A stretch of 64,000 nucleotides of DNA from NCBI RefSeq assembly GCF_000011245.1, contig NC_004193.1, positions 536,501-600,500 of the forward strand, in the 5' to 3' direction. Each line of letters opens with the position of its first letter. The first letter of the stretch is position 1. A model generated the notes under the pieces. That model saw only the letters and a list, made by a program, of their open reading frames with translations. It had not been told where the DNA came from and ran no database searches. Below are positions 1 to 64,000 of the stretch, piece after piece. The stretch is from Oceanobacillus iheyensis HTE831. GTDB lineage: Bacteria; Bacillota; Bacilli; Bacillales; Amphibacillaceae. The position numbers and the translations under genes are program-made.

Positions 1-1
1 T

Positions 2-64
2 GCTTTAATAGCTTATATCATTGGAAGTTTATCTAAACAACATCCAGTATCACAAATGAGTTAA
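2..64 (+). CDS. 3' end of an unidentified gene (partial)
   Basis: An open frame runs from the left edge to a TAA at 62-64, giving 20 residues that begin ALIAYIIGSL and end in HPVSQMS. The hydrophobic stretch suggests a final membrane helix followed by a short polar tail. Too little is visible to name a family, and the frame could be fortuitous. Confidence 0.35.
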   Translation, partial: ALIAYIIGSLSKQHPVSQMS

Positions 65-187
65 ATAGTAGTTTCTATATTACTTTTAAATCTTACTTTT
101 AAGTATCTCTCAAAAACGAGCGATACTTTTTTTATTGCTTAGGAAACTATACAATTTGAATGCTATGGATAACTTAGTTACAGGAAC

Positions 188-342
188 AGCCACGTCCAGC
201 TCCAGCGCCCAACGACTAGCGATCCTTCCTCACCTTCGTACGGTAATTAACATCGGCTTTTTACGGTCGCCGTGTTTCCTTTATCTCCTGCGGCTCAGTC
301 CAGTCCGTACGTCGCTAAACGGGCGCTTGCGCTTTTGTTCTT
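188..342 (+). repeat. Structured intergenic repeat, full-length copy 1
   Basis: This GC-richer block of about 155 bp stands out from its AT-rich surroundings. Nested inverted repeats are visible: AGCGCCCAACGAC near 204-216 pairs with GTCGCTAAACGGGCGCT near 311-327, and CGTACGG (237-243) pairs with CCGTACG (305-311). A diverged copy lies in opposite orientation at 41566-41723 and a shortened one at 60508-60548. There is no transposase or convincing ORF inside, so it resembles a MITE- or REP-like non-autonomous element. Family membership is inferred from internal similarity only. Confidence 0.75.
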
Positions 343-397
343 AGGAAAGTCAATTCTTGTGTACAATCCGAATGCTGCGATAGTTGATTTTCATTAC

Positions 398-422
398 AGA
401 CGGGCGTTTATGCTTTTGTTCT
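398..422 (+). repeat. Tail fragment of the structured repeat
   Basis: ACGGGCGTTTATGCTTTTGT here is a close variant of the 3' tail of the element at 188-342 (ACGGGCGCTTGCGCTTTTGT). It lies about 60 bp after the full copy and looks like the remnant of a second element. Confidence 0.55.
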
Positions 423-572
423 GGATTAAGAGAAACGCCGGAGTGAGCGTGGAAAATCACTATCGGATTCCTTTATAAAATAGTATCAGACTGAAGTCGT
501 AGGATAAATCCATCTTGAGAGGTTTGTTATTGTTAAAATATTCGATATAATTAATGTTAAGGAGGTAACAGG

Positions 573-1412
573 ATGTTATTTTTTAAATCGTCAAAGCAAA
601 TAAAGGAACAAAAAAAGTTGATGAACAATCATATTGAGACAATTATTATTCAATCTGGCTGGGCAGACGTTAATATTTATACGCATAAAGAAAATTATAT
701 CTCCTTATTTCTAACTTCCATTGAAAATGGACCGTATTGGATTGTTGAAGAGAATCAAGATCAATTACGACTAACAATAGAACCTGGAATAAGAAGGTTG
801 CATTTTCGATTTAATCAAACCATTAAATTAGATGTATATGTTCCCGAACAAAATAATATAAACTGGGAAGTTGAAGCGGACTCTGGAAGTGTTTATTTTT
901 ACAAACAAGTTGTTCAAAATATTATGTTGAGAGTAGGATCTGGAAACTTCAAAGGCAACGATCTTACAGTAAATAATGCTTTCGTAGAGGTTGGTACAGG
1001 TGAAGTAAATATCAATCATTTCAATGGGGAAAATCTTCAGTTAGTAGGTGGGTCTGGAGATATTAAATTAGTGGATGTTACTTGTAATAGGATTATGTCC
1101 AAAATAGGGTCAGGTAGTTTGAGGTATAATCATGTTCGGTATAAAGAAATGATTTCAGAAGGTGGATCAGGTGATGTATTTTTGGAGAATTTTCAAGGGG
1201 ATACGAAGATGAAAGTAGGGAGTGGGGATATAGAAGTAGTATTAGATGAAAGACCAAATTTAAAATGTGAGTTACAAGCTGGCAGTGGAACAATTATAAC
1301 CGATACCGGCCATATATCTGATGGGAAAATCCATAAAGATTATGGTGAAGCAAAATATGTATTAGCATTAACCAGTAGGTCGGGTGATGTAGTGGTGAAG
1401 CAGAAATTTTAA
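573..1412 (+). CDS. DUF4097-type beta-helix protein, copy A
   Basis: This is a 279-residue protein with no signal peptide or membrane helix. From about residue 105 onward it carries a roughly 20-residue periodicity marked by Gly-Ser-Gly or Gly-Thr-Gly turns followed by D/E and V/I, which is typical of the DUF4097 (YvlB-like) beta-solenoid fold. The start is supported by AAGGAGG at about 559-566. The neighbour 33 bp downstream is a paralogue on the same strand, so the two are probably co-transcribed. DUF4097 proteins often accompany envelope-stress or sensor-membrane genes, but no such partner is visible here, so the function is unknown. Confidence 0.75.
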   Translation: MLFFKSSKQIKEQKKLMNNHIETIIIQSGWADVNIYTHKENYISLFLTSIENGPYWIVEENQDQLRLTIEPGIRRLHFRFNQTIKLDVYVPEQNNINWEVEADSGSVYFYKQVVQNIMLRVGSGNFKGNDLTVNNAFVEVGTGEVNINHFNGENLQLVGGSGDIKLVDVTCNRIMSKIGSGSLRYNHVRYKEMISEGGSGDVFLENFQGDTKMKVGSGDIEVVLDERPNLKCELQAGSGTIITDTGHISDGKIHKDYGEAKYVLALTSRSGDVVVKQKF

Positions 1413-1444
1413 TAGGAAGGAATATATACAGAGGAGTGGTATAG

Positions 1445-2188
1445 ATGATAGGGAGAAAGGCAGAAATGGAACGAATCACAAAATTAATAAACGGTAATGA
1501 AGTAAAAGAGATACAGATAGATATCTCGGTATCAAATATTACAGTGGAGCCATATGAAGGGAATGATATTGAACTTACTTATACACAAAAAATCGATAAA
1601 CCATTGTGGGATATACATGTTCAAGAAGGGATTTTATCTATTCATTTACAACATAAAAATACAATTATACGAAGAACCGAAGACTATAAATTAAAAATTA
1701 AATTACCTCGTGAATTTATCTTAGCTGGATCCATAAACAACGGTGTCGGTCATATTAGAATCGCTGAAATTATAATCGGCGAGTTTACTATACAATTAGG
1801 ATCGGGTGGGGTTCATTGTGAAAAGGTAGAAGCAAATAATCTGAGCATGCATGTTGGGGCAGGGAATATACGGCTTCGACATATACACGCAACAAATCTT
1901 GATGCTCAAACGGGAACTGGATCTATCTCAACGAAAGACATAAAAGGGAATACAGATTTAAATAGTGGAGTAGGTAATATAAATATAGCGTTAGAAAAAG
2001 ATGCTAATATTAAATTAGATTTATCGACAGGTATTGGAAAAGTAATTCGAGATGGATGGTCAGAGTCTAGTTCTGCAATTGGAAATACGAGTATACTACA
2101 AAGAGAAGAAGAGCATGGTATATGTGCTGTGACGGGTGTTGGAAACATAAAGGTGCATAAAGAGTCAGAAACAGTTGGTAATTTGTAA
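1445..2188 (+). CDS. DUF4097-type beta-helix protein, copy B
   Basis: This 247-residue paralogue of the preceding gene shows the same repeated turns (LGSGGV, VGAGNI, TGTGSI, SGVGNI, TGIGKV, TGVGNI) at about 20-residue spacing from residue 115 to the C-terminus. The ribosome binding site GAGGAG precedes the ATG. The tandem arrangement suggests gene duplication. The product should be cytoplasmic because no export signal or transmembrane segment is seen. Molecular role unknown. Confidence 0.72.
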   Translation: MIGRKAEMERITKLINGNEVKEIQIDISVSNITVEPYEGNDIELTYTQKIDKPLWDIHVQEGILSIHLQHKNTIIRRTEDYKLKIKLPREFILAGSINNGVGHIRIAEIIIGEFTIQLGSGGVHCEKVEANNLSMHVGAGNIRLRHIHATNLDAQTGTGSISTKDIKGNTDLNSGVGNINIALEKDANIKLDLSTGIGKVIRDGWSESSSAIGNTSILQREEEHGICAVTGVGNIKVHKESETVGNL

Positions 2189-2204
2189 TCTAGTTGTGGA
2201 GGTT

Positions 2205-2246
2205 ATGATGATCATTCGTATGTATGAATCTAGTGATACAGAATGA
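2205..2246 (+). pseudogene. Possible remnant of a GNAT acetyltransferase start
   Basis: A well-placed GTGGAGG precedes a 13-codon frame reading MMIIRMYESSDTE and then TGA. The sequence resembles the extreme N-terminus of many GNAT acetyltransferases, but no continuation is readable downstream in any frame. It may be a decayed 5' end or chance. Confidence 0.25.
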
Positions 2247-2350
2247 TGTGATGCTGATAAGTGATATTAGGAGGAAAATATTATAATAAAATCGAGGTTG
2301 GGCTTGTCATATAAAGTGTGTAAGTCCCTGTTTACTCATAAACCAAAAAA

Positions 2351-2399
2351 AGGAATAGCTCCCAACTGATTTTTGTTGGCTACTATTCCAAGTTTTTTG
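2351..2399. terminator. Bidirectional rho-independent terminator
   Basis: The arms GGAATAGCTCCCAAC and GTTGGCTACTATTCC (2352-2366 and 2375-2389) form a hairpin. A-rich sequence lies on the left and a T-run on the right. It separates the DUF4097 pair from the convergent acetoacetyl-CoA synthetase gene. Confidence 0.75.
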
Positions 2400-2406
2400 T
2401 TCTAAT

Positions 2407-4392
2407 TCAGACGCTGGAATTCCATTCTCTGGCTAAGTTAATAAAATATTCAATAGCACTTTCGTTGATAAGCGATCCTTTATTCATTACTTGCTCAAAA
2501 CTTTCGCCCATTAATATTTTCTTTATAGGAACTTCAATCTTTTTGCCATTTAATGTTTTAGGCAATTCCTTCACTTCAAACATATGAGTAGGCACATGTC
2601 TTGGTGAACAGTGCGTTTTTAAGTTATTTTTAATAGAGTTTTTCACTTCATCTGTGAAAGGCTTACTATTTTTCATTACTACAAACAAAGGAGTAATCGA
2701 GTCTCCGTTGGTTTGAGGTAAATCTATCATTAAACTATCTTCTACTTCTTCGATTTGATCAACTGCTCGATAGATCTCACTTGTACCAATACGAATACCT
2801 CCGCGATTGATTGTTGCGTCCGAACGACCATAGATAATAGAAGTGCCTTTTTCCGTGATTTTTATATAATCACCGTGACACCAGACCCCGCGATAAGTGT
2901 CAAAATAGCTATGATACATTCGCATACCATCATCGTCATTCCAGAAGAAGATCGGCATACATGGAAATGGTTTTGTTAGTACTAACTCGCCAATTTCATT
3001 AACTAATGAATTTCCATTTGAATCAAAACTTTCCACTTTTGCTCCTAGACCACTACACTGCAATTCACCCGCATATACTGGTAGAGTTGGAGAGCCAAGT
3101 AAAAAGGCCGTACAAACATCGGTTCCGCCACTAACAGAAGATACCCAAATATCTTTTTTTACATGAGTATAACACCATTGAAACCCTTCAGGAGGTAACG
3201 GAGATCCAGTCGAACTTATGTTTTTTAAAGCAGAAAGATCAAATTCTTCTTCTGGGTGGATATCTTTCTTCATCGAAGAAGTTATGAAACTGGCACTGGT
3301 TCCAAATACAGTCATTTTTGTATCCTCAGCAAACTTCCATAAGAAACGTTCATCTGGGTAGGATGGACTTCCATCGTATAAAATAATACAGCTACCATTA
3401 AGGAGCCCGCCAACAAGAAAATTCCACATCATCCATCCGGTTGTAGTAAACCAGAAAAATCGAGAATTCTGATCTAAATCGAGATGTAAGTGAGTGGCTT
3501 TTAGATGCTCGAGTAACATACCACCCTGACTATGAACGATTGCTTTCGGCTTTCCTGTTGTACCAGATGAATAGAGTACCCAAAGTGGATCATTAAAGCC
3601 GACAGGTGTAAAGGTTAGTTCTAAGGGTTTACTAGTGTGCACTGCATCTTTCCATGTTATTGGTTGTTTTAAATTAGAAAAATCTGTATCGGCATGCAAG
3701 TAAGGGATCGCAATCGTAGCTTCTAAAGAAGGTATTGTTGATTGAATCTCTTCAATAATCGCCATTCGATCAAAGCTTTTACCACCATATTGATAGCCAT
3801 CTATGGTAATCATAACTTTAGGTTCAATTTGCTGGAATCGCTCGATAACACTTTGTTTACCAAAGTCAGGAGATGCACTGGACCAAATTGCTCCGAGACT
3901 AGAAGTAGCTAGAAAAGCGACCACAGTTTCATAAATATTAGGAGCATAACTAACTACTCGGTCTCCTTTTGTTACACCGATATTCTTAAGTGTAAGTTGA
4001 AGAGCAGTCGTATCTTGATAAAGTTGTTGCCAGGAAATTTCTTGCTTTCCTCTTGTTTCTGAAGCATGTATGATGGCAGGGTTGGAATTATCTTTATGCT
4101 TAAATACATGTTCTGCATAATTGACTTTCGCTTCTTTAAACCATCTAGAACCAGGCATTGATGTACTTGATATTACATGTTGATAAGGGTGGTGAGAAAT
4201 TACATTAAAGTATTCCCATATCGTTTCCCAAAAAGAACTAATATCGTCTACTGACCATTTCCACAAAGAAGCATAATCGTTCAAATGAAGTTGTTTATTG
4301 TTTGCTAGCCATTGTTGATATGCATACATATTTGATTGTTTAATTTGTTGGTCGCTTGGTTCCCATAATAATGTACCTTCTTCTACTTTCAC
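2407..4392 (-). CDS. Acetoacetyl-CoA synthetase (acetoacetate--CoA ligase)
   Basis: This 661-residue cytosolic ANL-superfamily enzyme should activate acetoacetate with ATP and CoA. It has the N-terminal acetyl-CoA-synthetase-type helix bundle, the P-loop SSGTTGKPK at 275-283, and a C-terminal lysine context (LPKTLNGKK) that fits the adenylation lysine. The length (about 650) and SPDFG/TSASFITSS-type motifs fit acetoacetyl-CoA synthetase better than acetyl-CoA synthetase. Translation starts at GTG (4390-4392) after AAAGGGGG. The gene stands alone, with a catabolite-repression site in its promoter, suggesting use of acetoacetate when better carbon is absent. Confidence 0.9.
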   Translation of the reverse strand: MKVEEGTLLWEPSDQQIKQSNMYAYQQWLANNKQLHLNDYASLWKWSVDDISSFWETIWEYFNVISHHPYQHVISSTSMPGSRWFKEAKVNYAEHVFKHKDNSNPAIIHASETRGKQEISWQQLYQDTTALQLTLKNIGVTKGDRVVSYAPNIYETVVAFLATSSLGAIWSSASPDFGKQSVIERFQQIEPKVMITIDGYQYGGKSFDRMAIIEEIQSTIPSLEATIAIPYLHADTDFSNLKQPITWKDAVHTSKPLELTFTPVGFNDPLWVLYSSGTTGKPKAIVHSQGGMLLEHLKATHLHLDLDQNSRFFWFTTTGWMMWNFLVGGLLNGSCIILYDGSPSYPDERFLWKFAEDTKMTVFGTSASFITSSMKKDIHPEEEFDLSALKNISSTGSPLPPEGFQWCYTHVKKDIWVSSVSGGTDVCTAFLLGSPTLPVYAGELQCSGLGAKVESFDSNGNSLVNEIGELVLTKPFPCMPIFFWNDDDGMRMYHSYFDTYRGVWCHGDYIKITEKGTSIIYGRSDATINRGGIRIGTSEIYRAVDQIEEVEDSLMIDLPQTNGDSITPLFVVMKNSKPFTDEVKNSIKNNLKTHCSPRHVPTHMFEVKELPKTLNGKKIEVPIKKILMGESFEQVMNKGSLINESAIEYFINLAREWNSSV

Positions 4393-4430
4393 ACTCTTTT
4401 CCCCCTTTAACTCTAAACTCTTTATATATT

Positions 4431-4459
4431 ATTATATGAAAACGTTTTCTTTACGTAAA
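4431..4459 (-). promoter_or_regulatory. Sigma-A promoter of the acetoacetyl-CoA synthetase gene
   Basis: On the minus strand, TTTACG (4454-4459) and TATAAT (4431-4436) are separated by exactly 17 bp. The start codon lies about 39 bp downstream of the -10. Confidence 0.75.
4436..4450. promoter_or_regulatory. CcpA cre site within the promoter spacer
   Basis: ATGAAAACGTTTTCT matches the cre consensus WTGNAANCGNWNNCW at every defined position and is nearly palindromic. It occupies the spacer between -35 and -10 of the acetoacetyl-CoA synthetase promoter, where bound CcpA would block RNA polymerase. Confidence 0.8.
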
Positions 4460-4610
4460 GGGTACTTTTAACCCGCATGTATGAAGATTTCTTCAAGACT
4501 ACGACGGATAGTCTAAGAAGATTAAAGAGGATAATCTGTACGTAAATGTCCGATTCAAGAGCCTGCAGACCCTGATTTTCTATTACTGCAGAACAGCGGA
4601 AACTTCACTG

Positions 4611-4642
4611 AAAAAAGGCTGATTTTATAATCAGCCTTTTTT
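4611..4642. terminator. Rho-independent terminator overlapping the end of the CvfC-like gene
   Basis: A perfect 14-bp stem (AAAAAAGGCTGATT at 4611-4624 with AATCAGCCTTTTTT at 4629-4642) overlaps the last codons of the minus-strand gene. Confidence 0.85.
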
Positions 4643-5767
4643 CGTAGCTTGTGTCATTTGGTGCCATACAGATCCTTTGGCTTCCTTGCCACCTTGAATT
4701 CGTTCAAGCGCCATATTTATTTGCATTCTAACCTCAAATTCAGGGTCATCTACAGCATCTTGAAGTGGAGCAATAGCTGATTCATCTCCAACTTCATATA
4801 GAAACATGGCCGCACGCCAACGAACTAATTGGCTTTTATCTTTCAATGTCGTAATCATTTTTGGTGTAGCTTCTGCAAATCCAAGGTCAGAAATACAATC
4901 ACCAGCTGTACGTCTTACATTAATAGCTTTATCTTCTAACGCTATATAAAGCAAAGGTAGTACTTTTTTATCTTCAATCATGCCAAGGTAGGCCGTTGCA
5001 AGACGTCGAATTGATGACTTTTCATCGTGAAGTGCTTTTTCTAACAGATCTAGATCATCGATAGTCGGATCTAGTCGGTCTAAAGCAGCATAGCGATTTT
5101 TCCAATTCGGATCATCCATCTTTTCGATGGGTACAGTTTGATAATATCCAGAACTTTGTTCGGTTTTATCCGCTTGGAATGCCAAATTGACAAGTGTTTG
5201 AAGTCTTTCTTCGTCATAGCTAGCTTTTAATTCCTCAACAACTTCCTCGCCAATTTCGTCTATATTACCGTATCTCGGATGTTGTTCCACCCACTTACGA
5301 TCCATAATTACATTTGTAGATGCTGGTGAAGCATCCATGACGGCATTTGTGAAAATCTCAGGTAATCCAAATCGCTTCTCTTCATCATCTTCTTCAAGCT
5401 TTACTTGCATCGGAATACCAAGGAACATTTGAATAAAAACATGGACTTCTCCAAAACCATCTTGTTGCTCAGTGGAAGGTGTAATATTTGGAATTTCCAA
5501 TCCCTCTGTTGTACCCAAAACTTCACGTACTTGTGGCAATAATTCTTCCCACGGTGTCTTCGGATGTCTCGCTAACGCAATAAAATCTACCACACGGTAA
5601 ATATTTTTAACCCCTGTTAATGCAAATAATTCCTGTACATAGTTAGGTGCATTAGTCAAATCATCTTTTTCATTATAATTATACGTTTCTTCTGGAGGTA
5701 GAGACTCACTCAAATTAATCTTCATTGAATGTGGGCTAGGTGTTGGTTCAATAGAAACAATTTTCAT
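4631..5767 (-). CDS. CvfC-like protein: Nfu_N domain plus HEAT repeats
   Basis: The 378-residue protein begins with an Nfu/NifU N-terminal-type domain (IEPTPSPHSMKINL, residues about 1-85). It ends in HEAT-like helical repeats (about 195-370, recurring R..A....G and V...A pairs), as in Staphylococcus CvfC and Bacillaceae 'conserved virulence factor C' proteins. The NifU cysteines are absent, so a scaffold or protein-interaction role is more likely than cluster assembly. A TTG two codons upstream (5773) is also possible, but AGGAGGT sits 9 nt before the ATG at 5767, favouring this start. It lies 15 bp after the PfpI-like gene and is probably co-transcribed with it. Confidence 0.75.
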   Translation of the reverse strand: MKIVSIEPTPSPHSMKINLSESLPPEETYNYNEKDDLTNAPNYVQELFALTGVKNIYRVVDFIALARHPKTPWEELLPQVREVLGTTEGLEIPNITPSTEQQDGFGEVHVFIQMFLGIPMQVKLEEDDEEKRFGLPEIFTNAVMDASPASTNVIMDRKWVEQHPRYGNIDEIGEEVVEELKASYDEERLQTLVNLAFQADKTEQSSGYYQTVPIEKMDDPNWKNRYAALDRLDPTIDDLDLLEKALHDEKSSIRRLATAYLGMIEDKKVLPLLYIALEDKAINVRRTAGDCISDLGFAEATPKMITTLKDKSQLVRWRAAMFLYEVGDESAIAPLQDAVDDPEFEVRMQINMALERIQGGKEAKGSVWHQMTQATKKG

Positions 5768-5781
5768 AACCAATATACCTC

Positions 5782-6306
5782 CTATTTATTTGCTAGTACG
5801 TTAATAAATTCTCGTAAATAATCTGGTAGATCTGGTGGACGACGACTTGATACTAAATGTTCATCCACAACGACAGGTTCATCCACCCAAGTTGCTCCAG
5901 CATTTGTCATATCATCTTTAATCCCAGGTGTACTTGTTACTGTTTTTCCGTTAAGGATATTTGCAGATATAAGCACCCAGCCAGCGTGACAAATTTGACC
6001 AATTGGTTTCTTGGCTTGATTCATATTACGAACCATATCAAGAACTTCTGGGAATCTACGTAGCTTATCTGGTGCCCAACCGCCAGGTACTAGAATTGCA
6101 TCGTAATCAGCATCGTTTACATCCGTAAATGCAAAGTCAGATTCTACGGGCACACCATACTTGCCAATATATTTGTGATTTGCTTCTTTTCCAATAAGAT
6201 CGACCTGTGCTCCTTCTTCTCGTAACCGGAGGACAGGATACCATAATTCTAAATCTTCAAAGTCATGATCAACAAGTGCTAATACTTTTTTATTTTTTAA
6301 TTGCAT
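5782..6306 (-). CDS. DJ-1/PfpI family protein (YfkM-like)
   Basis: This is a 174-residue single-domain class I glutamine-amidotransferase-like protein. The nucleophile elbow is visible as GQICHAGW with Cys106, and the acidic residue near position 18 fits the PfpI catalytic arrangement. Relatives are annotated as intracellular proteases or protein deglycases and general stress proteins such as YfkM. GGAGG precedes the ATG. The CvfC-like gene follows within 15 bp, implying a two-gene unit. No clear SigB promoter was found upstream. Confidence 0.85.
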   Translation of the reverse strand: MQLKNKKVLALVDHDFEDLELWYPVLRLREEGAQVDLIGKEANHKYIGKYGVPVESDFAFTDVNDADYDAILVPGGWAPDKLRRFPEVLDMVRNMNQAKKPIGQICHAGWVLISANILNGKTVTSTPGIKDDMTNAGATWVDEPVVVDEHLVSSRRPPDLPDYLREFINVLANK

Positions 6307-6398
6307 CGTTTTATTCCTCCATTCTATGTATAAGTTTAACAGACGTGGTCTCAGATGACGATTAGAATGATTAAGGATATGCTTAAGAAAGCATAAAA

Positions 6399-6424
6399 AA
6401 ACGGTTGGAATAAATCAACCGTTA
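6399..6424 (-). terminator. Terminator of the zinc-ribbon gene
   Basis: The arms AACGGTTG (6400-6407) and CAACCGTT (6416-6423) form a hairpin. It is followed on the minus strand by seven T (6394-6400 read as A on the plus strand). It overlaps the stop codon. Confidence 0.75.
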
Positions 6425-6660
6425 TATTCTGCATATTTAATAAAGCTTTGTTCTTCTTCAATAAGTCCGCATGCAGCACATTGTACCTTTAATTTAGGAC
6501 CTTTATATAATTGATGAAACACTTCAACGTTTTCATCGGTATAAGCGTTAATTGTTTCACCAGTTTGCGGGTCCATCTTTACCGGAGTGGCATGCTGTTC
6601 AATTAAATTAAATCTAGAGCGGTTCGTCTTACAATTAGGACATCGGTATGCATGTGTCAC
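6415..6660 (-). CDS. Small zinc-ribbon protein, function unknown
   Basis: This 81-residue protein has two Cys-X2-Cys knuckles, CPNC near residue 8 and CAAC near residue 60. Together they would bind one zinc ion in a ribbon fold. The middle section is acidic and has no catalytic signature. Translation starts at GTG after GGAGGTG with 5-6 nt spacing. It sits downstream of yueI and has its own terminator. I recognise it only as a conserved-looking Bacillaceae small protein. Confidence 0.7.
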   Translation of the reverse strand: MTHAYRCPNCKTNRSRFNLIEQHATPVKMDPQTGETINAYTDENVEVFHQLYKGPKLKVQCAACGLIEEEQSFIKYAEYNG

Positions 6661-6745
6661 TATATCACCTCCATCAGTAGTATTCCTTTGATGGAGGATT
6701 TTATCCCGTGTGGAACAGATACTCTAACTTTTGCCTAGTGATTAA

Positions 6746-7201
6746 TTAGCTAAACCAAGATTTGATCCGTTCCACTATTCCTTGATCCTTTTGGTCATCT
6801 TTTTCTACGCTGTCTGATTTTTCTTGGTCTTCGTCATTAGAAAGGTAGATATCTTCTTTATCAATTGCATGATCGTAAGTTAATACGGCTCCAATTTCTG
6901 TTTGATGTTCTTGATTACTAATAGTTGTATGTGAAATCTTATATTTATCAGCTAGATCTCTTTCTTGTTTTAAGAATTTATACGCTACGCTTCCATTCAT
7001 TAATAATGTGGAATTTGGATGTTTTTTCATTTCTGTTTCTAACTTTTCTAATCCACGGTCGGACATCACTTCACCAATTGTTAAAGCAAGAATCACACGT
7101 TCACGTAAAGTACCTAAAAAGTGTTTACGTTCAGCCTCTTTTGGTAAACGTGTACCATACATGCCTTCTTGTAAATAGTCATCTACATTTTTTTTCGTCA
7201 T
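6746..7201 (-). CDS. yueI: YueI family protein (DUF1694)
   Basis: This 151-residue cytosolic protein opens with DDYLQEGMYGTRLPK, followed by LGTLRERVILALTIGEVM, both characteristic of YueI/DUF1694. The last 40 residues are highly charged (acidic, then a K/D-rich tail). The biochemical function of the family is not known to me. An ATG start with adequate upstream spacing is used. The 85-bp gap to the zinc-ribbon gene contains no clear terminator, so the two may form one transcript. Confidence 0.85.
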   Translation of the reverse strand: MTKKNVDDYLQEGMYGTRLPKEAERKHFLGTLRERVILALTIGEVMSDRGLEKLETEMKKHPNSTLLMNGSVAYKFLKQERDLADKYKISHTTISNQEHQTEIGAVLTYDHAIDKEDIYLSNDEDQEKSDSVEKDDQKDQGIVERIKSWFS

Positions 7202-7358
7202 ATGTTTTCATCCTTTATATATCATTACTGCTATTGATAATGTACACCATTATTGTATGTAATAACAAAGAAAATCTATCAAAGAATTTTCTAAAGGAAA
7301 AAGCATATATGATACTATAAACGTAATGGAATACAAACTGGTAGGAGGTCTAAGGGAG

Positions 7359-8318
7359 ATGAAAAGAAATAATAAAAGGCCAATTTCATTAGGAAATGGT
7401 ATCTCGCTGATAGATGGATATGATCTAGATGTAGAGAGTAGGACAGGTATTTATGTTTTGGAGGAAGAAGAACTAACGATTATTGAGACAGGCCCAAGTC
7501 CATCAGTACCGTATATCAAAGAAGGAATAGAAGGTTTAGGACATGATTTAACAGGAGTGAAATATATCATTCTTACACATATTCATTTAGATCATGGCGG
7601 TGGTGCAGGTCGGCTACTACAATTATGTCCAAATGCAACAGTAATTGTGCATCCAAAAGGAAAGCGACATTTAATTGATCCGAAGAAGTTAGCCGCAGGA
7701 GCAAGAGCTATTTATGGAGAAAGTTTTTCTGATTTGTTCGATCCAATTATCCCAGTGCCTGAGGATCGTATTATTATAAAGACAGAGGGAGACAGCCTGA
7801 CTATAGGTCCAGCCCGTAAACTTGAATTTTGGGATACTCCTGGACATTCGCGACATCATTTAGGGATTTATGATCCAGTGAGTAATGGGATGTTTATTGG
7901 AGATACTGCTGGAATTCGTTATGAACAGCTAGTACCACATGGTATTGATTATTTCCTGCCATCTACATCACCTAATCATTTTGATCCTGTTGCAATGAGA
8001 GCCTCTATTGAACGCATGCGTAAGAAAGACTTGGATTACATTTACTTTGGCCATTTTGGTGCTACAGAATTAGTTAATCAAACGTTTAATCAAGTTTTAT
8101 TTTGGCTCGATATTTTTGTAGAGGAAGGCGAGAGAGCCGTTGCAGAGGAGAAAGGATATGATGCGATAGCTAAAGGCTTGCTGGAAAAAGTGCAAGCAGA
8201 TTTACAGGATAAAGGTATACCAGATGATCATAAAGTATATACAATTATTAATCTGGATCTACAAGTGAGTGCTTTAGGAATTATTGATTATTTACAAAAG
8301 CAATTGCGTGAAAAGTAG
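7359..8318 (+). CDS. MBL-fold metallo-hydrolase
   Basis: The 319-residue protein carries the metallo-beta-lactamase signature THIHLDH at residues 73-79, a downstream GHSRHH histidine, the GDT aspartate and a final GHFG histidine. That is a complete di-metal site. An ATG 33 bp upstream (7326) is in frame but lacks a ribosome site, whereas TAGGAGGT lies 9 nt before 7359. Family members hydrolyse thioesters, lactones or phosphoesters, and the substrate cannot be told from the sequence. It is monocistronic, ending in a terminator. Confidence 0.85.
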   Translation: MKRNNKRPISLGNGISLIDGYDLDVESRTGIYVLEEEELTIIETGPSPSVPYIKEGIEGLGHDLTGVKYIILTHIHLDHGGGAGRLLQLCPNATVIVHPKGKRHLIDPKKLAAGARAIYGESFSDLFDPIIPVPEDRIIIKTEGDSLTIGPARKLEFWDTPGHSRHHLGIYDPVSNGMFIGDTAGIRYEQLVPHGIDYFLPSTSPNHFDPVAMRASIERMRKKDLDYIYFGHFGATELVNQTFNQVLFWLDIFVEEGERAVAEEKGYDAIAKGLLEKVQADLQDKGIPDDHKVYTIINLDLQVSALGIIDYLQKQLREK

Positions 8319-8334
8319 TCCATTAATTAAAATA

Positions 8335-8386
8335 AAAAACCCGACTCTACCTAAGCTTAAAAAATTCAGGTGAAGTGGGGTTTTTC
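8335..8386 (+). terminator. Terminator after the MBL hydrolase gene
   Basis: AAAAACCC(GACTCTACCT) pairs imperfectly with (AGGTGAAGT)GGGGTTTTT, and a T-run ends the hairpin. The AT-rich flanks mean it could also serve the convergent VOC gene. Confidence 0.65.
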
Positions 8387-8408
8387 TTTAAGTTTATATG
8401 ATCACTGG

Positions 8409-8804
8409 CTATGAAGGAGCGACAATCTCTACTTTAATGCGATCAGGATCTTCAAAATAAATAGCGTAGTGATTCGGTCCGCCAGCAAAAGGATGGCGAT
8501 CTTGATACAGAATAGGGATTTGTTTTTCCTTCAATTGTTCTGTTAGTGTATCAACATGTTCTTTTGATGTGGCGTGGAAAGCGATATGATTTAGACCTAC
8601 CCTGCGACGGTGATAACAAATATCTAAAAATTTATCTTCAGCCTGGACAAATACAATATAGGATTGATCTAGCTTCCAACTTTGACCTTTATCCCATTTT
8701 TGGTAAGAATCATATCCAAGATCTTCTAATAACCATCCCCAGAATTCTTGAGATTGTCGTAAGTTGGAAACATAAATTTCAATATGATGTATAAGTCCTC
8801 TCAT
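8409..8804 (-). CDS. VOC (glyoxalase/bleomycin-resistance fold) protein
   Basis: This is a 131-residue two-module VOC protein. IHHIEIYVSNL opens the first beta-alpha-beta module, LNHIAFHA opens the second, and FEDPDRIKVEIV closes it. His and Glu residues at the usual metal positions are present. Family members include glyoxalases, dioxygenases and resistance proteins, and the substrate is unknown. The start at 8804 is chosen because GGGAG lies 9 nt upstream; a farther in-frame ATG at 8840 has none. It overlaps the 3' end of exoA by 26 bp, indicating translational coupling. Confidence 0.82.
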   Translation of the reverse strand: MRGLIHHIEIYVSNLRQSQEFWGWLLEDLGYDSYQKWDKGQSWKLDQSYIVFVQAEDKFLDICYHRRRVGLNHIAFHATSKEHVDTLTEQLKEKQIPILYQDRHPFAGGPNHYAIYFEDPDRIKVEIVAPS

Positions 8805-9588
8805 CTTCGCCAACTCCCTGTTGTAGTAATTGTTTTTCATCTATGACAAGTCCAATAGGGCAATGATCACTTCCTAAAACAGAAGAATGTACTTCCGATT
8901 TTTTAAGAGCTGGAATTAGTTGCTCTGAGACAATGAAATAATCGATTCGCCATCCTATATTTCGTTCACGAATCGTTTTCATATAAGACCACCAAGTAAA
9001 GATGTCGTCTGCTTCTGGATGAAAATGACGAAGTGTATCGACAAATCCGGCATCTAGTAATCGCGACATTTTACTTCTTTCTTCTTTTGTAAACCCTGAA
9101 TTTCCATGATTCGTCTTATCGTTTCGTAGATCAATTTCATGATGAGCGACATTCAAGTCCCCACAATAAACTAGAGGTTTTTTCTTATTTAATTTCTGCA
9201 AATAGTCAAATAAACGATCTTCCCATTCTAGGCGATCTTCTAATCGGGTTAAATCACGCTTGGAGTTTGGAGTGTAGACATTGACCAAATAAAATGATTC
9301 ATATTCTAAGGTAATAATTCTACCTTCTGGTTCGTAGTTATTGGAATCGATCCCATAAAAAACATGAAGTGGCTCCCATTTGGTGAAGATGGCTGTACCC
9401 GAATAACCTTTTCGTTCAGCATAGTTCCAATATTGATAATATCCATCTAAATCTAATTGAATTTGACCTTCTTGTAATTTTGATTCTTGTATGCAAAAGA
9501 AATCTGCGCCCATTTCTTGGAAAAAATCTAAAAAACCTTTTCTAACGCAAGCTCGTATCCCGTTTACATTCCACGATATAAAATGCAT
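8779..9588 (-). CDS. exoA: Exodeoxyribonuclease III / AP endonuclease
   Basis: This 269-residue enzyme of the ExoIII/APE1 family should nick DNA at abasic sites and remove damaged 3' ends in base excision repair. Catalytic motifs visible are WNVNGIR (5-11), IQESKL with the metal-binding Glu near 35, YCGDLNVAH, and SDHCPI near the end. The usual family end is a few residues after SDHCPIGL. Here about 20 extra residues run into the overlapping VOC gene. The tail is probably harmless and reflects the overlap. Confidence 0.93.
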   Translation of the reverse strand: MHFISWNVNGIRACVRKGFLDFFQEMGADFFCIQESKLQEGQIQLDLDGYYQYWNYAERKGYSGTAIFTKWEPLHVFYGIDSNNYEPEGRIITLEYESFYLVNVYTPNSKRDLTRLEDRLEWEDRLFDYLQKLNKKKPLVYCGDLNVAHHEIDLRNDKTNHGNSGFTKEERSKMSRLLDAGFVDTLRHFHPEADDIFTWWSYMKTIRERNIGWRIDYFIVSEQLIPALKKSEVHSSVLGSDHCPIGLVIDEKQLLQQGVGEDERTYTSY

Positions 9589-9735
9589 ATCAGTTCTTCC
9601 TTCCTCATTAATCTGTTAGTTATTTTATCATAATTCGTTTTTTCCCTGTTGAAATCACTATTATTTTGTAAAATAACATTTCCCGGGAAATATGTTGTCG
9701 AATGGCTTTAGACAAAAAAAGAGAAAAGAAGAGAG

Positions 9736-10170
9736 TTATTTACTATATTTATCTATTAATAGAGTATGTATCCTGTTAAACGCTAATAAGATATGTAAAT
9801 AAATGTTAGCTGCGATAATTCCAAACAAAAGAAATATCATGAACTCACGTAAATCAAATGGTCCATCATCAATAACAAATAATACACCAATGATGATGCA
9901 AGCTGCTAATGAATACAAACTGAGTTGTAATAAATAACGTACAAAATTAGATGAAATATAAATCCTCTTAATAATCATATCAATTACTAAAGATATAATA
10001 GCACCTGCAACAAACGGAGGGATGCTAAACATAAATACGAAACCAAATGTCTCCCAAAAACCGAAGTAATATGTATTAGGTGCACGTTGGGAAACAAATA
10101 TATAAGAAGCCCATGAATAAAGTGTACTGAATAATATAATTGCCAATATTGTCGTATGTAATCTCTTCAT
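9736..10170 (-). CDS. Small integral membrane protein, unknown function
   Basis: A 144-residue protein with four predicted transmembrane segments (about 7-27, 40-68, 80-102 and 108-133) and short loops. AGGAGG precedes the ATG at 7-8 nt. No conserved motif is recognised. It is convergent with nothing and divergent from the GntR/ABC operon, with about 230 bp between them. Confidence 0.65.
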   Translation of the reverse strand: MKRLHTTILAIILFSTLYSWASYIFVSQRAPNTYYFGFWETFGFVFMFSIPPFVAGAIISLVIDMIIKRIYISSNFVRYLLQLSLYSLAACIIIGVLFVIDDGPFDLREFMIFLLFGIIAANIYLHILLAFNRIHTLLIDKYSK

Positions 10171-10294
10171 GATATCTATCCTCCTATTACTATCTATTTC
10201 ATAACCAATTTTATCTTATGTGATTAATGAATCAATGAAAATAATTAAGAATTTCACTTATCGGAGTTAGTTTTTAAAAAATTAAAAATTTAAC

Positions 10295-10323
10295 TTGTAT
10301 TCTTAGTGTATTAAGCATATAAT
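10295..10323 (+). promoter_or_regulatory. Sigma-A promoter of the GntR/ABC operon
   Basis: TTGTAT (10295-10300), a 17-bp spacer and TATAAT (10318-10323). The GntR start codon is 78 bp downstream of the -10. Confidence 0.7.
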
Positions 10324-10327
10324 ACAT
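10305..10327. promoter_or_regulatory. GntR (YtrA-type) operator 1
   Basis: AGTGTATTA-N6-TAATACAT is an inverted repeat covering the spacer and -10 of the operon promoter, so repressor binding should block transcription. It matches operator 2 closely. Confidence 0.6.
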
Positions 10328-10333
10328 CGTGTA

Positions 10334-10357
10334 AGTGTATTATGTGGTTAATACACT
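10334..10357. promoter_or_regulatory. GntR (YtrA-type) operator 2
   Basis: AGTGTATTA (10334-10342) and TAATACACT (10349-10357) form a perfect 9-bp inverted repeat with the same 6-bp spacer as operator 1. Centres are 29 bp apart, close to three helical turns, which would allow cooperative binding. Confidence 0.7.
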
Positions 10358-10401
10358 AAAAGAATCCGTTTGCTGGTTTCAAAGATGAAGGAGAGAAAGC
10401 A

Positions 10402-10779
10402 ATGAAATTGCAATTCAATAAACGCGAACCTGTTTATATTCAGGTGAAAAGACATCTAAAAGAACAGATTGCAACTGGAAAATTAAAACCTGGAGAAGAA
10501 ATCCCTTCACGTAGAGAGTTGGCTAGTCAATTAGAAATCAACCCAAATACTGCTCAACGAGCGTATAAAGAAATGGAGGAAGAAGGATTGATATATACAG
10601 AAAAGAACCTTCCTAGCTGTGTTACTTCTGATTCAAAGAAGATAGAAGGAATTAGAGAAGATCTTATTAATAATGCAATTGAACAATTTTTACATGCAAT
10701 AGAGCCTATCCATTTATCTAAAGAAGAAATTATAGAACGTATTAAGAACCAATATGATGTTACGCGTGGGAGGGATTAG
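10402..10779 (+). CDS. GntR-family regulator, YtrA subfamily
   Basis: This 125-residue protein has an N-terminal GntR winged helix (PVYIQVKRHLKEQIATG, PSRRELASQLEINPNTAQRAY, residues about 10-75) and a short helical C-terminal dimerisation segment instead of a ligand domain. That layout is typical of the YtrA subfamily, which represses adjacent ABC-transporter genes. GGAG lies before the ATG. It is first in a four-gene unit and very likely autoregulates through the twin operators at 10305-10357. Confidence 0.88.
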   Translation: MKLQFNKREPVYIQVKRHLKEQIATGKLKPGEEIPSRRELASQLEINPNTAQRAYKEMEEEGLIYTEKNLPSCVTSDSKKIEGIREDLINNAIEQFLHAIEPIHLSKEEIIERIKNQYDVTRGRD

Positions 10780-10780
10780 A

Positions 10781-11470
10781 ATGATTGAACTAACGGATGT
10801 ATATAAGCGGTTTGGAAGAAAGTCAATCCTAAACGGGGTTACGTTTCAAGCAAAAAAGAGTGAAATAACCTGTTTGATCGGGATTAATGGATCTGGAAAA
10901 ACGACTATACTGCAATCGATCATGAATCTTACTCCAATTAGTAAAGGGAAGATTACCATTGATGGAGATTTATTAAATAAGTACACATATGAAAAACTTA
11001 CGTATATTCCGGATACCATTACGTTATTACCAAGAATGAAAATTAAGGAAGCATTTATGTTTATGAATGATTTCTATTTAAATTGGAATCAAAAGCGTGC
11101 GGATGAGATGTTAAAGTTCTTTAAGCTTGATCGAGAAGATAGAATTATGAATCTCTCTAAAGGAAATAAAGCAAAGGTGAATATGCTTATGGGTCTTGCG
11201 ATGGATACGGATTATATTCTCATGGATGAACCTTTTTCTGGAATCGATATCTTTAGCAGAGAACAAATTGCTGATGTATTTACTAGCCATCTCGTTGAGG
11301 ACAGAGGAGTTATTATTACAACACATGAAATTAGTGATATTGAACATCTAATTGACAAGGCTATTTTAATAGATGATGGAGTAGTTGTGAAAGAATTTAA
11401 TACAGAGCAAATGCGAGAAGATGAAGGAAAATCTGTAGTTGATGTAATGAGAGAGGTGTATCACAGTTGA
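10781..11470 (+). CDS. ABC transporter ATP-binding protein
   Basis: A 229-residue ATPase with Walker A GINGSGKTT (34-42), a variant signature LSKGN, and Walker B YILMDEP followed by a switch histidine (TTHE). The start at 10781 is preferred over an in-frame ATG at 10754 because GGGAGGG stands just upstream. It resembles the single ATPases of YtrB/BcrA-type exporters. It sits directly after the GntR gene and overlaps the permease start by 4 nt (TTGA), so it partners that permease. Confidence 0.88.
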   Translation: MIELTDVYKRFGRKSILNGVTFQAKKSEITCLIGINGSGKTTILQSIMNLTPISKGKITIDGDLLNKYTYEKLTYIPDTITLLPRMKIKEAFMFMNDFYLNWNQKRADEMLKFFKLDREDRIMNLSKGNKAKVNMLMGLAMDTDYILMDEPFSGIDIFSREQIADVFTSHLVEDRGVIITTHEISDIEHLIDKAILIDDGVVVKEFNTEQMREDEGKSVVDVMREVYHS

Positions 11471-12297
11471 GGAATTTTGCTAAATTAGTGAACTTTGAAT
11501 TTAGACGATTTTTGCCGATATTTTTAGCTTTATCCGGAGTTTTGATAGTTGTACAAATAATTGGGGTCTTTATTGTTTCAAATTCTTATAAAAATAATCT
11601 AGAAATAAATTATATTTCAGGTTTAATGGACAAATCAGAATATATTAGCCAATATGGGTTGATTTCCATGCACCAAATTACAAACAATATATTCTTTTTA
11701 GGTGCGATTGCCTTAGTTGTTGTGTCTTTACTAATCTATTTGCTTTTCATTTGGTATAGAGATTGGTTTGGAAAGAATACCTTTGTGTACCGACTGCTTA
11801 TGCTGCCAACGAATAGAATGAATATCTTCTTTTCTAAAGCTAGTTCTATATTGATATTCATATTTGGTTTTGTGGTGCTGCAAATCTTAATGATACCGAT
11901 GCTCCACTTTATATTAGAGTTATTGGTTCCCATAGACTTTCGTCTTGATTTATCTTTAACGGATATTATTTTAGGTAATCAGGCATTGTCCTTGTTTGTA
12001 CCGACTTATTATGTTGATTTTATTATTTATTATGTCATAGGAATTATATCCATGTTCGTTATCTTTACAATGATTCTTATGGAAAGAAGCTTTCGGTTAT
12101 TAGGTTTTGGAATGGTTATTGTATATGGTGGTTTAATTATTTTGTTACTTATTTCTCCTGATATTCTCCAGGTATTAACGAATGATTATTTTTATTGGAT
12201 GGAAGTTCAAATTATGCGAGGGGCATTACTCATACTGATTGGTGGATTATCGCTTTGGTTAAGTAACTACTTATTGAATAAGAAAATAAGGGTGTGA
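11467..12297 (+). CDS. ABC-2-like membrane permease
   Basis: A 276-residue protein with about six hydrophobic segments (near 15-37, 78-97, 118-145, 175-200, 210-230 and 245-262) and no other domain. It starts at TTG inside the TTGA overlap with the ATPase stop, which indicates translational coupling. By position it is the membrane half of the YtrA-controlled transporter. The substrate is unknown; related systems respond to cell-wall antibiotics or export lipids or peptides. Confidence 0.75.
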   Translation: MRNFAKLVNFEFRRFLPIFLALSGVLIVVQIIGVFIVSNSYKNNLEINYISGLMDKSEYISQYGLISMHQITNNIFFLGAIALVVVSLLIYLLFIWYRDWFGKNTFVYRLLMLPTNRMNIFFSKASSILIFIFGFVVLQILMIPMLHFILELLVPIDFRLDLSLTDIILGNQALSLFVPTYYVDFIIYYVIGIISMFVIFTMILMERSFRLLGFGMVIVYGGLIILLLISPDILQVLTNDYFYWMEVQIMRGALLILIGGLSLWLSNYLLNKKIRV

Positions 12298-12303
12298 TCT
12301 TAA

Positions 12304-13485
12304 ATGAATCATTTAAAAAGGTATTGGGGTATTTGGAGTATATTATTAGCCATTGTAGTCATTATTACAACTTATTATGCACAAATTGATCATACTCCAA
12401 TAGGTTTAGAGTGGAAAAAAACTTCAGGTGATTATTCTGAATTAGACAATATGGATATTGTGGGTTCTACTTCAACAGTAAATCAATCCGTAATGTATAG
12501 ACTATCAACAAATAAATCAAAAGATAATCTTCAACAAGATATTGTAGGAGCTAATTTTATTGATTCGAGATTAAATATTTATAATCACCAGCAATTGAAT
12601 GAATATATAAATGAATACAAATCATTTATGCGAGGAAAACCATTATTTATTGAATTATATGAGGAAACAAATGAGTATGTTATTTTTGCGGACATTAAAG
12701 AAGAGAAATTGATGGTGGAAGTATTATACAAGGAAAATAAGGAAGTTAATAAGATGGAATTTCCACTGGAACATTTAGAAAGTGCGTATGTGCATATTTC
12801 CTCTTTAAACTATAACGATAATCAGTTATATATGATTCTTGGTTATGAAAAGGAAACCAGCGAAAATGGATTTCCTATCATGAATTATAAATCCATTCGA
12901 ATAGACCTTGATCAAGAAAAAATAGTTGAAGAAAAACAAATAGTTGAAAATAACAATAAGCAAAAGGAAGTTGAACTAGAATTCTTAGATAGCTTTATAC
13001 AAGAAAACAAAGAATACTATTTAATTGTGGAACGTACGTATAATCTAATTGAAGAAAGCGCTGAATCACAAAATTACCAAAATACAAATACTGCTCATAG
13101 ACTATATTTATATGACGCAGAAGCAGGAGAGCAGGTAGAATTACCAGAAATAATTACAGAGAATTCTGCCCCAGTTTTATATGAAGGAAATGTTTTATTC
13201 GTGAAAGAAGAGGGCGGTAAATTAAGTATGGAATTATTTGATATTGATACAGAAGAGATAGAGACAGTAAGTCAGGTGGAAGTAGAGAGTCCATATAGTA
13301 TTCCAATGTTAGAAGTGCGAGGTGAAAATGCATATCTATTATATTCTCCAAATGAAGGTAGAAACAAAATTATGTTGAATGTTACCAATATTAATACTTT
13401 CTACAATGTATTTACTGGAGAGTTAATCGTAAATCAGTCAAAAATAGAAGGTGAAGTTTATGCAGATTGGATGGAATTTTATTAA
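12304..13485 (+). CDS. Membrane-anchored extracytoplasmic protein of the GntR/ABC operon
   Basis: This 393-residue protein has one N-terminal membrane anchor (about 8-26, IWSILLAIVVIITTYYA) and a large, acidic, beta-rich external domain without cysteine. It follows the permease by 6 bp, with a terminator after it, so it belongs to the operon. Repeated short strands and turns suggest a beta-propeller-like fold, but I recognise no family. A role as a sensor or accessory subunit of the transporter is inferred from position only. Confidence 0.65.
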   Translation: MNHLKRYWGIWSILLAIVVIITTYYAQIDHTPIGLEWKKTSGDYSELDNMDIVGSTSTVNQSVMYRLSTNKSKDNLQQDIVGANFIDSRLNIYNHQQLNEYINEYKSFMRGKPLFIELYEETNEYVIFADIKEEKLMVEVLYKENKEVNKMEFPLEHLESAYVHISSLNYNDNQLYMILGYEKETSENGFPIMNYKSIRIDLDQEKIVEEKQIVENNNKQKEVELEFLDSFIQENKEYYLIVERTYNLIEESAESQNYQNTNTAHRLYLYDAEAGEQVELPEIITENSAPVLYEGNVLFVKEEGGKLSMELFDIDTEEIETVSQVEVESPYSIPMLEVRGENAYLLYSPNEGRNKIMLNVTNINTFYNVFTGELIVNQSKIEGEVYADWMEFY

Positions 13486-13618
13486 TTATTACTGAAGCCT
13501 TTTAAAAATGTATGTTTGCATTGATACAGGTGACGATGCAGGTATACGATAATTCACATATATTATATTGAATCTAGACAAGATTTGTCATAGATCAACT
13601 TCCAACAACCCATGAATA

Positions 13619-13653
13619 GGAGAAACCGAAATCGTCGGTTTCTCCATTTTTTT
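13619..13653 (+). terminator. Terminator of the GntR/ABC operon
   Basis: A perfect 10-bp stem (GGAGAAACCG at 13619-13628 with CGGTTTCTCC at 13636-13645) followed by seven T. Confidence 0.88.
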
Positions 13654-13852
13654 ATGTTCTAGAAATTATAAAATTAAGCAGTAGAACGCGTACGCTAGCA
13701 ATTTTATTCTGTATAGATAAAAAATCGCCTATATAATAAGGATGTTATTAGATGGAAATTTTTAGGTTATCCAAATTTTTAACTATTTGGCACGATTTGG
13801 GACTATTTAATAAGCGATGGCATCTAAACGAAGCTCAGTCCATTTAATGGGC

Positions 13853-13880
13853 ATTAATCGCTATTAATCACGATTAATCC
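13853..13880. repeat. Three 10-bp-phased ATTAATC direct repeats upstream of ectA
   Basis: ATTAATC occurs at 13853, 13863 and 13873, exactly one helical turn apart, and ends 3 bp before the probable -35. Placement on one DNA face next to the promoter suggests an activator or regulator binding array. Confidence 0.65.
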
Positions 13881-13883
13881 GTT

Positions 13884-13912
13884 TTGACGAATTGGTAAAT
13901 TATTTATATTCT
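13884..13912 (+). promoter_or_regulatory. Probable ectABC promoter
   Basis: TTGACG (13884-13889), 17 bp, TATTCT (13907-13912). An overlapping TATATT (13905-13910) would give a 15-bp spacer. Transcription would begin about 13919, leaving a leader of about 32 nt before ectA. Confidence 0.55.
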
Positions 13913-13936
13913 AAAAGACGTGATTGTTCAAATAAT

Positions 13937-13953
13937 TTGGAGGTGAAAGCATC
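13937..13953 (+). promoter_or_regulatory. Ribosome binding site that points to an ATC start for ectA
   Basis: TTGGAGGTG (13937-13945) is a strong Shine-Dalgarno. At the usual 5-7 nt distance the only in-frame codon is ATC at 13951-13953. Between the upstream in-frame stop (TAA at 13933) and the conserved EctA core there is no in-frame ATG, GTG or TTG. Confidence 0.65.
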
Positions 13954-14508
13954 ACTACGATTTTAGATGTTGCTGAAAAGTTAAAGGTAGATACGGATGA
14001 GTATTACTTTAGAAGACCAACAAAAGAAGATGGGGGTCCCGTTTGGGAGCTAGTTAGAGAGATAGGAAATTTAGATTTAAATTCATCGTATAGTTATGTA
14101 TTATGGTGCGAAGTTTTCGCAGAATCTTCCATCGTCGTAGAGCATAAAGAAACACAACAAATTGTCGGATTTATTTCGGGATTTATGCATCCTGAAAAGG
14201 AAGATACCCTCTTTATATGGCAGGTTGCCGTTTCTTCAACACAAAGAGGAAAAGGATTAGCAACCAAGATGCTACTTCAATTACTTGAGTGGAACGAGTC
14301 GGTTAATTTTATTGAGGCAACAGTTGCCCCTTCAAATAAACCATCCAATTACTTGTTCCTAGGATTAGCAAGAAAAATTCATACAAACTGGAAAATAAGC
14401 GATTATTTTAAAACAGATCATTTTCCAGCTAAAGATGAAGAACATGAAGAGGAACTACTTTTTAGAATAGGGCCAATGAGAAAAAATAAAAATAAAAGGA
14501 TGATATAA
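13951..14508 (+). CDS. ectA: L-2,4-diaminobutyrate N-acetyltransferase
   Basis: EctA acetylates 2,4-diaminobutyrate, the second step of ectoine synthesis. Read from 13951 the product is 185 residues, the normal EctA length, with the conserved FRRPTKEDG near residue 20, [14 protein letters not shown] near 45-58, and the GNAT acetyl-CoA motif QRGKGLATK. The first in-frame ATG (14185) would remove 78 residues, including these conserved blocks, so it cannot be the true start. The start codon therefore appears to be ATC, with GGAGG 7 nt upstream. The stop overlaps the ectB ATG (TAATG). A sequence error or recent mutation of ATG remains possible. Confidence 0.88.
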
Positions 14509-15788
14509 TGACAACGATTGTTGATAAAGCCCGGAATGATATGGCAGTATTTGAAGAAATGGAATCAGCGGTAAGAAGCTATAGTCGCGGATGGCCAGTA
14601 GTATTTGAAAAAGCGAAAGGCTATAAGCTGTGGGATAAAAATGGAAATGAGTATATTGACTTCTTTGCTGGGGCAGGTGCACTAAATTATGGCCATAATC
14701 CAAGTGAAATGCAAAAAGTCATGATTGATTATATACAAAATGATGGTGTTATTCATAGTCTTGATATGGCTACGGCACCGCGTAAAAAATTCTTAGAGTC
14801 ATTTAATGAAATAATTTTAAAACCACGTAATATGGATTATAAAGTAATGTTCCCTGGTCCTACAGGTACGAATACGGTTGAAAGTGCTTTAAAAATTGCT
14901 CGTAAAGTAACAGGACGAGATACGGTAATTGGTTTTACAAATGCGTTTCACGGAATGACAATCGGTTCCCTATCGGTTACAGGTAATTCCTTTAAACGTA
15001 ATGGAGCTGGAATACCGTTAAATCATGCAATTTCTATGCCATTTGATCAATATGTAGATGAGCAAGATTCAATTGCATATATTGAACGTTTCCTAGAGGA
15101 TTCTGGAAGTGGAGTAGCACTACCAGCTGCATTTATTCTAGAAACAGTTCAAGGAGAAGGTGGAATTAACGCTGCCCGTCTTGAATGGGTGAAAAAAATA
15201 GAAGAAATTTGCAGAAAATGGGATATTCTACTAATCATTGATGATGTCCAGGCAGGATGTGGAAGAACGGGTACATTCTTTAGCTTTGAAGAAGCAGGAA
15301 TCAACCCAGATATAGTTTGCCTGTCAAAATCAATTGGTGGAGTTGGGTTGCCAATGGCAATCACATTGATTAAACCTGAATTTGATCAATGGGGACCTGG
15401 TGAACACAACGGTACATTCCGTGGAAATAACCTTGCATTTTTAGCAGCTACAGAAGCATTAAACAATTGGAAAACGGATGCATTCTCTCAAAATATTAAG
15501 AAAATGAGTTCTCTATTCCAAGAGAGAATGAAACGCATCGTAGAAAAGTTTCCTGAATTAAATGCAGATTTAAGAGGTAGAGGCTTAATGCTTGGTATTG
15601 GGGTTCATGTAGATGGACTTGCAGGCGAAATTTGCGCGGAAGCATTTTCTAGAGGTTTAATTCTTGAGACATCCGGAGCGAAGGATGAAGTTGTTAAATT
15701 CCTTCCGCCATTAATTATTGATGAAGATGGTATTGAAAAAGGAATGGACATCTTAGAAGAAAGTATTCAAGCAGCACTAGAGAAATAA
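14508..15788 (+). CDS. ectB: Diaminobutyrate--2-oxoglutarate transaminase
   Basis: A 426-residue class III PLP aminotransferase that converts aspartate semialdehyde to 2,4-diaminobutyrate using glutamate, the first committed ectoine step. Visible motifs are [25 protein letters not shown], the [11 protein letters not shown] segment, and the PLP-lysine context LSKSIGG. The length matches EctB (about 420-430). It is translationally coupled to ectA through TAATG, with AAAGGA upstream, and followed by ectC after 15 bp. Confidence 0.95.
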
Positions 15789-15803
15789 GGAGGAATTTTA
15801 ATC

Positions 15804-16190
15804 ATGATCGTAAAATCATTAGAAGACATTCAAGGTACAGAGGATCATCAAAAAGGGGAAACATGGGAAAGCAGACGTTTTGTTTTAAATAAAGACAATG
15901 TTGGCTTTAGCCTTAACGATACGATTATTAAGGCAGGAACAGAAAGCTACTTCTGGTACAAAAATCATATTGAAGCAGTGTACTGCATCGAAGGTGAAGG
16001 GGAAGTAGAGAAAAAAGATACTGGTGAGGTATGGCAGTTGAAGCCAGGAACGATGTATCTTTTAAATGATAACGATAAGCACTATTTACGTGCAAAAACT
16101 CAAATGCGTATGGTATGTGTGTTCAACCCTGCGTTAGTAGGAACGGAAACACATGATGAAGATGGGGTATACCCATTATTAGCTGAATAA
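15804..16190 (+). CDS. ectC: L-ectoine synthase
   Basis: A 128-residue cupin that cyclises N-gamma-acetyl-diaminobutyrate to ectoine. The start MIVKSLEDIQGTEDH and the beta-barrel segment IEAVYCIEGEGEVE are typical of EctC. AAGGAGG lies upstream. It is the last gene of ectABC and is followed by a terminator. No hydroxylase (ectD), dedicated aspartokinase or EctR-type regulator is adjacent. Confidence 0.95.
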   Translation: MIVKSLEDIQGTEDHQKGETWESRRFVLNKDNVGFSLNDTIIKAGTESYFWYKNHIEAVYCIEGEGEVEKKDTGEVWQLKPGTMYLLNDNDKHYLRAKTQMRMVCVFNPALVGTETHDEDGVYPLLAE

Positions 16191-16200
16191 TAAAAGATTA

Positions 16201-16245
16201 AAAGGACCCTGACTTCTCAAAGGAGGAGGAGGGTTCTTTTTTTTT
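16201..16245 (+). terminator. Terminator of ectABC
   Basis: AAAGGACCCT (16201-16210) pairs with AGGGTTCTTT (16230-16239) with one G-U pair, followed by a long T-run. Confidence 0.8.
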
Positions 16246-16265
16246 GAAAATAAAAGGGTTGTAAA

Positions 16266-16294
16266 TTGTGTCAAAAAAGACTACAATTTATATA
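16266..16294 (+). promoter_or_regulatory. Promoter of the TetR-family gene
   Basis: TTGTGT (16266-16271), 17 bp, TATATA (16289-16294). The operator-like palindrome begins immediately after the -10. Confidence 0.5.
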
Positions 16295-16310
16295 AACTAT
16301 CCAGTCAGTT
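16295..16310. promoter_or_regulatory. TetR-type operator copy 1
   Basis: AACTATCCAGTCAGTT is an imperfect palindrome abutting the -10 of the regulator gene. It is followed by TTAATAAAG, and the same palindrome-plus-tail layout recurs at 16979-16994. Confidence 0.6.
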
Positions 16311-16329
16311 TTAATAAAGAGGTGTAATT

Positions 16330-16941
16330 ATGGCTCCACGAATTTCTGATGAAGAAAAAGAAGCACGCAGAGAACATTTATTGGAATCTGCTTTGGAGTG
16401 TTTCTCCGCCAAGGGATACTATGCATCAACAGTCGACGATATAGTTCGATATTCGAATTTAAGTAAGGGATCAGTCTACAACTACTTCAAAAGCAAGGAA
16501 GAAATTTTTATTCATTTGCTTCAGAAAAAACGTCAGGAAATGGTAGAAGAGCTTACGATTAAATTAGCAAAAATCGATAGTCCACTAGAAAAACTGAAAT
16601 ATTGGATCCGAGAAGATATTCCGTACAGTCTGGAAAAGAAAAAATTTATGCGTGTACATGTTGAGTTTTGGTTATATTCCACAGACTCACCAGAAGTTCA
16701 ACATATTTTAGTTGAACGGTTTGATGATATGTTTGGATTGACGAAAGAGATTATTGAGCAAGGACAGAAATTAGGGGAAATCAAGCCAGATATAGATGCT
16801 GAGGCAGCTTCATCTATGTTTTGGTCCTTGCATGATGGAATTTGGTTACACGCTGTTATTGGTTATGACGAGGCGAAGTTAGAGGCAAGTATTAAAGAAA
16901 TGGAAAGCGTGCTTATCACATATTTAACAGCAAATGCCTAA
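16330..16941 (+). CDS. TetR/AcrR-family transcriptional regulator
   Basis: This 203-residue protein has an N-terminal TetR helix-turn-helix (residues about 12-58: LLESALECFSAKGYYASTV, LSKGSVYNYFKSKEEIF) and an all-helical ligand/dimerisation domain with AASSMFWSLHDGIW near 165-180, as in YerO/FadR-like TetR proteins. AGAGGTG precedes the ATG. It stands between ectABC and a 40-residue ORF that carries a second copy of the same operator-like palindrome, so it probably controls itself and that ORF. Confidence 0.85.
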   Translation: MAPRISDEEKEARREHLLESALECFSAKGYYASTVDDIVRYSNLSKGSVYNYFKSKEEIFIHLLQKKRQEMVEELTIKLAKIDSPLEKLKYWIREDIPYSLEKKKFMRVHVEFWLYSTDSPEVQHILVERFDDMFGLTKEIIEQGQKLGEIKPDIDAEAASSMFWSLHDGIWLHAVIGYDEAKLEASIKEMESVLITYLTANA

Positions 16942-16978
16942 ATTTGGAATCATTTTTGATGGTTCCTCATATATTAAG

Positions 16979-16994
16979 AAACTGACCGGTCATT
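16979..16994. promoter_or_regulatory. TetR-type operator copy 2
   Basis: AAACTGACCGGTCATT contains the perfect 10-bp palindrome TGACCGGTCA and is followed by TTAATAAAG, as at the regulator's own promoter. It lies 22 bp before the start of the 40-residue ORF. Confidence 0.6.
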
Positions 16995-17016
16995 TTAATA
17001 AAGGAAGGTGAAAGCA

Positions 17017-17139
17017 ATGTTAAAGAAATTATTTAGATATCGAAATAACAAACAAGATATTTATATGAAGAACGAAGAGCATTTATTACGCGAGAAATTA
17101 TCCGTGCAATATGACTATATTCGTTCAATGACAAGATAA
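17017..17139 (+). CDS. 40-residue basic small protein under a TetR-type operator
   Basis: The ATG at 17017 is preceded by AAGGAAGGTG (17001-17010) at normal spacing and opens a 40-codon frame. The product starts MLKKLFRYRNNKQDIY, is rich in Lys/Arg and aromatic residues, and ends YIRSMTR. A strong terminator follows 7 bp after the stop, so ribosome site, frame, operator and terminator all agree. No family is recognised. The amphipathic basic N-terminus could bind membrane or nucleic acid, but this is inference. Confidence 0.6.
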   Translation: MLKKLFRYRNNKQDIYMKNEEHLLREKLSVQYDYIRSMTR

Positions 17140-17145
17140 AAATCA

Positions 17146-17176
17146 AGAGTCCACGCAGTTACGTGGGCTCTTTTTT
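17146..17176. terminator. Terminator between the small protein and trpA (probably bidirectional)
   Basis: AGAGTCCACG (17146-17155) pairs with CGTGGGCTCT (17162-17171), with a T-run to the right. On the minus strand the hairpin is followed by TTGATTTTT, so it can also end the trp operon. Confidence 0.82.
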
Positions 17177-17204
17177 GTCTCATCCTCTTATATTTACAAA
17201 TTGG

Positions 17205-17993
17205 TCAAATGACTTTTTCTCCAATACTCTCTCGTATAAGAGAGTGAATACCATCTTCATCTCCTTGCTCAAATAACTGTACAATTTTACTTCCTACAAC
17301 AACGCCGTCGCAAGCGGCAGAAAGTTCTCTTGCGCGTTCGGCAGTGGATATACCAAATCCAGCTAATACTGGTACATGGCTTATTTGCTTCAGTTTTTCT
17401 AAAAAGTGGAACGCATCATTCTCGTGTTGAGCGCGTTCACCTGTAGTACCAGTCACAGATACGGCATATAAAAATCCTTCTGATCGTTTTGCTATTCTTT
17501 CCAGACGGTCTTCTGTACTTGTCATGGCAGCTAAACGGATAAACGCGATATCGTGCTGCGTTAACGAAGATGCTACATCGTCCTCCTCTTCCATCGGAAT
17601 ATCCGGAATAATGATGCCGTCGACACCTGCTTGAGAGCAATCTCTAGCAAATTGTTCAAATCCATATTTCCATACTGGGTTAATATAGGTCATTAGGACA
17701 ACAGGGATGTTTCGCTGTGATTTTTCGCTTTCCAATGCTTCTAATACAGAACCTATCGTAGTCTTATTTGCCAGCGCGCGTTGTCCTGCATCTTGAATGA
17801 CAGGCCCATCTGCTACCGGATCAGAAAATGGAATTCCAAGTTCCACTGCCGAAGCACCTGCTTCTTCTAAAAACTGAATACGTTTGTTAAGGTTATCAAT
17901 GCCACCATCTCCAGCCATAATATAAGGTACAAATATAGGTTTTTTGGCTTGTGTTTTTTCTTTCAATACAGCATCGAGTTTACTTTTTCCCAT
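17205..17993 (-). CDS. trpA: Tryptophan synthase alpha chain
   Basis: A 262-residue TIM-barrel subunit that cleaves indole-3-glycerol phosphate to indole, which is passed to TrpB. Catalytic Glu (SAVELGIPFSDPVADGP) and Asp (GIIIPDIPMEE) motifs are intact. It is the last gene of the trp operon. Its start overlaps the trpB stop by one base (TAATG), a common coupling between the two subunits of the complex. Confidence 0.96.
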   Translation of the reverse strand: MGKSKLDAVLKEKTQAKKPIFVPYIMAGDGGIDNLNKRIQFLEEAGASAVELGIPFSDPVADGPVIQDAGQRALANKTTIGSVLEALESEKSQRNIPVVLMTYINPVWKYGFEQFARDCSQAGVDGIIIPDIPMEEEDDVASSLTQHDIAFIRLAAMTSTEDRLERIAKRSEGFLYAVSVTGTTGERAQHENDAFHFLEKLKQISHVPVLAGFGISTAERARELSAACDGVVVGSKIVQLFEQGDEDGIHSLIRESIGEKVI

Positions 17994-19192
17994 TATTGTT
18001 CCCCCTCCAGTCTTTCTTTTACTTGCTCGACGTCTTTATCCCCTCTACCAGATAAGCAAATAACGATAGATTGCTCAGGATTCATTTCCTTAGCTAACTT
18101 TGTAGCATAACTAACTGCATGTGCGCTCTCTAATGCAGGAATAATGCCTTCTGTTTTGGATAAGAGTTGAAAAGCTTCAAGTGCTTCCTCATCTGTAATC
18201 GAGGAGTATGTTACTCTTTTCGTCTGGTGAAGGTGACTATGTTCTGGTCCAATTCCTGGATAATCAAGACCTGCTGAGATAGAGAATGCTTCTTCAATTT
18301 GTCCACAATCATCTTGAAGCAGATACGTAAATGTTCCATGCAACATACCTGGAGAGCCACCAGTAAGGGTCGCTGCATGTTGTTTGGTATCTAATCCTGC
18401 TCCTGCAGCTTCTACACCGAATAAAGTCACTTCCTTATCATCGATAAATGGGTAGAACATGCCCATCGCATTACTTCCGCCACCAACGCATGCGACAACA
18501 GCATCGGGTAAGGAACCTATTTTTTTCATACTTTGTTCTTTGGTTTCTTTGCCTATCACGGATTGAAAGTCGCGAACAATTTTTGGGAAAGGATGAGGTC
18601 CAACGACTGATCCGATAATATAATGAGTGTCATTGACATTATTTACCCAGTAGCGAAGCGCTTCGTTCACAGCGTCTTTTAAGGTTCCACTACCTTGGGA
18701 GACACTGACTACCTCCGCCCCTAGCAATTCCATGCGAAAAACATTTAGCTTTTGCCGCTTAATATCTTCTTCCCCCATAAAAACAATACATTCTAATCCT
18801 AATAAAGAACATACTGTTGCTGTAGCTACACCATGTTGTCCTGCACCAGTTTCAGCTACAACTTTTTTCTTGCCCATTCGCAACGTGAGTAGTGCTTGCC
18901 CAATTGTATTATTGATTTTATGAGCACCAGTATGATTTAAATCTTCACGTTTTAAATAAATTTGTGCGCCGCCTGCATGTTCCGTTAACTTTTTAGCGTG
19001 ATATAATGGGGTTTCACGTCCGATGTATTCCGTTAAATATGTTTGAAGTTCCTCGTTAAAACTCTCATCTTTCAACGCATCTTCATACGCTTTTTCTAAT
19101 TCAAGTACTGCAGGCATTAATAGTTCTGGAACAAATCTTCCGCCAAACTCTCCATATTTTCCTTTTGTATTTGGAAATGAATAAGTAGTCAT
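17993..19192 (-). CDS. trpB: Tryptophan synthase beta chain
   Basis: A 399-residue PLP enzyme joining indole and serine to make tryptophan. The PLP lysine motif HTGAHKINN, the carboxylate site ETGAGQHG and the phosphate-binding GGGSNA loop are all present. Type TrpB1 by length and sequence. It overlaps trpF by 4 nt and trpA by 1 nt within trpEGDCFBA. Confidence 0.97.
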
Positions 19193-19803
19193 CGCAATAC
19201 ATCCTTTCTTTGTACGTTAGTAATAAATTGCTGGATCTTCTTTGCGTCCTTTTTTCCATTTGTTTCTACTCCACTTGAAACATCAACACCAGCGGGATTT
19301 ACAGTTTTTATAGCTTCACGTATATTCTCTGTATTCAACCCACCAGCCAATATTAATTTGCTAGTAAAAGGTTGGTCTTTAAGGATATTCCAATTAAATG
19401 TTACCCCGTTTCCTCCGCGCGATGATTGCAGAGGGGGACTGTCGATTAATATATATTTTGCAGATGATTGATTTGCTTGGTTTAATCCCTCTGTAGTAGC
19501 TGGAAATGCTTTGATTATCGGAATTGGAATCCTCTTTTGATAGTCGATAGACTCATCGCCGTGTAACTGGACAATATCAAGATTCACCCTCTCGATGATG
19601 GATAGGATATTCTCTAAAGGCTCATCTACAAATACCCCAACTTTTTGAATGGTCTGAGGAAGTGTATTTGCTATTTCCTCAGCTAGAGAGGTGGATAGTT
19701 GTCGCTTACTCGGTGCAAATACAAATCCAATCATATCAGCGTTAGCATCTACAACTGCTTGAGCAGTATCAATGGAAGTTATTCCGCATATTTTTACAAA
19801 CAT
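19189..19803 (-). CDS. trpF: Phosphoribosylanthranilate isomerase
   Basis: A 204-residue TIM barrel starting [10 protein letters not shown] with the general-base Cys at residue 6 and the general-acid Asp in LIDSPPL. Phosphate-binding ends are at LAGGLN and VDVSSGVE. It performs the Amadori rearrangement in tryptophan synthesis. It is immediately downstream of trpC with no gap. Confidence 0.95.
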
Positions 19804-20589
19804 CTATATACTCCTTTCCACAAGAGGAACGCGTAGATTATTAAAATCAGTTTCTAATTGATTCGACCTCATAAATGTTTCTCCAACTAAAATCGCTTTT
19901 GCTCCAGATTCAGCAGCTAGTGTTGCATCACTAGCAGTTCTCATGCCGCTTTCACTGATGATAATCGTTTTATTGGTATCAACTCGTTGAGCCAATTGTT
20001 TCGTAGTTTGTAAATCAACGTCAAAAGATTTTAAGTTACGATTATTTATGCCAATGATTGCTGGGGATATCGTTAAGGCATTTTTTAATTCTTCTGCTGT
20101 ATGCACTTCACATATGACCTCAAGTCCTTGCTTTGTAGCATAATTATATAATTCTTGGAATCTCTCTAATGGTAAAGCTGCTAGAATTAACAGAATAATA
20201 GAAGCTCCTGCATCTTTTGCATCATCAATTTGAATTTCATCGATAATAAAATCTTTACAAAGAACTGGAATTGAAACGGCTTCACTTACTTGTTGTAAAT
20301 CGTTTAATGAACCTTTGAAAAAACGTTGATCTGTTAATACAGATATGGCTGATGCACCTGCTTGCTCATACTTTATAGCTTGCTCGACGGGATCAATGTC
20401 CATTTGAATTTCTCCTTTTGATGGAGAGGCGCGTTTTATTTCGGCGATAATAGATAATGAGCTTGCTTGATTGATTAGTTGAATAAACGAGTGCACTGGT
20501 ATATTTCTACTTCCGAAATCGATTTTCTCTTGTTTTCTACTGTTAACTTCCGTTTGCTTTTCCTCTAAGATTTTTGCTAGAAAAGTCAT
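19804..20589 (-). CDS. trpC: Indole-3-glycerol phosphate synthase
   Basis: A 261-residue monofunctional TIM barrel with the catalytic signature IIAEIKRASPSKG near residues 47-59, the VLCKDFIID lysine and the GINNRNL Asn. It converts carboxyphenylamino-deoxyribulose phosphate to indole-glycerol phosphate. It directly abuts trpD and trpF inside the operon. Confidence 0.96.
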   Translation of the reverse strand: MTFLAKILEEKQTEVNSRKQEKIDFGSRNIPVHSFIQLINQASSLSIIAEIKRASPSKGEIQMDIDPVEQAIKYEQAGASAISVLTDQRFFKGSLNDLQQVSEAVSIPVLCKDFIIDEIQIDDAKDAGASIILLILAALPLERFQELYNYATKQGLEVICEVHTAEELKNALTISPAIIGINNRNLKSFDVDLQTTKQLAQRVDTNKTIIISESGMRTASDATLAAESGAKAILVGETFMRSNQLETDFNNLRVPLVERSI

Positions 20590-21612
20590 TTAAACCACCT
20601 CGCTAACTTTCTTACTGAATGTGATTAAGTTATTGAGTTTGCTTAATGCTGATCCAGATGTAATACTTTCCCGAGCAAGTTCGACACCGTCATAAATGGA
20701 ATCCGCTTTTTTGCTGGCAAACAATGCAATACCTGCATTGAACAATACCGTATCTAGATATGCACTATCTTCCCCTTTTAATACAGAAAGTAAGATATTT
20801 GCGTTTTCTGTTGCATTTCCTCCTTGAATTTCATCGTTCGGATAAACAGATAATCCCACCTCTTCTGGATGAATGGTTTTTTCTTCTAAACGATCATTCT
20901 CTACGAGGATATATTTATTTTCTCCTTGTAAAGAAGCCTCGTCTAAACCGCCAGCCCCATGAATCACAATTGCTCGTTCTCTTCCAAGTAGTTGTGCAGC
21001 TTTTGCCACCATTTGAAGAGCTTCTGGATCATAGACTCCAATATATTGAGAATCTAAGTGGACAGGATTTGTTAATGGGCCGATGAAATTAAAAATAGTA
21101 GGTATTCGTAAATCTTTTCTTACTTTGCCCACTTGCTTTAGTGTCGGATGTACATGTTGAGCAAATAAGAAAGCAATTTGATTTTTATCTAACATTTCAT
21201 TCACTTGTTCTTTAGTAAAAGCAAGAGATACGCCTAATTTCTCTAAGACATCTGCACTTCCTGTTTGACTAGATACACTTCTATTTCCATGCTTTGCTAC
21301 GGTGACACCAGCTCCAGCTAATACAAAGGCAGAACATGTACTGATATTAAAACTATTAGAACGATCTCCGCCCGTTCCGCAATTGTCCATTACTGGTTGA
21401 TGAAAGTTTAGTAGGAAAGGAGAATGTTCTTGAATAACTTGAGATAATCCAGCTACTTCCTCAGCGGTTTCTCCTTTCATTTTTAAGGAGATAAGAATGG
21501 CTGCTAGTTCCGAATCAGATACTTCTTGTGAGAAACAATGTTTAAATACTTCTTTTATTTCTTCTGTGGATAAATCTTGTCGTTCAATAATTTTATGAAG
21601 TGAGTGCTTCAT
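20590..21612 (-). CDS. trpD: Anthranilate phosphoribosyltransferase
   Basis: A 340-residue enzyme transferring the phosphoribosyl group from PRPP to anthranilate. The conserved DNCGTGGDRSNSFNIST loop (phosphate binding) and KHGNRSVSSQTGSAD motif are present. Two in-frame ATGs lie 9 bp apart; the one at 21612 is chosen because AGGAGG is 9 nt upstream, whereas it abuts the earlier one. The start lies within the 3' end of trpG. Confidence 0.95.
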   Translation of the reverse strand: MKHSLHKIIERQDLSTEEIKEVFKHCFSQEVSDSELAAILISLKMKGETAEEVAGLSQVIQEHSPFLLNFHQPVMDNCGTGGDRSNSFNISTCSAFVLAGAGVTVAKHGNRSVSSQTGSADVLEKLGVSLAFTKEQVNEMLDKNQIAFLFAQHVHPTLKQVGKVRKDLRIPTIFNFIGPLTNPVHLDSQYIGVYDPEALQMVAKAAQLLGRERAIVIHGAGGLDEASLQGENKYILVENDRLEEKTIHPEEVGLSVYPNDEIQGGNATENANILLSVLKGEDSAYLDTVLFNAGIALFASKKADSIYDGVELARESITSGSALSKLNNLITFSKKVSEVV

Positions 21613-22204
21613 TATTTTCATCCTCCTGTAAGGCTTTGATTTGGATTAAGAAATTCTTAATGATTTGCTTTCCATCCTTTGTACCGATTGATTCTGGGTG
21701 AAACTGCATTCCAAAGAGTGGTAGTTGTTTATGTTCGATTGCCATAATCTCATTATCATCCAGAGATCGTGCTGTCACTTGGTAATCGGCAGATAGACTT
21801 TTTCGATCAACAATAAGTGAATGGTAACGCATGACCTGTATTGGATGTTGAAGTGAATGTAATAACTGTGAATCTTTTATTGAGATAGGTGACGTTTTTC
21901 CGTGTTTTATCACTTTGGCTTGTTTTATTTCTCCCCCTAAAGCTTCTGCAAGTACCTGATGTCCTAGACAAATACCGAGTATTGGGAATTCTCGATATAC
22001 TTCCCGTACAATCTTCAAGCAATTTCCTGCTTTTGTCGGAGAACCTGGTCCAGGAGATATAATAATTGCTTCAGGATGCATGGCTCGTATTTCATTAGGT
22101 GTTATTGCGTCATTTCGAATAACACGGACTTCCTTATTAAATTCAGAAATATATTGATAGAGGTTATACGTAAATGAGTCGTAGTTATCGATTAATAAAA
22201 TCAT
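21593..22204 (-). CDS. trpG: Anthranilate synthase glutaminase subunit
   Basis: A 203-residue class I glutamine amidotransferase with the oxyanion loop SPGPGSP (about 50-56), nucleophile Cys in GICLGHQ (about 78-84), and the His-Glu pair in FHPESI. It supplies ammonia to TrpE. Bacillus subtilis uses a single pabA-type amidotransferase outside its trp operon; here the gene sits inside, overlapping trpE by 20 bp and trpD by 20 bp. It may also serve folate synthesis. Confidence 0.93.
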   Translation of the reverse strand: MILLIDNYDSFTYNLYQYISEFNKEVRVIRNDAITPNEIRAMHPEAIIISPGPGSPTKAGNCLKIVREVYREFPILGICLGHQVLAEALGGEIKQAKVIKHGKTSPISIKDSQLLHSLQHPIQVMRYHSLIVDRKSLSADYQVTARSLDDNEIMAIEHKQLPLFGMQFHPESIGTKDGKQIIKNFLIQIKALQEDENNEALTS

Positions 22205-23591
22205 GATCGTCCACCTCCATAAATGATTTGGCTTTATTTAGCGTTTCAATATACTCACTTGTAGGTATGGAATCATAAACGATTCCTGCTCCTGCTTGTA
22301 AGTATGCTTTGTCATCTTTAACGATCACCGTTCGAATAGCTAAAGCCATGTGAACATCTTGTTGAAAGTTAATAAATCCAATACCTCCTCCATAAGGACC
22401 TCTTTGGTGTTGCTCTAACTCGTTGATTATTTGCATTGCACGTATTTTGGGTGCTCCGGATACTGTTCCAGCTGGTAAACAAGAGATTAAAGCATCAATA
22501 CTAGAGTAGTTAGATTTTAAAATGCCAGTGACTTCAGAGACCATATGCATGACATGTTGATATTTTTCTATTTTCATATATACCGGAATATCAATACTTC
22601 CGATTTCACATACCTTTCCAAGGTCATTTCTACTTAGATCTACAAGCATTTGATGCTCCGCTCTTTCTTTTTCATCAGCAAGCAATTCCTCTGTGAGCAT
22701 GAGATCAATTTCGTTCGTGCTTCCTCTTTTTCTTGTACCTGCTATTGGATTCGTGATGATCTTCTTGCCAGTTGTTTCGATGAGACTTTCTGGTGAAGCC
22801 CCAAGAATGAGGTAATCATTAAAATCCATATAAAACATGTAAGGGGAAGGATTCGATTGTCTCAGTTGTTCATAAAAGGAGAGGGAAAAGGTTTCTGGAT
22901 TTTCGACCTTTGCCTTCATTCGCTGAGACAATACAACTTGAAAAATATCTCCGTCTTCAATATGTTTTTTTGCAGTAGCTACATTTTTTTCGAATACGTC
23001 TTGGTCCATCTCTGGAGTAAATGAATATCTCGCTGGGATGGGGACTGTCGCTGCTCTTGCTTTCTTTATTATTTTTCTGAGTTGGCCTAGACGTTCCTGT
23101 AAATCATCTCGAGAAGTGGATGAATCCGTATCAATCACAAGGAGGTAGCAGGTATCTTGTTCATGGTCGAATATGATCGTATCTTCAAATAACATCAGAT
23201 GTATGTCTGGCATGTTTCGTTCATCGGGTAATCGATCTCCGATGTGTTCAAAGGAACGTATCGTATCGTAGCCGATATATCCGATTGCGCCACCATAGAA
23301 TGGAATGGAAATATCGATTTCGGCTTTAGGTAGATGGTGTTTTATATAATGTAAGGCATGTTGTTCTACCCATTCATCTTCGTCATTCGTATAGTTGCAA
23401 ATCTTGGTACGGTTATCGAATCCTAGAATTTCTTGGTATGGATTCATTCCTAGAAATGAAAAGCGTCCTTTTTCTTCATGCGGAAAGCTGCTTTCTAATA
23501 AATATTTTTTTGTGCTAGTTAGTTGGGTTAGTACTTGAATAGGTAATAATCGATCGATTGGTTGTTTCTCAACTACATAATGGATACTCAT
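22185..23591 (-). CDS. trpE: Anthranilate synthase component I
   Basis: A 468-residue chorismate-using enzyme. The N-terminal allosteric site is visible as LLESS near residues 32-36, so feedback inhibition by tryptophan is expected. The catalytic domain carries VVLSQRM, GASPESL, NPIAGTRKRG and PAGTVSGAPK. It is the first structural gene behind tandem T-boxes and starts at ATG with AAGGAG upstream. Confidence 0.96.
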   Translation of the reverse strand: MSIHYVVEKQPIDRLLPIQVLTQLTSTKKYLLESSFPHEEKGRFSFLGMNPYQEILGFDNRTKICNYTNDEDEWVEQHALHYIKHHLPKAEIDISIPFYGGAIGYIGYDTIRSFEHIGDRLPDERNMPDIHLMLFEDTIIFDHEQDTCYLLVIDTDSSTSRDDLQERLGQLRKIIKKARAATVPIPARYSFTPEMDQDVFEKNVATAKKHIEDGDIFQVVLSQRMKAKVENPETFSLSFYEQLRQSNPSPYMFYMDFNDYLILGASPESLIETTGKKIITNPIAGTRKRGSTNEIDLMLTEELLADEKERAEHQMLVDLSRNDLGKVCEIGSIDIPVYMKIEKYQHVMHMVSEVTGILKSNYSSIDALISCLPAGTVSGAPKIRAMQIINELEQHQRGPYGGGIGFINFQQDVHMALAIRTVIVKDDKAYLQAGAGIVYDSIPTSEYIETLNKAKSFMEVDDHDFINR

Positions 23592-23623
23592 GTCTTCGAC
23601 TCCTTATTTAAAAGTAATTGAAT

Positions 23624-23667
23624 AAAAAAAGTCCCCTATAAACACAGCTAGTGTGCTTATAGAGGAC
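23624..23667 (-). terminator. Regulated terminator of trp T-box 2
   Basis: GTCCTCTATAAGCACA pairs with TGTGTTTATAGGGGAC and is followed by seven T on the minus strand. It lies 33 bp before the trpE ATG and competes with the antiterminator that contains the T-box sequence at 23672-23690. Confidence 0.85.
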
Positions 23668-23910
23668 GATAGGAACCGCGGTGCCACCTCATTTGGAAAG
23701 AAATCTTCCCAACTCGTTTTCAGATACGGGAGAAGTTATGCTCCGATATCCTATCCGTATAACGGCGGAAACCCGTTTTTCCCTACTAGTCTAATGCTTC
23801 AAGAAAACTCTCGTAAGTCCATTCAATACTCTTCGGCGTGCTAGAATTTCACCAACCTCTAGCTCTCTGTAACGATTCCTGAATATTTACTCCTCTTACT
23901 CAATGATTTT
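23624..23910 (-). promoter_or_regulatory. Tryptophan T-box riboswitch, proximal copy
   Basis: The hallmarks on the minus strand are a Stem I distal loop (GAGGTTGGTGA near 23850), a specifier loop TTGAATGGACTTACGAG with codon TGG at 23819-23821, the T-box GAGGTGGCACCGCGGTTCC at 23672-23690, and the terminator just before trpE. Uncharged tRNA-Trp would stabilise the antiterminator and allow trpE transcription. Confidence 0.9.
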
Positions 23911-23934
23911 GCAATTATTTAGTTGTATGAATAC

Positions 23935-24190
23935 AAAAAAGCCCCTAATCCTAAAAAGGACGAGGGACCGTGGTACCACCTTTATTAGCTGAAGTTCAGC
24001 TCACTTTGAAAGTAAGATAATAAATTATCTACTTAGTCTCGATAACGAGAGACGAATTCGCCAAGGCCTACTTCAGTTAACGGTTCGGTTTGGAGCTCAG
24101 AAGTCCATTCCTTAATAAAATATCCCGCTGATTCTCACCAACCATCAGCTCTCTTTAGGGTTTTTATTAAGTACTCTTCTTCGTCAGTGC
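23935..24190 (-). promoter_or_regulatory. Tryptophan T-box riboswitch, distal copy
   Basis: This is a second, complete T-box upstream of the first. It has the GAAGAGTACTT AG-bulge region, the loop GATGGTTGGTGAGAATC, the specifier context AAGGAATGGACTTCTGAG with TGG at 24105-24107, the T-box AAAGGTGGTACCACGG at 23966-23984, and terminator CCCTCGTCCT/AGGATTAGGG with a T-run near 23935-23967. Two serial Trp sensors should sharpen the response to tRNA charging. Confidence 0.9.
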
Positions 24191-24213
24191 CGATTCATCA
24201 ATTTGTTGAATTT

Positions 24214-24243
24214 ATCTTACCGGATGGGACAAGTAATTGTCAA
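24214..24243 (-). promoter_or_regulatory. trp operon promoter
   Basis: On the minus strand TTGACA (24238-24243), 18 bp, TAAGAT (24214-24219), placed about 25 bp before the distal T-box Stem I. A perfect -35 box. Confidence 0.75.
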
Positions 24244-24317
24244 TAACTTTTTTAAAAGTTTTTTTAAGGGCTACTTATTTAATCAAGATACCCACCAATT
24301 GATAAATGCATTCTCGC

Positions 24318-24866
24318 TTAACCTCGAAAAGTTTCAAATTTGTCATCGACAGAAATTCGTTCTTTCTGTGGCGGTATTTCTTCAAAATAACCTAAATGAA
24401 GAAAACCAACGATTTTTTCATTTTCTTGTATATTTAATTTATCTTTCACGTTATCATCGTAAATATGCGGGTTTGTTTTCCATACGACTCCAAGTTTTTC
24501 TTGCCATGCAAGTAACCAGAAATTCTGAATCATGGAAGCAACAGCTCCGTAGTTCTCGTCCCATTGCTTTGGAATATCAGACTCTTCCATAATTACAACG
24601 AGAATGGCATTAGGTTCATTTAAATAATTTTCTCTGTTTTCCTGTCTTTCTACAGGGTAAGTAGATGCAACTTTTTTTGCGAAGGTAGGCAAGTGTTCTT
24701 GACTAACAAATAAAAAGCGCCATGGCTGTCTCATTCCATGTGTGGGTGCCCAGATTGCATCCTCTAATAGCTCTTTTATCTTATCTTCGGTAACTTCTTT
24801 ATTTGTGTAACCTTTTTTTATGGCACGTCGTTCTCTAATAAGTTTTGCTAATTCCGTTCTTTCCAT
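24318..24866 (-). CDS. Nitroreductase-family FMN oxidoreductase
   Basis: A 182-residue nitroreductase fold protein with the FMN-binding start RERRAIKKGY, PTHGMRQPWRF near residues 41-51, and ending in VGFLHLGYF. It should reduce nitro compounds or flavins with NAD(P)H; the physiological substrate is unknown. Three in-frame ATGs occur at 24884, 24872 and 24866; the last gives the usual N-terminus, and AGGGG lies upstream. A Fur-box palindrome at 24891-24905 directly precedes the gene, suggesting iron control and possibly a reductive role in iron release. Confidence 0.82.
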   Translation of the reverse strand: MERTELAKLIRERRAIKKGYTNKEVTEDKIKELLEDAIWAPTHGMRQPWRFLFVSQEHLPTFAKKVASTYPVERQENRENYLNEPNAILVVIMEESDIPKQWDENYGAVASMIQNFWLLAWQEKLGVVWKTNPHIYDDNVKDKLNIQENEKIVGFLHLGYFEEIPPQKERISVDDKFETFRG

Positions 24867-24881
24867 ACCCATACCCCTATA

Positions 24882-24914
24882 CAATTTAATTGATAATTAT
24901 TATCAATTAAATTG
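24882..24914. promoter_or_regulatory. Fur box within a perfect 33-bp palindrome
   Basis: The core TGATAATTATTATCA (24891-24905) matches the 7-1-7 Fur consensus exactly. The symmetry extends perfectly to 24882-24914 (16-bp arms around a central T at 24898). It lies immediately upstream of the nitroreductase start. Confidence 0.78.
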
Positions 24915-25140
24915 TAACGGAAGCGCACATTCTTTGCAAATTTTGAATAAATTACTTTACAACTAACTTGTAAAAAGGTAAAATGAACTAATATCTTTTT
25001 TTGGTTGATATTTGCGAAATTTAACTGAATAGTAAATATTGTTGCGCAGTAGCTATATAATCTGTGCTTTTTTCATACATGTTTATATTCAGCGAAATTT
25101 GGTAATGAAAGTAATATACACGAAAGAAAGGAGCATAAGG

Positions 25141-25680
25141 ATGGAAAGAGTTACTTTAGAACAAATATTTGTTCACCCAATCACAAAGAAGTATTTACAG
25201 CGTTCTGGGATTGCCCATGCAGTGGCGGTGGCGGAATATGCGTATATTTTTTCTAAGCGATTTGCTGTAAATCCAGATCTTGCTACAAAAGCAGCGCTCT
25301 TACACGATATCGGTCACTATACATGGTATCGTAATGGCGAATGGGATTATGATCTCTATAAAGAAAATGATATTCATGCGATTAAAGGTTCAAGTCGTGC
25401 TCATAAACTTTTAATTCGAAATGGTGAAGAGCGACATGCAGCTAAAGAAATAGCTATTGCTATTTTACTTCATACCGACTCTTATCTGCCAGAAGGGGAG
25501 TTGCAATTAAATTCACTTCAACAAGTTGTAGCAATGGCAGACGAAGCTGATGAAGAGTATGGTGGTAATCATCATTATAAAGAAATTGATCCCGAAATAG
25601 CACTAAAAAGAATTCGAGCACTAGATAAACAAATTGATGAGGCTTTAACTAAAGCAGATACCTCTTCTAAGCATGCATAA
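25141..25680 (+). CDS. HD-domain phosphohydrolase
   Basis: A 179-residue HD-superfamily protein with RSGIAHAVAVAEYAY, the HD pair in ALLHDIGHYT near residues 49-58, a later LLHTDSY histidine, and DEADEEYG. These are the metal ligands of an HD phosphohydrolase, probably acting on a nucleotide or phosphoester. The start at 25141 follows AAAGGAG; the longer reading frame from 25039 lacks a ribosome site. It is monocistronic and convergent with the VanY lipoprotein gene. Confidence 0.8.
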   Translation: MERVTLEQIFVHPITKKYLQRSGIAHAVAVAEYAYIFSKRFAVNPDLATKAALLHDIGHYTWYRNGEWDYDLYKENDIHAIKGSSRAHKLLIRNGEERHAAKEIAIAILLHTDSYLPEGELQLNSLQQVVAMADEADEEYGGNHHYKEIDPEIALKRIRALDKQIDEALTKADTSSKHA

Positions 25681-25725
25681 AAGATATGCTTGGAGTTTGA
25701 GGTTACATATTTTTTCTGCGTCTAA

Positions 25726-25757
25726 AAAACGCCCCCTAATTTTTAGAGGACGTTTAT
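25726..25757. terminator. Terminator of the VanY lipoprotein gene
   Basis: AAACGCCCCCT (25729-25739) pairs with AGAGGACGTTT across a short loop, with an A-run on the left that becomes the U-tract of the minus-strand transcript. Confidence 0.75.
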
Positions 25758-25760
25758 GAT

Positions 25761-26780
25761 TTATTTCTCCAGGTATTCTTCTAACGTAATGTCTTGATTC
25801 ATGATTTCTTCTGCTGCTTTATGTCCTACATAACGTAAATGCCAAGGTTCAAATTGATATTTAGTAATATCTTCTTTACCTTCTGGGAATCGAATGATAA
25901 AACCATAATTTGCGGCATTTTCTTTTACCCATTTTCCTTCTTTTGTTTCACCAAACTCCGTTACTAGATTAAAGTTAACTTCTGGACTTGTTACATCCAT
26001 AGCCAGTCCGGTTTGATGTTCACTCTCTCCAGGTCGAGCACTAAATGTGTTTGCATGCTTTTCACCATTTTCAGCGGCATTTGCTGCAAAAATGTTATCT
26101 TGGCGGTCGTATGATCGGTATCCAGATTGTGCGTAAAGCTCTAAATTTTCTTCTAGCGCATCTGCAAACAATTCTTCTAATGCATCAGCGGCAGCTTGGC
26201 GCATATATTTTTTTGGAATGTCCTCCGTGAATGGGAAAGGAACATTAGGTATAACTAAATCATCTGGAATATAGTCTGCAGGCAATGAAAATTCTTTATT
26301 TACAAGAGCTAGTTGATCGTATGGGTTTGAAATGATTTCCGTACCCGCATCTGTAAATGCAGGTTCTGTCGGTGCTGGTAGACCTTCACCTGGTTTATAC
26401 GAATTTTCGGATTGGATAACTTCCTCTATTTTTTGTTTGGTATCCTCATTATAGACCCCAGAAACGAGTAAATCCTCTTGTTGTAGTTGAAAATCAGTTA
26501 TTGCCCAAGTCACCTGTTCGTTATAGTTACCTTGTTCAGAAAAGTTGTACCCTAACTGTTCAAGAAAATACTGAAGAGCATCTACCTCTTCTCCTTGATC
26601 TAGCTTTTGTAAAGGGGTTTCTGGTAACTCTTTATTATTTTGATTAGCTGTTACATCCTCATCATTTGTTGGGTTTTCTAAAGTTTCTTGTGAAGATGAA
26701 TGGTTATCATCATTAGATTGGCATGCGCTTATGAAAAGTAGTAGTACACCGATCAATAACAACCAAAGCAAACGTTGCAT
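25761..26780 (-). CDS. Lipoprotein D-alanyl-D-alanine carboxypeptidase (VanY family, YodJ-like)
   Basis: A 339-residue protein with a lipoprotein signal (LLLFISAC, Cys20), an acidic Asn/Ser-rich linker, a peptidoglycan-binding-like helical segment (about 65-115), and a C-terminal VanY domain. The zinc motifs SEHQTGLAMD and EPWHLRYVG are complete. It should trim the terminal D-Ala of peptidoglycan stem peptides at the outer face of the membrane. GAG precedes the ATG. Single gene with its own terminator. Confidence 0.9.
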   Translation of the reverse strand: MQRLLWLLLIGVLLLFISACQSNDDNHSSSQETLENPTNDEDVTANQNNKELPETPLQKLDQGEEVDALQYFLEQLGYNFSEQGNYNEQVTWAITDFQLQQEDLLVSGVYNEDTKQKIEEVIQSENSYKPGEGLPAPTEPAFTDAGTEIISNPYDQLALVNKEFSLPADYIPDDLVIPNVPFPFTEDIPKKYMRQAAADALEELFADALEENLELYAQSGYRSYDRQDNIFAANAAENGEKHANTFSARPGESEHQTGLAMDVTSPEVNFNLVTEFGETKEGKWVKENAANYGFIIRFPEGKEDITKYQFEPWHLRYVGHKAAEEIMNQDITLEEYLEK

Positions 26781-27084
26781 AATTAACTCTCCTAACCCGT
26801 ACTATCTCTTATTCTTTTCCAGGTGAGAAATGTCCGTCAACTAAAAAAAGCTTAATAAAGGATAAGGACATCACCTTGATAAGCCTTATTTATCATTATT
26901 ACTGAGTGAAAAAACCTCAAATGATGGAAGACTTACGTTATATATGTATATATATTTTATTAACGCGTAATTAGAAATAATTTTGCAGATTATATCTTCT
27001 CATATTTTTAGGGGATTGAGTAGCTAAAACAATAAGTTAGTAATTTCTGAATTTATAGCAAATAGAAGGGAGGTGGAAAATTAG
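26781..27084. other. Non-coding gap before pepT
   Basis: This AT-rich stretch contains the VanY promoter region and short alternating TATATATGT tracts near 26938-26955. No gene, riboswitch or clear terminator is seen. Confidence 0.5.
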
Positions 27085-27147
27085 ATGAAGGATGTAGTTT
27101 TGAGCCAGTGGCAGTTATTACCACAGACTCAAAACGAATTTGATTAG
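27085..27147 (+). CDS. Possible 20-residue ORF with a strong ribosome binding site
   Basis: GAAGGGAGGTGG (27065-27076) stands 8 nt before an ATG that opens a 20-codon frame beginning MKDVVLSQWQLL and ending just before the pepT stop. The same DNA forms a hairpin (GTTTTGAG with CTCAAAAC, about 27101-27139) that could end pepT transcripts. No homologous family is recognised; it may be chance. Confidence 0.25.
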   Translation: MKDVVLSQWQLLPQTQNEFD

Positions 27148-27149
27148 TC

Positions 27150-28379
27150 TTATGATTTCTCAGCAAATAATTTAGCAATACCAATAATCGTTTTCGTAGA
27201 TTTTTCCATATTTTGAACAGATACATACTCATATTTTCCGTGGAAATTCTCTCCACCGGTAAAGATATTTGGAGTTGGTAATCCCATATAAGAGAGTTGG
27301 GATCCGTCTGTTCCTCCACGTACTGGTTGAATAATAGGTTCGATATCTAATTGTTTCATAGCCTCACTAGCTATATCGACAATATCTTTAACCGGCTCTA
27401 TTTTCTCGCGCATATTGTAATACTGATCTTCCATTTCTACGTGAATAGCATTTTCTCCATATTTATGTTGTATATCAGTAGCGAATTGTCGTAACGTATC
27501 TTTTCGATTTTCAAACTTATTACGATCATGATCGCGAATAATGTAATAAACTTTGGTTGTTTCTACGTCACCTTCGATAGATATTAAATGATAAAACCCT
27601 TCATATCCCTCTGTATGCTCGGGAGCTTCCTGTTCTGGAAATTTCGAGATAAATTCAGCAGCAATCTTTCCTGAATTGACCATCTTATTCTTTGCAGTAC
27701 CTGGGTGAACACTGTTCCCAGTGAAGGTGACTTTTGCGGCTGCAGCATTAAAACTTTCATATTGAAGTTCTCCTAAAGGACCACCGTCGATCGTATATGC
27801 GTATTTAGCGTTAAAACGGGATACATCAAATTTATGCGGACCACGTCCAATTTCTTCATCTGGTGTAAAAGCAACACGAATAGTACCATGCTCTATTTCT
27901 GGATGTTGGATGAGATACTGCATAGCTGTCATAATTTCAGCAATGCCCGCTTTATTGTCAGCTCCTAAAAGTGTCGTACCATCAGTAGTAATTAATGTAT
28001 GTCCTTTATAGGAAGAAAGCTCTGGAAATTCCTTAGTTGATAGCACAACTTGAAGCGTTTCATTTAATACGATATCCCCGCCGTTATAATCAATGATTTG
28101 CGGATTAACGTTCTTACCAGTAAAATCCGTAGCAGTATCTACGTGGGCAAGAAAACCGATCGTCGGAATATCATTTTTCGAATTTGCTGGTAATGTAGCC
28201 ATGAGATATCCATATTCATCGACTTCGATTTCTTCCATGCCAATTTCTTTTAGTTCATCTTTAAGATAGTGAATTAAATCCCACTGGCCAGGTGTTGATG
28301 GAGTAGTACTTGAATCTCCGTCAGATTGTGTGTCTATTTTTGCATATGTAATTAATCGATTGATAAGTTGTTTTTGCAT
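27150..28379 (-). CDS. pepT: Peptidase T (tripeptide aminopeptidase)
   Basis: A 409-residue M20B zinc peptidase that removes N-terminal residues from tripeptides in the cytosol. Metal-binding segments are complete: [30 protein letters not shown] (catalytic Glu) and YTIDGG. The C-terminal histidine region GGTDGSQLS and [14 protein letters not shown] is also present. Length and order match PepT. It is monocistronic and divergent from the sulfurtransferase gene. Confidence 0.95.
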
Positions 28380-28493
28380 GTTGAAGCTCCTCTTCGTTTT
28401 CTATTAGTTTATCATATATTGATTATTTAGATATCTGTATATTATTTTATAAAATGATATGATAGAAAATAAAATAGATGCTGGAGGGATAAT

Positions 28494-29339
28494 ATGAAAA
28501 ATTTAATTAGTGTACAGCGTTTGATGCGTAGATTTTCGCAAAATCAGATTGTAATTGTGGATGTACGATTTGATTTACAAGATCCCGATGCTGGAAGAAA
28601 AGCGTATTTGAAAGAGCATATACCTGGTGCAATTTATATGGATTTAAATAAGGATTTATCTGGGAAGGCGGGTAAACATGGAGGTAACCATCCTTTGCCA
28701 GATTGGGAATTATTTGCGAATAAGCTAGGCCAGATAGGGATAACCAATGAAACGATCGTTGTCGTTTATGATCAAGGAAATGACATGTTTGCGCCTCGAT
28801 TTTGGTGGTTAATGGATTATGTAGGTCATGATAAAGTTTATATTCTAGAAGGAGGATTGGACCAATGGAAAGAAGAAGGTGGTGTGGTAACAACAGAAAT
28901 ACCTTCTTTAACTCCAGTCACTTATCATCCTCGAATGAAACAAAATCGTACCGTTGATATGAAGGAAGTGCGCGATAAAATTACTAATGGCAACACGGTA
29001 TTAATCGATTCTCGTTCCTATCCAAGATATCTGGGAGACGAAGAGCCGTTATATCGAAGAGCAGGACATATTCCAGGAGCAGTCAATTATTTTTGGAAAG
29101 ATGTACTTACGAGTGATGGTACAAGGTGGAAAGATAAAGAGCAGTTAGAAAATTTGTTTGCTAATCTTTCAAAAGATGATGAGATTATTGTTTCTTGTGG
29201 CTCAGGTGTTTCTGCTTGTCCAAACATACTTGCGTTAGAGGCAGCAGGGTTTCACAATGTGAAATTGTATCCTGGTAGTTTTAGTGATTGGATATCATAT
29301 GATGAAAACGATGTGAAAGTAGGAGAGGAGACCACGTAA
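28494..29339 (+). CDS. Thiosulfate / 3-mercaptopyruvate sulfurtransferase
   Basis: A 281-residue protein with two rhodanese modules: an inactive N-terminal one (VIVDVRFDLQDPDAGR) and a catalytic C-terminal one whose active-site loop reads SCGSGVSA. The CGSGVSA-type loop favours mercaptopyruvate over thiosulfate as donor. GGAGGG precedes the ATG. Its stop overlaps the tag start (TAATG), so the two genes are coupled. Confidence 0.9.
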   Translation: MKNLISVQRLMRRFSQNQIVIVDVRFDLQDPDAGRKAYLKEHIPGAIYMDLNKDLSGKAGKHGGNHPLPDWELFANKLGQIGITNETIVVVYDQGNDMFAPRFWWLMDYVGHDKVYILEGGLDQWKEEGGVVTTEIPSLTPVTYHPRMKQNRTVDMKEVRDKITNGNTVLIDSRSYPRYLGDEEPLYRRAGHIPGAVNYFWKDVLTSDGTRWKDKEQLENLFANLSKDDEIIVSCGSGVSACPNILALEAAGFHNVKLYPGSFSDWISYDENDVKVGEETT

Positions 29340-29917
29340 TGTTAAAACGGTGTGGCTGGGTTACTGACGAATCCATCTATATTTCTTATCATGATGAAGA
29401 ATGGGGAGTTCCTGTTTATACGGATGACAGGTATCTATTTGAAATGTTGTCGTTAGAAGGAGCTCAAGCAGGGTTAAGTTGGATTACGATTCTAAAAAGA
29501 CGAGAGAATTATAGAGAAGCATTTGACCATTTTTATCCGGAAATTGTGGCAACCTATTCGGATGAAAAAATAGAAACATTACTATCAAATGAAGGTATTA
29601 TTCGAAATAGAAAAAAGGTAAGTTCGGTGATTAATAATGCCCATAGATGCATGGAAGTCGCTAAGGAATTTGGTTCTTTTCATAACTATATTTGGAGTTT
29701 TGTGGATGGACAACCAATTATGAATACGTGGGAAAACGATAAGGAAATTCCTGCTTATACGGACCTTTCCAAAAAGATGAGTAAAGATATGAAAAAAAGA
29801 GGTTTTCGCTTTGTAGGTCCAACTATCTGTTATTCATTTATGCAAGCAACTGGAATGGTGAATGACCATACAAAGCAATGTTTCTTATACCATGGTAATC
29901 AAGAAAATAAAGATTAA
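29339..29917 (+). CDS. tag: DNA-3-methyladenine glycosylase I
   Basis: A 192-residue helix-hairpin-helix glycosylase that removes 3-methyladenine from DNA. The Tag zinc-site pattern is visible as RCGW (Cys5), YHDEEWG (His18) and the C-terminal HTKQC. The base-recognition LEGAQAGLSW segment is also present. It is coupled to the upstream sulfurtransferase gene by a one-base overlap; no functional link is obvious. Confidence 0.93.
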   Translation: MLKRCGWVTDESIYISYHDEEWGVPVYTDDRYLFEMLSLEGAQAGLSWITILKRRENYREAFDHFYPEIVATYSDEKIETLLSNEGIIRNRKKVSSVINNAHRCMEVAKEFGSFHNYIWSFVDGQPIMNTWENDKEIPAYTDLSKKMSKDMKKRGFRFVGPTICYSFMQATGMVNDHTKQCFLYHGNQENKD

Positions 29918-29945
29918 CTCTTTCTTCAATTGTTTTTAAGCTAAA

Positions 29946-30033
29946 AACCGAACTACAATCCAGTCACATCGTTCACTCCTTCTCGAATTTTTACTTCGAT
30001 TCGTGTAGAGTTAAGCTGGAAAGTAGTTCGGTT
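29946..30033. terminator. Long bidirectional hairpin between tag and the chemoreceptor gene
   Basis: AACCGAACTAC...CCAG (29946-29963) pairs with CTGG...GTAGTTCGGTT (30016-30033), with a long loop. The flanks provide an A-run on the left and T-rich DNA on the right, serving the convergent genes. Confidence 0.65.
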
Positions 30034-30040
30034 ATTTGTT

Positions 30041-31876
30041 TTATTTAAGTTTAAATACTTTTAATTGATTGTTTAAATCAATTGCGAGTTCTGCAAGACT
30101 GTTGGCACTGCCTGCAACCTCTTCCATTGAACTAGAAGTTTGCTGAGCAGCAGCAGATGCTTGTTCCACACCAGCAGCTGATTCTTCTGAAGTTGAGGCA
30201 ATTTCTTCGATAAGTTGATTCATATTAGTACTATTTTCAACGATATTTAATAGATCTGTCGTAATATATTCAATTTTATGCACCATGTCATTAACACCAT
30301 GTTGAATTGTTTTAAAGTTGTTCCCAGTTGATTCGATTTGACTTGTTCCTTCTTGAACTTCCTTGTAGCCGTTATTAAGGGAACTAACAACTTCTTTTGT
30401 TCCGTCTTGGATATTAGAAACAATAGTGGTGATTTCTCCTACAGAATTTGATACTTGTTCAGAAAGTTTTCTGACTTCATCTGCTACAACAGCAAATCCC
30501 CGTCCATGCTCGCCAGCTCTTGCAGCTTCTATGGCAGCATTTAATGCTAATAAGTTCGTTTGTTCAGAGATATCTTTAATAACGGATATCAGATTCGATA
30601 TATCTCTTGATTGATGATCTAAACCTTTAACCTTATCTACAGAAACTTTCACAATTTCATCAATTCGGTGCATCTGCTTCATTGAATTTTGCATTAAAGC
30701 GGTTCCCTGGTTGGTTTGTTCTAACATCTTTTCGGTGGTACTAGTAATCGCATCTCCGTTTTCACGAGACTTGTTAACTACCTCTACAAATTCTGACATC
30801 TTACCAGACAGGTCTGAAGCGCCATTTGCCTGTGTCTCTGCTCCAGCTGATAATTCTTCCATCGTCGCAGCTACTTGTGAATTCCCTTCTTTCACTTCCG
30901 TTGCAGCTTGGGTAAGATGATCGCTACGTTCTAATACGGAAGTACTTGCTGAAGAAACCTTCGTTAGGATCGCTTTCATATTGTCTTTCATTTGGTTAAC
31001 GGATGCACTTAATTGACCAATTTCATCTTTTCCGTTATATTCCATTCCTTTTGCTGTTAGGTCACCATCTGCAACTTTGGAGGTGATTTGTACAACTTGT
31101 TTCAGATTTCTAGAAATTTGCACACTAACTATACTAAAAATAATTATCCCTATGGCAATGGTAAAAAGGTTAGCCATTGTAAGTGTCGAGGAAACACTAT
31201 CCATACTAGTTTCTGCAGCTTCTGAAGCTTCTGCTTGAGCTTCCTCTCTTTCTGATATGAATTCGTTAACAATGTCAACATTACTTGTACGGAAACGATA
31301 GGTTGTTTCTCTTAGTGTATTCGCCATTATATTATCATTGTTTTCTATGGATGGAATGACCTTTTCTTCAAAAGTACTATTAATCGTATCATCAGATCGT
31401 TTTAATTGACTTATTTTAAAGAATTCATCTTCCGTCGTTAAAAAATCTTCCACTTCTACTATTAATTGATCTACTTGAGTTTTATACTCATTAAATCGAT
31501 CAACATATAAATTATTACTCGTAAGTAAATAGTCTGCAATTTGGACATCTTTACCTTGAATTGCTAGTGATAGTTGATTTAGCTTATTTACTTGTTCGCT
31601 ATATGTATACACTGCTTCAGCGTCTTCCTTAGATTGTTTCACTTCTTGGTTCACAAAAAACCAGGCACTGAAAGTAAAGAAGATAACAACTAAGAATGAT
31701 AATAAATATTTTTTACCAATACTTAAATTATTAAAGGCTTTAAAATTAATGGAGAACCGGTGCTTTGGTTTTCCTTTATTATCTTTCTTTTTTATGTTTA
31801 AGAAATTAAATGTTCTTTTACTTTTGGTAGTTTCTGTATTTCTAGATTTCATCTTTTTGTTCTTTAGAAATTTCAT
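30041..31876 (-). CDS. Methyl-accepting chemotaxis protein
   Basis: A 611-residue chemoreceptor. An unusually long, very basic cytoplasmic N-terminus (about 50 residues) precedes the first membrane helix (about 57-78). A helical external sensor of the 4HB type, a second helix near 235-255, a HAMP domain, and the methyl-accepting signalling domain with hairpin tip [19 protein letters not shown] follow. GGGGG lies before the ATG. The ligand is unknown. The basic extension is odd for MCPs, though a later start (MKSRN, residue 9) would hardly change it. Confidence 0.92.
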
Positions 31877-32046
31877 ATTTTCCCCCGCCCATATTATGTT
31901 TTATATAATATCGGTAAATAGGTAGAAAGTATGAAGAGAATTGTTAAAAATTTATGAAAGATTTGATATTATAAGCTAATAAATCGTATGAAACTATCAA
32001 ATAAAGTATAATTATTGATAGATTAAGAGAAAGGGATGAGAAGACG

Positions 32047-32871
32047 ATGGAATATGTTACTTTAAATAATGGCTTAAAAATGCCTCAATTAGGTTTTGGA
32101 GTTTGGAAAGTTCCAAATGAAGAAGTCGTTTCACCAGTAGAACATGCATTAAAAGTAGGTTATCGTTCAATAGATACAGCAAAAGTATATGGAAATGAAG
32201 TAGGGGTAGGAGAAGCTATCTCTAATAGCGGTATACCGCGTGAGCAATTGTTTATAACTACCAAAGTGTGGAATAGTGATCATGGGTATGATAATACATT
32301 AAAAGCGTTCGATGAAAGTTTAGAAAGGTTAGGTTTAGACTACGTAGATCTTTACTTAATCCATTGGCCAACTCCAGAATTTGACCAATATGTAGAAACT
32401 TATAAAGCTTTAGAAACATTATATAAAGACGGTAAAGTTAAAGCAATTGGTGTTTGTAATTTTGATATTGAGTATTTAGAAAGAATACTTAATGAATGTG
32501 AAATAGTACCGGTACTTAATCAAGTAGAATGTCATCCTTATCTACAACAAAAAGAACTTCGGGATTTTTGTGAGAAACACAATATCTACCTAGAGTCGTA
32601 TAGCCCTCTAATGAATGGTAAAGAGGTACTTCAAAGTGAAGAACTACAAAACTTAGCAGAAAGAAAAGGTAAAACTGTTGCTCAAACAATTCTACGTTGG
32701 CATCTGCAATCAGGAATGATAGTTATTCCTAAGTCAGTGACACCTAACCGTATCGAAGAAAATCTAGATGTATTTGATTTTGAACTTACGGATACTGAAA
32801 TGCAGGAGATTAACGAATTGGATAGGAATTTAAGAAGCGGTGCAGTACCAAGTGAAATGAATGTAAGATAA
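32047..32871 (+). CDS. Aldo/keto reductase (YvgN/YtbE-like)
   Basis: A 274-residue NADPH-dependent AKR5-type reductase. The catalytic tetrad is intact: Asp43, Tyr48 (DTAKVYGNE), Lys73 (TTKVW) and His106 (LIHWP). The C-terminal cofactor site IPKSVTPNRIEENL is present. Likely substrates are methylglyoxal and other short aldehydes. AAAGGGATGAG precedes the ATG. Monocistronic, with a terminator shared with the convergent HD gene. Confidence 0.92.
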   Translation: MEYVTLNNGLKMPQLGFGVWKVPNEEVVSPVEHALKVGYRSIDTAKVYGNEVGVGEAISNSGIPREQLFITTKVWNSDHGYDNTLKAFDESLERLGLDYVDLYLIHWPTPEFDQYVETYKALETLYKDGKVKAIGVCNFDIEYLERILNECEIVPVLNQVECHPYLQQKELRDFCEKHNIYLESYSPLMNGKEVLQSEELQNLAERKGKTVAQTILRWHLQSGMIVIPKSVTPNRIEENLDVFDFELTDTEMQEINELDRNLRSGAVPSEMNVR

Positions 32872-32921
32872 ATTGTAATACGAATAATAAATAATTCATG
32901 TCCTGATATTACTTGAATCAT

Positions 32922-32982
32922 TAAATAACACCTTCGAACTGATACATTCAAACGATGCAATCATTCGAAGGTGTTATTTTTG
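32922..32982. terminator. Bidirectional terminator between the AKR and HD genes
   Basis: AAATAACACCTTCGAA (32923-32938) pairs perfectly with TTCGAAGGTGTTATTT (32964-32979) around a 25-nt loop. It overlaps the last codons of the HD gene. Confidence 0.8.
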
Positions 32983-33522
32983 AGAAAAAACACGTTCTAC
33001 TGCTTTTGCATATTCAGTAAAATAAACTGGTATTTCTGATTGGTTTAAACCGCAGTACATATATTTTACGATCGATTGATTATACCACTTTTGTTGATCG
33101 TAACCTGCATTAAAATTTGCCCAGATACTATCTCCCAATAAAGCGTATTCTTTTTCAAGTTCAATTAAGTTGTCTAATTTATCGGCGATAATTAAATATT
33201 TTACTTCCTTAGGGGAGTTTTGGATGCTTTTTATTGTATGTTGTTTGCGTTCTTTCCAAGATTTGGATTTATCTTCTGTATGAGCAGCAACAAGTCGAGC
33301 AATTTCCTTTCCGAACTCATATTGGATGTCATCGATTGTAACAGGAGTATCTTCAACAACGTCATGAAGATAAGCTGCACATACCAGTGCATCCGAACAG
33401 CCTTCTAGCTCAAGCCTTTGAGCAACACGAATTGGATGTGTGATATATGCTTCGTCCGAATTTTTTCTGGTTTGCCCTTGATGTGCCTTTGTTGCAAAGG
33501 TTTTTGCCTTCTCTTTTAACAT
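32974..33522 (-). CDS. HD-domain protein resembling small (p)ppGpp hydrolases
   Basis: A 182-residue single HD domain with the spacing of Mesh1/RelA hydrolase domains: KAHQGQTR (His14), YITHPIRVA (His29), AAYLHDVVEDT (His53-Asp54), and a later KLDNLIEL Asp. The RelA synthetase part is absent. It could hydrolyse (p)ppGpp or a related nucleotide. The start at 33522 is taken because GGAGG lies 6 nt upstream. The C-terminal YNQSIVKYMYCGL is unlike RelA. Confidence 0.75.
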   Translation of the reverse strand: MLKEKAKTFATKAHQGQTRKNSDEAYITHPIRVAQRLELEGCSDALVCAAYLHDVVEDTPVTIDDIQYEFGKEIARLVAAHTEDKSKSWKERKQHTIKSIQNSPKEVKYLIIADKLDNLIELEKEYALLGDSIWANFNAGYDQQKWYNQSIVKYMYCGLNQSEIPVYFTEYAKAVERVFSQK

Positions 33523-33901
33523 AGTATCCTCCGAATATAGATGTTTAGTATTTATAGCATATGAAATAAACAACTTACTGTTATATCATAATTATCATTT
33601 TATTCAGTGAAATTAATTTATTCTATTATTTAATAGTATCTTAATTGTTGCAAGGATACAATGATATTTTTAAAGTAAAGGTAAGTTACCATTTTCATGT
33701 ATTTTAGTATGGATAAATGAATATTAAATTGCCGAAATCCCTTTACAATACAAACTTCCAATTCGAATTTCGTAATACACGAATGTACTTCATTCATGTA
33801 GAAAAAGTTAGGTTGGATTATAAGAAAAGCTCTTTCTTTCTTTTCAGCACATAAACCATTACACTAGAGGTAATGAAATTAGATTAGCGGAGGTAACATC
33901 A
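33523..33901. other. Intergenic region between the HD gene and fni
   Basis: AT-rich, with promoters of the divergent genes presumed but no strong -35/-10 pair picked out. A single Fur half-site (ATTATCA at 33591-33597) has no matching partner. No ORF or RNA structure is supported. Confidence 0.5.
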
Positions 33902-34951
33902 ATGGAAAAAGGAATTAATCAACGTAAGACAGAACATATACGTCTTTGCCTTACTGGAAATGTAGAGGGAGTAAATAAATCAACAGGATTAGAAGGCATT
34001 AATTTTATACATAACGCATTACCGGAAATAGATTTCGCAGATATTTCTTTGGAATCAAGTTTTTTGGGGAAACAATTGAAAGCGCCGTTTTTAGTAAGTT
34101 CAATGACTGGGGGATCGGAGCTAGCGACAAAAATTAATCAGAACCTTGCTATTGCTGCAGAGGAAAAGGGATGGGCACTGGCAATTGGTTCAACGAGGGC
34201 TTTCTTAGAAAGCGATCAACATAAGGAGTCATTCCTAATCAGAAATCAAGCTCCTACAGCACCATTGATTGTTAATATCGGAGCGGTTCAATTAAATTAC
34301 GGCTATGGTCCAGAAGAGTGTCAACGAATTATTGATAAGACAAATGCAGATTCTATTGTCCTTCACCTTAACAGTTTACAGGAAGCGGTTCAAGATGGCG
34401 GAGACCTGAATTTTAAAGATTTACTACCAAAAATAGAGCAGGTCTGCAAACAAGTAAAAGCCCCGGTGGGAGTAAAAGAAGTAGGTTTTGGGATTGATGG
34501 TGAAGTAGCTAGACGATTGTATGACGCAGGTATTTCATATATTGATGTAGCCGGTGCTGGAGGTACATCTTGGAGTCAAGTGGAAAAATTACGTTCTAAA
34601 GATCCTTTAAATAAAGCGGCAGCAGAAGCATTTAATAACTGGGGAACTCCGACAAAAGATTGTCTTGTGTCTGTACGTGGAGAATTACCAGAAGCTCCTC
34701 TAGTGGCAAGCGGCGGAATGAAAACAGGTGTAGACGCAGCGAAAGCAATTACGATTGGTGCCGATGTCGTAGGCTTTGCTAGACATTTATTAAAAGCTGC
34801 TATGGAAACACCAGAAGATGTTATTCGGACTATGGAACAGCTGGAGTTAGAATTGAAGATGACGATGTTTGGAATTGGAGCTGTTAACTTAGAAGAGTTA
34901 AAAAACACGTCTCGGGTATCAATTATGGGACAATCATTAATGGATAAGTAA
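33902..34951 (+). CDS. fni: Isopentenyl-diphosphate delta-isomerase, type 2
   Basis: A 349-residue FMN- and NADPH-dependent TIM-barrel enzyme that interconverts IPP and DMAPP. The start INQRKTEHIRLCL, the FMN-site segment APFLVSSMTGGS, the KEVGFGI lysine motif and the phosphate-binding VASGGMKTG are all typical of IDI-2. GGAGG precedes the ATG. Terminator at 34957-34993. Confidence 0.95.
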   Translation: MEKGINQRKTEHIRLCLTGNVEGVNKSTGLEGINFIHNALPEIDFADISLESSFLGKQLKAPFLVSSMTGGSELATKINQNLAIAAEEKGWALAIGSTRAFLESDQHKESFLIRNQAPTAPLIVNIGAVQLNYGYGPEECQRIIDKTNADSIVLHLNSLQEAVQDGGDLNFKDLLPKIEQVCKQVKAPVGVKEVGFGIDGEVARRLYDAGISYIDVAGAGGTSWSQVEKLRSKDPLNKAAAEAFNNWGTPTKDCLVSVRGELPEAPLVASGGMKTGVDAAKAITIGADVVGFARHLLKAAMETPEDVIRTMEQLELELKMTMFGIGAVNLEELKNTSRVSIMGQSLMDK

Positions 34952-34956
34952 TAAAT

Positions 34957-34993
34957 GGAGTTGTAAAAGGAAATCCCTTTTACGGCTCTTTTT
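34957..34993 (+). terminator. Terminator of fni
   Basis: GGAGTTGTAAAAGG and CCTTTTACGGCTC form a hairpin followed by a T-run (34987-34995). Confidence 0.78.
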
Positions 34994-35045
34994 TTATAAA
35001 TTTTAAGTCGAACTTTTTAGTGATTAATTAAGTAATGATGAAAGT

Positions 35046-35071
35046 GATTCAAATACATAAGAATAGGGAAT
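35046..35071 (+). promoter_or_regulatory. SigB-type promoter of ydaT
   Basis: GATTCA (35046-35051), 14 bp, GGGAAT (35066-35071) fit the general-stress consensus GTTTAA-N12-15-GGGWAW. This is consistent with ydaT being a SigB-dependent gene in Bacillus subtilis. Confidence 0.6.
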
Positions 35072-35100
35072 TCAATATAAAAAAGAAGGAGTGAAGATAG

Positions 35101-35556
35101 ATGGTGTGGACAATGCAAGATTATCCCAGTTCTATGAAAAATCTGGATAAAGCGACAAGAAAAAAGGCAATTGATATTGCTAATTCTATGATTGATGATG
35201 GTTATAAGGAAGGTCAAGCAATTCCAATAGCGATTGAACAAGCGAAAGAGTGGAAGCAACATGCATCTCAAAGTGAAATTAACACTTACCAAAGCCAGGG
35301 TAGTCCAACTAAGCGATCCGAAGAAGGGAAACAATCTACAAGTAATCCTGAGCGATTGGAAGAAGGGGAAGAGGTTTATAAGCATGATGATGGTTGGGCA
35401 GTAGCTTCGGTAGGTTCTGATAGAGCAAGTGAAGTATTCTCGGTAAAAAAAGAAGCCATTGCTAGAGCAGTGGAAATTGCACGGAATAAAGGCACTTCAC
35501 TAACCATTTATAAAGAGGACGGTACTAAGGAAGAAAAACGGTCTTATGCTGAGTAA
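35101..35556 (+). CDS. ydaT: YdaT-like general stress protein (DUF2188)
   Basis: A 151-residue soluble protein in two parts. The N-terminal helical segment resembles ChaB/YdaT (TMQDYPSSMKNLDKATRKKA). A Ser/Gln-rich linker then leads to a C-terminal DUF2188 domain (GWAVASVGSDRASEVF, SLTIYKEDG). The product of the SigB-regulated B. subtilis ydaT has the same N-terminus; its biochemical role is not established. AAGAAGGAG precedes the ATG. Confidence 0.85.
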   Translation: MVWTMQDYPSSMKNLDKATRKKAIDIANSMIDDGYKEGQAIPIAIEQAKEWKQHASQSEINTYQSQGSPTKRSEEGKQSTSNPERLEEGEEVYKHDDGWAVASVGSDRASEVFSVKKEAIARAVEIARNKGTSLTIYKEDGTKEEKRSYAE

Positions 35557-35605
35557 TAACAAAGGTAATAATTATTTGTACAGCTATAGCAGCAAAATAA
35601 AATTG

Positions 35606-35644
35606 ACAGTAAGAGGATAGCGCAAGTTCCTTTTACTGTTTTTA
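35606..35644 (+). terminator. Terminator of ydaT
   Basis: ACAGTAAGAGGA (35606-35617) pairs with TCCTTTTACTGT (35628-35639), ending in TTTTT. Confidence 0.7.
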
Positions 35645-35690
35645 TATGGAAATCAATTCTAAATTTCTTGTGTATGGTAAGAAACTTAGG

Positions 35691-35719
35691 TTGATTTTAC
35701 AAAAAGCCTTTTATATAAT
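35691..35719 (+). promoter_or_regulatory. Promoter of the yclNOP-like operon
   Basis: TTGATT (35691-35696), 17 bp, TATAAT (35714-35719). A Fur box follows at 35733. Confidence 0.72.
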
Positions 35720-35732
35720 TGATATCGTACTT

Positions 35733-35751
35733 AATAATGATAATCATTTTC
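35733..35751. promoter_or_regulatory. Fur box of yclNOP
   Basis: AATAATGATAATCATTTTC matches 16 of 19 positions of the Fur consensus GATAATGATTATCATTATC. It lies just downstream of the probable transcription start. Confidence 0.8.
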
Positions 35752-35790
35752 AATTGAGTCGAAAATAAACTAAGATATGAGGATTACGAT

Positions 35791-36747
35791 ATGAAGTTAT
35801 GGATATTAATTATTATTACTGTAATCTTGTCATTTGTTTCTCTTTTCATAGGAGCAATTGATATCAAGGTAACGGATTTACTAGATTGGGAGTCTGATAA
35901 GACCCAAACATTCCTCATTAGTCGGGTACCTCGTTTAATGGCAATTATTTTGGCTGGTGCAGGAATGAGTATCGCAGGATTAATAATGCAATCGCTTAGT
36001 AGAAATAAATTTGTCTCACCAACTACTGCGGGTACTTTAGATGCAGCTAAACTTGGAATATTAATATCCATGTTGTTTTTTACAAATGTTACATACACAC
36101 AACAAGTAGTTTTTAGTTTTGCGTTTGCCTTAATTGGAACGCTCGTCTTTATGCAAATATTAGATCGTATTAAATTTAAAGATGCAATATTTGTTCCGTT
36201 AATTGGTATCATGTATGGAAATATTTTATCTTCAATTACAACGTTTTTTGCATATGAAGCTGACCTGCTCCAAAATATATCATCTTGGTTAATGGGGAGT
36301 TTTACATTAGTCATTGCTGGTCGTTATGAGTTGTTATATGTAAGTGTTCCAGCTGTTATTTTGGCATATATATATGCGAATAAATTTACAGTTGCGGGCA
36401 TGGGTGAAGAATTTGCAAAGAATTTAGGATTGAGTTATAAAGTTGTACTTAATATCGGACTTGTACTTGTCGCTATTATTGCAACAACTGTTGTACTTAC
36501 TGTTGGTGTCATACCGTTTCTAGGATTAATTGTTCCAAATATTGTTTCTCTGTATTTAGGAGATAACTTAAGGAAAACAATTCCACATACAGCAGTAATG
36601 GGAGTGGTGTTCTTACTAGTATGCGATATTATAGGACGTATTGTAGTTCATCCGTTTGAGATCCCTGTAAACGTAACTGTAGCAGTTATCGGTAGTGCGA
36701 TCTTCTTAATCATGTTATTTAGGGGGAGAGCATATGCGAAAAAATAG
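35791..36747 (+). CDS. yclN: Iron-siderophore ABC permease (YclN-like)
   Basis: A 318-residue FecCD-type permease with about nine or ten membrane helices, the SRVPRLMAIILAGAGMSIAGLIMQ entry and the ATPase-contact glycine region GVIPFLGLIVPNIV. In B. subtilis YclNOPQ imports petrobactin and related catecholate-type iron chelates; substrate specificity here is inferred from similarity. It overlaps yclO by 14 bp. Confidence 0.88.
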   Translation: MKLWILIIITVILSFVSLFIGAIDIKVTDLLDWESDKTQTFLISRVPRLMAIILAGAGMSIAGLIMQSLSRNKFVSPTTAGTLDAAKLGILISMLFFTNVTYTQQVVFSFAFALIGTLVFMQILDRIKFKDAIFVPLIGIMYGNILSSITTFFAYEADLLQNISSWLMGSFTLVIAGRYELLYVSVPAVILAYIYANKFTVAGMGEEFAKNLGLSYKVVLNIGLVLVAIIATTVVLTVGVIPFLGLIVPNIVSLYLGDNLRKTIPHTAVMGVVFLLVCDIIGRIVVHPFEIPVNVTVAVIGSAIFLIMLFRGRAYAKK

Positions 36748-37690
36748 TACTAAGCTGATATTTTTAGCAGTAATAGGACTACTCTGTATTTTATTTTATG
36801 CTTTTTATGATATTAAGGGTGGCTTTGATTATGCTTTCCCTAGAAGAATGAATCGAGTTCTTGCAATGATAGTAACAGGTATTGCTATTTCTTATGCGAC
36901 AGTTATTTTTCAAACGGTCACTCGAAATCGTATTCTAACACCATCGGTTATGGGGATAGATTCCATGTATGAAGTGGTTCAAACCTTAATCTATTTCTTT
37001 GCCGGTTCTATGTCGATGTGGGTCTTGAATAAATACTTGAATTTTGGGGCTGCATTACTCGCAATGGTTCTCTTTGCTTTCCTTTTATATCGCTTCTTAT
37101 TCAGAGCAAATAAGCATCCAATATATTTATTATTATTAATAGGGATGATTATAGGAACCTTTTTAGGCAGTTTTGTAACATTCTTACAAGTGCTGATTGA
37201 TCCAGTCGAATATTTAGGATTGCAATCATTATTATTTGCCAATTTTTCTAGAGTAAATGTTGAAATTTTATATATTGCTGTAGGAATACTAGTAATTTCA
37301 TTTATATTTGGCTACTTTATGTTAAATAAACTAGATGTGATGTCACTAGGTCGAGAGAATTCTATCAATTTAGGTATTAAATATGATCGAATGGTGATGC
37401 AAGTATTGATTTTATCATCTATATTAATTGCCACATCAACTGCTTTAGTAGGTCCAATTACTTTCTTAGGATTAATCGTGGCGAACCTGGCTTATCAATA
37501 CCTAGCATCATACAAACATACGGTATTAATTTTAGGGGCAAGTTTAATTAGTATAATCGCTCTTGTAGGTGGACAGTTTTTAGTTGAGCATATTTTTGAA
37601 TTACGAACAACATTGAGTGTAATTATAAACTTTGTTGGTGGGATTTACTTTATTTACTTATTATTAAAAGAAAGTAGGTCGTCAAAATGA
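36734..37690 (+). CDS. yclO: Iron-siderophore ABC permease (YclO-like)
   Basis: The second FecCD-type permease, 318 residues, with the RRMNRVLAMIVTGIAISYA entry segment and GPITFLGLIVANLAY near residue 235. It should form the heterodimeric channel with YclN. AGGGGGAG within the yclN end serves as its ribosome site. It overlaps yclP by 4 nt. Confidence 0.88.
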   Translation: MRKNSTKLIFLAVIGLLCILFYAFYDIKGGFDYAFPRRMNRVLAMIVTGIAISYATVIFQTVTRNRILTPSVMGIDSMYEVVQTLIYFFAGSMSMWVLNKYLNFGAALLAMVLFAFLLYRFLFRANKHPIYLLLLIGMIIGTFLGSFVTFLQVLIDPVEYLGLQSLLFANFSRVNVEILYIAVGILVISFIFGYFMLNKLDVMSLGRENSINLGIKYDRMVMQVLILSSILIATSTALVGPITFLGLIVANLAYQYLASYKHTVLILGASLISIIALVGGQFLVEHIFELRTTLSVIINFVGGIYFIYLLLKESRSSK

Positions 37691-38463
37691 TAGAGATGAG
37701 AGGTCTGACTAAGAAATTCGCAAAAAAGAAAGTTGTTGATGATGTATCAGTAACAATAAAGGCGGGGACAATTACTTCTTTTATTGGACCGAATGGAGCT
37801 GGTAAATCTACTTTATTATCTATGGTCAGTAGATTAATGGACTCTGACTCGGGTGAAGTATTATTGGATAAGAATGAAGTCAACAAATGGAAGTCCAATG
37901 AATTTGCGAAAAGAGTTGCTATATTGCGACAAGCAAATTTTATTAATGTTCGTCTAACCGTGCGTGAATTAGTGTCATTTGGTCGTTATCCATATTCGAA
38001 AGGTCGGTTAACGAGTGAAGATGAACAATACGTGGATCAAGCAATTAAATACATGAATTTAGCTGAAATGGAAGACAAATTTCTAGATGAGTTATCTGGC
38101 GGGCAAAAACAAAGAGCATTTATTGCCATGGTTATTGCACAAGATACAGATTATATTTTACTCGATGAACCATTAAATAATTTAGATATGAAACATTCCG
38201 TACAAATCATGAAGATCTTACGGAAACTAGTTGATGAATTAGGTAGAACGGTAGTAATTGTTTTACATGATATTAACTTCGCATCTGTCTACTCGGATCA
38301 AATTGTAGCGTTGAAAGACGGGAAACTTATAAAAAATGGACCAACTAATGAAATCATAAATTCCTCTGCTTTAAGAGAAATTTATGATATGGATATACCC
38401 ATTCAAGAGCAAAATGGATGTCGTATTTGCGTTTACTTTAACTCACACACAGAAGTAAATTAA
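37687..38463 (+). CDS. yclP: Iron-siderophore ABC ATPase (YclP-like)
   Basis: A 258-residue FhuC/FepC-type ATPase: Walker A GPNGAGKST, Q-loop, signature LSGGQKQRAF, Walker B YILLDEPLNNLD and switch VLHD. A full ATPase set. It is followed by an intercistronic terminator (38473-38516) that separates it from the binding-protein gene, which has its own promoter. Confidence 0.92.
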   Translation: MIEMRGLTKKFAKKKVVDDVSVTIKAGTITSFIGPNGAGKSTLLSMVSRLMDSDSGEVLLDKNEVNKWKSNEFAKRVAILRQANFINVRLTVRELVSFGRYPYSKGRLTSEDEQYVDQAIKYMNLAEMEDKFLDELSGGQKQRAFIAMVIAQDTDYILLDEPLNNLDMKHSVQIMKILRKLVDELGRTVVIVLHDINFASVYSDQIVALKDGKLIKNGPTNEIINSSALREIYDMDIPIQEQNGCRICVYFNSHTEVN

Positions 38464-38472
38464 AACATCGTA

Positions 38473-38516
38473 CCTAGAGATAAGTATTTAAGATTGAGCT
38501 TTTCTCTAGGTTTTTT
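38473..38516 (+). terminator. Terminator after yclP
   Basis: CCTAGAGA (38473-38480) pairs with TCTCTAGG (38503-38510), followed by six T. Confidence 0.78.
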
Positions 38517-38581
38517 ATAAGTCAATAAATAATAATTGTGACAAAAAGTTAAAATAATATTACAAAGAAGTAATAATTATA

Positions 38582-38610
38582 TTGACGGGAGTTCTAAAGG
38601 CGATTATACT
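38582..38610 (+). promoter_or_regulatory. Separate promoter of yclQ
   Basis: TTGACG (38582-38587), 17 bp, TATACT (38605-38610). Confidence 0.75.
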
Positions 38611-38623
38611 AAGTGTAGTTATT

Positions 38624-38642
38624 GATAATGATTATCATTATC
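38624..38642. promoter_or_regulatory. Perfect Fur box upstream of yclQ
   Basis: GATAATGATTATCATTATC is identical to the 19-bp Fur consensus at all positions. It lies 13 bp after the -10, so Fur-Fe2+ would block initiation or escape. Confidence 0.92.
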
Positions 38643-38676
38643 AATAAAATAATACATACATAGAGGAGAGAAGTAC

Positions 38677-39705
38677 ATGAAGAAATGGCAATTAGCTATC
38701 GCACTTATAGTTTTAGCTTTAGTATTAGCAGCATGTGGATCATCAGATGAAGGAAGTGCATCTGAAGAAACTACTGATAATAACGCATCAGAGGAAACTA
38801 CAGAAGAGAATGAAAACGCTGCATATCCGATGACGGTTTCTCCAACTGTATCTACATCAGAAAGTAGAGATGGTACTACTAATAATTTTGATGATGTTGA
38901 GTTTAAATCTATGCCAGAAAACATTGTCGTATTTGATTATGGAATGTTAGATACATTAGATGCCCTAGGAGTAGAGGGTATTACAGGGGTGGCTAAAGAT
39001 TCCACACTTCCAGAAAATCTTTCTAAATATGAGTCAGATGACTACACTAGTGTCGGAACATTAAAAGAACCTCGTCTTGAAGAAATCGCTGCATTAGAAC
39101 CCGATGTAATCTTTATTTCAGGACGTCAATCAGCTTTTTATGATCAATTAAAAGAGATTACTCCGAACGTCATTTTTATCGGTACACAACAAGATGACTA
39201 TTGGAATACATTCTTAAAATCTGTAGATATTGCAGCGAAGATCTTCGATAAAGAAGAAGAAGCTCAAGAATACCTGGATAAATATGATGCAGCTTTAGCA
39301 GAACTAGAGGAAGTAGCTGGCAATTATGAAACAAGCCTTGTAACAATGTACAATGAAGGAAATTTATCTGGTTTTGCTACAAATTCAAGATTCGGATACC
39401 TTTATGAATTATATGGGTTTGAGCCTGTAACGGAAGATATTGAATCCTCTTCTCACGGTTCTAACTTTGGTTTTGAAGCAATTCTTGATCTCGATCCACA
39501 AGTAGTATTCGTTATTGATCGTACTGCAGCAGTTGGTGGAGATTCCAATATTGAATCTGACCTAGAGAACGATATTATTAAACAAACTACAGCATATGAG
39601 AATGGAAATATTATTTACCTAGATGGACCACTATGGTACCTAGGCGGTGGCGGATTACAATCTGAACTAGATAAGATTGATGAAGTCCTTAATGAACTAA
39701 AATAA
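38677..39705 (+). CDS. yclQ: Siderophore-binding lipoprotein (YclQ-like)
   Basis: A 342-residue class III solute-binding lipoprotein. Signal with lipobox LVLAAC (Cys20), an acidic Ser/Thr/Glu-rich linker, then a two-lobe fold with VFDYGMLDTLDALG, SVGTLKEPRLEEIAAL, RFGYLYELYGFEP and FVIDRTAAVGG. The VFD.G.LDTLD and GTLKEP blocks match YclQ, the B. subtilis petrobactin receptor. It hands substrate to YclNO. Confidence 0.9.
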   Translation: MKKWQLAIALIVLALVLAACGSSDEGSASEETTDNNASEETTEENENAAYPMTVSPTVSTSESRDGTTNNFDDVEFKSMPENIVVFDYGMLDTLDALGVEGITGVAKDSTLPENLSKYESDDYTSVGTLKEPRLEEIAALEPDVIFISGRQSAFYDQLKEITPNVIFIGTQQDDYWNTFLKSVDIAAKIFDKEEEAQEYLDKYDAALAELEEVAGNYETSLVTMYNEGNLSGFATNSRFGYLYELYGFEPVTEDIESSSHGSNFGFEAILDLDPQVVFVIDRTAAVGGDSNIESDLENDIIKQTTAYENGNIIYLDGPLWYLGGGGLQSELDKIDEVLNELK

Positions 39706-39718
39706 TTGCTTATTACGT

Positions 39719-39768
39719 GTCCGAAGTTCATTCATATTATTTATGAATGAACTTCGGACTCTTTTTTT
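39719..39768 (+). terminator. Terminator of yclQ
   Basis: A perfect 17-bp stem (GTCCGAAGTTCATTCAT, 39719-39735, with ATGAATGAACTTCGGAC, 39743-39759) followed by TCTTTTTTT. Confidence 0.92.
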
Positions 39769-39872
39769 GTGTTTTTACATTTTTTGTATTGCTCGAGAAT
39801 CTCATGAAGCAAGTAGTTTTTCCTTTTCTATACGGTTGTGCTACAATTACGTCTAGAAAAGGGGTGCTTTTG

Positions 39873-40589
39873 ATGAAGATAGAAGTTTGGTCTGATTTTG
39901 TATGTCCATTTTGTTATATTGGAAAAAGAAGACTAGAAAAAGCATTAGATCATTTTGAACAAAGCAATGAAGTGACAATAGAGTATAAAAGCTATCAATT
40001 GGATCCAAATGCAAAGCATATTCCAGGGAAAAATTTCTATGATACATTTTCTGAATTAAAAGGAATGCCGCTTGATCAAGTGAAAAATATGAACCAACAA
40101 GTAAAGGAACAAGCTTCTGAGATTGGCTTAGATTATAACTTTGATGATATGAAATATTCAAATACATTTGATGCCCATCGTGTTGCAAAGCTTGCAACAA
40201 AACAAAATAAAGGGAAAGAAATAACAGAACGTTTCTTGCATGCTTATTTTACAGAATCAGAATTACTCAGTGATCACCAGACTTTAATAAGATTAGCTGA
40301 AGAAGTGGGATTAACACCTTCCGAAGTGGAAGAAGTGTTGAATACCGAAAAATTTACTAATCGAGTGAATGAAGATATTGATATAGCAAGACAAATTGGA
40401 GTCCAAGGGGTGCCTTTCTTCGTATTTAATGAAAAGTATGCAGTGTCCGGAGCACAGCCTGAAGAAGTATTTCATGAAGTACTTACCAAAGTGTGGGAAG
40501 AAGAGAAACAAAATCCCGTATTGAAGACAATCCACACTGGGAATAGTAAAACTTCTTTTTGTACAGATGAAGACTGTGGAGGGGAATAA
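39873..40589 (+). CDS. DsbA-family (FrnE-like) thiol oxidoreductase
   Basis: A 238-residue cytoplasmic thioredoxin-fold protein with inserted helical domain. The active site SDFVCPFCYIGKRR puts Cys11 and Cys14 in CPFC, and the cis-proline loop reads GVQGVPFFVF. Close to B. subtilis YwbO. A Cys also occurs in the final CTDEDCGGE. The start at 39873 is chosen because GGGG lies upstream and the longer frame from 39747 overlaps the yclQ terminator. Confidence 0.87.
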   Translation: MKIEVWSDFVCPFCYIGKRRLEKALDHFEQSNEVTIEYKSYQLDPNAKHIPGKNFYDTFSELKGMPLDQVKNMNQQVKEQASEIGLDYNFDDMKYSNTFDAHRVAKLATKQNKGKEITERFLHAYFTESELLSDHQTLIRLAEEVGLTPSEVEEVLNTEKFTNRVNEDIDIARQIGVQGVPFFVFNEKYAVSGAQPEEVFHEVLTKVWEEEKQNPVLKTIHTGNSKTSFCTDEDCGGE

Positions 40590-40605
40590 AACTTTAACCC
40601 CTCCA
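40577..40605 (+). terminator. Hairpin at the end of the DsbA-like gene
   Basis: TGGAGGGG (40577-40584) pairs with CCCCTCCA (40598-40605) around the stop codon; it is followed by TAATT rather than a real T-run, so termination is uncertain. Confidence 0.4.
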
Positions 40606-40833
40606 TAATTAAAAGGCTAAGTGATTGGGAGAAGAACGACTCACTCTACTAAATAGAATTTTGACTTTTTATCGTAAAAGTAAGTAAAATTTGTTATGGA
40701 ACTGTAACCAAATGTTTGTTATCCCCGGTATAAGGCTCTTTTTATTTTAGGCAGATAATTCTGACAGTTGATAACGTAAATGATGTATGATTGAATGAAA
40801 CCAGACTTACTTAAAGAAATGAGGGATGTAGCG

Positions 40834-41562
40834 ATGAAAAAATGGACGCTATTGATAATATTAAGTTTAACCATGTTCCTAGTAGCATGTAGTGACGATG
40901 AAGAAGCAAGTAATGAACAAGCTAATCAAGATGAAAATCAAGAGCAACAAGATCAACAAGGTCAACAACAGGAACCTTTAGAAATTACAGATGAAGAAGT
41001 GGTTGATAAGAAAGAATCTGTTGTAGTTGTAAATGGTACAGAAGTAAATGGAACTACGTATAACGCTGCGTATTCTCTTGTAAAATCAATGATGCATCAA
41101 TCTGGACAAGATACAAGTGATTTAGAAGCATTAAAGGATCAAACGGTTGATTTTCTTGTTGAACAAGAACTAATGCTTCAAGAAGCGAATAACGCTGGAA
41201 TTGAAGTGACAGATAAAGAATTAGAAGAAGAATTAAAAGCTTATAAAGAAAGTGCAAATGAAGGACAATTTACTACGATGCTAGAGCAGTTAAACATGAC
41301 AGAAGAAAACTTCAAGCATCAATTAAGATATGATTTAACTACGATGGAATATGTAGAACAAGAATTTGAAGTAGAAGTAACAGATAAAGAAGTAGAAGAA
41401 CTATACAATCAAATGACAGAGCAAAGTGAAGGTGAAGCTCAAGAACTTTCTGAAGTGGAAGATCAAATCAGAGCTCAAATCGAACAACAAAAACAACAGC
41501 AACAATATGCTCAAAAAGTAGAAGAACTTAAAGAATCTGCAGAAATTGATAAAAAGATATAA
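40834..41562 (+). CDS. SurA_N-type chaperone lipoprotein without a PPIase domain
   Basis: A 242-residue lipoprotein (FLVAC, Cys19) with an acidic Gln-rich linker (about 25-55) and a helical SurA N-terminal-like domain (VVVNGTEVNGTTY, LVEQELMLQEANNAGIEVTDKE). A Gln-rich helical tail containing the final segment normally found after the rotamase domain ends the protein. The parvulin PPIase core seen in PrsA is missing. It is therefore likely a holdase-type extracytoplasmic chaperone. The start at 40834 gives the signal peptide. Confidence 0.8.
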   Translation: MKKWTLLIILSLTMFLVACSDDEEASNEQANQDENQEQQDQQGQQQEPLEITDEEVVDKKESVVVVNGTEVNGTTYNAAYSLVKSMMHQSGQDTSDLEALKDQTVDFLVEQELMLQEANNAGIEVTDKELEEELKAYKESANEGQFTTMLEQLNMTEENFKHQLRYDLTTMEYVEQEFEVEVTDKEVEELYNQMTEQSEGEAQELSEVEDQIRAQIEQQKQQQQYAQKVEELKESAEIDKKI

Positions 41563-41565
41563 GAA

Positions 41566-41723
41566 GACAAAGGCTTAAACGCCCGTTCAGCAATGAATAA
41601 ACTGGAACACTTCGCAATGAGATAAAGGAAACACGGTGAGCTGGTAGCGATTTGATGTCAACTTATCGTAGTGGAGAATTGTGAAATTTACACGTTACTG
41701 GGCGCTTAAGCCGGACGTGGCTG
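41566..41723 (-). repeat. Structured intergenic repeat, diverged copy 2
   Basis: On the minus strand this region aligns end to end with 188-342. Shared blocks are CAGCCACGTCC at the start, CCGTGTTTCCTTTATCTC in the middle, and GAACGGGCGTTTAAGCC at the end. The central sequence has diverged, but termini and middle block are conserved. It fills the gap between the SurA_N lipoprotein and hisC. Confidence 0.7.
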
Positions 41724-41771
41724 GTTTATTATTTAGTTATTCACAGCACACAAATCTTACAATATCCTATC

Positions 41772-41797
41772 TATGAACAAAGGCCTATGCGCCCAAT
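41772..41797 (-). repeat. Tail fragment of the structured repeat
   Basis: On the minus strand TTGGGCGCATAGGCCTTTGT resembles the element tail ACGGGCGCTTGCGCTTTTGT. It lies next to the hisC terminator. Confidence 0.4.
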
Positions 41798-41831
41798 AAA
41801 ACCATCGCCAACATTATGGCGATGGTTTTAT
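41796..41831. terminator. Terminator of the his operon
   Basis: A perfect 15-bp stem (ATAAAACCATCGCCA, 41796-41810, with TGGCGATGGTTTTAT, 41817-41831) straddles the hisC stop codon. Confidence 0.8.
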
Positions 41832-42878
41832 TATGTGGTCAATTTTCTTTAAGAGTTTTTCTATTTGTGCTGGTGTTCCAATTGAAATACGCAAGAAATT
41901 TTCTAGTCCAGGTTTTTGAAAATACCTTACAAGAATTCCTTGTTTTTTTAACTCTTGATATAACACTTCAGCATTTACCTCTTTATGAGATACAAGCAAG
42001 AAATTAGCTTGGGATGGGAGAATATCAAAATGTCTAGTTTCTAATTGCTCTTTTAAATAGGATCTAGATTCAATAATTTTAGTAGTAGTTTGCAGGAAAT
42101 AATCCTTATCTCTTATTGCCTCTATAGCACCTGCAATAGCTAATCGATCAACGGTATAAGAATTAAATGAATTTTTTATTCTTTCTAATCCAATTATTAA
42201 TTCAGGATTACCGATAGCAAATCCAATACGCAGCCCTGCTAGTGATCGAGACTTTGACATGGTTTGAATAACAAGCAAATTTGGAAATGCTTCGACTAAT
42301 GTTACTGCACTTTCCAATGCGAAATCGATATATGCTTCATCAATAATCACCACTTGGTTAGGATTATTTTCAAGTATGCGTTTAATTTGGTCTATCTCTA
42401 AGAAAATACCAGTCGGAGCATTAGGATTAGGGAAAATCACTCCACCTTCTGAATTATAAAAATGTTCTACAGGTATTGTATAGTCGTCATTTAACGGAAT
42501 TACATCCGTAGATATATTAAATAACTTAGCATAAACTGGGTAGAAACTATAAGTGATTTCCGGATATTTAATCCTATTTCCCGGTTCAAAGAATGACATG
42601 AAACTGAAAGCAAGCACCTCGTCGGATCCATTTCCAATGAATATATGATCTTGACTTAGCCCATACATTTCTCCAATTTCGCTTCGTAATTCATCAACAG
42701 TTGGAGAGGGGTATAACCTCAAATTCTTTGATGCCTCGTCTATAGCCTGAATTACCTGGTTAGACGGGGGATACGGATTTTCATTTGTATTTAGTTTAAT
42801 AATCGTATCATCATTCAATTGTTCTCCAGGAATGTATGGATCTACTTGTTTAGCTAAGGAGCTCCAGAATTTACTCAC
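41814..42878 (-). CDS. hisC: Histidinol-phosphate aminotransferase
   Basis: A 354-residue class I/II PLP aminotransferase with [12 protein letters not shown] near residue 28, [28 protein letters not shown] and the PLP lysine in [13 protein letters not shown]. It converts imidazole-acetol phosphate to histidinol phosphate. In B. subtilis hisC lies by the trp operon; here it ends the his operon, overlapping hisI by 8 bp. Confidence 0.94.
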
Positions 42879-43518
42879 GTTGTTGGCCTTCTTTCTCGAC
42901 GTGACGTTTATATAGCTCTTTTTTGATATCCTCTAACGTAACTCCTTGTTGTTCCATGAGTACTAGTGAGTGATACAGAAGATCTGATAACTCGCTTGTT
43001 AATTCTTGCTTATCTTCGTTTTTAGCAGCTATAACAACTTCCGTAGCTTCTTCCCCGATTTTCTTTAATATCTTATCTACTCCTTTTTCAAATAAATAAG
43101 AGGTGTATGCACCTTCAACTGGATGTTCATGACGTTCCTTAATTTTAGCTGACACTTGCGGAATAATTTGCAGCAACGCAACATCATTTTTATACAAATC
43201 TTCATAAAAGCAGCTTTCTTCTCCTGTATGACATGCTGGACCTTGTGCATCTACAAGGACAAGAACCGCATCTGCATCACAATCAAAGGATATTTGTTTT
43301 ACTGTCTGCTTATTACCTGAGGTAGCCCCTTTATTCCAAAGCTCCTGTCTTTTTCTAGAGTAAAACCAGGTTTCGTTTGTTTCGATTGTTTTGGTGATAG
43401 AATCGCTATTCATATAAGCCAAGGTTAATACTTGGCCAGATTGATGATCCTGCACAATTGCTGGTATTAATCCTTTCTCGTCAAATTGTAAATGTTCAAT
43501 GGAGATTGATTTGGTCAT
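42871..43518 (-). CDS. hisI: Bifunctional phosphoribosyl-AMP cyclohydrolase / PR-ATP pyrophosphatase
   Basis: A 215-residue HisIE fusion. The N-terminal cyclohydrolase (about 1-105) has [26 protein letters not shown], the DCDADAVL metal-binding acids and the CHTGEESC cysteines. The C-terminal HisE pyrophosphatase (about 115-205) has [14 protein letters not shown]. It catalyses steps 2 and 3 of histidine synthesis. AAGGAGG precedes the ATG. Confidence 0.94.
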
Positions 43519-44279
43519 TTCGAATTCCTCCTTACTGAAATTTCCTGTTCGTTCAAATAGGTTTTAAGTGCAGGTATCTTAATTTCATCATAGTGAAAAA
43601 CAGAAGCTGCTAGGGCGGCATCTATTTCATGTGAAAGTACATCTTTGAAATGTTGGATATTTCCAGCTCCGCCACTAGCGATTACTGGTATATTAACTGC
43701 TGTTGCTATAGCTGTTGTTAAGGGGAGATTATAGCCATTTTTTTCTCCATCTGCATCCATAGCATTTACCACGATTTCACCAGCACCATAAGATTCACCT
43801 TTTTTCGCCCATTCAATAGCATCAATTCCAGTATCCTTTCTCCCTCCATTGATAAAAACATTCCACTTTCCAACTGCGATCTCTTTTGCATCAATAGATA
43901 GGACCGTACACTGGCTTCCGAATTTTTGTGCTGATTCGAAAATAAGCTCAGGACGTTGAACAGCCGCACTGTTTATTGATACTTTATCAGCTCCAGACCG
44001 AAGAACTTGATGGATATCTTTAGTTGTACGGATTCCTCCACCTACCATAAAAGGGATAGCGATTTCTTTTGCTACCTTTTCAACAACATCTAAAAATATT
44101 CCCCGCTGCTCATTGGAAGCCGTAATATCATAGAAGACAAGTTCATCAGCACCTTCATCATTATAGCGTTTTGCTAATTCAACCGGATCAGCAACATCTT
44201 GGATATCTAAGAATTTCTTTCCCTTAACTACTCGCCCGTTATCAACATCGAGGCAAGGAATAATTCGTTTAGCGAGCAT
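43515..44279 (-). CDS. hisF: Imidazole glycerol phosphate synthase, cyclase subunit
   Basis: A 254-residue TIM barrel beginning [20 protein letters not shown] with the catalytic Asp11; the second catalytic Asp lies in VLSIDAKE. It receives ammonia from HisH to form IGP and AICAR. The start at 44279 is chosen because GGAAGG is 8 nt upstream. It overlaps the hisA end by 11 bp. Confidence 0.95.
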
Positions 44280-44991
44280 CCATTTCACCTTCCAATATAT
44301 CTTGTAGTTTTATGGAACCGTCGTAAAGTGCTTTTCCGATAATTGCACCATAAAGATTCATCGTTTTAAGTTGTTGAACATCTTTTTCTGTAGTAACTCC
44401 CCCAGAAGCAATAATGTTCATGGTCGTAGCTTGTTGAACTGCATCTAGTTCTTGGAAGTTAGGGCCACTCATCATGCCGTCTTTTAAGATATCCGTATAA
44501 ATAATGGTTTTTACTCCGATTGATTCTAACTGTTTGATAAAAGGGATTGCTTCTACCGTACTATTCTTTGTCCAGCCATCCGTTGCAATAAAACCATTTC
44601 TCGCATCAATCGATACTGCAATTTTCTCAGCGTAACTTTCAACGGCGGTTTGTAAAAAGACCGAATCTGTTATTGCTGCTGTTCCAAGAATCACTCGGCT
44701 TACACCTGCTTGGATATACTTATCAATGACTTCGAGGGACCGGATTCCGCCTCCTACTTGAATCGGAATAGAGAGTGCTTGAGCAACATCTTGAATAATG
44801 TTAATGTTATTCGATTCTCCTGACTTTGCTCCGTCCAAGTCAACAGTGTGTAAATACTCAGCACCGGAAGCTTCCCATTCTTTCGCCATTTCTACAGGAG
44901 AGTTGCTATATATAGTTTCTTGATTATAGTCACCTTGCCTTAAACGTACGCATTTCCCGTTTCGTATATCAATTGCTGGAAAGATAATCAT
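44269..44991 (-). CDS. hisA: Phosphoribosylformimino-AICAR-P isomerase
   Basis: A 240-residue half-barrel-repeat TIM barrel paralogous to HisF, with [15 protein letters not shown] (catalytic Asp8) and GGGIRSLE plus SGGVTTEKD phosphate sites. It isomerises ProFAR to PRFAR. Overlaps hisH by 4 nt. Confidence 0.95.
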
Positions 44992-45593
44992 CTAATCATC
45001 TCCTCATATCTTTTTAGTAATTCAATTCCAAACTCGCCGCTCTTCTCTGGATGAAATTGCATACCGGTTATATTCCCTTTTTGAACGATAGCTGGAATTA
45101 GCTGTCCATATTGAGAACTAGCAAGTAAAGTATTCTCCTCGAAAGAAGAAACTGCATAGGAGTGAACGAAATAGACATAAGGATTTTCTAACTTAGAATC
45201 AAATAGTGGCGAAGCTTGTTGAATGTCTAATGTATTCCAACCCATATGTGGTACTTTAACTTCACCAGAGATTCGTTTAATGGATCCTTTTAGCAGTCCT
45301 AATCCTTCCCAATCTCCGTTTTCAAGGCTTTGTTCATAAAAGAGTTGCATACCTAGGCAAATCCCTAATATTGGTTTTCCTTTTTGCGCTTCCTCTTGTA
45401 TAACGGAATCTAATTGAAGCTGACGGATTGCTTCCATTGCATCTTTGAATGCTCCGACACCAGGTAAAATAATTGAATCTGCTTGTTTGATTTCTGCTGC
45501 TTCTGTTGTAACAATGGAATGTTTATTCAATTTATCTAATGCAAATTGAAGACTTTTTATATTTCCAGCGCCATAATCAATAATTGCAATCAA
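44988..45593 (-). CDS. hisH: Imidazole glycerol phosphate synthase, glutaminase subunit
   Basis: A 201-residue class I amidotransferase starting MIAIIDYGAGNIKSL, with LPGVGAF, the nucleophile Cys in GICLGMQLF, and FHPEKSG. It delivers ammonia to HisF. It starts 12 bp after hisB. Confidence 0.95.
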   Translation of the reverse strand: MIAIIDYGAGNIKSLQFALDKLNKHSIVTTEAAEIKQADSIILPGVGAFKDAMEAIRQLQLDSVIQEEAQKGKPILGICLGMQLFYEQSLENGDWEGLGLLKGSIKRISGEVKVPHMGWNTLDIQQASPLFDSKLENPYVYFVHSYAVSSFEENTLLASSQYGQLIPAIVQKGNITGMQFHPEKSGEFGIELLKRYEEMIR

Positions 45594-45605
45594 TGCTATT
45601 GCCCC

Positions 45606-46190
45606 CTATAAACTTCCTTTTGTTGAAGGTATTCCTTTTTGGTTTAGGTCGATGGAACAACCTTGACGGATCACACGCCCGAATCCTTTAAATATCGATT
45701 CAATAATATGATGAGAATTAACTCCGTATAAAAGATTAATATGGAGTGTTACTTGAGCGTTGCTTGCAAAAGCTTGAAAAAATTCCTGAACTAACTCTGT
45801 ATCAAAGGTACCTACTTTTTCTTTTAATCCTTCTACGTTGTAAACGAGGTAAGAACGTCCACTTATATCGAATGCAATCGAAGATAATGCTTCATCCATC
45901 GGGCTCATGACATTGGCATAGCGGGTAATTCCTTCTTTATTCCCTAAAGCTTCACGAAGTGTTTGACCGAGTACAATACCAATATCTTCTACAGTGTGAT
46001 GCTGATCTACTTCTAAATCTCCGTCGCATGATAAGTCTAAATTTATACCACCGTGTTTCGCTAAAAGGGTTAGCATATGATCAAAGAAACCTATTCCTGT
46101 TTCGATAGTAGATGTTCCTTCTCCATCTAATTCTAGAGTTAAATGAACAGATGTCTCATTGGTTTTTCTGCTTAAAGATGCTTTACGCAT
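45606..46190 (-). CDS. hisB: Imidazoleglycerol-phosphate dehydratase
   Basis: A 194-residue dehydratase with the two His-rich metal motifs HMLTLLAKHGG and VDQHHTVEDIGI, followed by GVNSHHIIES. It forms imidazole-acetol phosphate. An in-frame start at 46226 would be too long; AAAGGAG lies 7 nt before the ATG at 46190, which gives the usual length. Overlaps the hisD end by 8 bp. Confidence 0.95.
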   Translation of the reverse strand: MRKASLSRKTNETSVHLTLELDGEGTSTIETGIGFFDHMLTLLAKHGGINLDLSCDGDLEVDQHHTVEDIGIVLGQTLREALGNKEGITRYANVMSPMDEALSSIAFDISGRSYLVYNVEGLKEKVGTFDTELVQEFFQAFASNAQVTLHINLLYGVNSHHIIESIFKGFGRVIRQGCSIDLNQKGIPSTKGSL

Positions 46191-47466
46191 TGTCATTCTC
46201 CTTTCGAATACGGATTGCATTTGCATGTGCTGTTAGGCCTTCCGCTTCTGCAAGTGTAATTATTGTATCTGCAGCTTCTGCTAATTTGTTTTTAGAGTAT
46301 TGGATTAGACTCGTTTTTTTAACAAAATCATAGACTCCAAGTGGAGAAGAAAATTTAGCTGTGCCATTAGTGGGTAATGTATGACTTGGCCCGGCAAAAT
46401 AATCACCTAATGGTTCGCTAGAATAATTGCCGATAAATATTGCACCGGCATGCTTAATTTTTGGGCAGAGTTGTTCTGAATCAATCGTCATTAATTGTAA
46501 ATGTTCTGGTGCTAGTTGATTGATAGTGTTAATCGCTTCTTCATTGTTATCGCAAATGATGATCTTTCCATTTTGAGAAATAGAAGCTTCAATGATTTCT
46601 TTTCGTTCTAATAAAGGAATTTGACGATTTACTTCCTCCTGCAATAATTTCGCAAAGGAACGGTCAGTAGTAATACAAAGAGAAGATGCTTCTTCATCGT
46701 GTTCGGCTTGTGAAAGTAGATCTGCTGCAACATAGGGAACAGGAGCACTGGAATCTGCAAAAATACAAATCTCGCTAGGTCCGGCTATCATGTCAATCGC
46801 TATATCTCCAAATACCCATTTCTTTGCTCTGGTAACATATATATTACCTGGGCCGACAATTTTATCGACACTAGGAATCGTTTCAGTTCCGTAGGTAAGT
46901 GCTGCAATTGCTTGAGCTCCACCAACTTTATACACCTTAGTAACTCCCGCAATTTTTGCTGCAGCTAAAACTACTGGATCTATTTCTCCATTTTTATTAG
47001 GTGGAGAGGTAATGATAATCTCCTTCACTCCGGCGACCTTTGCTGGAATTGCATCCATTAATACCGTAGAAGGGTAGCTTGCTTTTCCACCAGGAATATA
47101 AATCCCTACACGATCAAGCGGGTTTACTTGTTGACCTAGTTTCACTCCTGTTTCTGGAGTAATTGACCAGTTGGATTCTAGCATTTCAGATTGATAGCGT
47201 TGGATATTTCCAGCTGCGGTCTCTAAAGCATCTAATAATGTAGAATCTACTTTTTTGATCGCTTGTTCCCATTCGTTACTCGTAACCTCAAATGAATTTA
47301 GATTAACTTGGTCAAATTGAAGCGTATAGTGTTTTAATGCTTCATCCCCTTGTATTTGGACTTGTTCAATAATGCGAAGTACATCTTGATCGACTTGTTT
47401 GTTCCGAATAGTAGAAGACTTTGTATCCTGTTGTTGCTTCCATTGATGTAAAGAAAGTATTTCCAT
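46183..47466 (-). CDS. hisD: Histidinol dehydrogenase
   Basis: A 427-residue zinc enzyme that oxidises histidinol twice to histidine with NAD. Characteristic segments are GIYIPGGKASYPSTVLM, VGGAQAIAALTYGT, IDMIAGPSEI, LLSQAEHDE and LPTNGTAKF. The start at 47466 is favoured over a GTG at 47475 by GGGGTG spacing. It begins 5 bp after the hisG stop. Confidence 0.96.
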   Translation of the reverse strand: MEILSLHQWKQQQDTKSSTIRNKQVDQDVLRIIEQVQIQGDEALKHYTLQFDQVNLNSFEVTSNEWEQAIKKVDSTLLDALETAAGNIQRYQSEMLESNWSITPETGVKLGQQVNPLDRVGIYIPGGKASYPSTVLMDAIPAKVAGVKEIIITSPPNKNGEIDPVVLAAAKIAGVTKVYKVGGAQAIAALTYGTETIPSVDKIVGPGNIYVTRAKKWVFGDIAIDMIAGPSEICIFADSSAPVPYVAADLLSQAEHDEEASSLCITTDRSFAKLLQEEVNRQIPLLERKEIIEASISQNGKIIICDNNEEAINTINQLAPEHLQLMTIDSEQLCPKIKHAGAIFIGNYSSEPLGDYFAGPSHTLPTNGTAKFSSPLGVYDFVKKTSLIQYSKNKLAEAADTIITLAEAEGLTAHANAIRIRKENDNA

Positions 47467-47471
47467 GTTTT

Positions 47472-48098
47472 TCACCCCACTACTGTACTTAATCGATTAA
47501 TGATGCTTTGTATTTCAGCAGAACGTGTTGCGAAGCTAGCTTTATTCACGATTGCTTTTGTACTAATTGTCTCAATATCTTCAAGAATTTCTAACCCATT
47601 TTCTCTTAATGTATTTCCTGTTTCGACAATGTCTACAATATAATCTGCCAGTCCGATTAGGGGAGCTAGTTCAACAGATCCATTTAGTTTTACGACATCT
47701 ATCGATTGGTTTCTTTTACTAAAATATCGCTTAGCTACAATTGGATATTTTGTTGCAATAGTGATTTCATTATCGGAAGAAAGTGTTACTCCTTGCTTAG
47801 CTGCAATAGAGAACTTACATTTACCAATGCCAAGGTCAAGTAACTCGTAAACTTCTGCTTGGGATTCGATGATATTGTCTTTACCGACAATTCCGATATC
47901 AGCCGCACCTTTTTCAACGTAAATAGGTACATCCATTCCTTTTAGAAATATGACCCGTGCAGTACGATCTTCATTGTAAAATACAAGTTTTCTTGACGTT
48001 GCATCTAGTTCTTCAAATGTTAACCCTGCAGCTTGGAGTAACTTAATGGTTTGTTTCGCTGGTCTTCCTTTCGCTAGAGCAATGGTAACAGGTTGCAT
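47472..48098 (-). CDS. hisG: ATP phosphoribosyltransferase, catalytic short form
   Basis: A 208-residue short-form HisG (VTIALAKGRPAKQT, GIVGKDNI, and the PRPP loop ADYIVDIVETGNTL). It lacks the C-terminal regulatory domain, so it needs HisZ, encoded just upstream. It catalyses the first step of histidine synthesis. The ATG at 48098 fits AGAGGTG spacing better than the GTG at 48107. Confidence 0.95.
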   Translation of the reverse strand: MQPVTIALAKGRPAKQTIKLLQAAGLTFEELDATSRKLVFYNEDRTARVIFLKGMDVPIYVEKGAADIGIVGKDNIIESQAEVYELLDLGIGKCKFSIAAKQGVTLSSDNEITIATKYPIVAKRYFSKRNQSIDVVKLNGSVELAPLIGLADYIVDIVETGNTLRENGLEILEDIETISTKAIVNKASFATRSAEIQSIINRLSTVVG

Positions 48099-48103
48099 TA
48101 TGT

Positions 48104-49321
48104 TCACCTCTTTTTTAATACATGTTGTAATGTTTGATCAATGGATGAAAATGTTGTTTGTATATCTGAACTCTTTAGTTGGTAACTATTTGAATCTACT
48201 AGTATGATGTTTGATGCTTTTATTTTGGACGATGATTCTGTTGGTTGTATAATGACTTTTTTATTTGCTTGACGGAGCCTTCTTGCTAGTAATAATGCAT
48301 CTTGTCGGCAATTAGGTTGATACTCGATAAGGAAGTCTGCCTGTGTAATTAATGGTTGATCGCCTGGAGTAATCAAAGTTAATAACTTATCAATTTCAAA
48401 AGCAAACCCTACTGCTGGTATTTCGTTTTCAAACTGTGAACTGAGATGATCATAACGACCTCCCATTAAAATAGGTTGACCAATTTGTTCTGTGAAACCT
48501 TGAAAAATAATTCCAGAGTAATAATTCATATTATTAATTAATCCAAGATTAAACGATATATATTCTTCTATCTGATCGTCTTTTAATAGTGAATAGACAT
48601 TGAATAATGTATCTACAACTTGTTGCATTGTTTCATTGGTTACTATTGCTTGAGCCCTTTTAATCACAGTCGAAGGATCACCGTACAACATGGGAATTAG
48701 CTCTATTTTTTGTTTTAAGTCTTGATCGATGGATAAGTGATCAAGAAAGCTAGATGTTTCTGATATATTTTTGGACTGAATTAACGCATGTAATGTTTGT
48801 TGCTCTTGATCCGTTAGATTTGCCTGTTCAAGCAATTCTTTATAGATACCAGAATGGCCAATTTCTATTTTAAAAGGAGCAATCTTCAAATCTTTAAGAC
48901 TATCAATTGCAAGAGCGATCACTTCAGCATCGGCTTCTGGACTCTCATCTCCAAAGAATTCAACCCCTGCTTGTGTACGATACGCTTGTTGAGTTTCGTT
49001 AAACCGAAATATATCCAAACAATAGGAAAATCGTTGATAATGACTAGTCATATCTGTTTCAACATATTGACGTGTTATAGGTATGGTCACATCTGGTCTT
49101 AATACAAGTACTCTACCTGACGAATGAATTACTTTTACCATATCATCTTGTTGAACGGTTCCTTGTACATTGCTATACATATCATAATCTTCAAATAGAG
49201 GGGTTTCGATTTGGTCATATCCATACGTATAAAAACGATTTTGTATTTGTTTTATTACATTCGCTTTTTTTAGAAAATCTTCAGGAAAGGATGTTCGATT
49301 ACGGAAATTGTAATTTATCAT
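48104..49321 (-). CDS. hisZ: ATP phosphoribosyltransferase regulatory subunit
   Basis: A 405-residue class II aminoacyl-tRNA-synthetase paralogue (ETPLFEDYDMY, VLVLRPDVTIPITR, YRTQAGVEFFGDE) that forms the hetero-octamer with short HisG and mediates histidine feedback. It opens the his operon. Two adjacent ATGs (49324 and 49321) follow AAAGGAGG; the second has the better spacing. The last codons overlap the hisG leader. Confidence 0.93.
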   Translation of the reverse strand: MINYNFRNRTSFPEDFLKKANVIKQIQNRFYTYGYDQIETPLFEDYDMYSNVQGTVQQDDMVKVIHSSGRVLVLRPDVTIPITRQYVETDMTSHYQRFSYCLDIFRFNETQQAYRTQAGVEFFGDESPEADAEVIALAIDSLKDLKIAPFKIEIGHSGIYKELLEQANLTDQEQQTLHALIQSKNISETSSFLDHLSIDQDLKQKIELIPMLYGDPSTVIKRAQAIVTNETMQQVVDTLFNVYSLLKDDQIEEYISFNLGLINNMNYYSGIIFQGFTEQIGQPILMGGRYDHLSSQFENEIPAVGFAFEIDKLLTLITPGDQPLITQADFLIEYQPNCRQDALLLARRLRQANKKVIIQPTESSSKIKASNIILVDSNSYQLKSSDIQTTFSSIDQTLQHVLKKR

Positions 49322-49436
49322 CATATCCTCCTTTTGCTATAATTTCTTTAGTATTTTACCGCTTTATCACTTTATCTAAGTAAAGTTATATAGTATTATA
49401 TAAATAATCAGAAAAAATGTCAATGGAGGGTTAAAA

Positions 49437-50240
49437 ATGTTTGATTTTCATATGCATAGTAATTTTTCCGCGGATGGAGATTTTGAAATGGAGGCAATGG
49501 TGCAATCTGCTATACAAAAAGGACTAAAAGAAATTTGCTTTACAGATCATTTAGATATAGATTATCCAGATAAAGATTGGGATTTTACATTTGACCCGGT
49601 TAGATACACAGAGACAATCGAACAATTACAAGAAAAGTATCAAAACAAAATAACCATCCTTAAGGGAGTAGAGGTTGGGGTGCAACCGCATGTATTACAT
49701 GCGACAGCTGATTTTGTAAACAGCTTGCAGCCTGACTTTGTTATTTGTTCCATGCATGCAACGAGGGGTACAGACCTGCATTCTGGTGAATTTTTTCAAG
49801 AGAAATCAATAGAGACTGCTTTCCGGCAATATTTTGAAGAATTGTATGCGTGTATACAGAAATTTGATTCATACCAAGTATTGGGACATGTTGATTTGGT
49901 GAGACGATATGCAAAGCAGACAAGTAAGGATGAATGCTTCGACATTCTTGAATCCATTTTGAAGCTTGTAATTAATCAGCGTAAAGGTATTGAATTAAAC
50001 ACTTCAGGATTTAAGTATGGGTTAGAGGCAGGACTACCGAGTAAAGAAATTTTAGAACTGTATCATCAACTGGGAGGGGAGATACTAACTATTGGTTCGG
50101 ATGCTCACCGTCCAAACGAAATATCACAAAGCTTCCGTCAATCATTAGAACTATTGCAATCCATTGGATTTAATTATATTACTTCGTTTGAAGAGCAAGT
50201 ACCCAAGTTTACTTCTATTGAGAAAGTAAAAAATATCTAG
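49437..50240 (+). CDS. hisJ: Histidinol-phosphatase (PHP family)
   Basis: A 267-residue PHP-type phosphatase with metal motifs DFHMHSNFS (2-10), CFTDHLD, GVEVGV, SMHAT, GHVDLVRRY and GSDAHRP. It dephosphorylates histidinol phosphate and so complements the his operon, from which it is divergent across 112 bp. AATGGAGGG precedes the ATG. With it the window encodes every enzyme from PRPP to histidine. Confidence 0.93.
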   Translation: MFDFHMHSNFSADGDFEMEAMVQSAIQKGLKEICFTDHLDIDYPDKDWDFTFDPVRYTETIEQLQEKYQNKITILKGVEVGVQPHVLHATADFVNSLQPDFVICSMHATRGTDLHSGEFFQEKSIETAFRQYFEELYACIQKFDSYQVLGHVDLVRRYAKQTSKDECFDILESILKLVINQRKGIELNTSGFKYGLEAGLPSKEILELYHQLGGEILTIGSDAHRPNEISQSFRQSLELLQSIGFNYITSFEEQVPKFTSIEKVKNI

Positions 50241-50352
50241 AAAATAATCGTATTGGTGTTTGTGATTGTGAAGGAATGGTATAATAACGTGAAGAAATTA
50301 AACCTATTACATTCGAAGTGAATGTTGGTAAAGTTATAAAGGAAGATATATC

Positions 50353-51168
50353 GTGGGTAAAAAATCAATTATCAGCTTAGTAGTCGGCATAATTATATTA
50401 ATAGGTGTGATAGTATTTATGTTCTTATATCCTGGTCATACTCGTTCTGAGATTTACGAGGGAGAGCCGACTGTATTTATTCATGGATACAAAGGTACAG
50501 AGCACTCCTTTGGGTTCATGTTGGATCGATTCGAAAATAAATATGGTTGGGGAAATAAAGGATTCGTCTATTATGTTACTAAAGATGGTCAAGTACTGGA
50601 TTATAATTTAAATAAAGGAAGGTATGCTCCTACATTTGTACAAATAGTGTTAGAAGATAATCGGGCTAGTTTTGCTGATAGTGCGCAATGGATTTCTTCA
50701 GTACTGCTGCACATGAAGTCAACATATAATATAGATCGGGTTAACTTAGTAGGTCATTCAATGGGGGGCATCATTGCTCTAAAGTATACGATGGAATATG
50801 CATCACAAGGATATCCAGAAGTAGATAAGCTTATAACCATTGGTAGTCCTTTTGATGGGATATATAGTGAGGAGTATTTCCAAATTCATAATGATGAGGC
50901 AGCAGAAGACTTAAAACCAGGATCTAATGCGTTACAGCTTTTACAGACATTGACATTTCCAAGTGATGTAAAAGTATTAAATATTGCAAGTACGGGAGAT
51001 TCTGTAGCCGTGCCACAAAGTGTAGGAACTTTACGAAGTATTATACCACCGGAGAATTTTAAAGAAGTAATTATTGAAAATCAAGAGCTAGGGCATAGCG
51101 GTTTGCATGAAAGTGTGAAAGTCGACAAATTGATCCATTCTTTTTTGTGGCAGGAATCAGATGATTAA
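50353..51168 (+). CDS. Membrane-anchored alpha/beta hydrolase (DUF915-like)
   Basis: A 271-residue protein with one N-terminal helix (about 6-26) and an external alpha/beta-hydrolase domain. VFIHGYKGTEHSF provides the oxyanion region, and the nucleophile elbow VGHSMGG places Ser136. GDSVAVPQS holds the likely Asp and GHSGLHES the His. DUF915-type proteins are probable lipases or esterases, substrate unknown. Start GTG at 50353 after AAAGGAAG. Confidence 0.82.
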   Translation: MGKKSIISLVVGIIILIGVIVFMFLYPGHTRSEIYEGEPTVFIHGYKGTEHSFGFMLDRFENKYGWGNKGFVYYVTKDGQVLDYNLNKGRYAPTFVQIVLEDNRASFADSAQWISSVLLHMKSTYNIDRVNLVGHSMGGIIALKYTMEYASQGYPEVDKLITIGSPFDGIYSEEYFQIHNDEAAEDLKPGSNALQLLQTLTFPSDVKVLNIASTGDSVAVPQSVGTLRSIIPPENFKEVIIENQELGHSGLHESVKVDKLIHSFLWQESDD

Positions 51169-51238
51169 CTTACAATAGAATAAGATTCAAATGGACGTAT
51201 CATAAATAGTAATTGAATTGTTTAAAGGAATGATAAAA

Positions 51239-52162
51239 ATGAAAGTCAGCCATCATCTATATGATCAACTATCACGTATCACTTCTGAGGAAAATGTGAT
51301 GGTCGATGAATTAATCAGAAATCATACGTATACGAAATTAGGCGGGAAAGCTGATGTATATATAACACCTGAATCGTACAGTGAAGTACAAGATATTATT
51401 AAATTAGCGAATAAAGAAGATGTCCCGTTTACAATGCTAGGTAATGGGTCCAATCTGATTGTAAAAGACGGCGGAATACGCGGGATAGTAATGAATTTAC
51501 AAAAACTTGCCTCAATTTGGAGGGAAGAAGATAAGATAATTGCGCAGAGCGGAGCGCGTATTATTGATGCATCTAGAACAGCATTAGCAGAGAGCCTTGC
51601 TGGGTTAGAATTTGCTTGTGGAATCCCCGGTTCTGTAGGTGGAGCACTCTATATGAATGCGGGTGCCTACGGTGGAGAGATAAAAGATGTTTTAGAAAGT
51701 ACGATTGTGGTGACAAAAGAAGGGGATATTCGCACATTGACCGCTGTGGAGTTAGACCTTGATTATCGTACCAGTAATATTCCAGATAAGGGATATATCG
51801 TACTGGAAGCAACCTTTGCATTAAAAAAAGCAAATTCTTCCGATATTAAAGAAGTTATGGATGATTTAACGTATAAAAGAGAATCAAAGCAACCACTTGA
51901 ATATCCATCTTGTGGAAGTGTTTTTAAGCGTCCGCCGGGGTATTTTGCAGGGAAGCTAATTCAAGATAGTGAGCTACAAGGAACACAAATTGGTGGAGCT
52001 GAAGTATCAAAAAAACATGCTGGTTTTATCGTTAATAAAAACAATGCCAGTGCTACAGAATACATTAATTTGATTCGTCACGTGCAAAAAACAGTTAGCG
52101 AAAAGTTTGGTGTTCAGCTTGAACGTGAAGTAAGGATTATTGGAGAAGATCCGGTAGAATAA
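51239..52162 (+). CDS. murB: UDP-N-acetylenolpyruvoylglucosamine reductase
   Basis: A 307-residue FAD enzyme of peptidoglycan precursor synthesis. FAD-binding MLGNGSNLIVKDGG and GIPGSVGGALYMNAGAYGGE, the catalytic YPSCGSVFKRP serine and the final Glu (VQLEREVRIIGE) are present. It is the short type IIb-like MurB of Gram-positives. The start at 51239 follows AAAGGAA; the TTG at 51218 lacks a ribosome site. Confidence 0.95.
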   Translation: MKVSHHLYDQLSRITSEENVMVDELIRNHTYTKLGGKADVYITPESYSEVQDIIKLANKEDVPFTMLGNGSNLIVKDGGIRGIVMNLQKLASIWREEDKIIAQSGARIIDASRTALAESLAGLEFACGIPGSVGGALYMNAGAYGGEIKDVLESTIVVTKEGDIRTLTAVELDLDYRTSNIPDKGYIVLEATFALKKANSSDIKEVMDDLTYKRESKQPLEYPSCGSVFKRPPGYFAGKLIQDSELQGTQIGGAEVSKKHAGFIVNKNNASATEYINLIRHVQKTVSEKFGVQLEREVRIIGEDPVE

Positions 52163-52163
52163 T

Positions 52164-52206
52164 AAAAAGTGCTATCCGTTTGATTTTAACGGATAGCACT
52201 TTTTTC
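52164..52206. terminator. Terminator between murB and ehuA
   Basis: AAAAGTGCTATCCGTT pairs with AACGGATAGCACTTTT around TGATTTT; an A-run on the left and T-run on the right make it usable in both directions. Confidence 0.88.
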
Positions 52207-52233
52207 TTGTCTTTTTCGTTTGAAGCGATCGAT

Positions 52234-53004
52234 TTAGCCTCTAAAACGATGTAAGAATTCTTGAAGTCTATCATTTTCAGAGTGCTCAATCACTTCACTG
52301 GCTGTACCTTGCTCGGCGATAACCCCTTCGTCTAAGAATAGGACTTTATCAGCTATATCAAGAGCAAAGTCCATTTCATGTGTTACAAGAACCATCGCCA
52401 TATCATCATTTTTTGCAATGTCACGTATAACATTCAGAACTTCTCCAACTAGCTCTGGATCAAGTGCAGAGGTAACCTCATCAAACAGCATGATCTTCGG
52501 ACGCATAACCAGTGCACGAGCCATCGCAACACGCTGCTTTTGACCACCGGATAATTGGCTAGGGTAGTTATCTACTTTATCCCCTAAACCAACACGTTTT
52601 AACATTTCAATAGAACGTTTTTTTACTTCTTCTTTTGGTTCTTTCTTTACATTAATAGGAGCAGTCATGCAATTTTCTAGAATTGTCATATGTGGAAACA
52701 AATTAAAATGTTGAAATACCATTCCGATATCTCCACGTATTTCGCGCAAATGATTTTCGTTGGCGGGTACTAATTGCCCTTTCTTCTCCATCTTCCAGAG
52801 GTTTCTTCCTCCTACAATAATATCTCCGTCGGTTGGTTCTTCTAATGTCATAAGCATTCGAATAATCGTTGTTTTACCAGAACCACTCGGACCAATCACA
52901 GCAACTTTTTCAGCTGGATGAATATCTAAATTAATTCCCTTTAATACCTTTACATCACCAAAGGACTTATGGATATCTTGAAATTTTACTATCGGTTCTG
53001 TCAT
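52234..53004 (-). CDS. ehuA: Ectoine/polar amino acid ABC transporter ATPase (EhuA-like)
   Basis: A 256-residue PAAT-family ATPase with Walker A GPSGSGKTT, Q-loop FQHFNLFPHMT, signature LSGGQKQRVAMARAL and Walker B IMLFDEVTSALD, followed by TH. Last gene of ehuBCDA. Specificity for ectoine rests on the binding protein; polar amino acids are the alternative. Confidence 0.85.
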   Translation of the reverse strand: MTEPIVKFQDIHKSFGDVKVLKGINLDIHPAEKVAVIGPSGSGKTTIIRMLMTLEEPTDGDIIVGGRNLWKMEKKGQLVPANENHLREIRGDIGMVFQHFNLFPHMTILENCMTAPINVKKEPKEEVKKRSIEMLKRVGLGDKVDNYPSQLSGGQKQRVAMARALVMRPKIMLFDEVTSALDPELVGEVLNVIRDIAKNDDMAMVLVTHEMDFALDIADKVLFLDEGVIAEQGTASEVIEHSENDRLQEFLHRFRG

Positions 53005-53708
53005 TATGTTAAGGCTCCTTTTTTCTTAATTTGGTTTTTGTCGAAATTGCGGTTGTATTTTAATTCCAATTTTTTAATAAGCACTGCTGACGGATAGCTT
53101 AATAGTAAGAAAATAATACCTACTATTGTAATTGGCTCCAAGTAAGACCAATTTTGCGCTCCGTAAGTTCTTGCCATTAACATAATACCACCTACACTAA
53201 TCGTTGATGTAATAGGAACTTCTTTAAACATGATAATAAAATAATTACCTAACATTGGAATCGTTGGTGGAATCGCTTGAGGTAAAATAATTTTCCGCCA
53301 TTTATCCAAGGTAGAAAAGTTTAAAGAGGTGGATGCTTCCCATTGTCCTTTCTCAACACTTTCAATTCCGGATCGATAGATTTCACCTATATAAGTACTA
53401 AAGTGAATACCTAAACCTAACACTGCACATACAAACGGATGTAGTGTCATGCCAATAACAGGAACACTAGGGAACGCAAAGTAAATAAAGAATAATTGAA
53501 CAAGCGGAGGAGTAGAACGTATAAACTCCATTGTCCAAGTAACGATAAAATTAAAAGGTCGGTTTTTTACTCGTCGAGCAAATGTCCAAAAGAACCCAAA
53601 AATCATTGCAAAGAGGAAACAAGAAATAGTTAAACCAACAGTAATTCCTAATCCTTGTAATACAAATGGCAAAGCATCCATGAATGTTTCCCAACTCCAA
53701 TAATTCAT
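53004..53708 (-). CDS. ehuD: Ectoine/polar amino acid ABC permease (EhuD-like)
   Basis: A 234-residue His/Glu/Gln/Arg-type permease with five or six membrane segments, the FIRSTPPLVQLFFIYFAFP motif near residue 62-80, and the EAA loop EASTSLNFSTLDKWRKIILPQAIP. The start is coupled to the ehuC stop (TAATG) and the end overlaps ehuA by one base. Confidence 0.83.
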   Translation of the reverse strand: MNYWSWETFMDALPFVLQGLGITVGLTISCFLFAMIFGFFWTFARRVKNRPFNFIVTWTMEFIRSTPPLVQLFFIYFAFPSVPVIGMTLHPFVCAVLGLGIHFSTYIGEIYRSGIESVEKGQWEASTSLNFSTLDKWRKIILPQAIPPTIPMLGNYFIIMFKEVPITSTISVGGIMLMARTYGAQNWSYLEPITIVGIIFLLLSYPSAVLIKKLELKYNRNFDKNQIKKKGALT

Positions 53709-54370
53709 TAGTTAGCAACCCCTTTCTTTGCAATTTTTTCTGCCTTTCTGGTAAAGAAAATCAATGGTAATGCTAAAACAAAGTAGAATATGAGTGCTAC
53801 AAAGTAGATAAGTCCTCCCATTTCCATACTACTTACATTTCGGAGAGATTCTCCATGGTACAATATGTCTTGAAGTCCAATTAATGAAACAAGAGAAGTT
53901 CCTTTAAGTATTTGGATTGTATAATTTCCGAACTCTGGTAACATCATTCGAACAGCTTGAGGAAAGATAACCAGACGCATTCGTTGGAATCGAGACATGT
54001 TTAATGCAGTAGCAGCTTCGCTTTGTCCTTTAGAAACTGCTAAGATAGAACTCCTAACAACTTCTGATAAATACGCACCATAATTTAATCCAATAGCGAT
54101 TACACCAATCCACCAATTATCTAATGAATTAAACCCAAATAACATTGGTAGAGCATAGTAAAACCAAAATAATTGAACAATTAAAGATGTTCCTCGAAAG
54201 ACTTCAACATAAAATCCTGTTCCTTTCCGAATAATAACATTATCAGATAGACGGCACAGCCCAGCTATAAATGCCATAAGATAAGAAAAAAGAGCAGAAG
54301 CTAATAATATCGTAAACGTTACTCCAATCCCTTGAAGCAACTTTTCAGATATATCCATTAAAGTAGAAAT
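53708..54370 (-). CDS. ehuC: Ectoine/polar amino acid ABC permease (EhuC-like), probable ATT start
   Basis: A permease of about 220 residues with LLQGIGVTFTILLASALFSYL at the N-terminus, FRGTSLIVQLFWFYYALP and the EAA loop EAATALNMSRFQRMRLVIFPQAVR. The ribosome site AAAGGAG (54379-54385) lies 8 nt from ATT at 54368-54370, but 20 nt from the first ATG (54358, MDISEKLL). An upstream GTG (54421) would read through the intercistronic terminator. The ATT start is therefore favoured but not proven; the ATG start is the main alternative. Confidence 0.82.
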   Translation of the reverse strand: MSTLMDISEKLLQGIGVTFTILLASALFSYLMAFIAGLCRLSDNVIIRKGTGFYVEVFRGTSLIVQLFWFYYALPMLFGFNSLDNWWIGVIAIGLNYGAYLSEVVRSSILAVSKGQSEAATALNMSRFQRMRLVIFPQAVRMMLPEFGNYTIQILKGTSLVSLIGLQDILYHGESLRNVSSMEMGGLIYFVALIFYFVLALPLIFFTRKAEKIAKKGVAN

Positions 54371-54406
54371 TGTAATCACTCCTTTATCATAAGTAGACTT
54401 CGTTCC

Positions 54407-54450
54407 AAAAAAATAGGGCACGCTCCCTCAGGCAAGGAAACGGACCCTAT
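54407..54450 (-). terminator. Intercistronic terminator between ehuB and ehuC
   Basis: On the minus strand ATAGGG (54445-54450) pairs with CCCTAT (54413-54418), with further CG and CC/GG pairs inside, followed by seven T. It should make the binding protein more abundant than the permeases. Confidence 0.65.
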
Positions 54451-54481
54451 GGAGTCTGTAATTCAACTCACATTTCTAGTG

Positions 54482-55348
54482 TTATACTTCCCCATTACAG
54501 AGTTGCTCGGTAGTTACTGAACCATCTTCTACAAAGTTGTTTTCTGGGTGGAAGCCGTTTTGTTCAAGCAATTCAGCTACTGTTCCATCTTCTTTTAGTT
54601 CTTTTAATTTCTCATTATAAGCATCACGTAGCTCTTCATTTTCTAAACTGAATGCTGCAGCACCATAACTAGGAACTCCATCAATAGGTGGTTGTTCAAA
54701 GGATTCTACAAGTTCAATTTCATCTGATTGTGCATTATCATAAGCCATGCGAACTGTCATTTCTGTACCTGTGGTAGCATCGACACGTCCAGATTGTACA
54801 GCTGCTAGAGTTGCTGGAATGTCTGCCGCTGTTTCAATTTGACTTGGATCGACTCCCATTTCTTCTAAGTAGCCAATTTCAGTTGCACCTTCCATAACAA
54901 CTACTTTGACATCAGGATTATCTGCTATATCTTGATAGCTTTCTAAACCGTGTGGATTTCCTGCTGTTACTACTAAACCCTCTCCATATTGCATAGTAGG
55001 TTCACTGAACAAAGCATTTTCACAACGGTCAGGTCGAATCGCCATTCCGGCAGTAATTGCATCGAATTGACCAGCCTGTACGCCAGGAATTAGTTCTTGC
55101 CAGTCAGAAAGTTTACCCTCTACATCATCAATTCCTAATTCTGCAAAAACTGCAGTTGCAATATCAACAGAAGCCCCAGTTAATTCACCATTATCATCTT
55201 CATATGCATAAGGAGCTTCGTTTGCAAAACCTACTTGAACAGTTCCTCCATCTTGTAAGTCTTCTAAACTTCCACTATCTGAACCGCAGGCAGCTAAGAA
55301 AACGAGCGTTGCACTAAGTATTAATACCGTTATTAACTTTTTCTTCAA
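54482..55348 (-). CDS. ehuB: Ectoine/hydroxyectoine-binding lipoprotein (EhuB-like)
   Basis: A 288-residue periplasmic-binding-protein-family lipoprotein: lipobox VFLAAC (Cys21), then GFANEAPYAYEDDNGELTG, the hinge segment QAGQFDAITAGMAIRPDRCENALFSEP, and VVMEGATEIGYL. The ANE.PYAY start and GM.I.P.RCE block match EhuB proteins more than generic glutamine or arginine binders. Translation starts at TTG, 9 nt after AGGAGG. First gene of ehuBCDA. Confidence 0.85.
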   Translation of the reverse strand: MKKKLITVLILSATLVFLAACGSDSGSLEDLQDGGTVQVGFANEAPYAYEDDNGELTGASVDIATAVFAELGIDDVEGKLSDWQELIPGVQAGQFDAITAGMAIRPDRCENALFSEPTMQYGEGLVVTAGNPHGLESYQDIADNPDVKVVVMEGATEIGYLEEMGVDPSQIETAADIPATLAAVQSGRVDATTGTEMTVRMAYDNAQSDEIELVESFEQPPIDGVPSYGAAAFSLENEELRDAYNEKLKELKEDGTVAELLEQNGFHPENNFVEDGSVTTEQLCNGEV

Positions 55349-55393
55349 CTTAATTGACCTCCTAGTATTTTTATATATTTATAAGAAAAAATA

Positions 55394-55449
55394 ACTATGA
55401 ATACGGTTTTGAATCTATTATCTCTAGTAAAATATCACCGCTTCATAGT
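55394..55449. promoter_or_regulatory. Inverted repeat around the ehuB promoter region
   Basis: ACTATGAA (55394-55401) and TTCATAGT (55442-55449) are perfect inverted arms 40 bp apart, with extra matching GG/CC inside. A possible -10 (GATAAT on the minus strand) lies between them. It may be a regulator site or looped operator; no regulator is encoded nearby. Confidence 0.4.
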
Positions 55450-55451
55450 CT

Positions 55452-55483
55452 AAAAAAAAGAATGCGGTGTTCGCCCAACATTC
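55452..55483 (-). terminator. Orphan terminator upstream of ehuB
   Basis: On the minus strand GAATGTTGGGCGAACACCGCATTC followed by eight T is a terminator-like hairpin about 105 bp before the ehuB start. No gene precedes it on that strand, so it may end a short leader RNA or read-through from the right. Confidence 0.45.
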
Positions 55484-55740
55484 GTTACTAAACATGTTAC
55501 AGAGATATGAAAAACTTCTCAAATGTGGTATATTCTGATAATTTGGAATTAAACTGTATATTTTTTAGTTTAAAGAATTTAATACGGTTTATACAGAGAT
55601 ATACTTATTTATAATGATAAATGCTTGGATATACACAGAATTTGCTCGAGAGAAGTGGATGGAATAAAAATATTGTGATTGAAAGAAATTTGTATATTCG
55701 ATACCCTAAAAGAAACAAGCGTAAAAAAGCGAGGGATAAT

Positions 55741-55911
55741 ATGTCTGGTTCGATGATAACTGTCATCATTGTTTCTGTAGTGGTAGTTGCTATGGTAATT
55801 GGATTATCGTTGCTAACCCTTTCTAAAGGGTATGGGTATAAGCATAAGGTTGATCCGCTTCCAGATGAGGAAGAAAATGATGAGAAGGAGAAAAAAACGA
55901 ATAACGATTAA
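55741..55911 (+). CDS. YtzI-like small membrane protein
   Basis: A 56-residue protein with one membrane helix (about 4-28, MITVIIVSVVVVAMVIGLSLL) and a charged tail starting GYKHKVDPLPDEE. The YKH-VDPLPDE block resembles B. subtilis YtzI. The start at 55741 follows AGGGA; the longer frame from 55621 is unlikely. Role unknown. Confidence 0.7.
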   Translation: MSGSMITVIIVSVVVVAMVIGLSLLTLSKGYGYKHKVDPLPDEEENDEKEKKTNND

Positions 55912-55917
55912 AAAACA

Positions 55918-55972
55918 AAACCATTCATGATACCAACTTAAAGATGTTCAAGTAAACATGAATGGTTCTTTA
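55918..55972. terminator. Terminator between the YtzI-like and CwlK-like genes
   Basis: AACCATTCATG and CATGAATGGTT pair across a 27-nt loop, with A-rich and T-rich flanks for both directions. Confidence 0.72.
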
Positions 55973-56530
55973 TTTATCTGGAGGCGGCCTATAGCCTTTT
56001 TGAAGTTCATTTATACTTAATCCGAATGTCATTTGAAGATGAGGATAATCCTTAAAGTGCTGCCAATCGCCTCCCCATTCAAAACCAATTTCTTTAGCAA
56101 TTTCAGCTACTTCAAACCAGTCGGATTCACCATTGTTATTACCATCGTAGTGTATATCCCAAAGCACATTGCCGTTATTATTTTTAATAGCATAATCAAT
56201 TGCTAGTCCATAATTATGATAGCTTTCTCCACCTTGAGCATGTGTTACAACGGTTCCTTCTGTGGTTCGTCCTCTTGCATAAAGTTCATCCTGTCTCTCT
56301 TTGGAGCGGACTTCATCCGTTATCATGACATCGATATCTTTCTTAGAAGCTTGATCAACCAGTTCGTTTTTAGCTTTTTCCACTACGGGGTGAAGTTCAG
56401 AAGCTTCAGTTGCTCCTTCCCCCACATAAATAGTTTCGGGTTGATTTGCTTCCTGATAAATCATAAAAACAATAGCTACAAAAAGGATAATGGGCACCCA
56501 AGTAGTTATAAAGTGTGTCAAGCCTCTCAT
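55970..56530 (-). CDS. CwlK-like peptidoglycan L-Ala-D-Glu endopeptidase (M15)
   Basis: A 186-residue protein with an N-terminal membrane anchor (about 9-25) and an M15 zinc peptidase domain. Metal motifs SYHNYGLAIDY (His and Asp) and HLQM with the WGGDW.HFKDYPHLQMTFG block are the CwlK signature. It should cut stem peptides of the cell wall outside the membrane. ATG start with GGAG upstream. Confidence 0.88.
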   Translation of the reverse strand: MRGLTHFITTWVPIILFVAIVFMIYQEANQPETIYVGEGATEASELHPVVEKAKNELVDQASKKDIDVMITDEVRSKERQDELYARGRTTEGTVVTHAQGGESYHNYGLAIDYAIKNNNGNVLWDIHYDGNNNGESDWFEVAEIAKEIGFEWGGDWQHFKDYPHLQMTFGLSINELQKGYRPPPDK

Positions 56531-56840
56531 TAAGCTTATTACTCCTTTTTTGACAAATTGAATGTCTCTAAAAGAATAACATGAATAGACTTGTAGAATA
56601 ATTAAATTAAACCTATTGAAGAAAAATTGTCACGATTTATCTATTTGATGGAAATCATTCCAATTTACGTTTAACTTGCCAATGAGACGTATAAAGGTGA
56701 TTGATTATATGAAAGCGTAATCATATAATGAAGTGAGGCTCATCATAATTTTCGATTCTGAAATTACTAGCATATACTTCTTAAGAATCGTGATTTACGA
56801 ATAATGACACAATTCGGCGATGATTAAAAGGGGGAGTAAA
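56531..56840. other. Intergenic gap before the PlsY-like gene
   Basis: AT-rich DNA with a short hairpin (GATTATATGAAAGCGTAATC, about 56701-56720). No ORF, riboswitch or repeat is recognised. It should hold promoters for the two divergent genes. Confidence 0.5.
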
Positions 56841-57464
56841 ATGTATTATGTAATTGCTAGTTTACTAGGATATATATTTGGCTGTATACATGGTTCCCAA
56901 ATCGTAGGTAAACTAAAAGGAATTAATATTAAAGACGGAGGAGTGAAGAATGCAGGTGCATCGAATACAACCATTTTATTAGGGTGGAAGTATGGAATTG
57001 TCGTAGCACTCATAGATATATTTAAAGCAACAGCCGCCATATTTCTATTATTAATATTACTTCAGGGAAATGCCATACCCACTCAAGAACAACATATTTA
57101 TATCTATTTAACCGCATTATTTGTTATTATAGGACATAACTACCCAATAACGATGCAGTTTAGTGGTGGAAAGGGAACTGCTTCTCTTGTCGGAGCTTTA
57201 ATTGCAATTGATTGGCGAATAGCATTAATTGGGATTGGAGTACTAATCCTATTTACGATCGCTACGGATTATTTGGCGGTCGGAGTTTTGAGTATGTATA
57301 TCTCATTCCTTATAACGACGTACTACATCTTTGGTTTAGCTCCATTTTTTATCGTAGTTGGGTTATCTGTGTTGAGTATTTATAAACATATTGAAAATTA
57401 TAAGCGGATAATAGGAAAAGAAGAAACAAAACTATCCAGTATGTTTGGTAAAAAAGCAAGTTAG
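56841..57464 (+). CDS. PlsY-family acyltransferase paralogue
   Basis: A 207-residue integral membrane protein with five or six helices. It keeps the PlsY motif order: GYIFGCIHGSQIVGK (motif 1), NAGASNTTILLGWK (motif 2) and FSGGKGTAS (motif 3). Motif 1 has GCIHG where canonical PlsY has GSIPFG, and motif 2 has NAGASN for N.GATN. It may be a second acyl-phosphate:glycerol-3-phosphate acyltransferase with altered specificity. AAGGGGGAG precedes the ATG at 56841. Confidence 0.82.
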   Translation: MYYVIASLLGYIFGCIHGSQIVGKLKGINIKDGGVKNAGASNTTILLGWKYGIVVALIDIFKATAAIFLLLILLQGNAIPTQEQHIYIYLTALFVIIGHNYPITMQFSGGKGTASLVGALIAIDWRIALIGIGVLILFTIATDYLAVGVLSMYISFLITTYYIFGLAPFFIVVGLSVLSIYKHIENYKRIIGKEETKLSSMFGKKAS

Positions 57465-57486
57465 AGATGGGAATGGAGGTATATCT

Positions 57487-57972
57487 TTGTTTGAGATTAT
57501 TATATGGATTATTATCGCACTATTATTTATCGCTAGTTTTATAGGTATTATTTTTCCAATTATACCTTCAGTTCTAGTAATCTGGATAGGTTTTATCCTT
57601 TATCAATTTGTTTTGAGCGGGGATCAATTAAATACTCTATTCTGGATAGCAATGATACTTATCACTATTTTATTATTTGGTGCTGATATTATCGCCAATA
57701 GTTATTTTGTACGACGTTTTGGAGGCAGTAAAACAGGGGAACGTGCAGCTGCAGTTGCGGTAATTATTGGATCTTTTATCACCCCTCCATTTGGAATTAT
57801 TTACGTACCTTTCTTCGTGGTATTGATAGTTGAAAAAATCCAAAATCGAACGTTAAAAGAAGCATTCCGATCAGCAATTGGTTCTCTTATTGGCTTCTTG
57901 GGAGGTTCGTTTGCAAAGATCGTCTTGCAGCTAATTATGATTATTTGGTTCTTTATTTTAATCTTGTTTTAA
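57487..57972 (+). CDS. DUF456 membrane protein (YqgC-like)
   Basis: A 161-residue protein with three to four membrane segments and the glycine-rich DUF456 core (FGGSKTGERAAAVAVIIGSFITPPFG). It begins at TTG 57487, 6 nt after GGAGGT; an earlier TTG at 57445 inside the PlsY-like gene has no ribosome site. It follows the PlsY-like gene by 22 bp and is probably co-transcribed. Function unknown. Confidence 0.8.
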   Translation: MFEIIIWIIIALLFIASFIGIIFPIIPSVLVIWIGFILYQFVLSGDQLNTLFWIAMILITILLFGADIIANSYFVRRFGGSKTGERAAAVAVIIGSFITPPFGIIYVPFFVVLIVEKIQNRTLKEAFRSAIGSLIGFLGGSFAKIVLQLIMIIWFFILILF

Positions 57973-57991
57973 GAAAGGGAGTTAAGAGTAG

Positions 57992-58543
57992 ATGAAAAAA
58001 AAGGCATTATTAAATATCGATTATACAATTGATTTTGTAGCAGAAGATGGTGCACTTACTACTGGAAAACCTGGACAAGCCATTGAAAGTAAAATTGTAC
58101 AAATAACGAAAGCCTTTGCTGATCAAGGAGATTATGTGGTTTTTGCTATTGATGCACATCAACCTGACGATGAGTATCATCCCGAACAACAACTATTTCC
58201 TCCCCATAATATAGTTGGAACAAAAGGTAGACAATTATTTGGAGAGTTAGAAACACTTTATCAACGTATAAAAGAACAGGAAAATGTCTATTACTTTGAT
58301 AAAACAAGATATAGTGCATTTGCTGGTACAGACTTAGAACTAAAGCTAAGAGAACGTGGAATTGAAGAAGTTCATCTTGTTGGAGTTTGTACTGATATAT
58401 GTGTTTTACATACAGCTGTAGATGCATATAATAAAGGATTTCGAATTGTCATCCATCAGGATGCAGTGGCTAGCTTTAATCAAGTGGGACATGAGTGGGC
58501 GCTCGGACATTTTGAACAGTCGATTGGTGCAGAGGTAAGATAG
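57992..58543 (+). CDS. pncA: Nicotinamidase
   Basis: A 183-residue isochorismatase-fold amidase. The catalytic triad is Asp10, Lys104 and Cys133 (GVCTDICV), with metal ligands Asp54, His56 and His63 in AIDAHQPDDEYH. It converts nicotinamide to nicotinate for NAD salvage. GGGAG lies before the ATG, 19 bp after the DUF456 gene. Confidence 0.92.
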   Translation: MKKKALLNIDYTIDFVAEDGALTTGKPGQAIESKIVQITKAFADQGDYVVFAIDAHQPDDEYHPEQQLFPPHNIVGTKGRQLFGELETLYQRIKEQENVYYFDKTRYSAFAGTDLELKLRERGIEEVHLVGVCTDICVLHTAVDAYNKGFRIVIHQDAVASFNQVGHEWALGHFEQSIGAEVR

Positions 58544-58599
58544 TCGCACACTTGACTTTCATAGCGTCTGACTATATATTTAAAACATAAATGAAACGT

Positions 58600-58827
58600 G
58601 GACGGAGACTAGTACTTTTATTTATCTAACACAGAGAGGAAGAGAATGCTGAGACTCTTCTATAGATAATTTTAGGAACCTATCTCTAGAGTTCGCCATC
58701 GAAAGGCTCTGCTATAAGATGTGCGCGGTGAAATCCGTTATCTACGTAAAGTGTGTATCCGATTTTGGATGCAAACAAGGGTGGTACCACCAGACCTCGG
58801 TCCCTTTTACGGATGGAGGATTTTTTG
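58600..58827 (+). promoter_or_regulatory. Proline T-box riboswitch of proS
   Basis: Stem I begins near 58600 (GACTAGTACTTTTATTTATC, then ACAGAGAGGAAGAGAATGCTGAG). The specifier context TTAGGAACCTATCTCTAGAG shows codon CCT (58679-58681) for proline. The T-box reads AAGGGTGGTACCACC at 58778-58792, and the terminator CCTCGGTCC/GGATGGAGG with a T-run ends at 58827. Confidence 0.9.
58795..58827 (+). terminator. Regulated terminator of the proS T-box
   Basis: CCTCGGTCC (58795-58803) pairs with GGATGGAGG (58811-58819), then ATTTTTT. It competes with the antiterminator carrying the T-box. Confidence 0.82.
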
Positions 58828-58860
58828 TGTTTTTTAATACATTTTAAATGAGTTAATTTC

Positions 58861-58904
58861 ATAATTGGAGAGTTCCTATTATACAAGAATAATGTTCCAA
58901 TTAT
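58861..58904 (+). other. Hairpin in the long spacer between T-box and proS
   Basis: ATAATTGGA (58861-58869) pairs with TCCAATTAT (58896-58904). It occupies the unusually long (about 180 nt) untranslated stretch between the T-box terminator and the proS start; role unknown. Confidence 0.4.
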
Positions 58905-59007
58905 AGAATATACTGGGCTTTGATTGGAAGGGAAAGTGTCGTCTTCGAATTTTATACAAGATCATATTATGAAATTGATTCAAATAGATGAAAATGAGGT
59001 GTAGGAA

Positions 59008-60444
59008 GTGGGAAAGAAAAATAAACAGTTCGTAGAAAAAATTACTGCGATGGAAGATGATTTTGCACAATGGTATACCGACGTTGTAAAGCAAGCAGAC
59101 TTGGTAGACTATGGACAAGTTAGAGGAACAATGATTATAAAACCGTATGGTTATGCAATTTGGGAAAATATCAAGAATGAATTGGATCGTATGTTTAAAG
59201 AAACGGGACATACAAATGTTGCCTTTCCTTTATTTATACCAGAAAGTTTGCTTCAAAAAGAGAAGGATCATGTAGAAGGATTTGCTCCTGAAGTTGCATG
59301 GGTAACCCATGGTGGAGAAGAAGAATTGACCGAACGTATTGCGGTTCGTCCAACATCAGAAGTGCTTTTCTGTGATTACTATTCCAATAATATTCATTCG
59401 TATCGTGATCTTCCAAAACTTTATAATCAATGGGGAAATGTAGTTCGTTGGGAAAAGACAACACGTCCATTCTTACGTTCTTCTGAATTCCATTGGCAAG
59501 AAGGTCATACTGCACATGCAACAGATGAAGAAGCAACCGAAGAAACAAATCGCATGTTAGAAACCTATGCAAAACTTGTAGAAGAGTATTTAGCTGTCCC
59601 AGTCCTAAAAGGAAGAAAGACAGATAAAGAAAAATTCGCTGGTGCAAAATTCACGCTTACGATTGAAGCATTGATGCATGACGGGAAAGCTTTGCAATCA
59701 GGAACGTCTCATCATTTTGGAACCGGATTTGCAGAAGCGTTTGATATTAATTATCTTGATAAAGATGGCAAGAGTCAATTTGTTCACCAAACTTCTTGGG
59801 GATTATCGACGCGTATTATGGGTGCTTTAATTATGGTACATGGAGATAATCGTGGACTTGTTGTTCCTCCAAAAATTGCTCCAACCCAGGCGATGATTGT
59901 TCCGATTGCCCAACATAAAGAAGGCGTACTTGATAAAGCTTACGAACTACGTGATAAATTAGCTAAGGTTGCGCGTGTGGATATTGACGGCAGCGATAAG
60001 ATGCCAGGGTGGAAGTTTAATGAGTATGAAATGAAGGGTATCCCTGTTCGTGTAGAGATGGGTCCAAAAGATATCGAAAAAGAACAGGTTGTACTTGTAC
60101 GACGTGATACGGGTGAGAAAGAGTTCGTACCAGTAGCAGAAGTAGAAACTCGTTTAGTTGAATTGCTTGATGAGGTTCAATCGAATTTATATCAACGTGC
60201 ACTAGATCATCGAAATGAGATGACTACTGTTGCAAAAGATATGGATGAATTTAAAGAGAAAATAGAAGAAGGCGGATTTATTAAAGCAATGTGGTGTGGA
60301 GATGTAAGTTGTGAGGAATCCATTAAAGAAGAAACAACCGCAACTTCTCGTTGCATTCCTTATGAAGAAGAAAAAGTAGCAGATACTTGTGTATGCTGTG
60401 GTAAAAAAGCAAAAGAATTAGTATATTGGGCTAGAGCATACTAA
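59008..60444 (+). CDS. proS: Prolyl-tRNA synthetase, archaeal/eukaryal type (type 3)
   Basis: A 478-residue class II synthetase without the bacterial INS editing domain. Motif 2 region ([26 protein letters not shown]), motif 3 ([17 protein letters not shown]) and a zinc-type C-terminal domain (CVCCGKKA) mark it as type 3 ProRS. GTG start after GAGGTG. A separate bacterial-type proS may exist elsewhere, as in Bacillus cereus. Under T-box control by uncharged tRNA-Pro. Confidence 0.95.
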
Positions 60445-60457
60445 GCTTTTGTAAATT

Positions 60458-60506
60458 AAAGTTGTGGCTTGGATAAAAGTATTATTGTCCCAGCCACAAC
60501 TTTTTA
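60458..60506 (+). terminator. Terminator of proS
   Basis: AAAGTTGTGGCT (60458-60469) pairs perfectly with AGCCACAACTTT (60492-60503), followed by TTT. Confidence 0.82.
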
Positions 60507-60507
60507 A

Positions 60508-60548
60508 TTGTCTAGCTGTGATAAACGGGCGCTTGCGCTTTTGTTATT
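60508..60548 (+). repeat. Structured intergenic repeat, internally deleted copy
   Basis: TTGTCTAGCTG is joined directly to ATAAACGGGCGCTTGCGCTTTTGTTATT. These correspond to the start and the 3' tail of the 188-342 element with the middle missing. The tail is identical over ACGGGCGCTTGCGCTTTTGT. Confidence 0.65.
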
Positions 60549-60555
60549 ACCAAAT

Positions 60556-60612
60556 ACCTTGCAATACAAGATAGTAAAATATATACTATTTATATATCTT
60601 GTATAACAAGGT
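60556..60612. promoter_or_regulatory. 57-bp interrupted palindrome upstream of the PadR gene
   Basis: ACCTTG (60556-60561) and ATACAAGAT (60564-60572) are mirrored by ATCTTGTAT (60596-60604) and CAAGGT (60607-60612), all centred on 60584. It is the likely PadR operator and covers the promoter region, 48 bp before the start codon. Confidence 0.7.
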
Positions 60613-60659
60613 ATAAGCAATCATGACATGCATTCTAGATAATATGTGGAGGCTATATA

Positions 60660-60989
60660 ATGTCACAAACACAAATGATGAAAGGGATACTAGATGGTTG
60701 TCTGCTCGCAATTATTCATGGTGAGGAATGCTATGGATACGAAATGGCTCAGAAGTTAAGCAAGTACGGATTTTATCATGTTAGTGAAGGAACAATTTAT
60801 CCGCTGCTTCTGAGAATGCAACGAGAAAATCTAGTTCAATCTGTAAAAAAAGCATCGACAGCTGGACCGCAAAGAAAGTATTATTCATTGACAGAAGAAG
60901 GGGAAAGGGAATTAGCAGAATTTATAACAAACTGGAATCAACTACAATTGAGTGTGAATGAGATATTACAAAAAGAAAGTGAGGATTAA
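60660..60989 (+). CDS. PadR-family transcriptional regulator
   Basis: A 109-residue winged-helix protein: LDGCLLAIIHGEECYGYEMAQKL, SEGTIYPLLLRMQRENLV and the wing GPQRKYYSLTEEGE are standard PadR. GTGGAGG precedes the ATG. It overlaps nothing but is 2 bp from the membrane protein gene, with which it forms the common PadR/membrane-partner pair. Probable autorepressor through the 60556-60612 palindrome. Confidence 0.9.
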   Translation: MSQTQMMKGILDGCLLAIIHGEECYGYEMAQKLSKYGFYHVSEGTIYPLLLRMQRENLVQSVKKASTAGPQRKYYSLTEEGERELAEFITNWNQLQLSVNEILQKESED

Positions 60990-60991
60990 CC

Positions 60992-61765
60992 ATGAGTACG
61001 GAATTGTTAAGTAAAGAAAGTGTTCGTTTTATAGAGAACCTACGATTATATTTATTTGCAAGCGGCAAAAAAACCGAAGAAATCGATGATATTGTAGAGG
61101 AATTAAAGGGTCACTTATTAGAAGCCGAAAAGTCAGGGAAGAATATCCATCAAGTTGTGGGGGATTCCCCAGAAGAATACATGCAAATGATCTCAAAAGA
61201 AATGAAAGTGGATATAAGATCTTGGATGATGTATTTACCATTAATTTTAATTGGAGGCATTTCCTTTAGTATATTTGGAAATTTATTGGAAGGGAGTAGT
61301 TTTACATTAAACTATAGTTTAATGCAGATCATAGGAATTGTGTTACATGGTATCTTCTTTCTAACGGGAACCGTGATTGCTTTTCGTTATGTTTCAAGAA
61401 AGCAAACGTTAGGAGTAAAACAATATGTGATTATTACAGTACCAGTTATTCTTAGTATGTTGTTTTATATTGCGGTGCTGTTTATCAACCATATATATCC
61501 ATCCCCAATGTATCATTTTAGTCTAACAACAAGTTTAATTGTTGCATCACTTGCGGCTATAGTGGTGATTGGTCTATCCATATGGGCGAAAACTGCTATT
61601 CTACCGTTTGTGTTAGTTGCGTTGCATTTGCCAAGTTATCTACTAATGTATACGAATATCAGCGAAGATAACCGATTAATTTTTGGTATGTTAATTAGTT
61701 ATCTACTGATTGGAGTCTATTTCTTTTTTGAATTCAGGCGAATGAAGGATGATACTAAAGAATGA
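60992..61765 (+). CDS. PadR-partner membrane protein with N-terminal HAAS/DUF1700-like domain
   Basis: A 257-residue protein. Residues 1-70 form a helical acidic domain (SKESVRFIENLRLYL, EEIDDIVEELKGHLLEAE, ESPEEYMQMI-like) found in proteins encoded beside PadR genes. Then come six or seven membrane helices from residue 78 on. Likely an envelope-stress or signalling component, but the function is not known. Confidence 0.75.
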   Translation: MSTELLSKESVRFIENLRLYLFASGKKTEEIDDIVEELKGHLLEAEKSGKNIHQVVGDSPEEYMQMISKEMKVDIRSWMMYLPLILIGGISFSIFGNLLEGSSFTLNYSLMQIIGIVLHGIFFLTGTVIAFRYVSRKQTLGVKQYVIITVPVILSMLFYIAVLFINHIYPSPMYHFSLTTSLIVASLAAIVVIGLSIWAKTAILPFVLVALHLPSYLLMYTNISEDNRLIFGMLISYLLIGVYFFFEFRRMKDDTKE

Positions 61766-61833
61766 TAGAATAAAAGTATAAATTTTTTGTTGGTGTATAT
61801 GGAGTGAGTGAATCTGTAATATGGAGGGCTAAA

Positions 61834-62997
61834 ATGAAGCAGCTTTTAAATCAGAAAATGGAAGAAATTATTCCGTCCCTAATCGATATTAGTGACCATT
61901 TATATTATCATCCAGAACTAGGTGATCAAGAATTTAAGTCAATGAAGCTCCTTACGAGTCTTCTAGAAAAGCATGGATTTCAAGTGCAAACAAATATTGT
62001 AGAAAGACAGACTGCATTCCATGCAACTTTTTCGGGGGCACAAACTGGACCAAATATTGCTTATCTAGCAGAATACGATGCATTGCCAGGTGTTGGACAT
62101 GGATGTGGCCATAATTTAATCGGAACAATGAGTGTTGGAGCTGCTATTGCTCTAAGTAAGCTCATGTCTGAAGTTGGAGGAACGGTGCATGTATTCGGAA
62201 CACCTGCTGAAGAAACGAATGGAGCCAAGGTTCCGATGAGTGAACAAGGTATTTTTGATGAATTAGATGCCGCAATGATTCTTCATCCTGGAGATGTATC
62301 TCATGAAAGTGGTGATGCTTTGGCGATGGATGCGTTACAGTTTAGCTATACAGGTAAACCTGCACATGCAGCGGCTGCGCCTGAACAGGGAATTAATGCC
62401 TTAGACAGCGTGATTCAGTTGTTTAACGGCATTAACGCTCTACGACAGCATGTAACAAGTGATGTTCGAATGCATGGAATTATTACAGAGGGTGGTGTAG
62501 CAGCGAATGTCGTACCGGAAAAGGCGACCGCTCAGTTTTATATTCGTGCAAAGGATCGTAATTACTTAAATCGCGTGGTCGATCAAGTGAGAGATATTGC
62601 AATTGGAGCTGCAGCTATGACAGGTGCATCATTAGAAATAACAAACTATGAGTTAAGCTATGATAATATGATTACCAACCAACGATTATCAGAGGTATTC
62701 ACGAAGAATTTAAAAGAAACAAGTGAACTTCCCGTACATCCTCAAAAAGAATCCTATGGATCTATTGATATGGGAAATGTAAGTCAAGTTGTACCAGCAA
62801 TTCATCCTTATATTGGGATGAACAAGTCCGGGATTATTGCACATACAACAGAGTTTGCTGATCAGACGATAACAGATGATGGACATAAAACGTTATATGA
62901 TGGTGCACTATCGCTTGCGAAGACAGGGTATGATTTATTAACCGATAAAGCGTTACTTCATTCAGTTCGACAAGAGTTTACTCAATTGAAGAAATAA
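61834..62997 (+). CDS. M20-family amidohydrolase (AbgB/PM20D2-like)
   Basis: A 387-residue M20D peptidase-like enzyme. Metal-binding EYDALPGVGHGCGHN near residues 78-92, the FGTPAEET catalytic glutamates, the ILHPGD histidine and the dimerisation domain with KPAHAAAAPEQGINALD are all present. Relatives hydrolyse aminobenzoyl-glutamate or N-acyl amino acids; substrate uncertain. Start at 61834 after ATGGAGGG. Confidence 0.87.
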   Translation: MKQLLNQKMEEIIPSLIDISDHLYYHPELGDQEFKSMKLLTSLLEKHGFQVQTNIVERQTAFHATFSGAQTGPNIAYLAEYDALPGVGHGCGHNLIGTMSVGAAIALSKLMSEVGGTVHVFGTPAEETNGAKVPMSEQGIFDELDAAMILHPGDVSHESGDALAMDALQFSYTGKPAHAAAAPEQGINALDSVIQLFNGINALRQHVTSDVRMHGIITEGGVAANVVPEKATAQFYIRAKDRNYLNRVVDQVRDIAIGAAAMTGASLEITNYELSYDNMITNQRLSEVFTKNLKETSELPVHPQKESYGSIDMGNVSQVVPAIHPYIGMNKSGIIAHTTEFADQTITDDGHKTLYDGALSLAKTGYDLLTDKALLHSVRQEFTQLKK

Positions 62998-63036
62998 AGC
63001 ACGTGGGGTAGACAATACAGTTTGATTTTAAAAAAA

Positions 63037-63095
63037 GCTCGGTGAGTCTGCGATTTGCTAAAAAGCAGTCGTTGACTCACCGGATCTCTTTTTAT
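63037..63095. terminator. Terminator between the M20 and glutathione peroxidase genes
   Basis: CGGTGAGT and ACTCACCG pair, with inner CGA/TCG and GCT/AGC pairs. Flanked by an A-run on the left and a T-rich run on the right. Confidence 0.72.
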
Positions 63096-63568
63096 CGTAA
63101 CAAAACTTCAATATCTTTATTTAACGTATTGGGGTTCTTTTGGGGAGAAAAACGTTCTATAACATTTCCATTTTGATCAATAAGGAACTTCGTGAAATTC
63201 CATTTGATTTGTCCACCTAGTATTCCTTTCTTCTCTTCGGTTAGGTGCTTATAGAGCGGATGGGCTTCTTTACCTTTCACATCAACTTTTTTAAACATTT
63301 GAAAAGTTACTCCATAGTTCTTTTGACAGAATGCTGAAATTTCCTCTGATGCTCCAGGATCTTGATTACCAAACTGGTTACACGGAAACCCTAATATTTC
63401 AAAATCATTATCTTGATATTGTTTATATAGTTTTTGGAGATCTTCTAACTGTGGGGTAAAGCCACATTGACTTGCAGTATTCACAATTAATATCACTTTA
63501 CCTTTATAATCGGAAAGTCTTTTTTCTTCCCCTTCAATGGTAGTTACTGTAAAATCATGTACACTCAT
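63092..63568 (-). CDS. Glutathione peroxidase-family (thiol peroxidase) protein
   Basis: A 158-residue BsaA-like peroxidase. [11 protein letters not shown] puts the peroxidatic Cys at 35. FPCNQFG has the catalytic Gln and possible resolving Cys, and KWNFTKFL the Trp/Asn. It lacks selenocysteine and probably uses thioredoxin or bacillithiol. The start at 63568 follows GGAGG; the longer frame from 63622 has no support. Confidence 0.9.
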
Positions 63569-63642
63569 AGAAAAAATCCCTCCTATGTAAAAGATTATAA
63601 CAACGCCCCTTATAGAGGTCAAAATAGAAAGGTTAGATTATT

Positions 63643-64000
63643 ATGCAACATGTATTACGAGATGGCACGAATATAATGGTAAGGTATTTAACGAAAGAAG
63701 ATTTACCTGTGATTACCCAACTACAGGAAATAGTAATTGAAGATTTAATTGATAAAGATCGATTAGAACCTTTGTCAGAGGAGGAATTTCTTACAATTCT
63801 CGCAGAAGATAAGTTAATGATTGGCGTGTTTGATCAAAAGAAATTAATCGGGTTTCGAGCTTTTTTGAACCCGAAAAATGATGAAGAAGGGTTAGGGAAG
63901 GATATCGGGCTACTCGAGAGTGAATACCCACGAATTGTTTATTCGGAAATATCCAATGTTCACCCAGATTATCGAGGAAATGGTTTACAGACATTTATGG
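63643..64000 (+). CDS. GNAT-family N-acetyltransferase (partial, cut by the window end)
   Basis: An open frame of 119 codons with no stop runs from ATG 63643 to the right edge. The product starts MQHVLRDGTNIMVRYLTKED and ends with the acetyl-CoA loop VHPDYRGNGLQ, the GNAT motif A. Substrate unknown. Ribosome site weak (AAAGGTT). Confidence 0.8.
   Translation, partial: MQHVLRDGTNIMVRYLTKEDLPVITQLQEIVIEDLIDKDRLEPLSEEEFLTILAEDKLMIGVFDQKKLIGFRAFLNPKNDEEGLGKDIGLLESEYPRIVYSEISNVHPDYRGNGLQTFM

Follow-up and report, generated by a model that had tools for sequence, protein, structure and literature searches.

The best start for ectA in Oceanobacillus iheyensis HTE831 is the ATC codon at position 13951. 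Judged from sequence comparison, the AUC/AUU start of this gene is real, is conserved over most of the family, and is a larger phenomenon than first stated. We consider it likely that EctA is initiated at this AUC by mismatched initiator tRNA with the support of an extended Shine-Dalgarno (SD) site, and that the weak start has been kept, probably as a translational throttle.

The ectA locus of strain HTE831

The window (the whole stretch of DNA that was analysed, 64,000 nt) carries ectA at 13951..14508 (+ strand, 185 codons plus TAA), ectB at 14508..15788 (+ strand, ATG start), and ectC, which codes for ectoine synthase, at 15804..16190 (+ strand, ATG start). The three genes adjoin each other in one gene set, and the stop codon of ectA shares bases with the start codon of ectB as TAATG (14506-14510). 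Immediately 3' of ectC (16330-16941) lies a gene for a TetR-family regulator with a match to a BetI-type C-terminal domain.

Direct reading of the start region reveals an in-frame stop codon TAA (13933..13935, + strand) upstream of the ectA start and the extended SD site GGAGGTGA (13939..13946, + strand), which is separated by 4 nt (AAGC) from ATC-ACT-ACG at 13951. The ATC (13951..13953, + strand) is assigned as start codon based on its SD spacing, 7 nt from GGAGG, and on the family comparison described below. The first in-frame ATG (14185..14187, + strand) is located 78 codons 3' of this ATC, and the frame between TAA 13933 and ATG 14185 is devoid of ATG, GTG, and TTG codons (direct reading, 90 codons listed). 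If translation began at ATG 14185, 78 residues would be lost, among them FRRPTKEDG and LDLNSSYSY. Reading from ATC 13951 gives a full-length EctA (diaminobutyrate acetyltransferase). It matches profile TIGR02406 above the curated cut-off (176.2 bits vs. 120.6), with profile positions 1-156 of 157 covered by EctA residues 20-176, and aligns with the solved EctA chain 6sk1 from residue 12 onward. Three claims of the earlier note were thus borne out: that no canonical codon occurs in frame before 14185, that the internal ATG would cost 78 residues and the conserved blocks, and that reading from ATC yields full-length EctA with an SD spacing of 7.

The chance occurrence of such a motif was assessed in the single-contig genome (3,630,528 bases). 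GGAGGTG-N4..6-AT[CT] occurs 29 times, compared to 51 times for a reversed-pattern control, so the motif itself is not enriched. Among these 29 sites, ectA alone stands at the head of an open frame of 60 or more codons that is free of canonical codons between codons -3 and +29 and lies outside longer frames. One other site (L286) also lacks canonical codons and has 116 open codons upstream of it. The earlier note had cited infC as a parallel for an AUU/AUC start, and this proved apt: infC of the same genome (L293, G000:C1:2182955-2183164, minus strand) reads GGAGGTGG-CTGGCT-ATT-AGC-AAG-GAT-ATG, with an apparent ATT start and an in-frame ATG four codons after it.

Promoter, leader, and upstream elements

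A sigma-A-type promoter-like site (TTGACG-17-TATTCT, 13884..13912, + strand) is predicted upstream of ectA and would result in a leader of about 30 nt. With three promoter-like sites found against 2.7 expected from shuffles, this site is not significant by itself. Among the 73 loci of the main group (see below), TTTTGACG is present within 110 nt 5' of the ectA start in 56. A terminator-like hairpin is located 5' of the ect unit (13619..13645, + strand; one found vs. 0.2 expected). The ectA leader shows no notable structure beyond that of shuffled sequences (fold z-score 0.81, not unusually stable). This, together with the predicted leader length, would leave little room for a riboswitch or a leader peptide.

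Three direct repeats of ATTAATC with an exact 10-bp period (13853-13879) end 4 bases 5' of the -35 element TTGACG at 13884. TTTAATC-like elements (loose pattern) precede TTTTGACG by up to 14 nt in 28 of the 56 loci which have it. The ATTAATC repeats look like a candidate regulator site for ectABC.

Start codons of ectA within the family

A search of 159 family genomes resulted in 123 ectA matches (E below 1e-30), of which 101 were analysed first and 22 later. Starts were initially called by a codon-blind rule, which scores the pairing with the 16S 3' end and the spacing but ignores codon identity. This rule failed on ectB, found ATG in just 22 of 80 loci from other families, and has no independent positive control; with these limits, its picks for the 101 family loci were ATT (52) and ATC (44; 96 together), followed by GTT (3), AGC (1), and ACA (1). 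Neither ATG nor ATA was picked at any of the 101 loci, even though 156 of the 914 Ile codons within the gene bodies are ATA. The SD spacing of the calls is 7 nt in 67 loci, 8 nt in 23, and 9 nt in 11.

In lineages with ATG starts, the codon-blind rule often misses the ATG by one codon because the SD spacing is longer there. A canonical-priority rule, which prefers canonical codons 3-13 nt from the strongest SD, was therefore adopted for later tables. For the 123 family matches (first plus later set), it returned ATT/ATC 98 times (88 + 10), GTT four times (3 + 1), and a canonical codon 18 times, namely GTG 14 (8 + 6), ATG 3 (1 + 2), and TTG 1 (0 + 1), with three matches left without a call (1 + 2). 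As its non-canonical labels are restricted to AT or GT followed by C or T, the rule cannot label ATA, and the absence of ATA starts rests on the codon-blind calls. A looser rule (SD of -7 kcal/mol or better at any place) assigned canonical codons to 23 of the 101 loci; it was dropped, since many of these assignments relied on weak SDs that occur by chance well away from the main SD.

At 85 of the 101 loci, ATT/ATC is called and no canonical codon occurs from 3 codons upstream to 2 codons downstream; in 40 of the 101, canonical codons are absent all the way to the conserved block. Of the 14 GTG loci, 12 (all from one Gracilibacillus-like genus) have the canonical codon directly before an ATT, as do all three ATG loci; at these loci the canonical codon may be the start. 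In three further loci of this genus (L326, L330, L335), GTT replaces the GTG before ATT and there is no canonical choice. In four loci of one genus group (L073, L074, L078, L324; including Pseudogracilibacillus auburnensis), GTT lies 9 nt past GGAGG, with no ATG, GTG, or TTG at this place; a start at this GTT would be no less unusual than the GTC start of sigR. One genome carries two adjoining ectA copies on the same strand (L069 and L368; G115:C8:122257-123519).

The earlier note had also considered a mutation or sequencing error, to be recognized by an ATG in re-sequenced DNA or in all close relatives. This was not borne out. A sister genome (G010; EctA 99% identical) has the identical ATC and the identical 125 nt upstream, and ATG occupies the start place in none of the 24 loci from the genus. 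Loci of this genus group match, among others, named records of Oceanobacillus salinisoli, O. halophilus, O. senegalensis, and Compostibacillus humi. By these comparisons, ectA has a conserved non-canonical codon at a place set by the SD, as in genes of the infC and sigR kind.

Start codons of ectA in other lineages

The search of 397 genomes from the order provided 103 ectA matches outside the family (E below 1e-30; 80 analysed first, 23 later). ATG is the most frequent call (64; 49 + 15), followed by ATT/ATC (29; 27 + 2, of which L112 and L144 look wrong on reading, with an ATG 10-12 nt from another SD) and TTG (5; 2 + 3), while five matches remained without a call (2 + 3). ATG can occupy the very same place as ATT, as illustrated by L146 with ATG-AAA-AGT-CAA vs. 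ATT-AAT-AGT-CAA.

A scan of named genomes with a single EctA protein as query retrieved no relative. An alignment-based scan confirmed at least 585 stretches, and the best 80 of these, of which 40 correspond to loci included in the counts above, have ATT (28), ATC (10), ATG (26), GTG (3), TTG (1), GTT (1), GTC (1), or no call (10). Named examples with ATT/ATC include Oceanobacillus, Virgibacillus, Lentibacillus, Halobacillus karajensis, H. halophilus AcN7-4, Thalassobacillus, Salirhabdus, Salinibacillus, Sediminibacillus, Texcoconibacillus, and Halalkalibacterium halodurans. An ATG start is seen in the named records of Marinococcus, Salsuginibacillus, Salibacterium, Alteribacillus, Shouchella, Anaerobacillus, and other Halobacillus species.

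At the class level, 46 of 398 genomes matched (E <= 1e-25). They provided at least 30 loci, three of which had already been analysed. Of the 27 loci examined, 11 have canonical starts and 8 have non-canonical starts according to a loose rule, while no call was obtained for the other 8. Among the eight non-canonical ones, several have long frames and a weak SD, and only L319 (GGAGGTGAAAACATC) is convincing. Three class-level relatives (L309, L314, L315) have GAGGAGGTGAT(A/G/C)AAT-CTG, which suggests a conserved CTG start. In L260 (Endozoicomonas record) and L261 (Salinisphaera record), the EctA frame is devoid of ATG, GTG, and TTG from the upstream stop to the conserved block, and an ATG is present in another frame. 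Paenibacillus sp. Soil522 (L241) has AAGGAGGTGA and then, 8 nt past the core, a possible ATA start.

Evolution of the start codon and the N-terminus

The main group consists of 73 loci (70 from the family and three others). Its start codons are ATC (43) and ATT (30), with A or G at the third base in none. Parsimony on the tree requires at least 13 exchanges between T and C but none that introduces G or A. Where Ile is conserved in these 73 loci (four columns), ATA accounts for 29 of 269 codons. This suggests, short of proof, that purines are selected against at the third base of the ectA start; the loci are related, so that naive counts overstate their independence, and T/C is the easiest kind of change. 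On the FastTree tree with 181 rows, canonical and pyrimidine-ended starts were exchanged at least 14 times. With 59 of its 174 inner branches open, all such change counts are minima on an uncertain tree.

Codon differences in the N-terminal stretch were counted by codon position. In the closest group of equal length (12 loci, 44 pairs), these are 117, 135, and 336, whereas the upstream stretch of the same pairs shows no third-position excess (388, 412, 411). The excess is weak in more distant groups (86, 86, and 93 for length 17; 786, 973, and 1170 for length 23), and the N-terminus of EctA therefore evolves fast; its overall pN/pS is 0.62. Between the called start and the conserved block, none of 2107 codons is a stop, compared to 199 stops among 3030 codons in the 30-codon stretch before the start, but the zero arises by construction, as starts were sought only past the last stop. 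In ectB of the same loci, 100 of 100 cases have a canonical codon no more than 8 codons away from the expected start. As a control this is weak, since a canonical codon will often be present by chance in a stretch of 17 codons. In the main group, the place of the start is conserved and, according to the calls made here, is occupied by neither AUG nor AUA.

Strength of the Shine-Dalgarno site

The median SD pairing in the 101 family loci is -17.65 kcal/mol. The median is also -17.65 kcal/mol for the loci with ATT/ATC/GTT starts (n = 118), against -13.4 kcal/mol (n = 60), a difference which is significant when uncorrected. On phylogenetically independent pairs, a stronger SD with an ATT/ATC start is not significant (six pairs, median p 1). 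An extended SD thus accompanies the weak codon in the window, but an SD strength above that of canonical-start lineages, and with it a stronger SD as compensation for the weak codon, is not supported on these pairs.

Alternative explanations

The most serious alternative accepts the ATT/ATC start but sees no regulatory use in it: an old, fixed weak start for which a strong SD compensates and which is rarely left. The strong SD pairing in ATT/ATC/GTT loci is in line with this, as is the repeated interchange of canonical and pyrimidine-ended starts on the 181-row tree. What speaks against it is that all of the third-base changes within the 73 loci are T/C and that none leads back to ATG by a single transversion, although T/C changes are the easiest to occur. 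We regard this explanation as possible but distinctly less probable than a start kept as a throttle.

That EctA starts further downstream, at ATT 13960 or, in relatives, at an in-frame ATG past the ATC/ATT, is improbable. A 99%-identical database protein (P0001, MLDVAEK) begins at ATT 13960, but this codon is 16 nt away from GGAGG. Between start and conserved block, 29 of the 73 main-group loci have an in-frame ATG, which could be a second or even the real start in these loci; however, 30 of the 73 have no canonical codon in this stretch and 14 more have only GTG or TTG, and the SD-spaced ATT/ATC is the sole codon common to all 73. Even less credible is translation of EctA by frameshifting or coupling from a short overlapping frame, starting at the GTG inside the SD or, in strain HTE831, at TTG 13937. 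An out-of-frame ATG, GTG, or TTG frame which begins up to 45 nt upstream and reaches the start does exist in 71 of the 73 loci, and the GTG within GGAGGTG is the first such codon in 19 of the 40 loci listed. This GTG, however, is itself part of the pairing with the anti-SD and lacks an SD at normal spacing, overlapping frames started by ATG occur in only 13 of the 73 loci, and lineages with AAGGAG or AAGGGAG as SD lack this GTG and still have the ATT. The idea that an ATG was misread in sequencing or has recently mutated, for which no supporting point was found, is refuted by the relatives: G010 is identical and 98 of the 123 family matches have ATT/ATC.

Annotation of EctA and practical implications

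Among 454 homologues, 20 proteins were examined for their database N-termini, and these disagree. For O. jordanicus (P0059, MYNQ), the ATT of L065/L199 was taken as Met, and the annotation of single genomes thus already makes use of an ATT start; O. saliphilus (P0004, MNIS) was probably annotated likewise. The SD is translated as part of P0005 and P0011 (GGES), whilst P0044 has been shortened to 154 aa. A published Virgibacillus salarius ectA clone of 480 bp was obtained with a forward primer beginning atgcctacaaaagatgatgg (PMC10630419); compared to L030-L032, this clone would start inside the conserved FRMPTKDDG block. The question of the ectA start has a practical side, seen in the database N-termini of EctA and in this clone. 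No discussion of a non-canonical ectA start was found in searches of the open-access literature.

Proposed role of the weak start

In the throttle reading preferred here, initiator fMet-tRNA would pair with the AU of AUC or AUU, leaving the third position mismatched. The extended SD GGAGGUGA, with GGAGG at a distance of 7 nt, would hold the 30S subunit on a short leader that lacks notable structure. IF3 would reject most complexes formed on AUC/AUU, and the rate of EctA synthesis would be a fraction of that obtained with AUG. The third-position pyrimidine (AUU/AUC, rarely GUU) would be kept in most of the family, probably by selection, so that the weak start would represent the working state of ectA. 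By analogy with sigR, infC, cvfC1, and ccpN, initiation of EctA is probably low and IF3-sensitive. It is plausible on the same grounds that AUC caps ectoine synthesis. As to purpose, we can but guess that the throttle limits costly ectoine synthesis, holds EctA at a low level compared to EctB and EctC, or serves a salt response.

A bolder version, which we judge unlikely, makes the AUC/AUU start itself a part of salt sensing, with EctA translation rising under osmotic stress before or beyond transcription. With higher intracellular salt, IF3 would then bind less tightly to the 30S subunit, or start codons would be discriminated less strictly there, and the pyrimidine would be kept since AUG would abolish the salt response.

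Comparison with known systems

For Marinococcus halophilus, a figure legend names ATG start codons (PMC2562377); its ectA is orthologous and also part of ectABC but has ATG, as do the Marinococcus loci surveyed here. In Listeria, infC starts with ATT and rnhC with ATC, and ATT was the weakest among ATG, ATA, and ATT (PMC13068326). These genes share the ATT/ATC start with ectA, and infC of strain HTE831 apparently has ATT as well, but infC encodes IF3 itself, whereas ectA is outside the translation machinery. Staphylococcus aureus cvfC1 (AUU) and ccpN (AUA) resemble ectA by a conserved non-canonical start and an extended SD (PMC13009471). Their non-canonical reporters reached about 10% of AUG. 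In rich medium, ccpN rose to as much as 30%, and the AUU of cvfC1 showed no effect of the medium. In contrast to ectA, cvfC1 is a small protein of little-known function and ccpN a transcriptional repressor; their starts were mapped by Ribo-Ret, and they are not known to have an osmotic link.

Genes with conserved non-canonical starts are few in the cited papers, and several are regulators or translation factors. Among them, ectA is unusual for its position at the head of a metabolic stress pathway and for the breadth of the feature across genera. Because its start spans most of the family and parts of others, with ATG orthologues available, start-codon discrimination can be tested under salt stress.

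The nearest proven case is Streptomyces sigR, which has a GTC start with the extended SD AGGAGGTG and for which repression by IF3 is shown experimentally and replacement of GTC by canonical codons results in overproduction (PMC5472188). Like ectA, sigR is a stress gene, the first of a co-transcribed set, with a pyrimidine-ended start and an extended SD; its start is conserved in the genus and was misannotated to a nearby canonical codon. The two differ in that sigR encodes a sigma factor, starts with GTC, and has its IF3 repression established by experiment, whereas ectA encodes a biosynthetic enzyme and has its unusual start in many genera.
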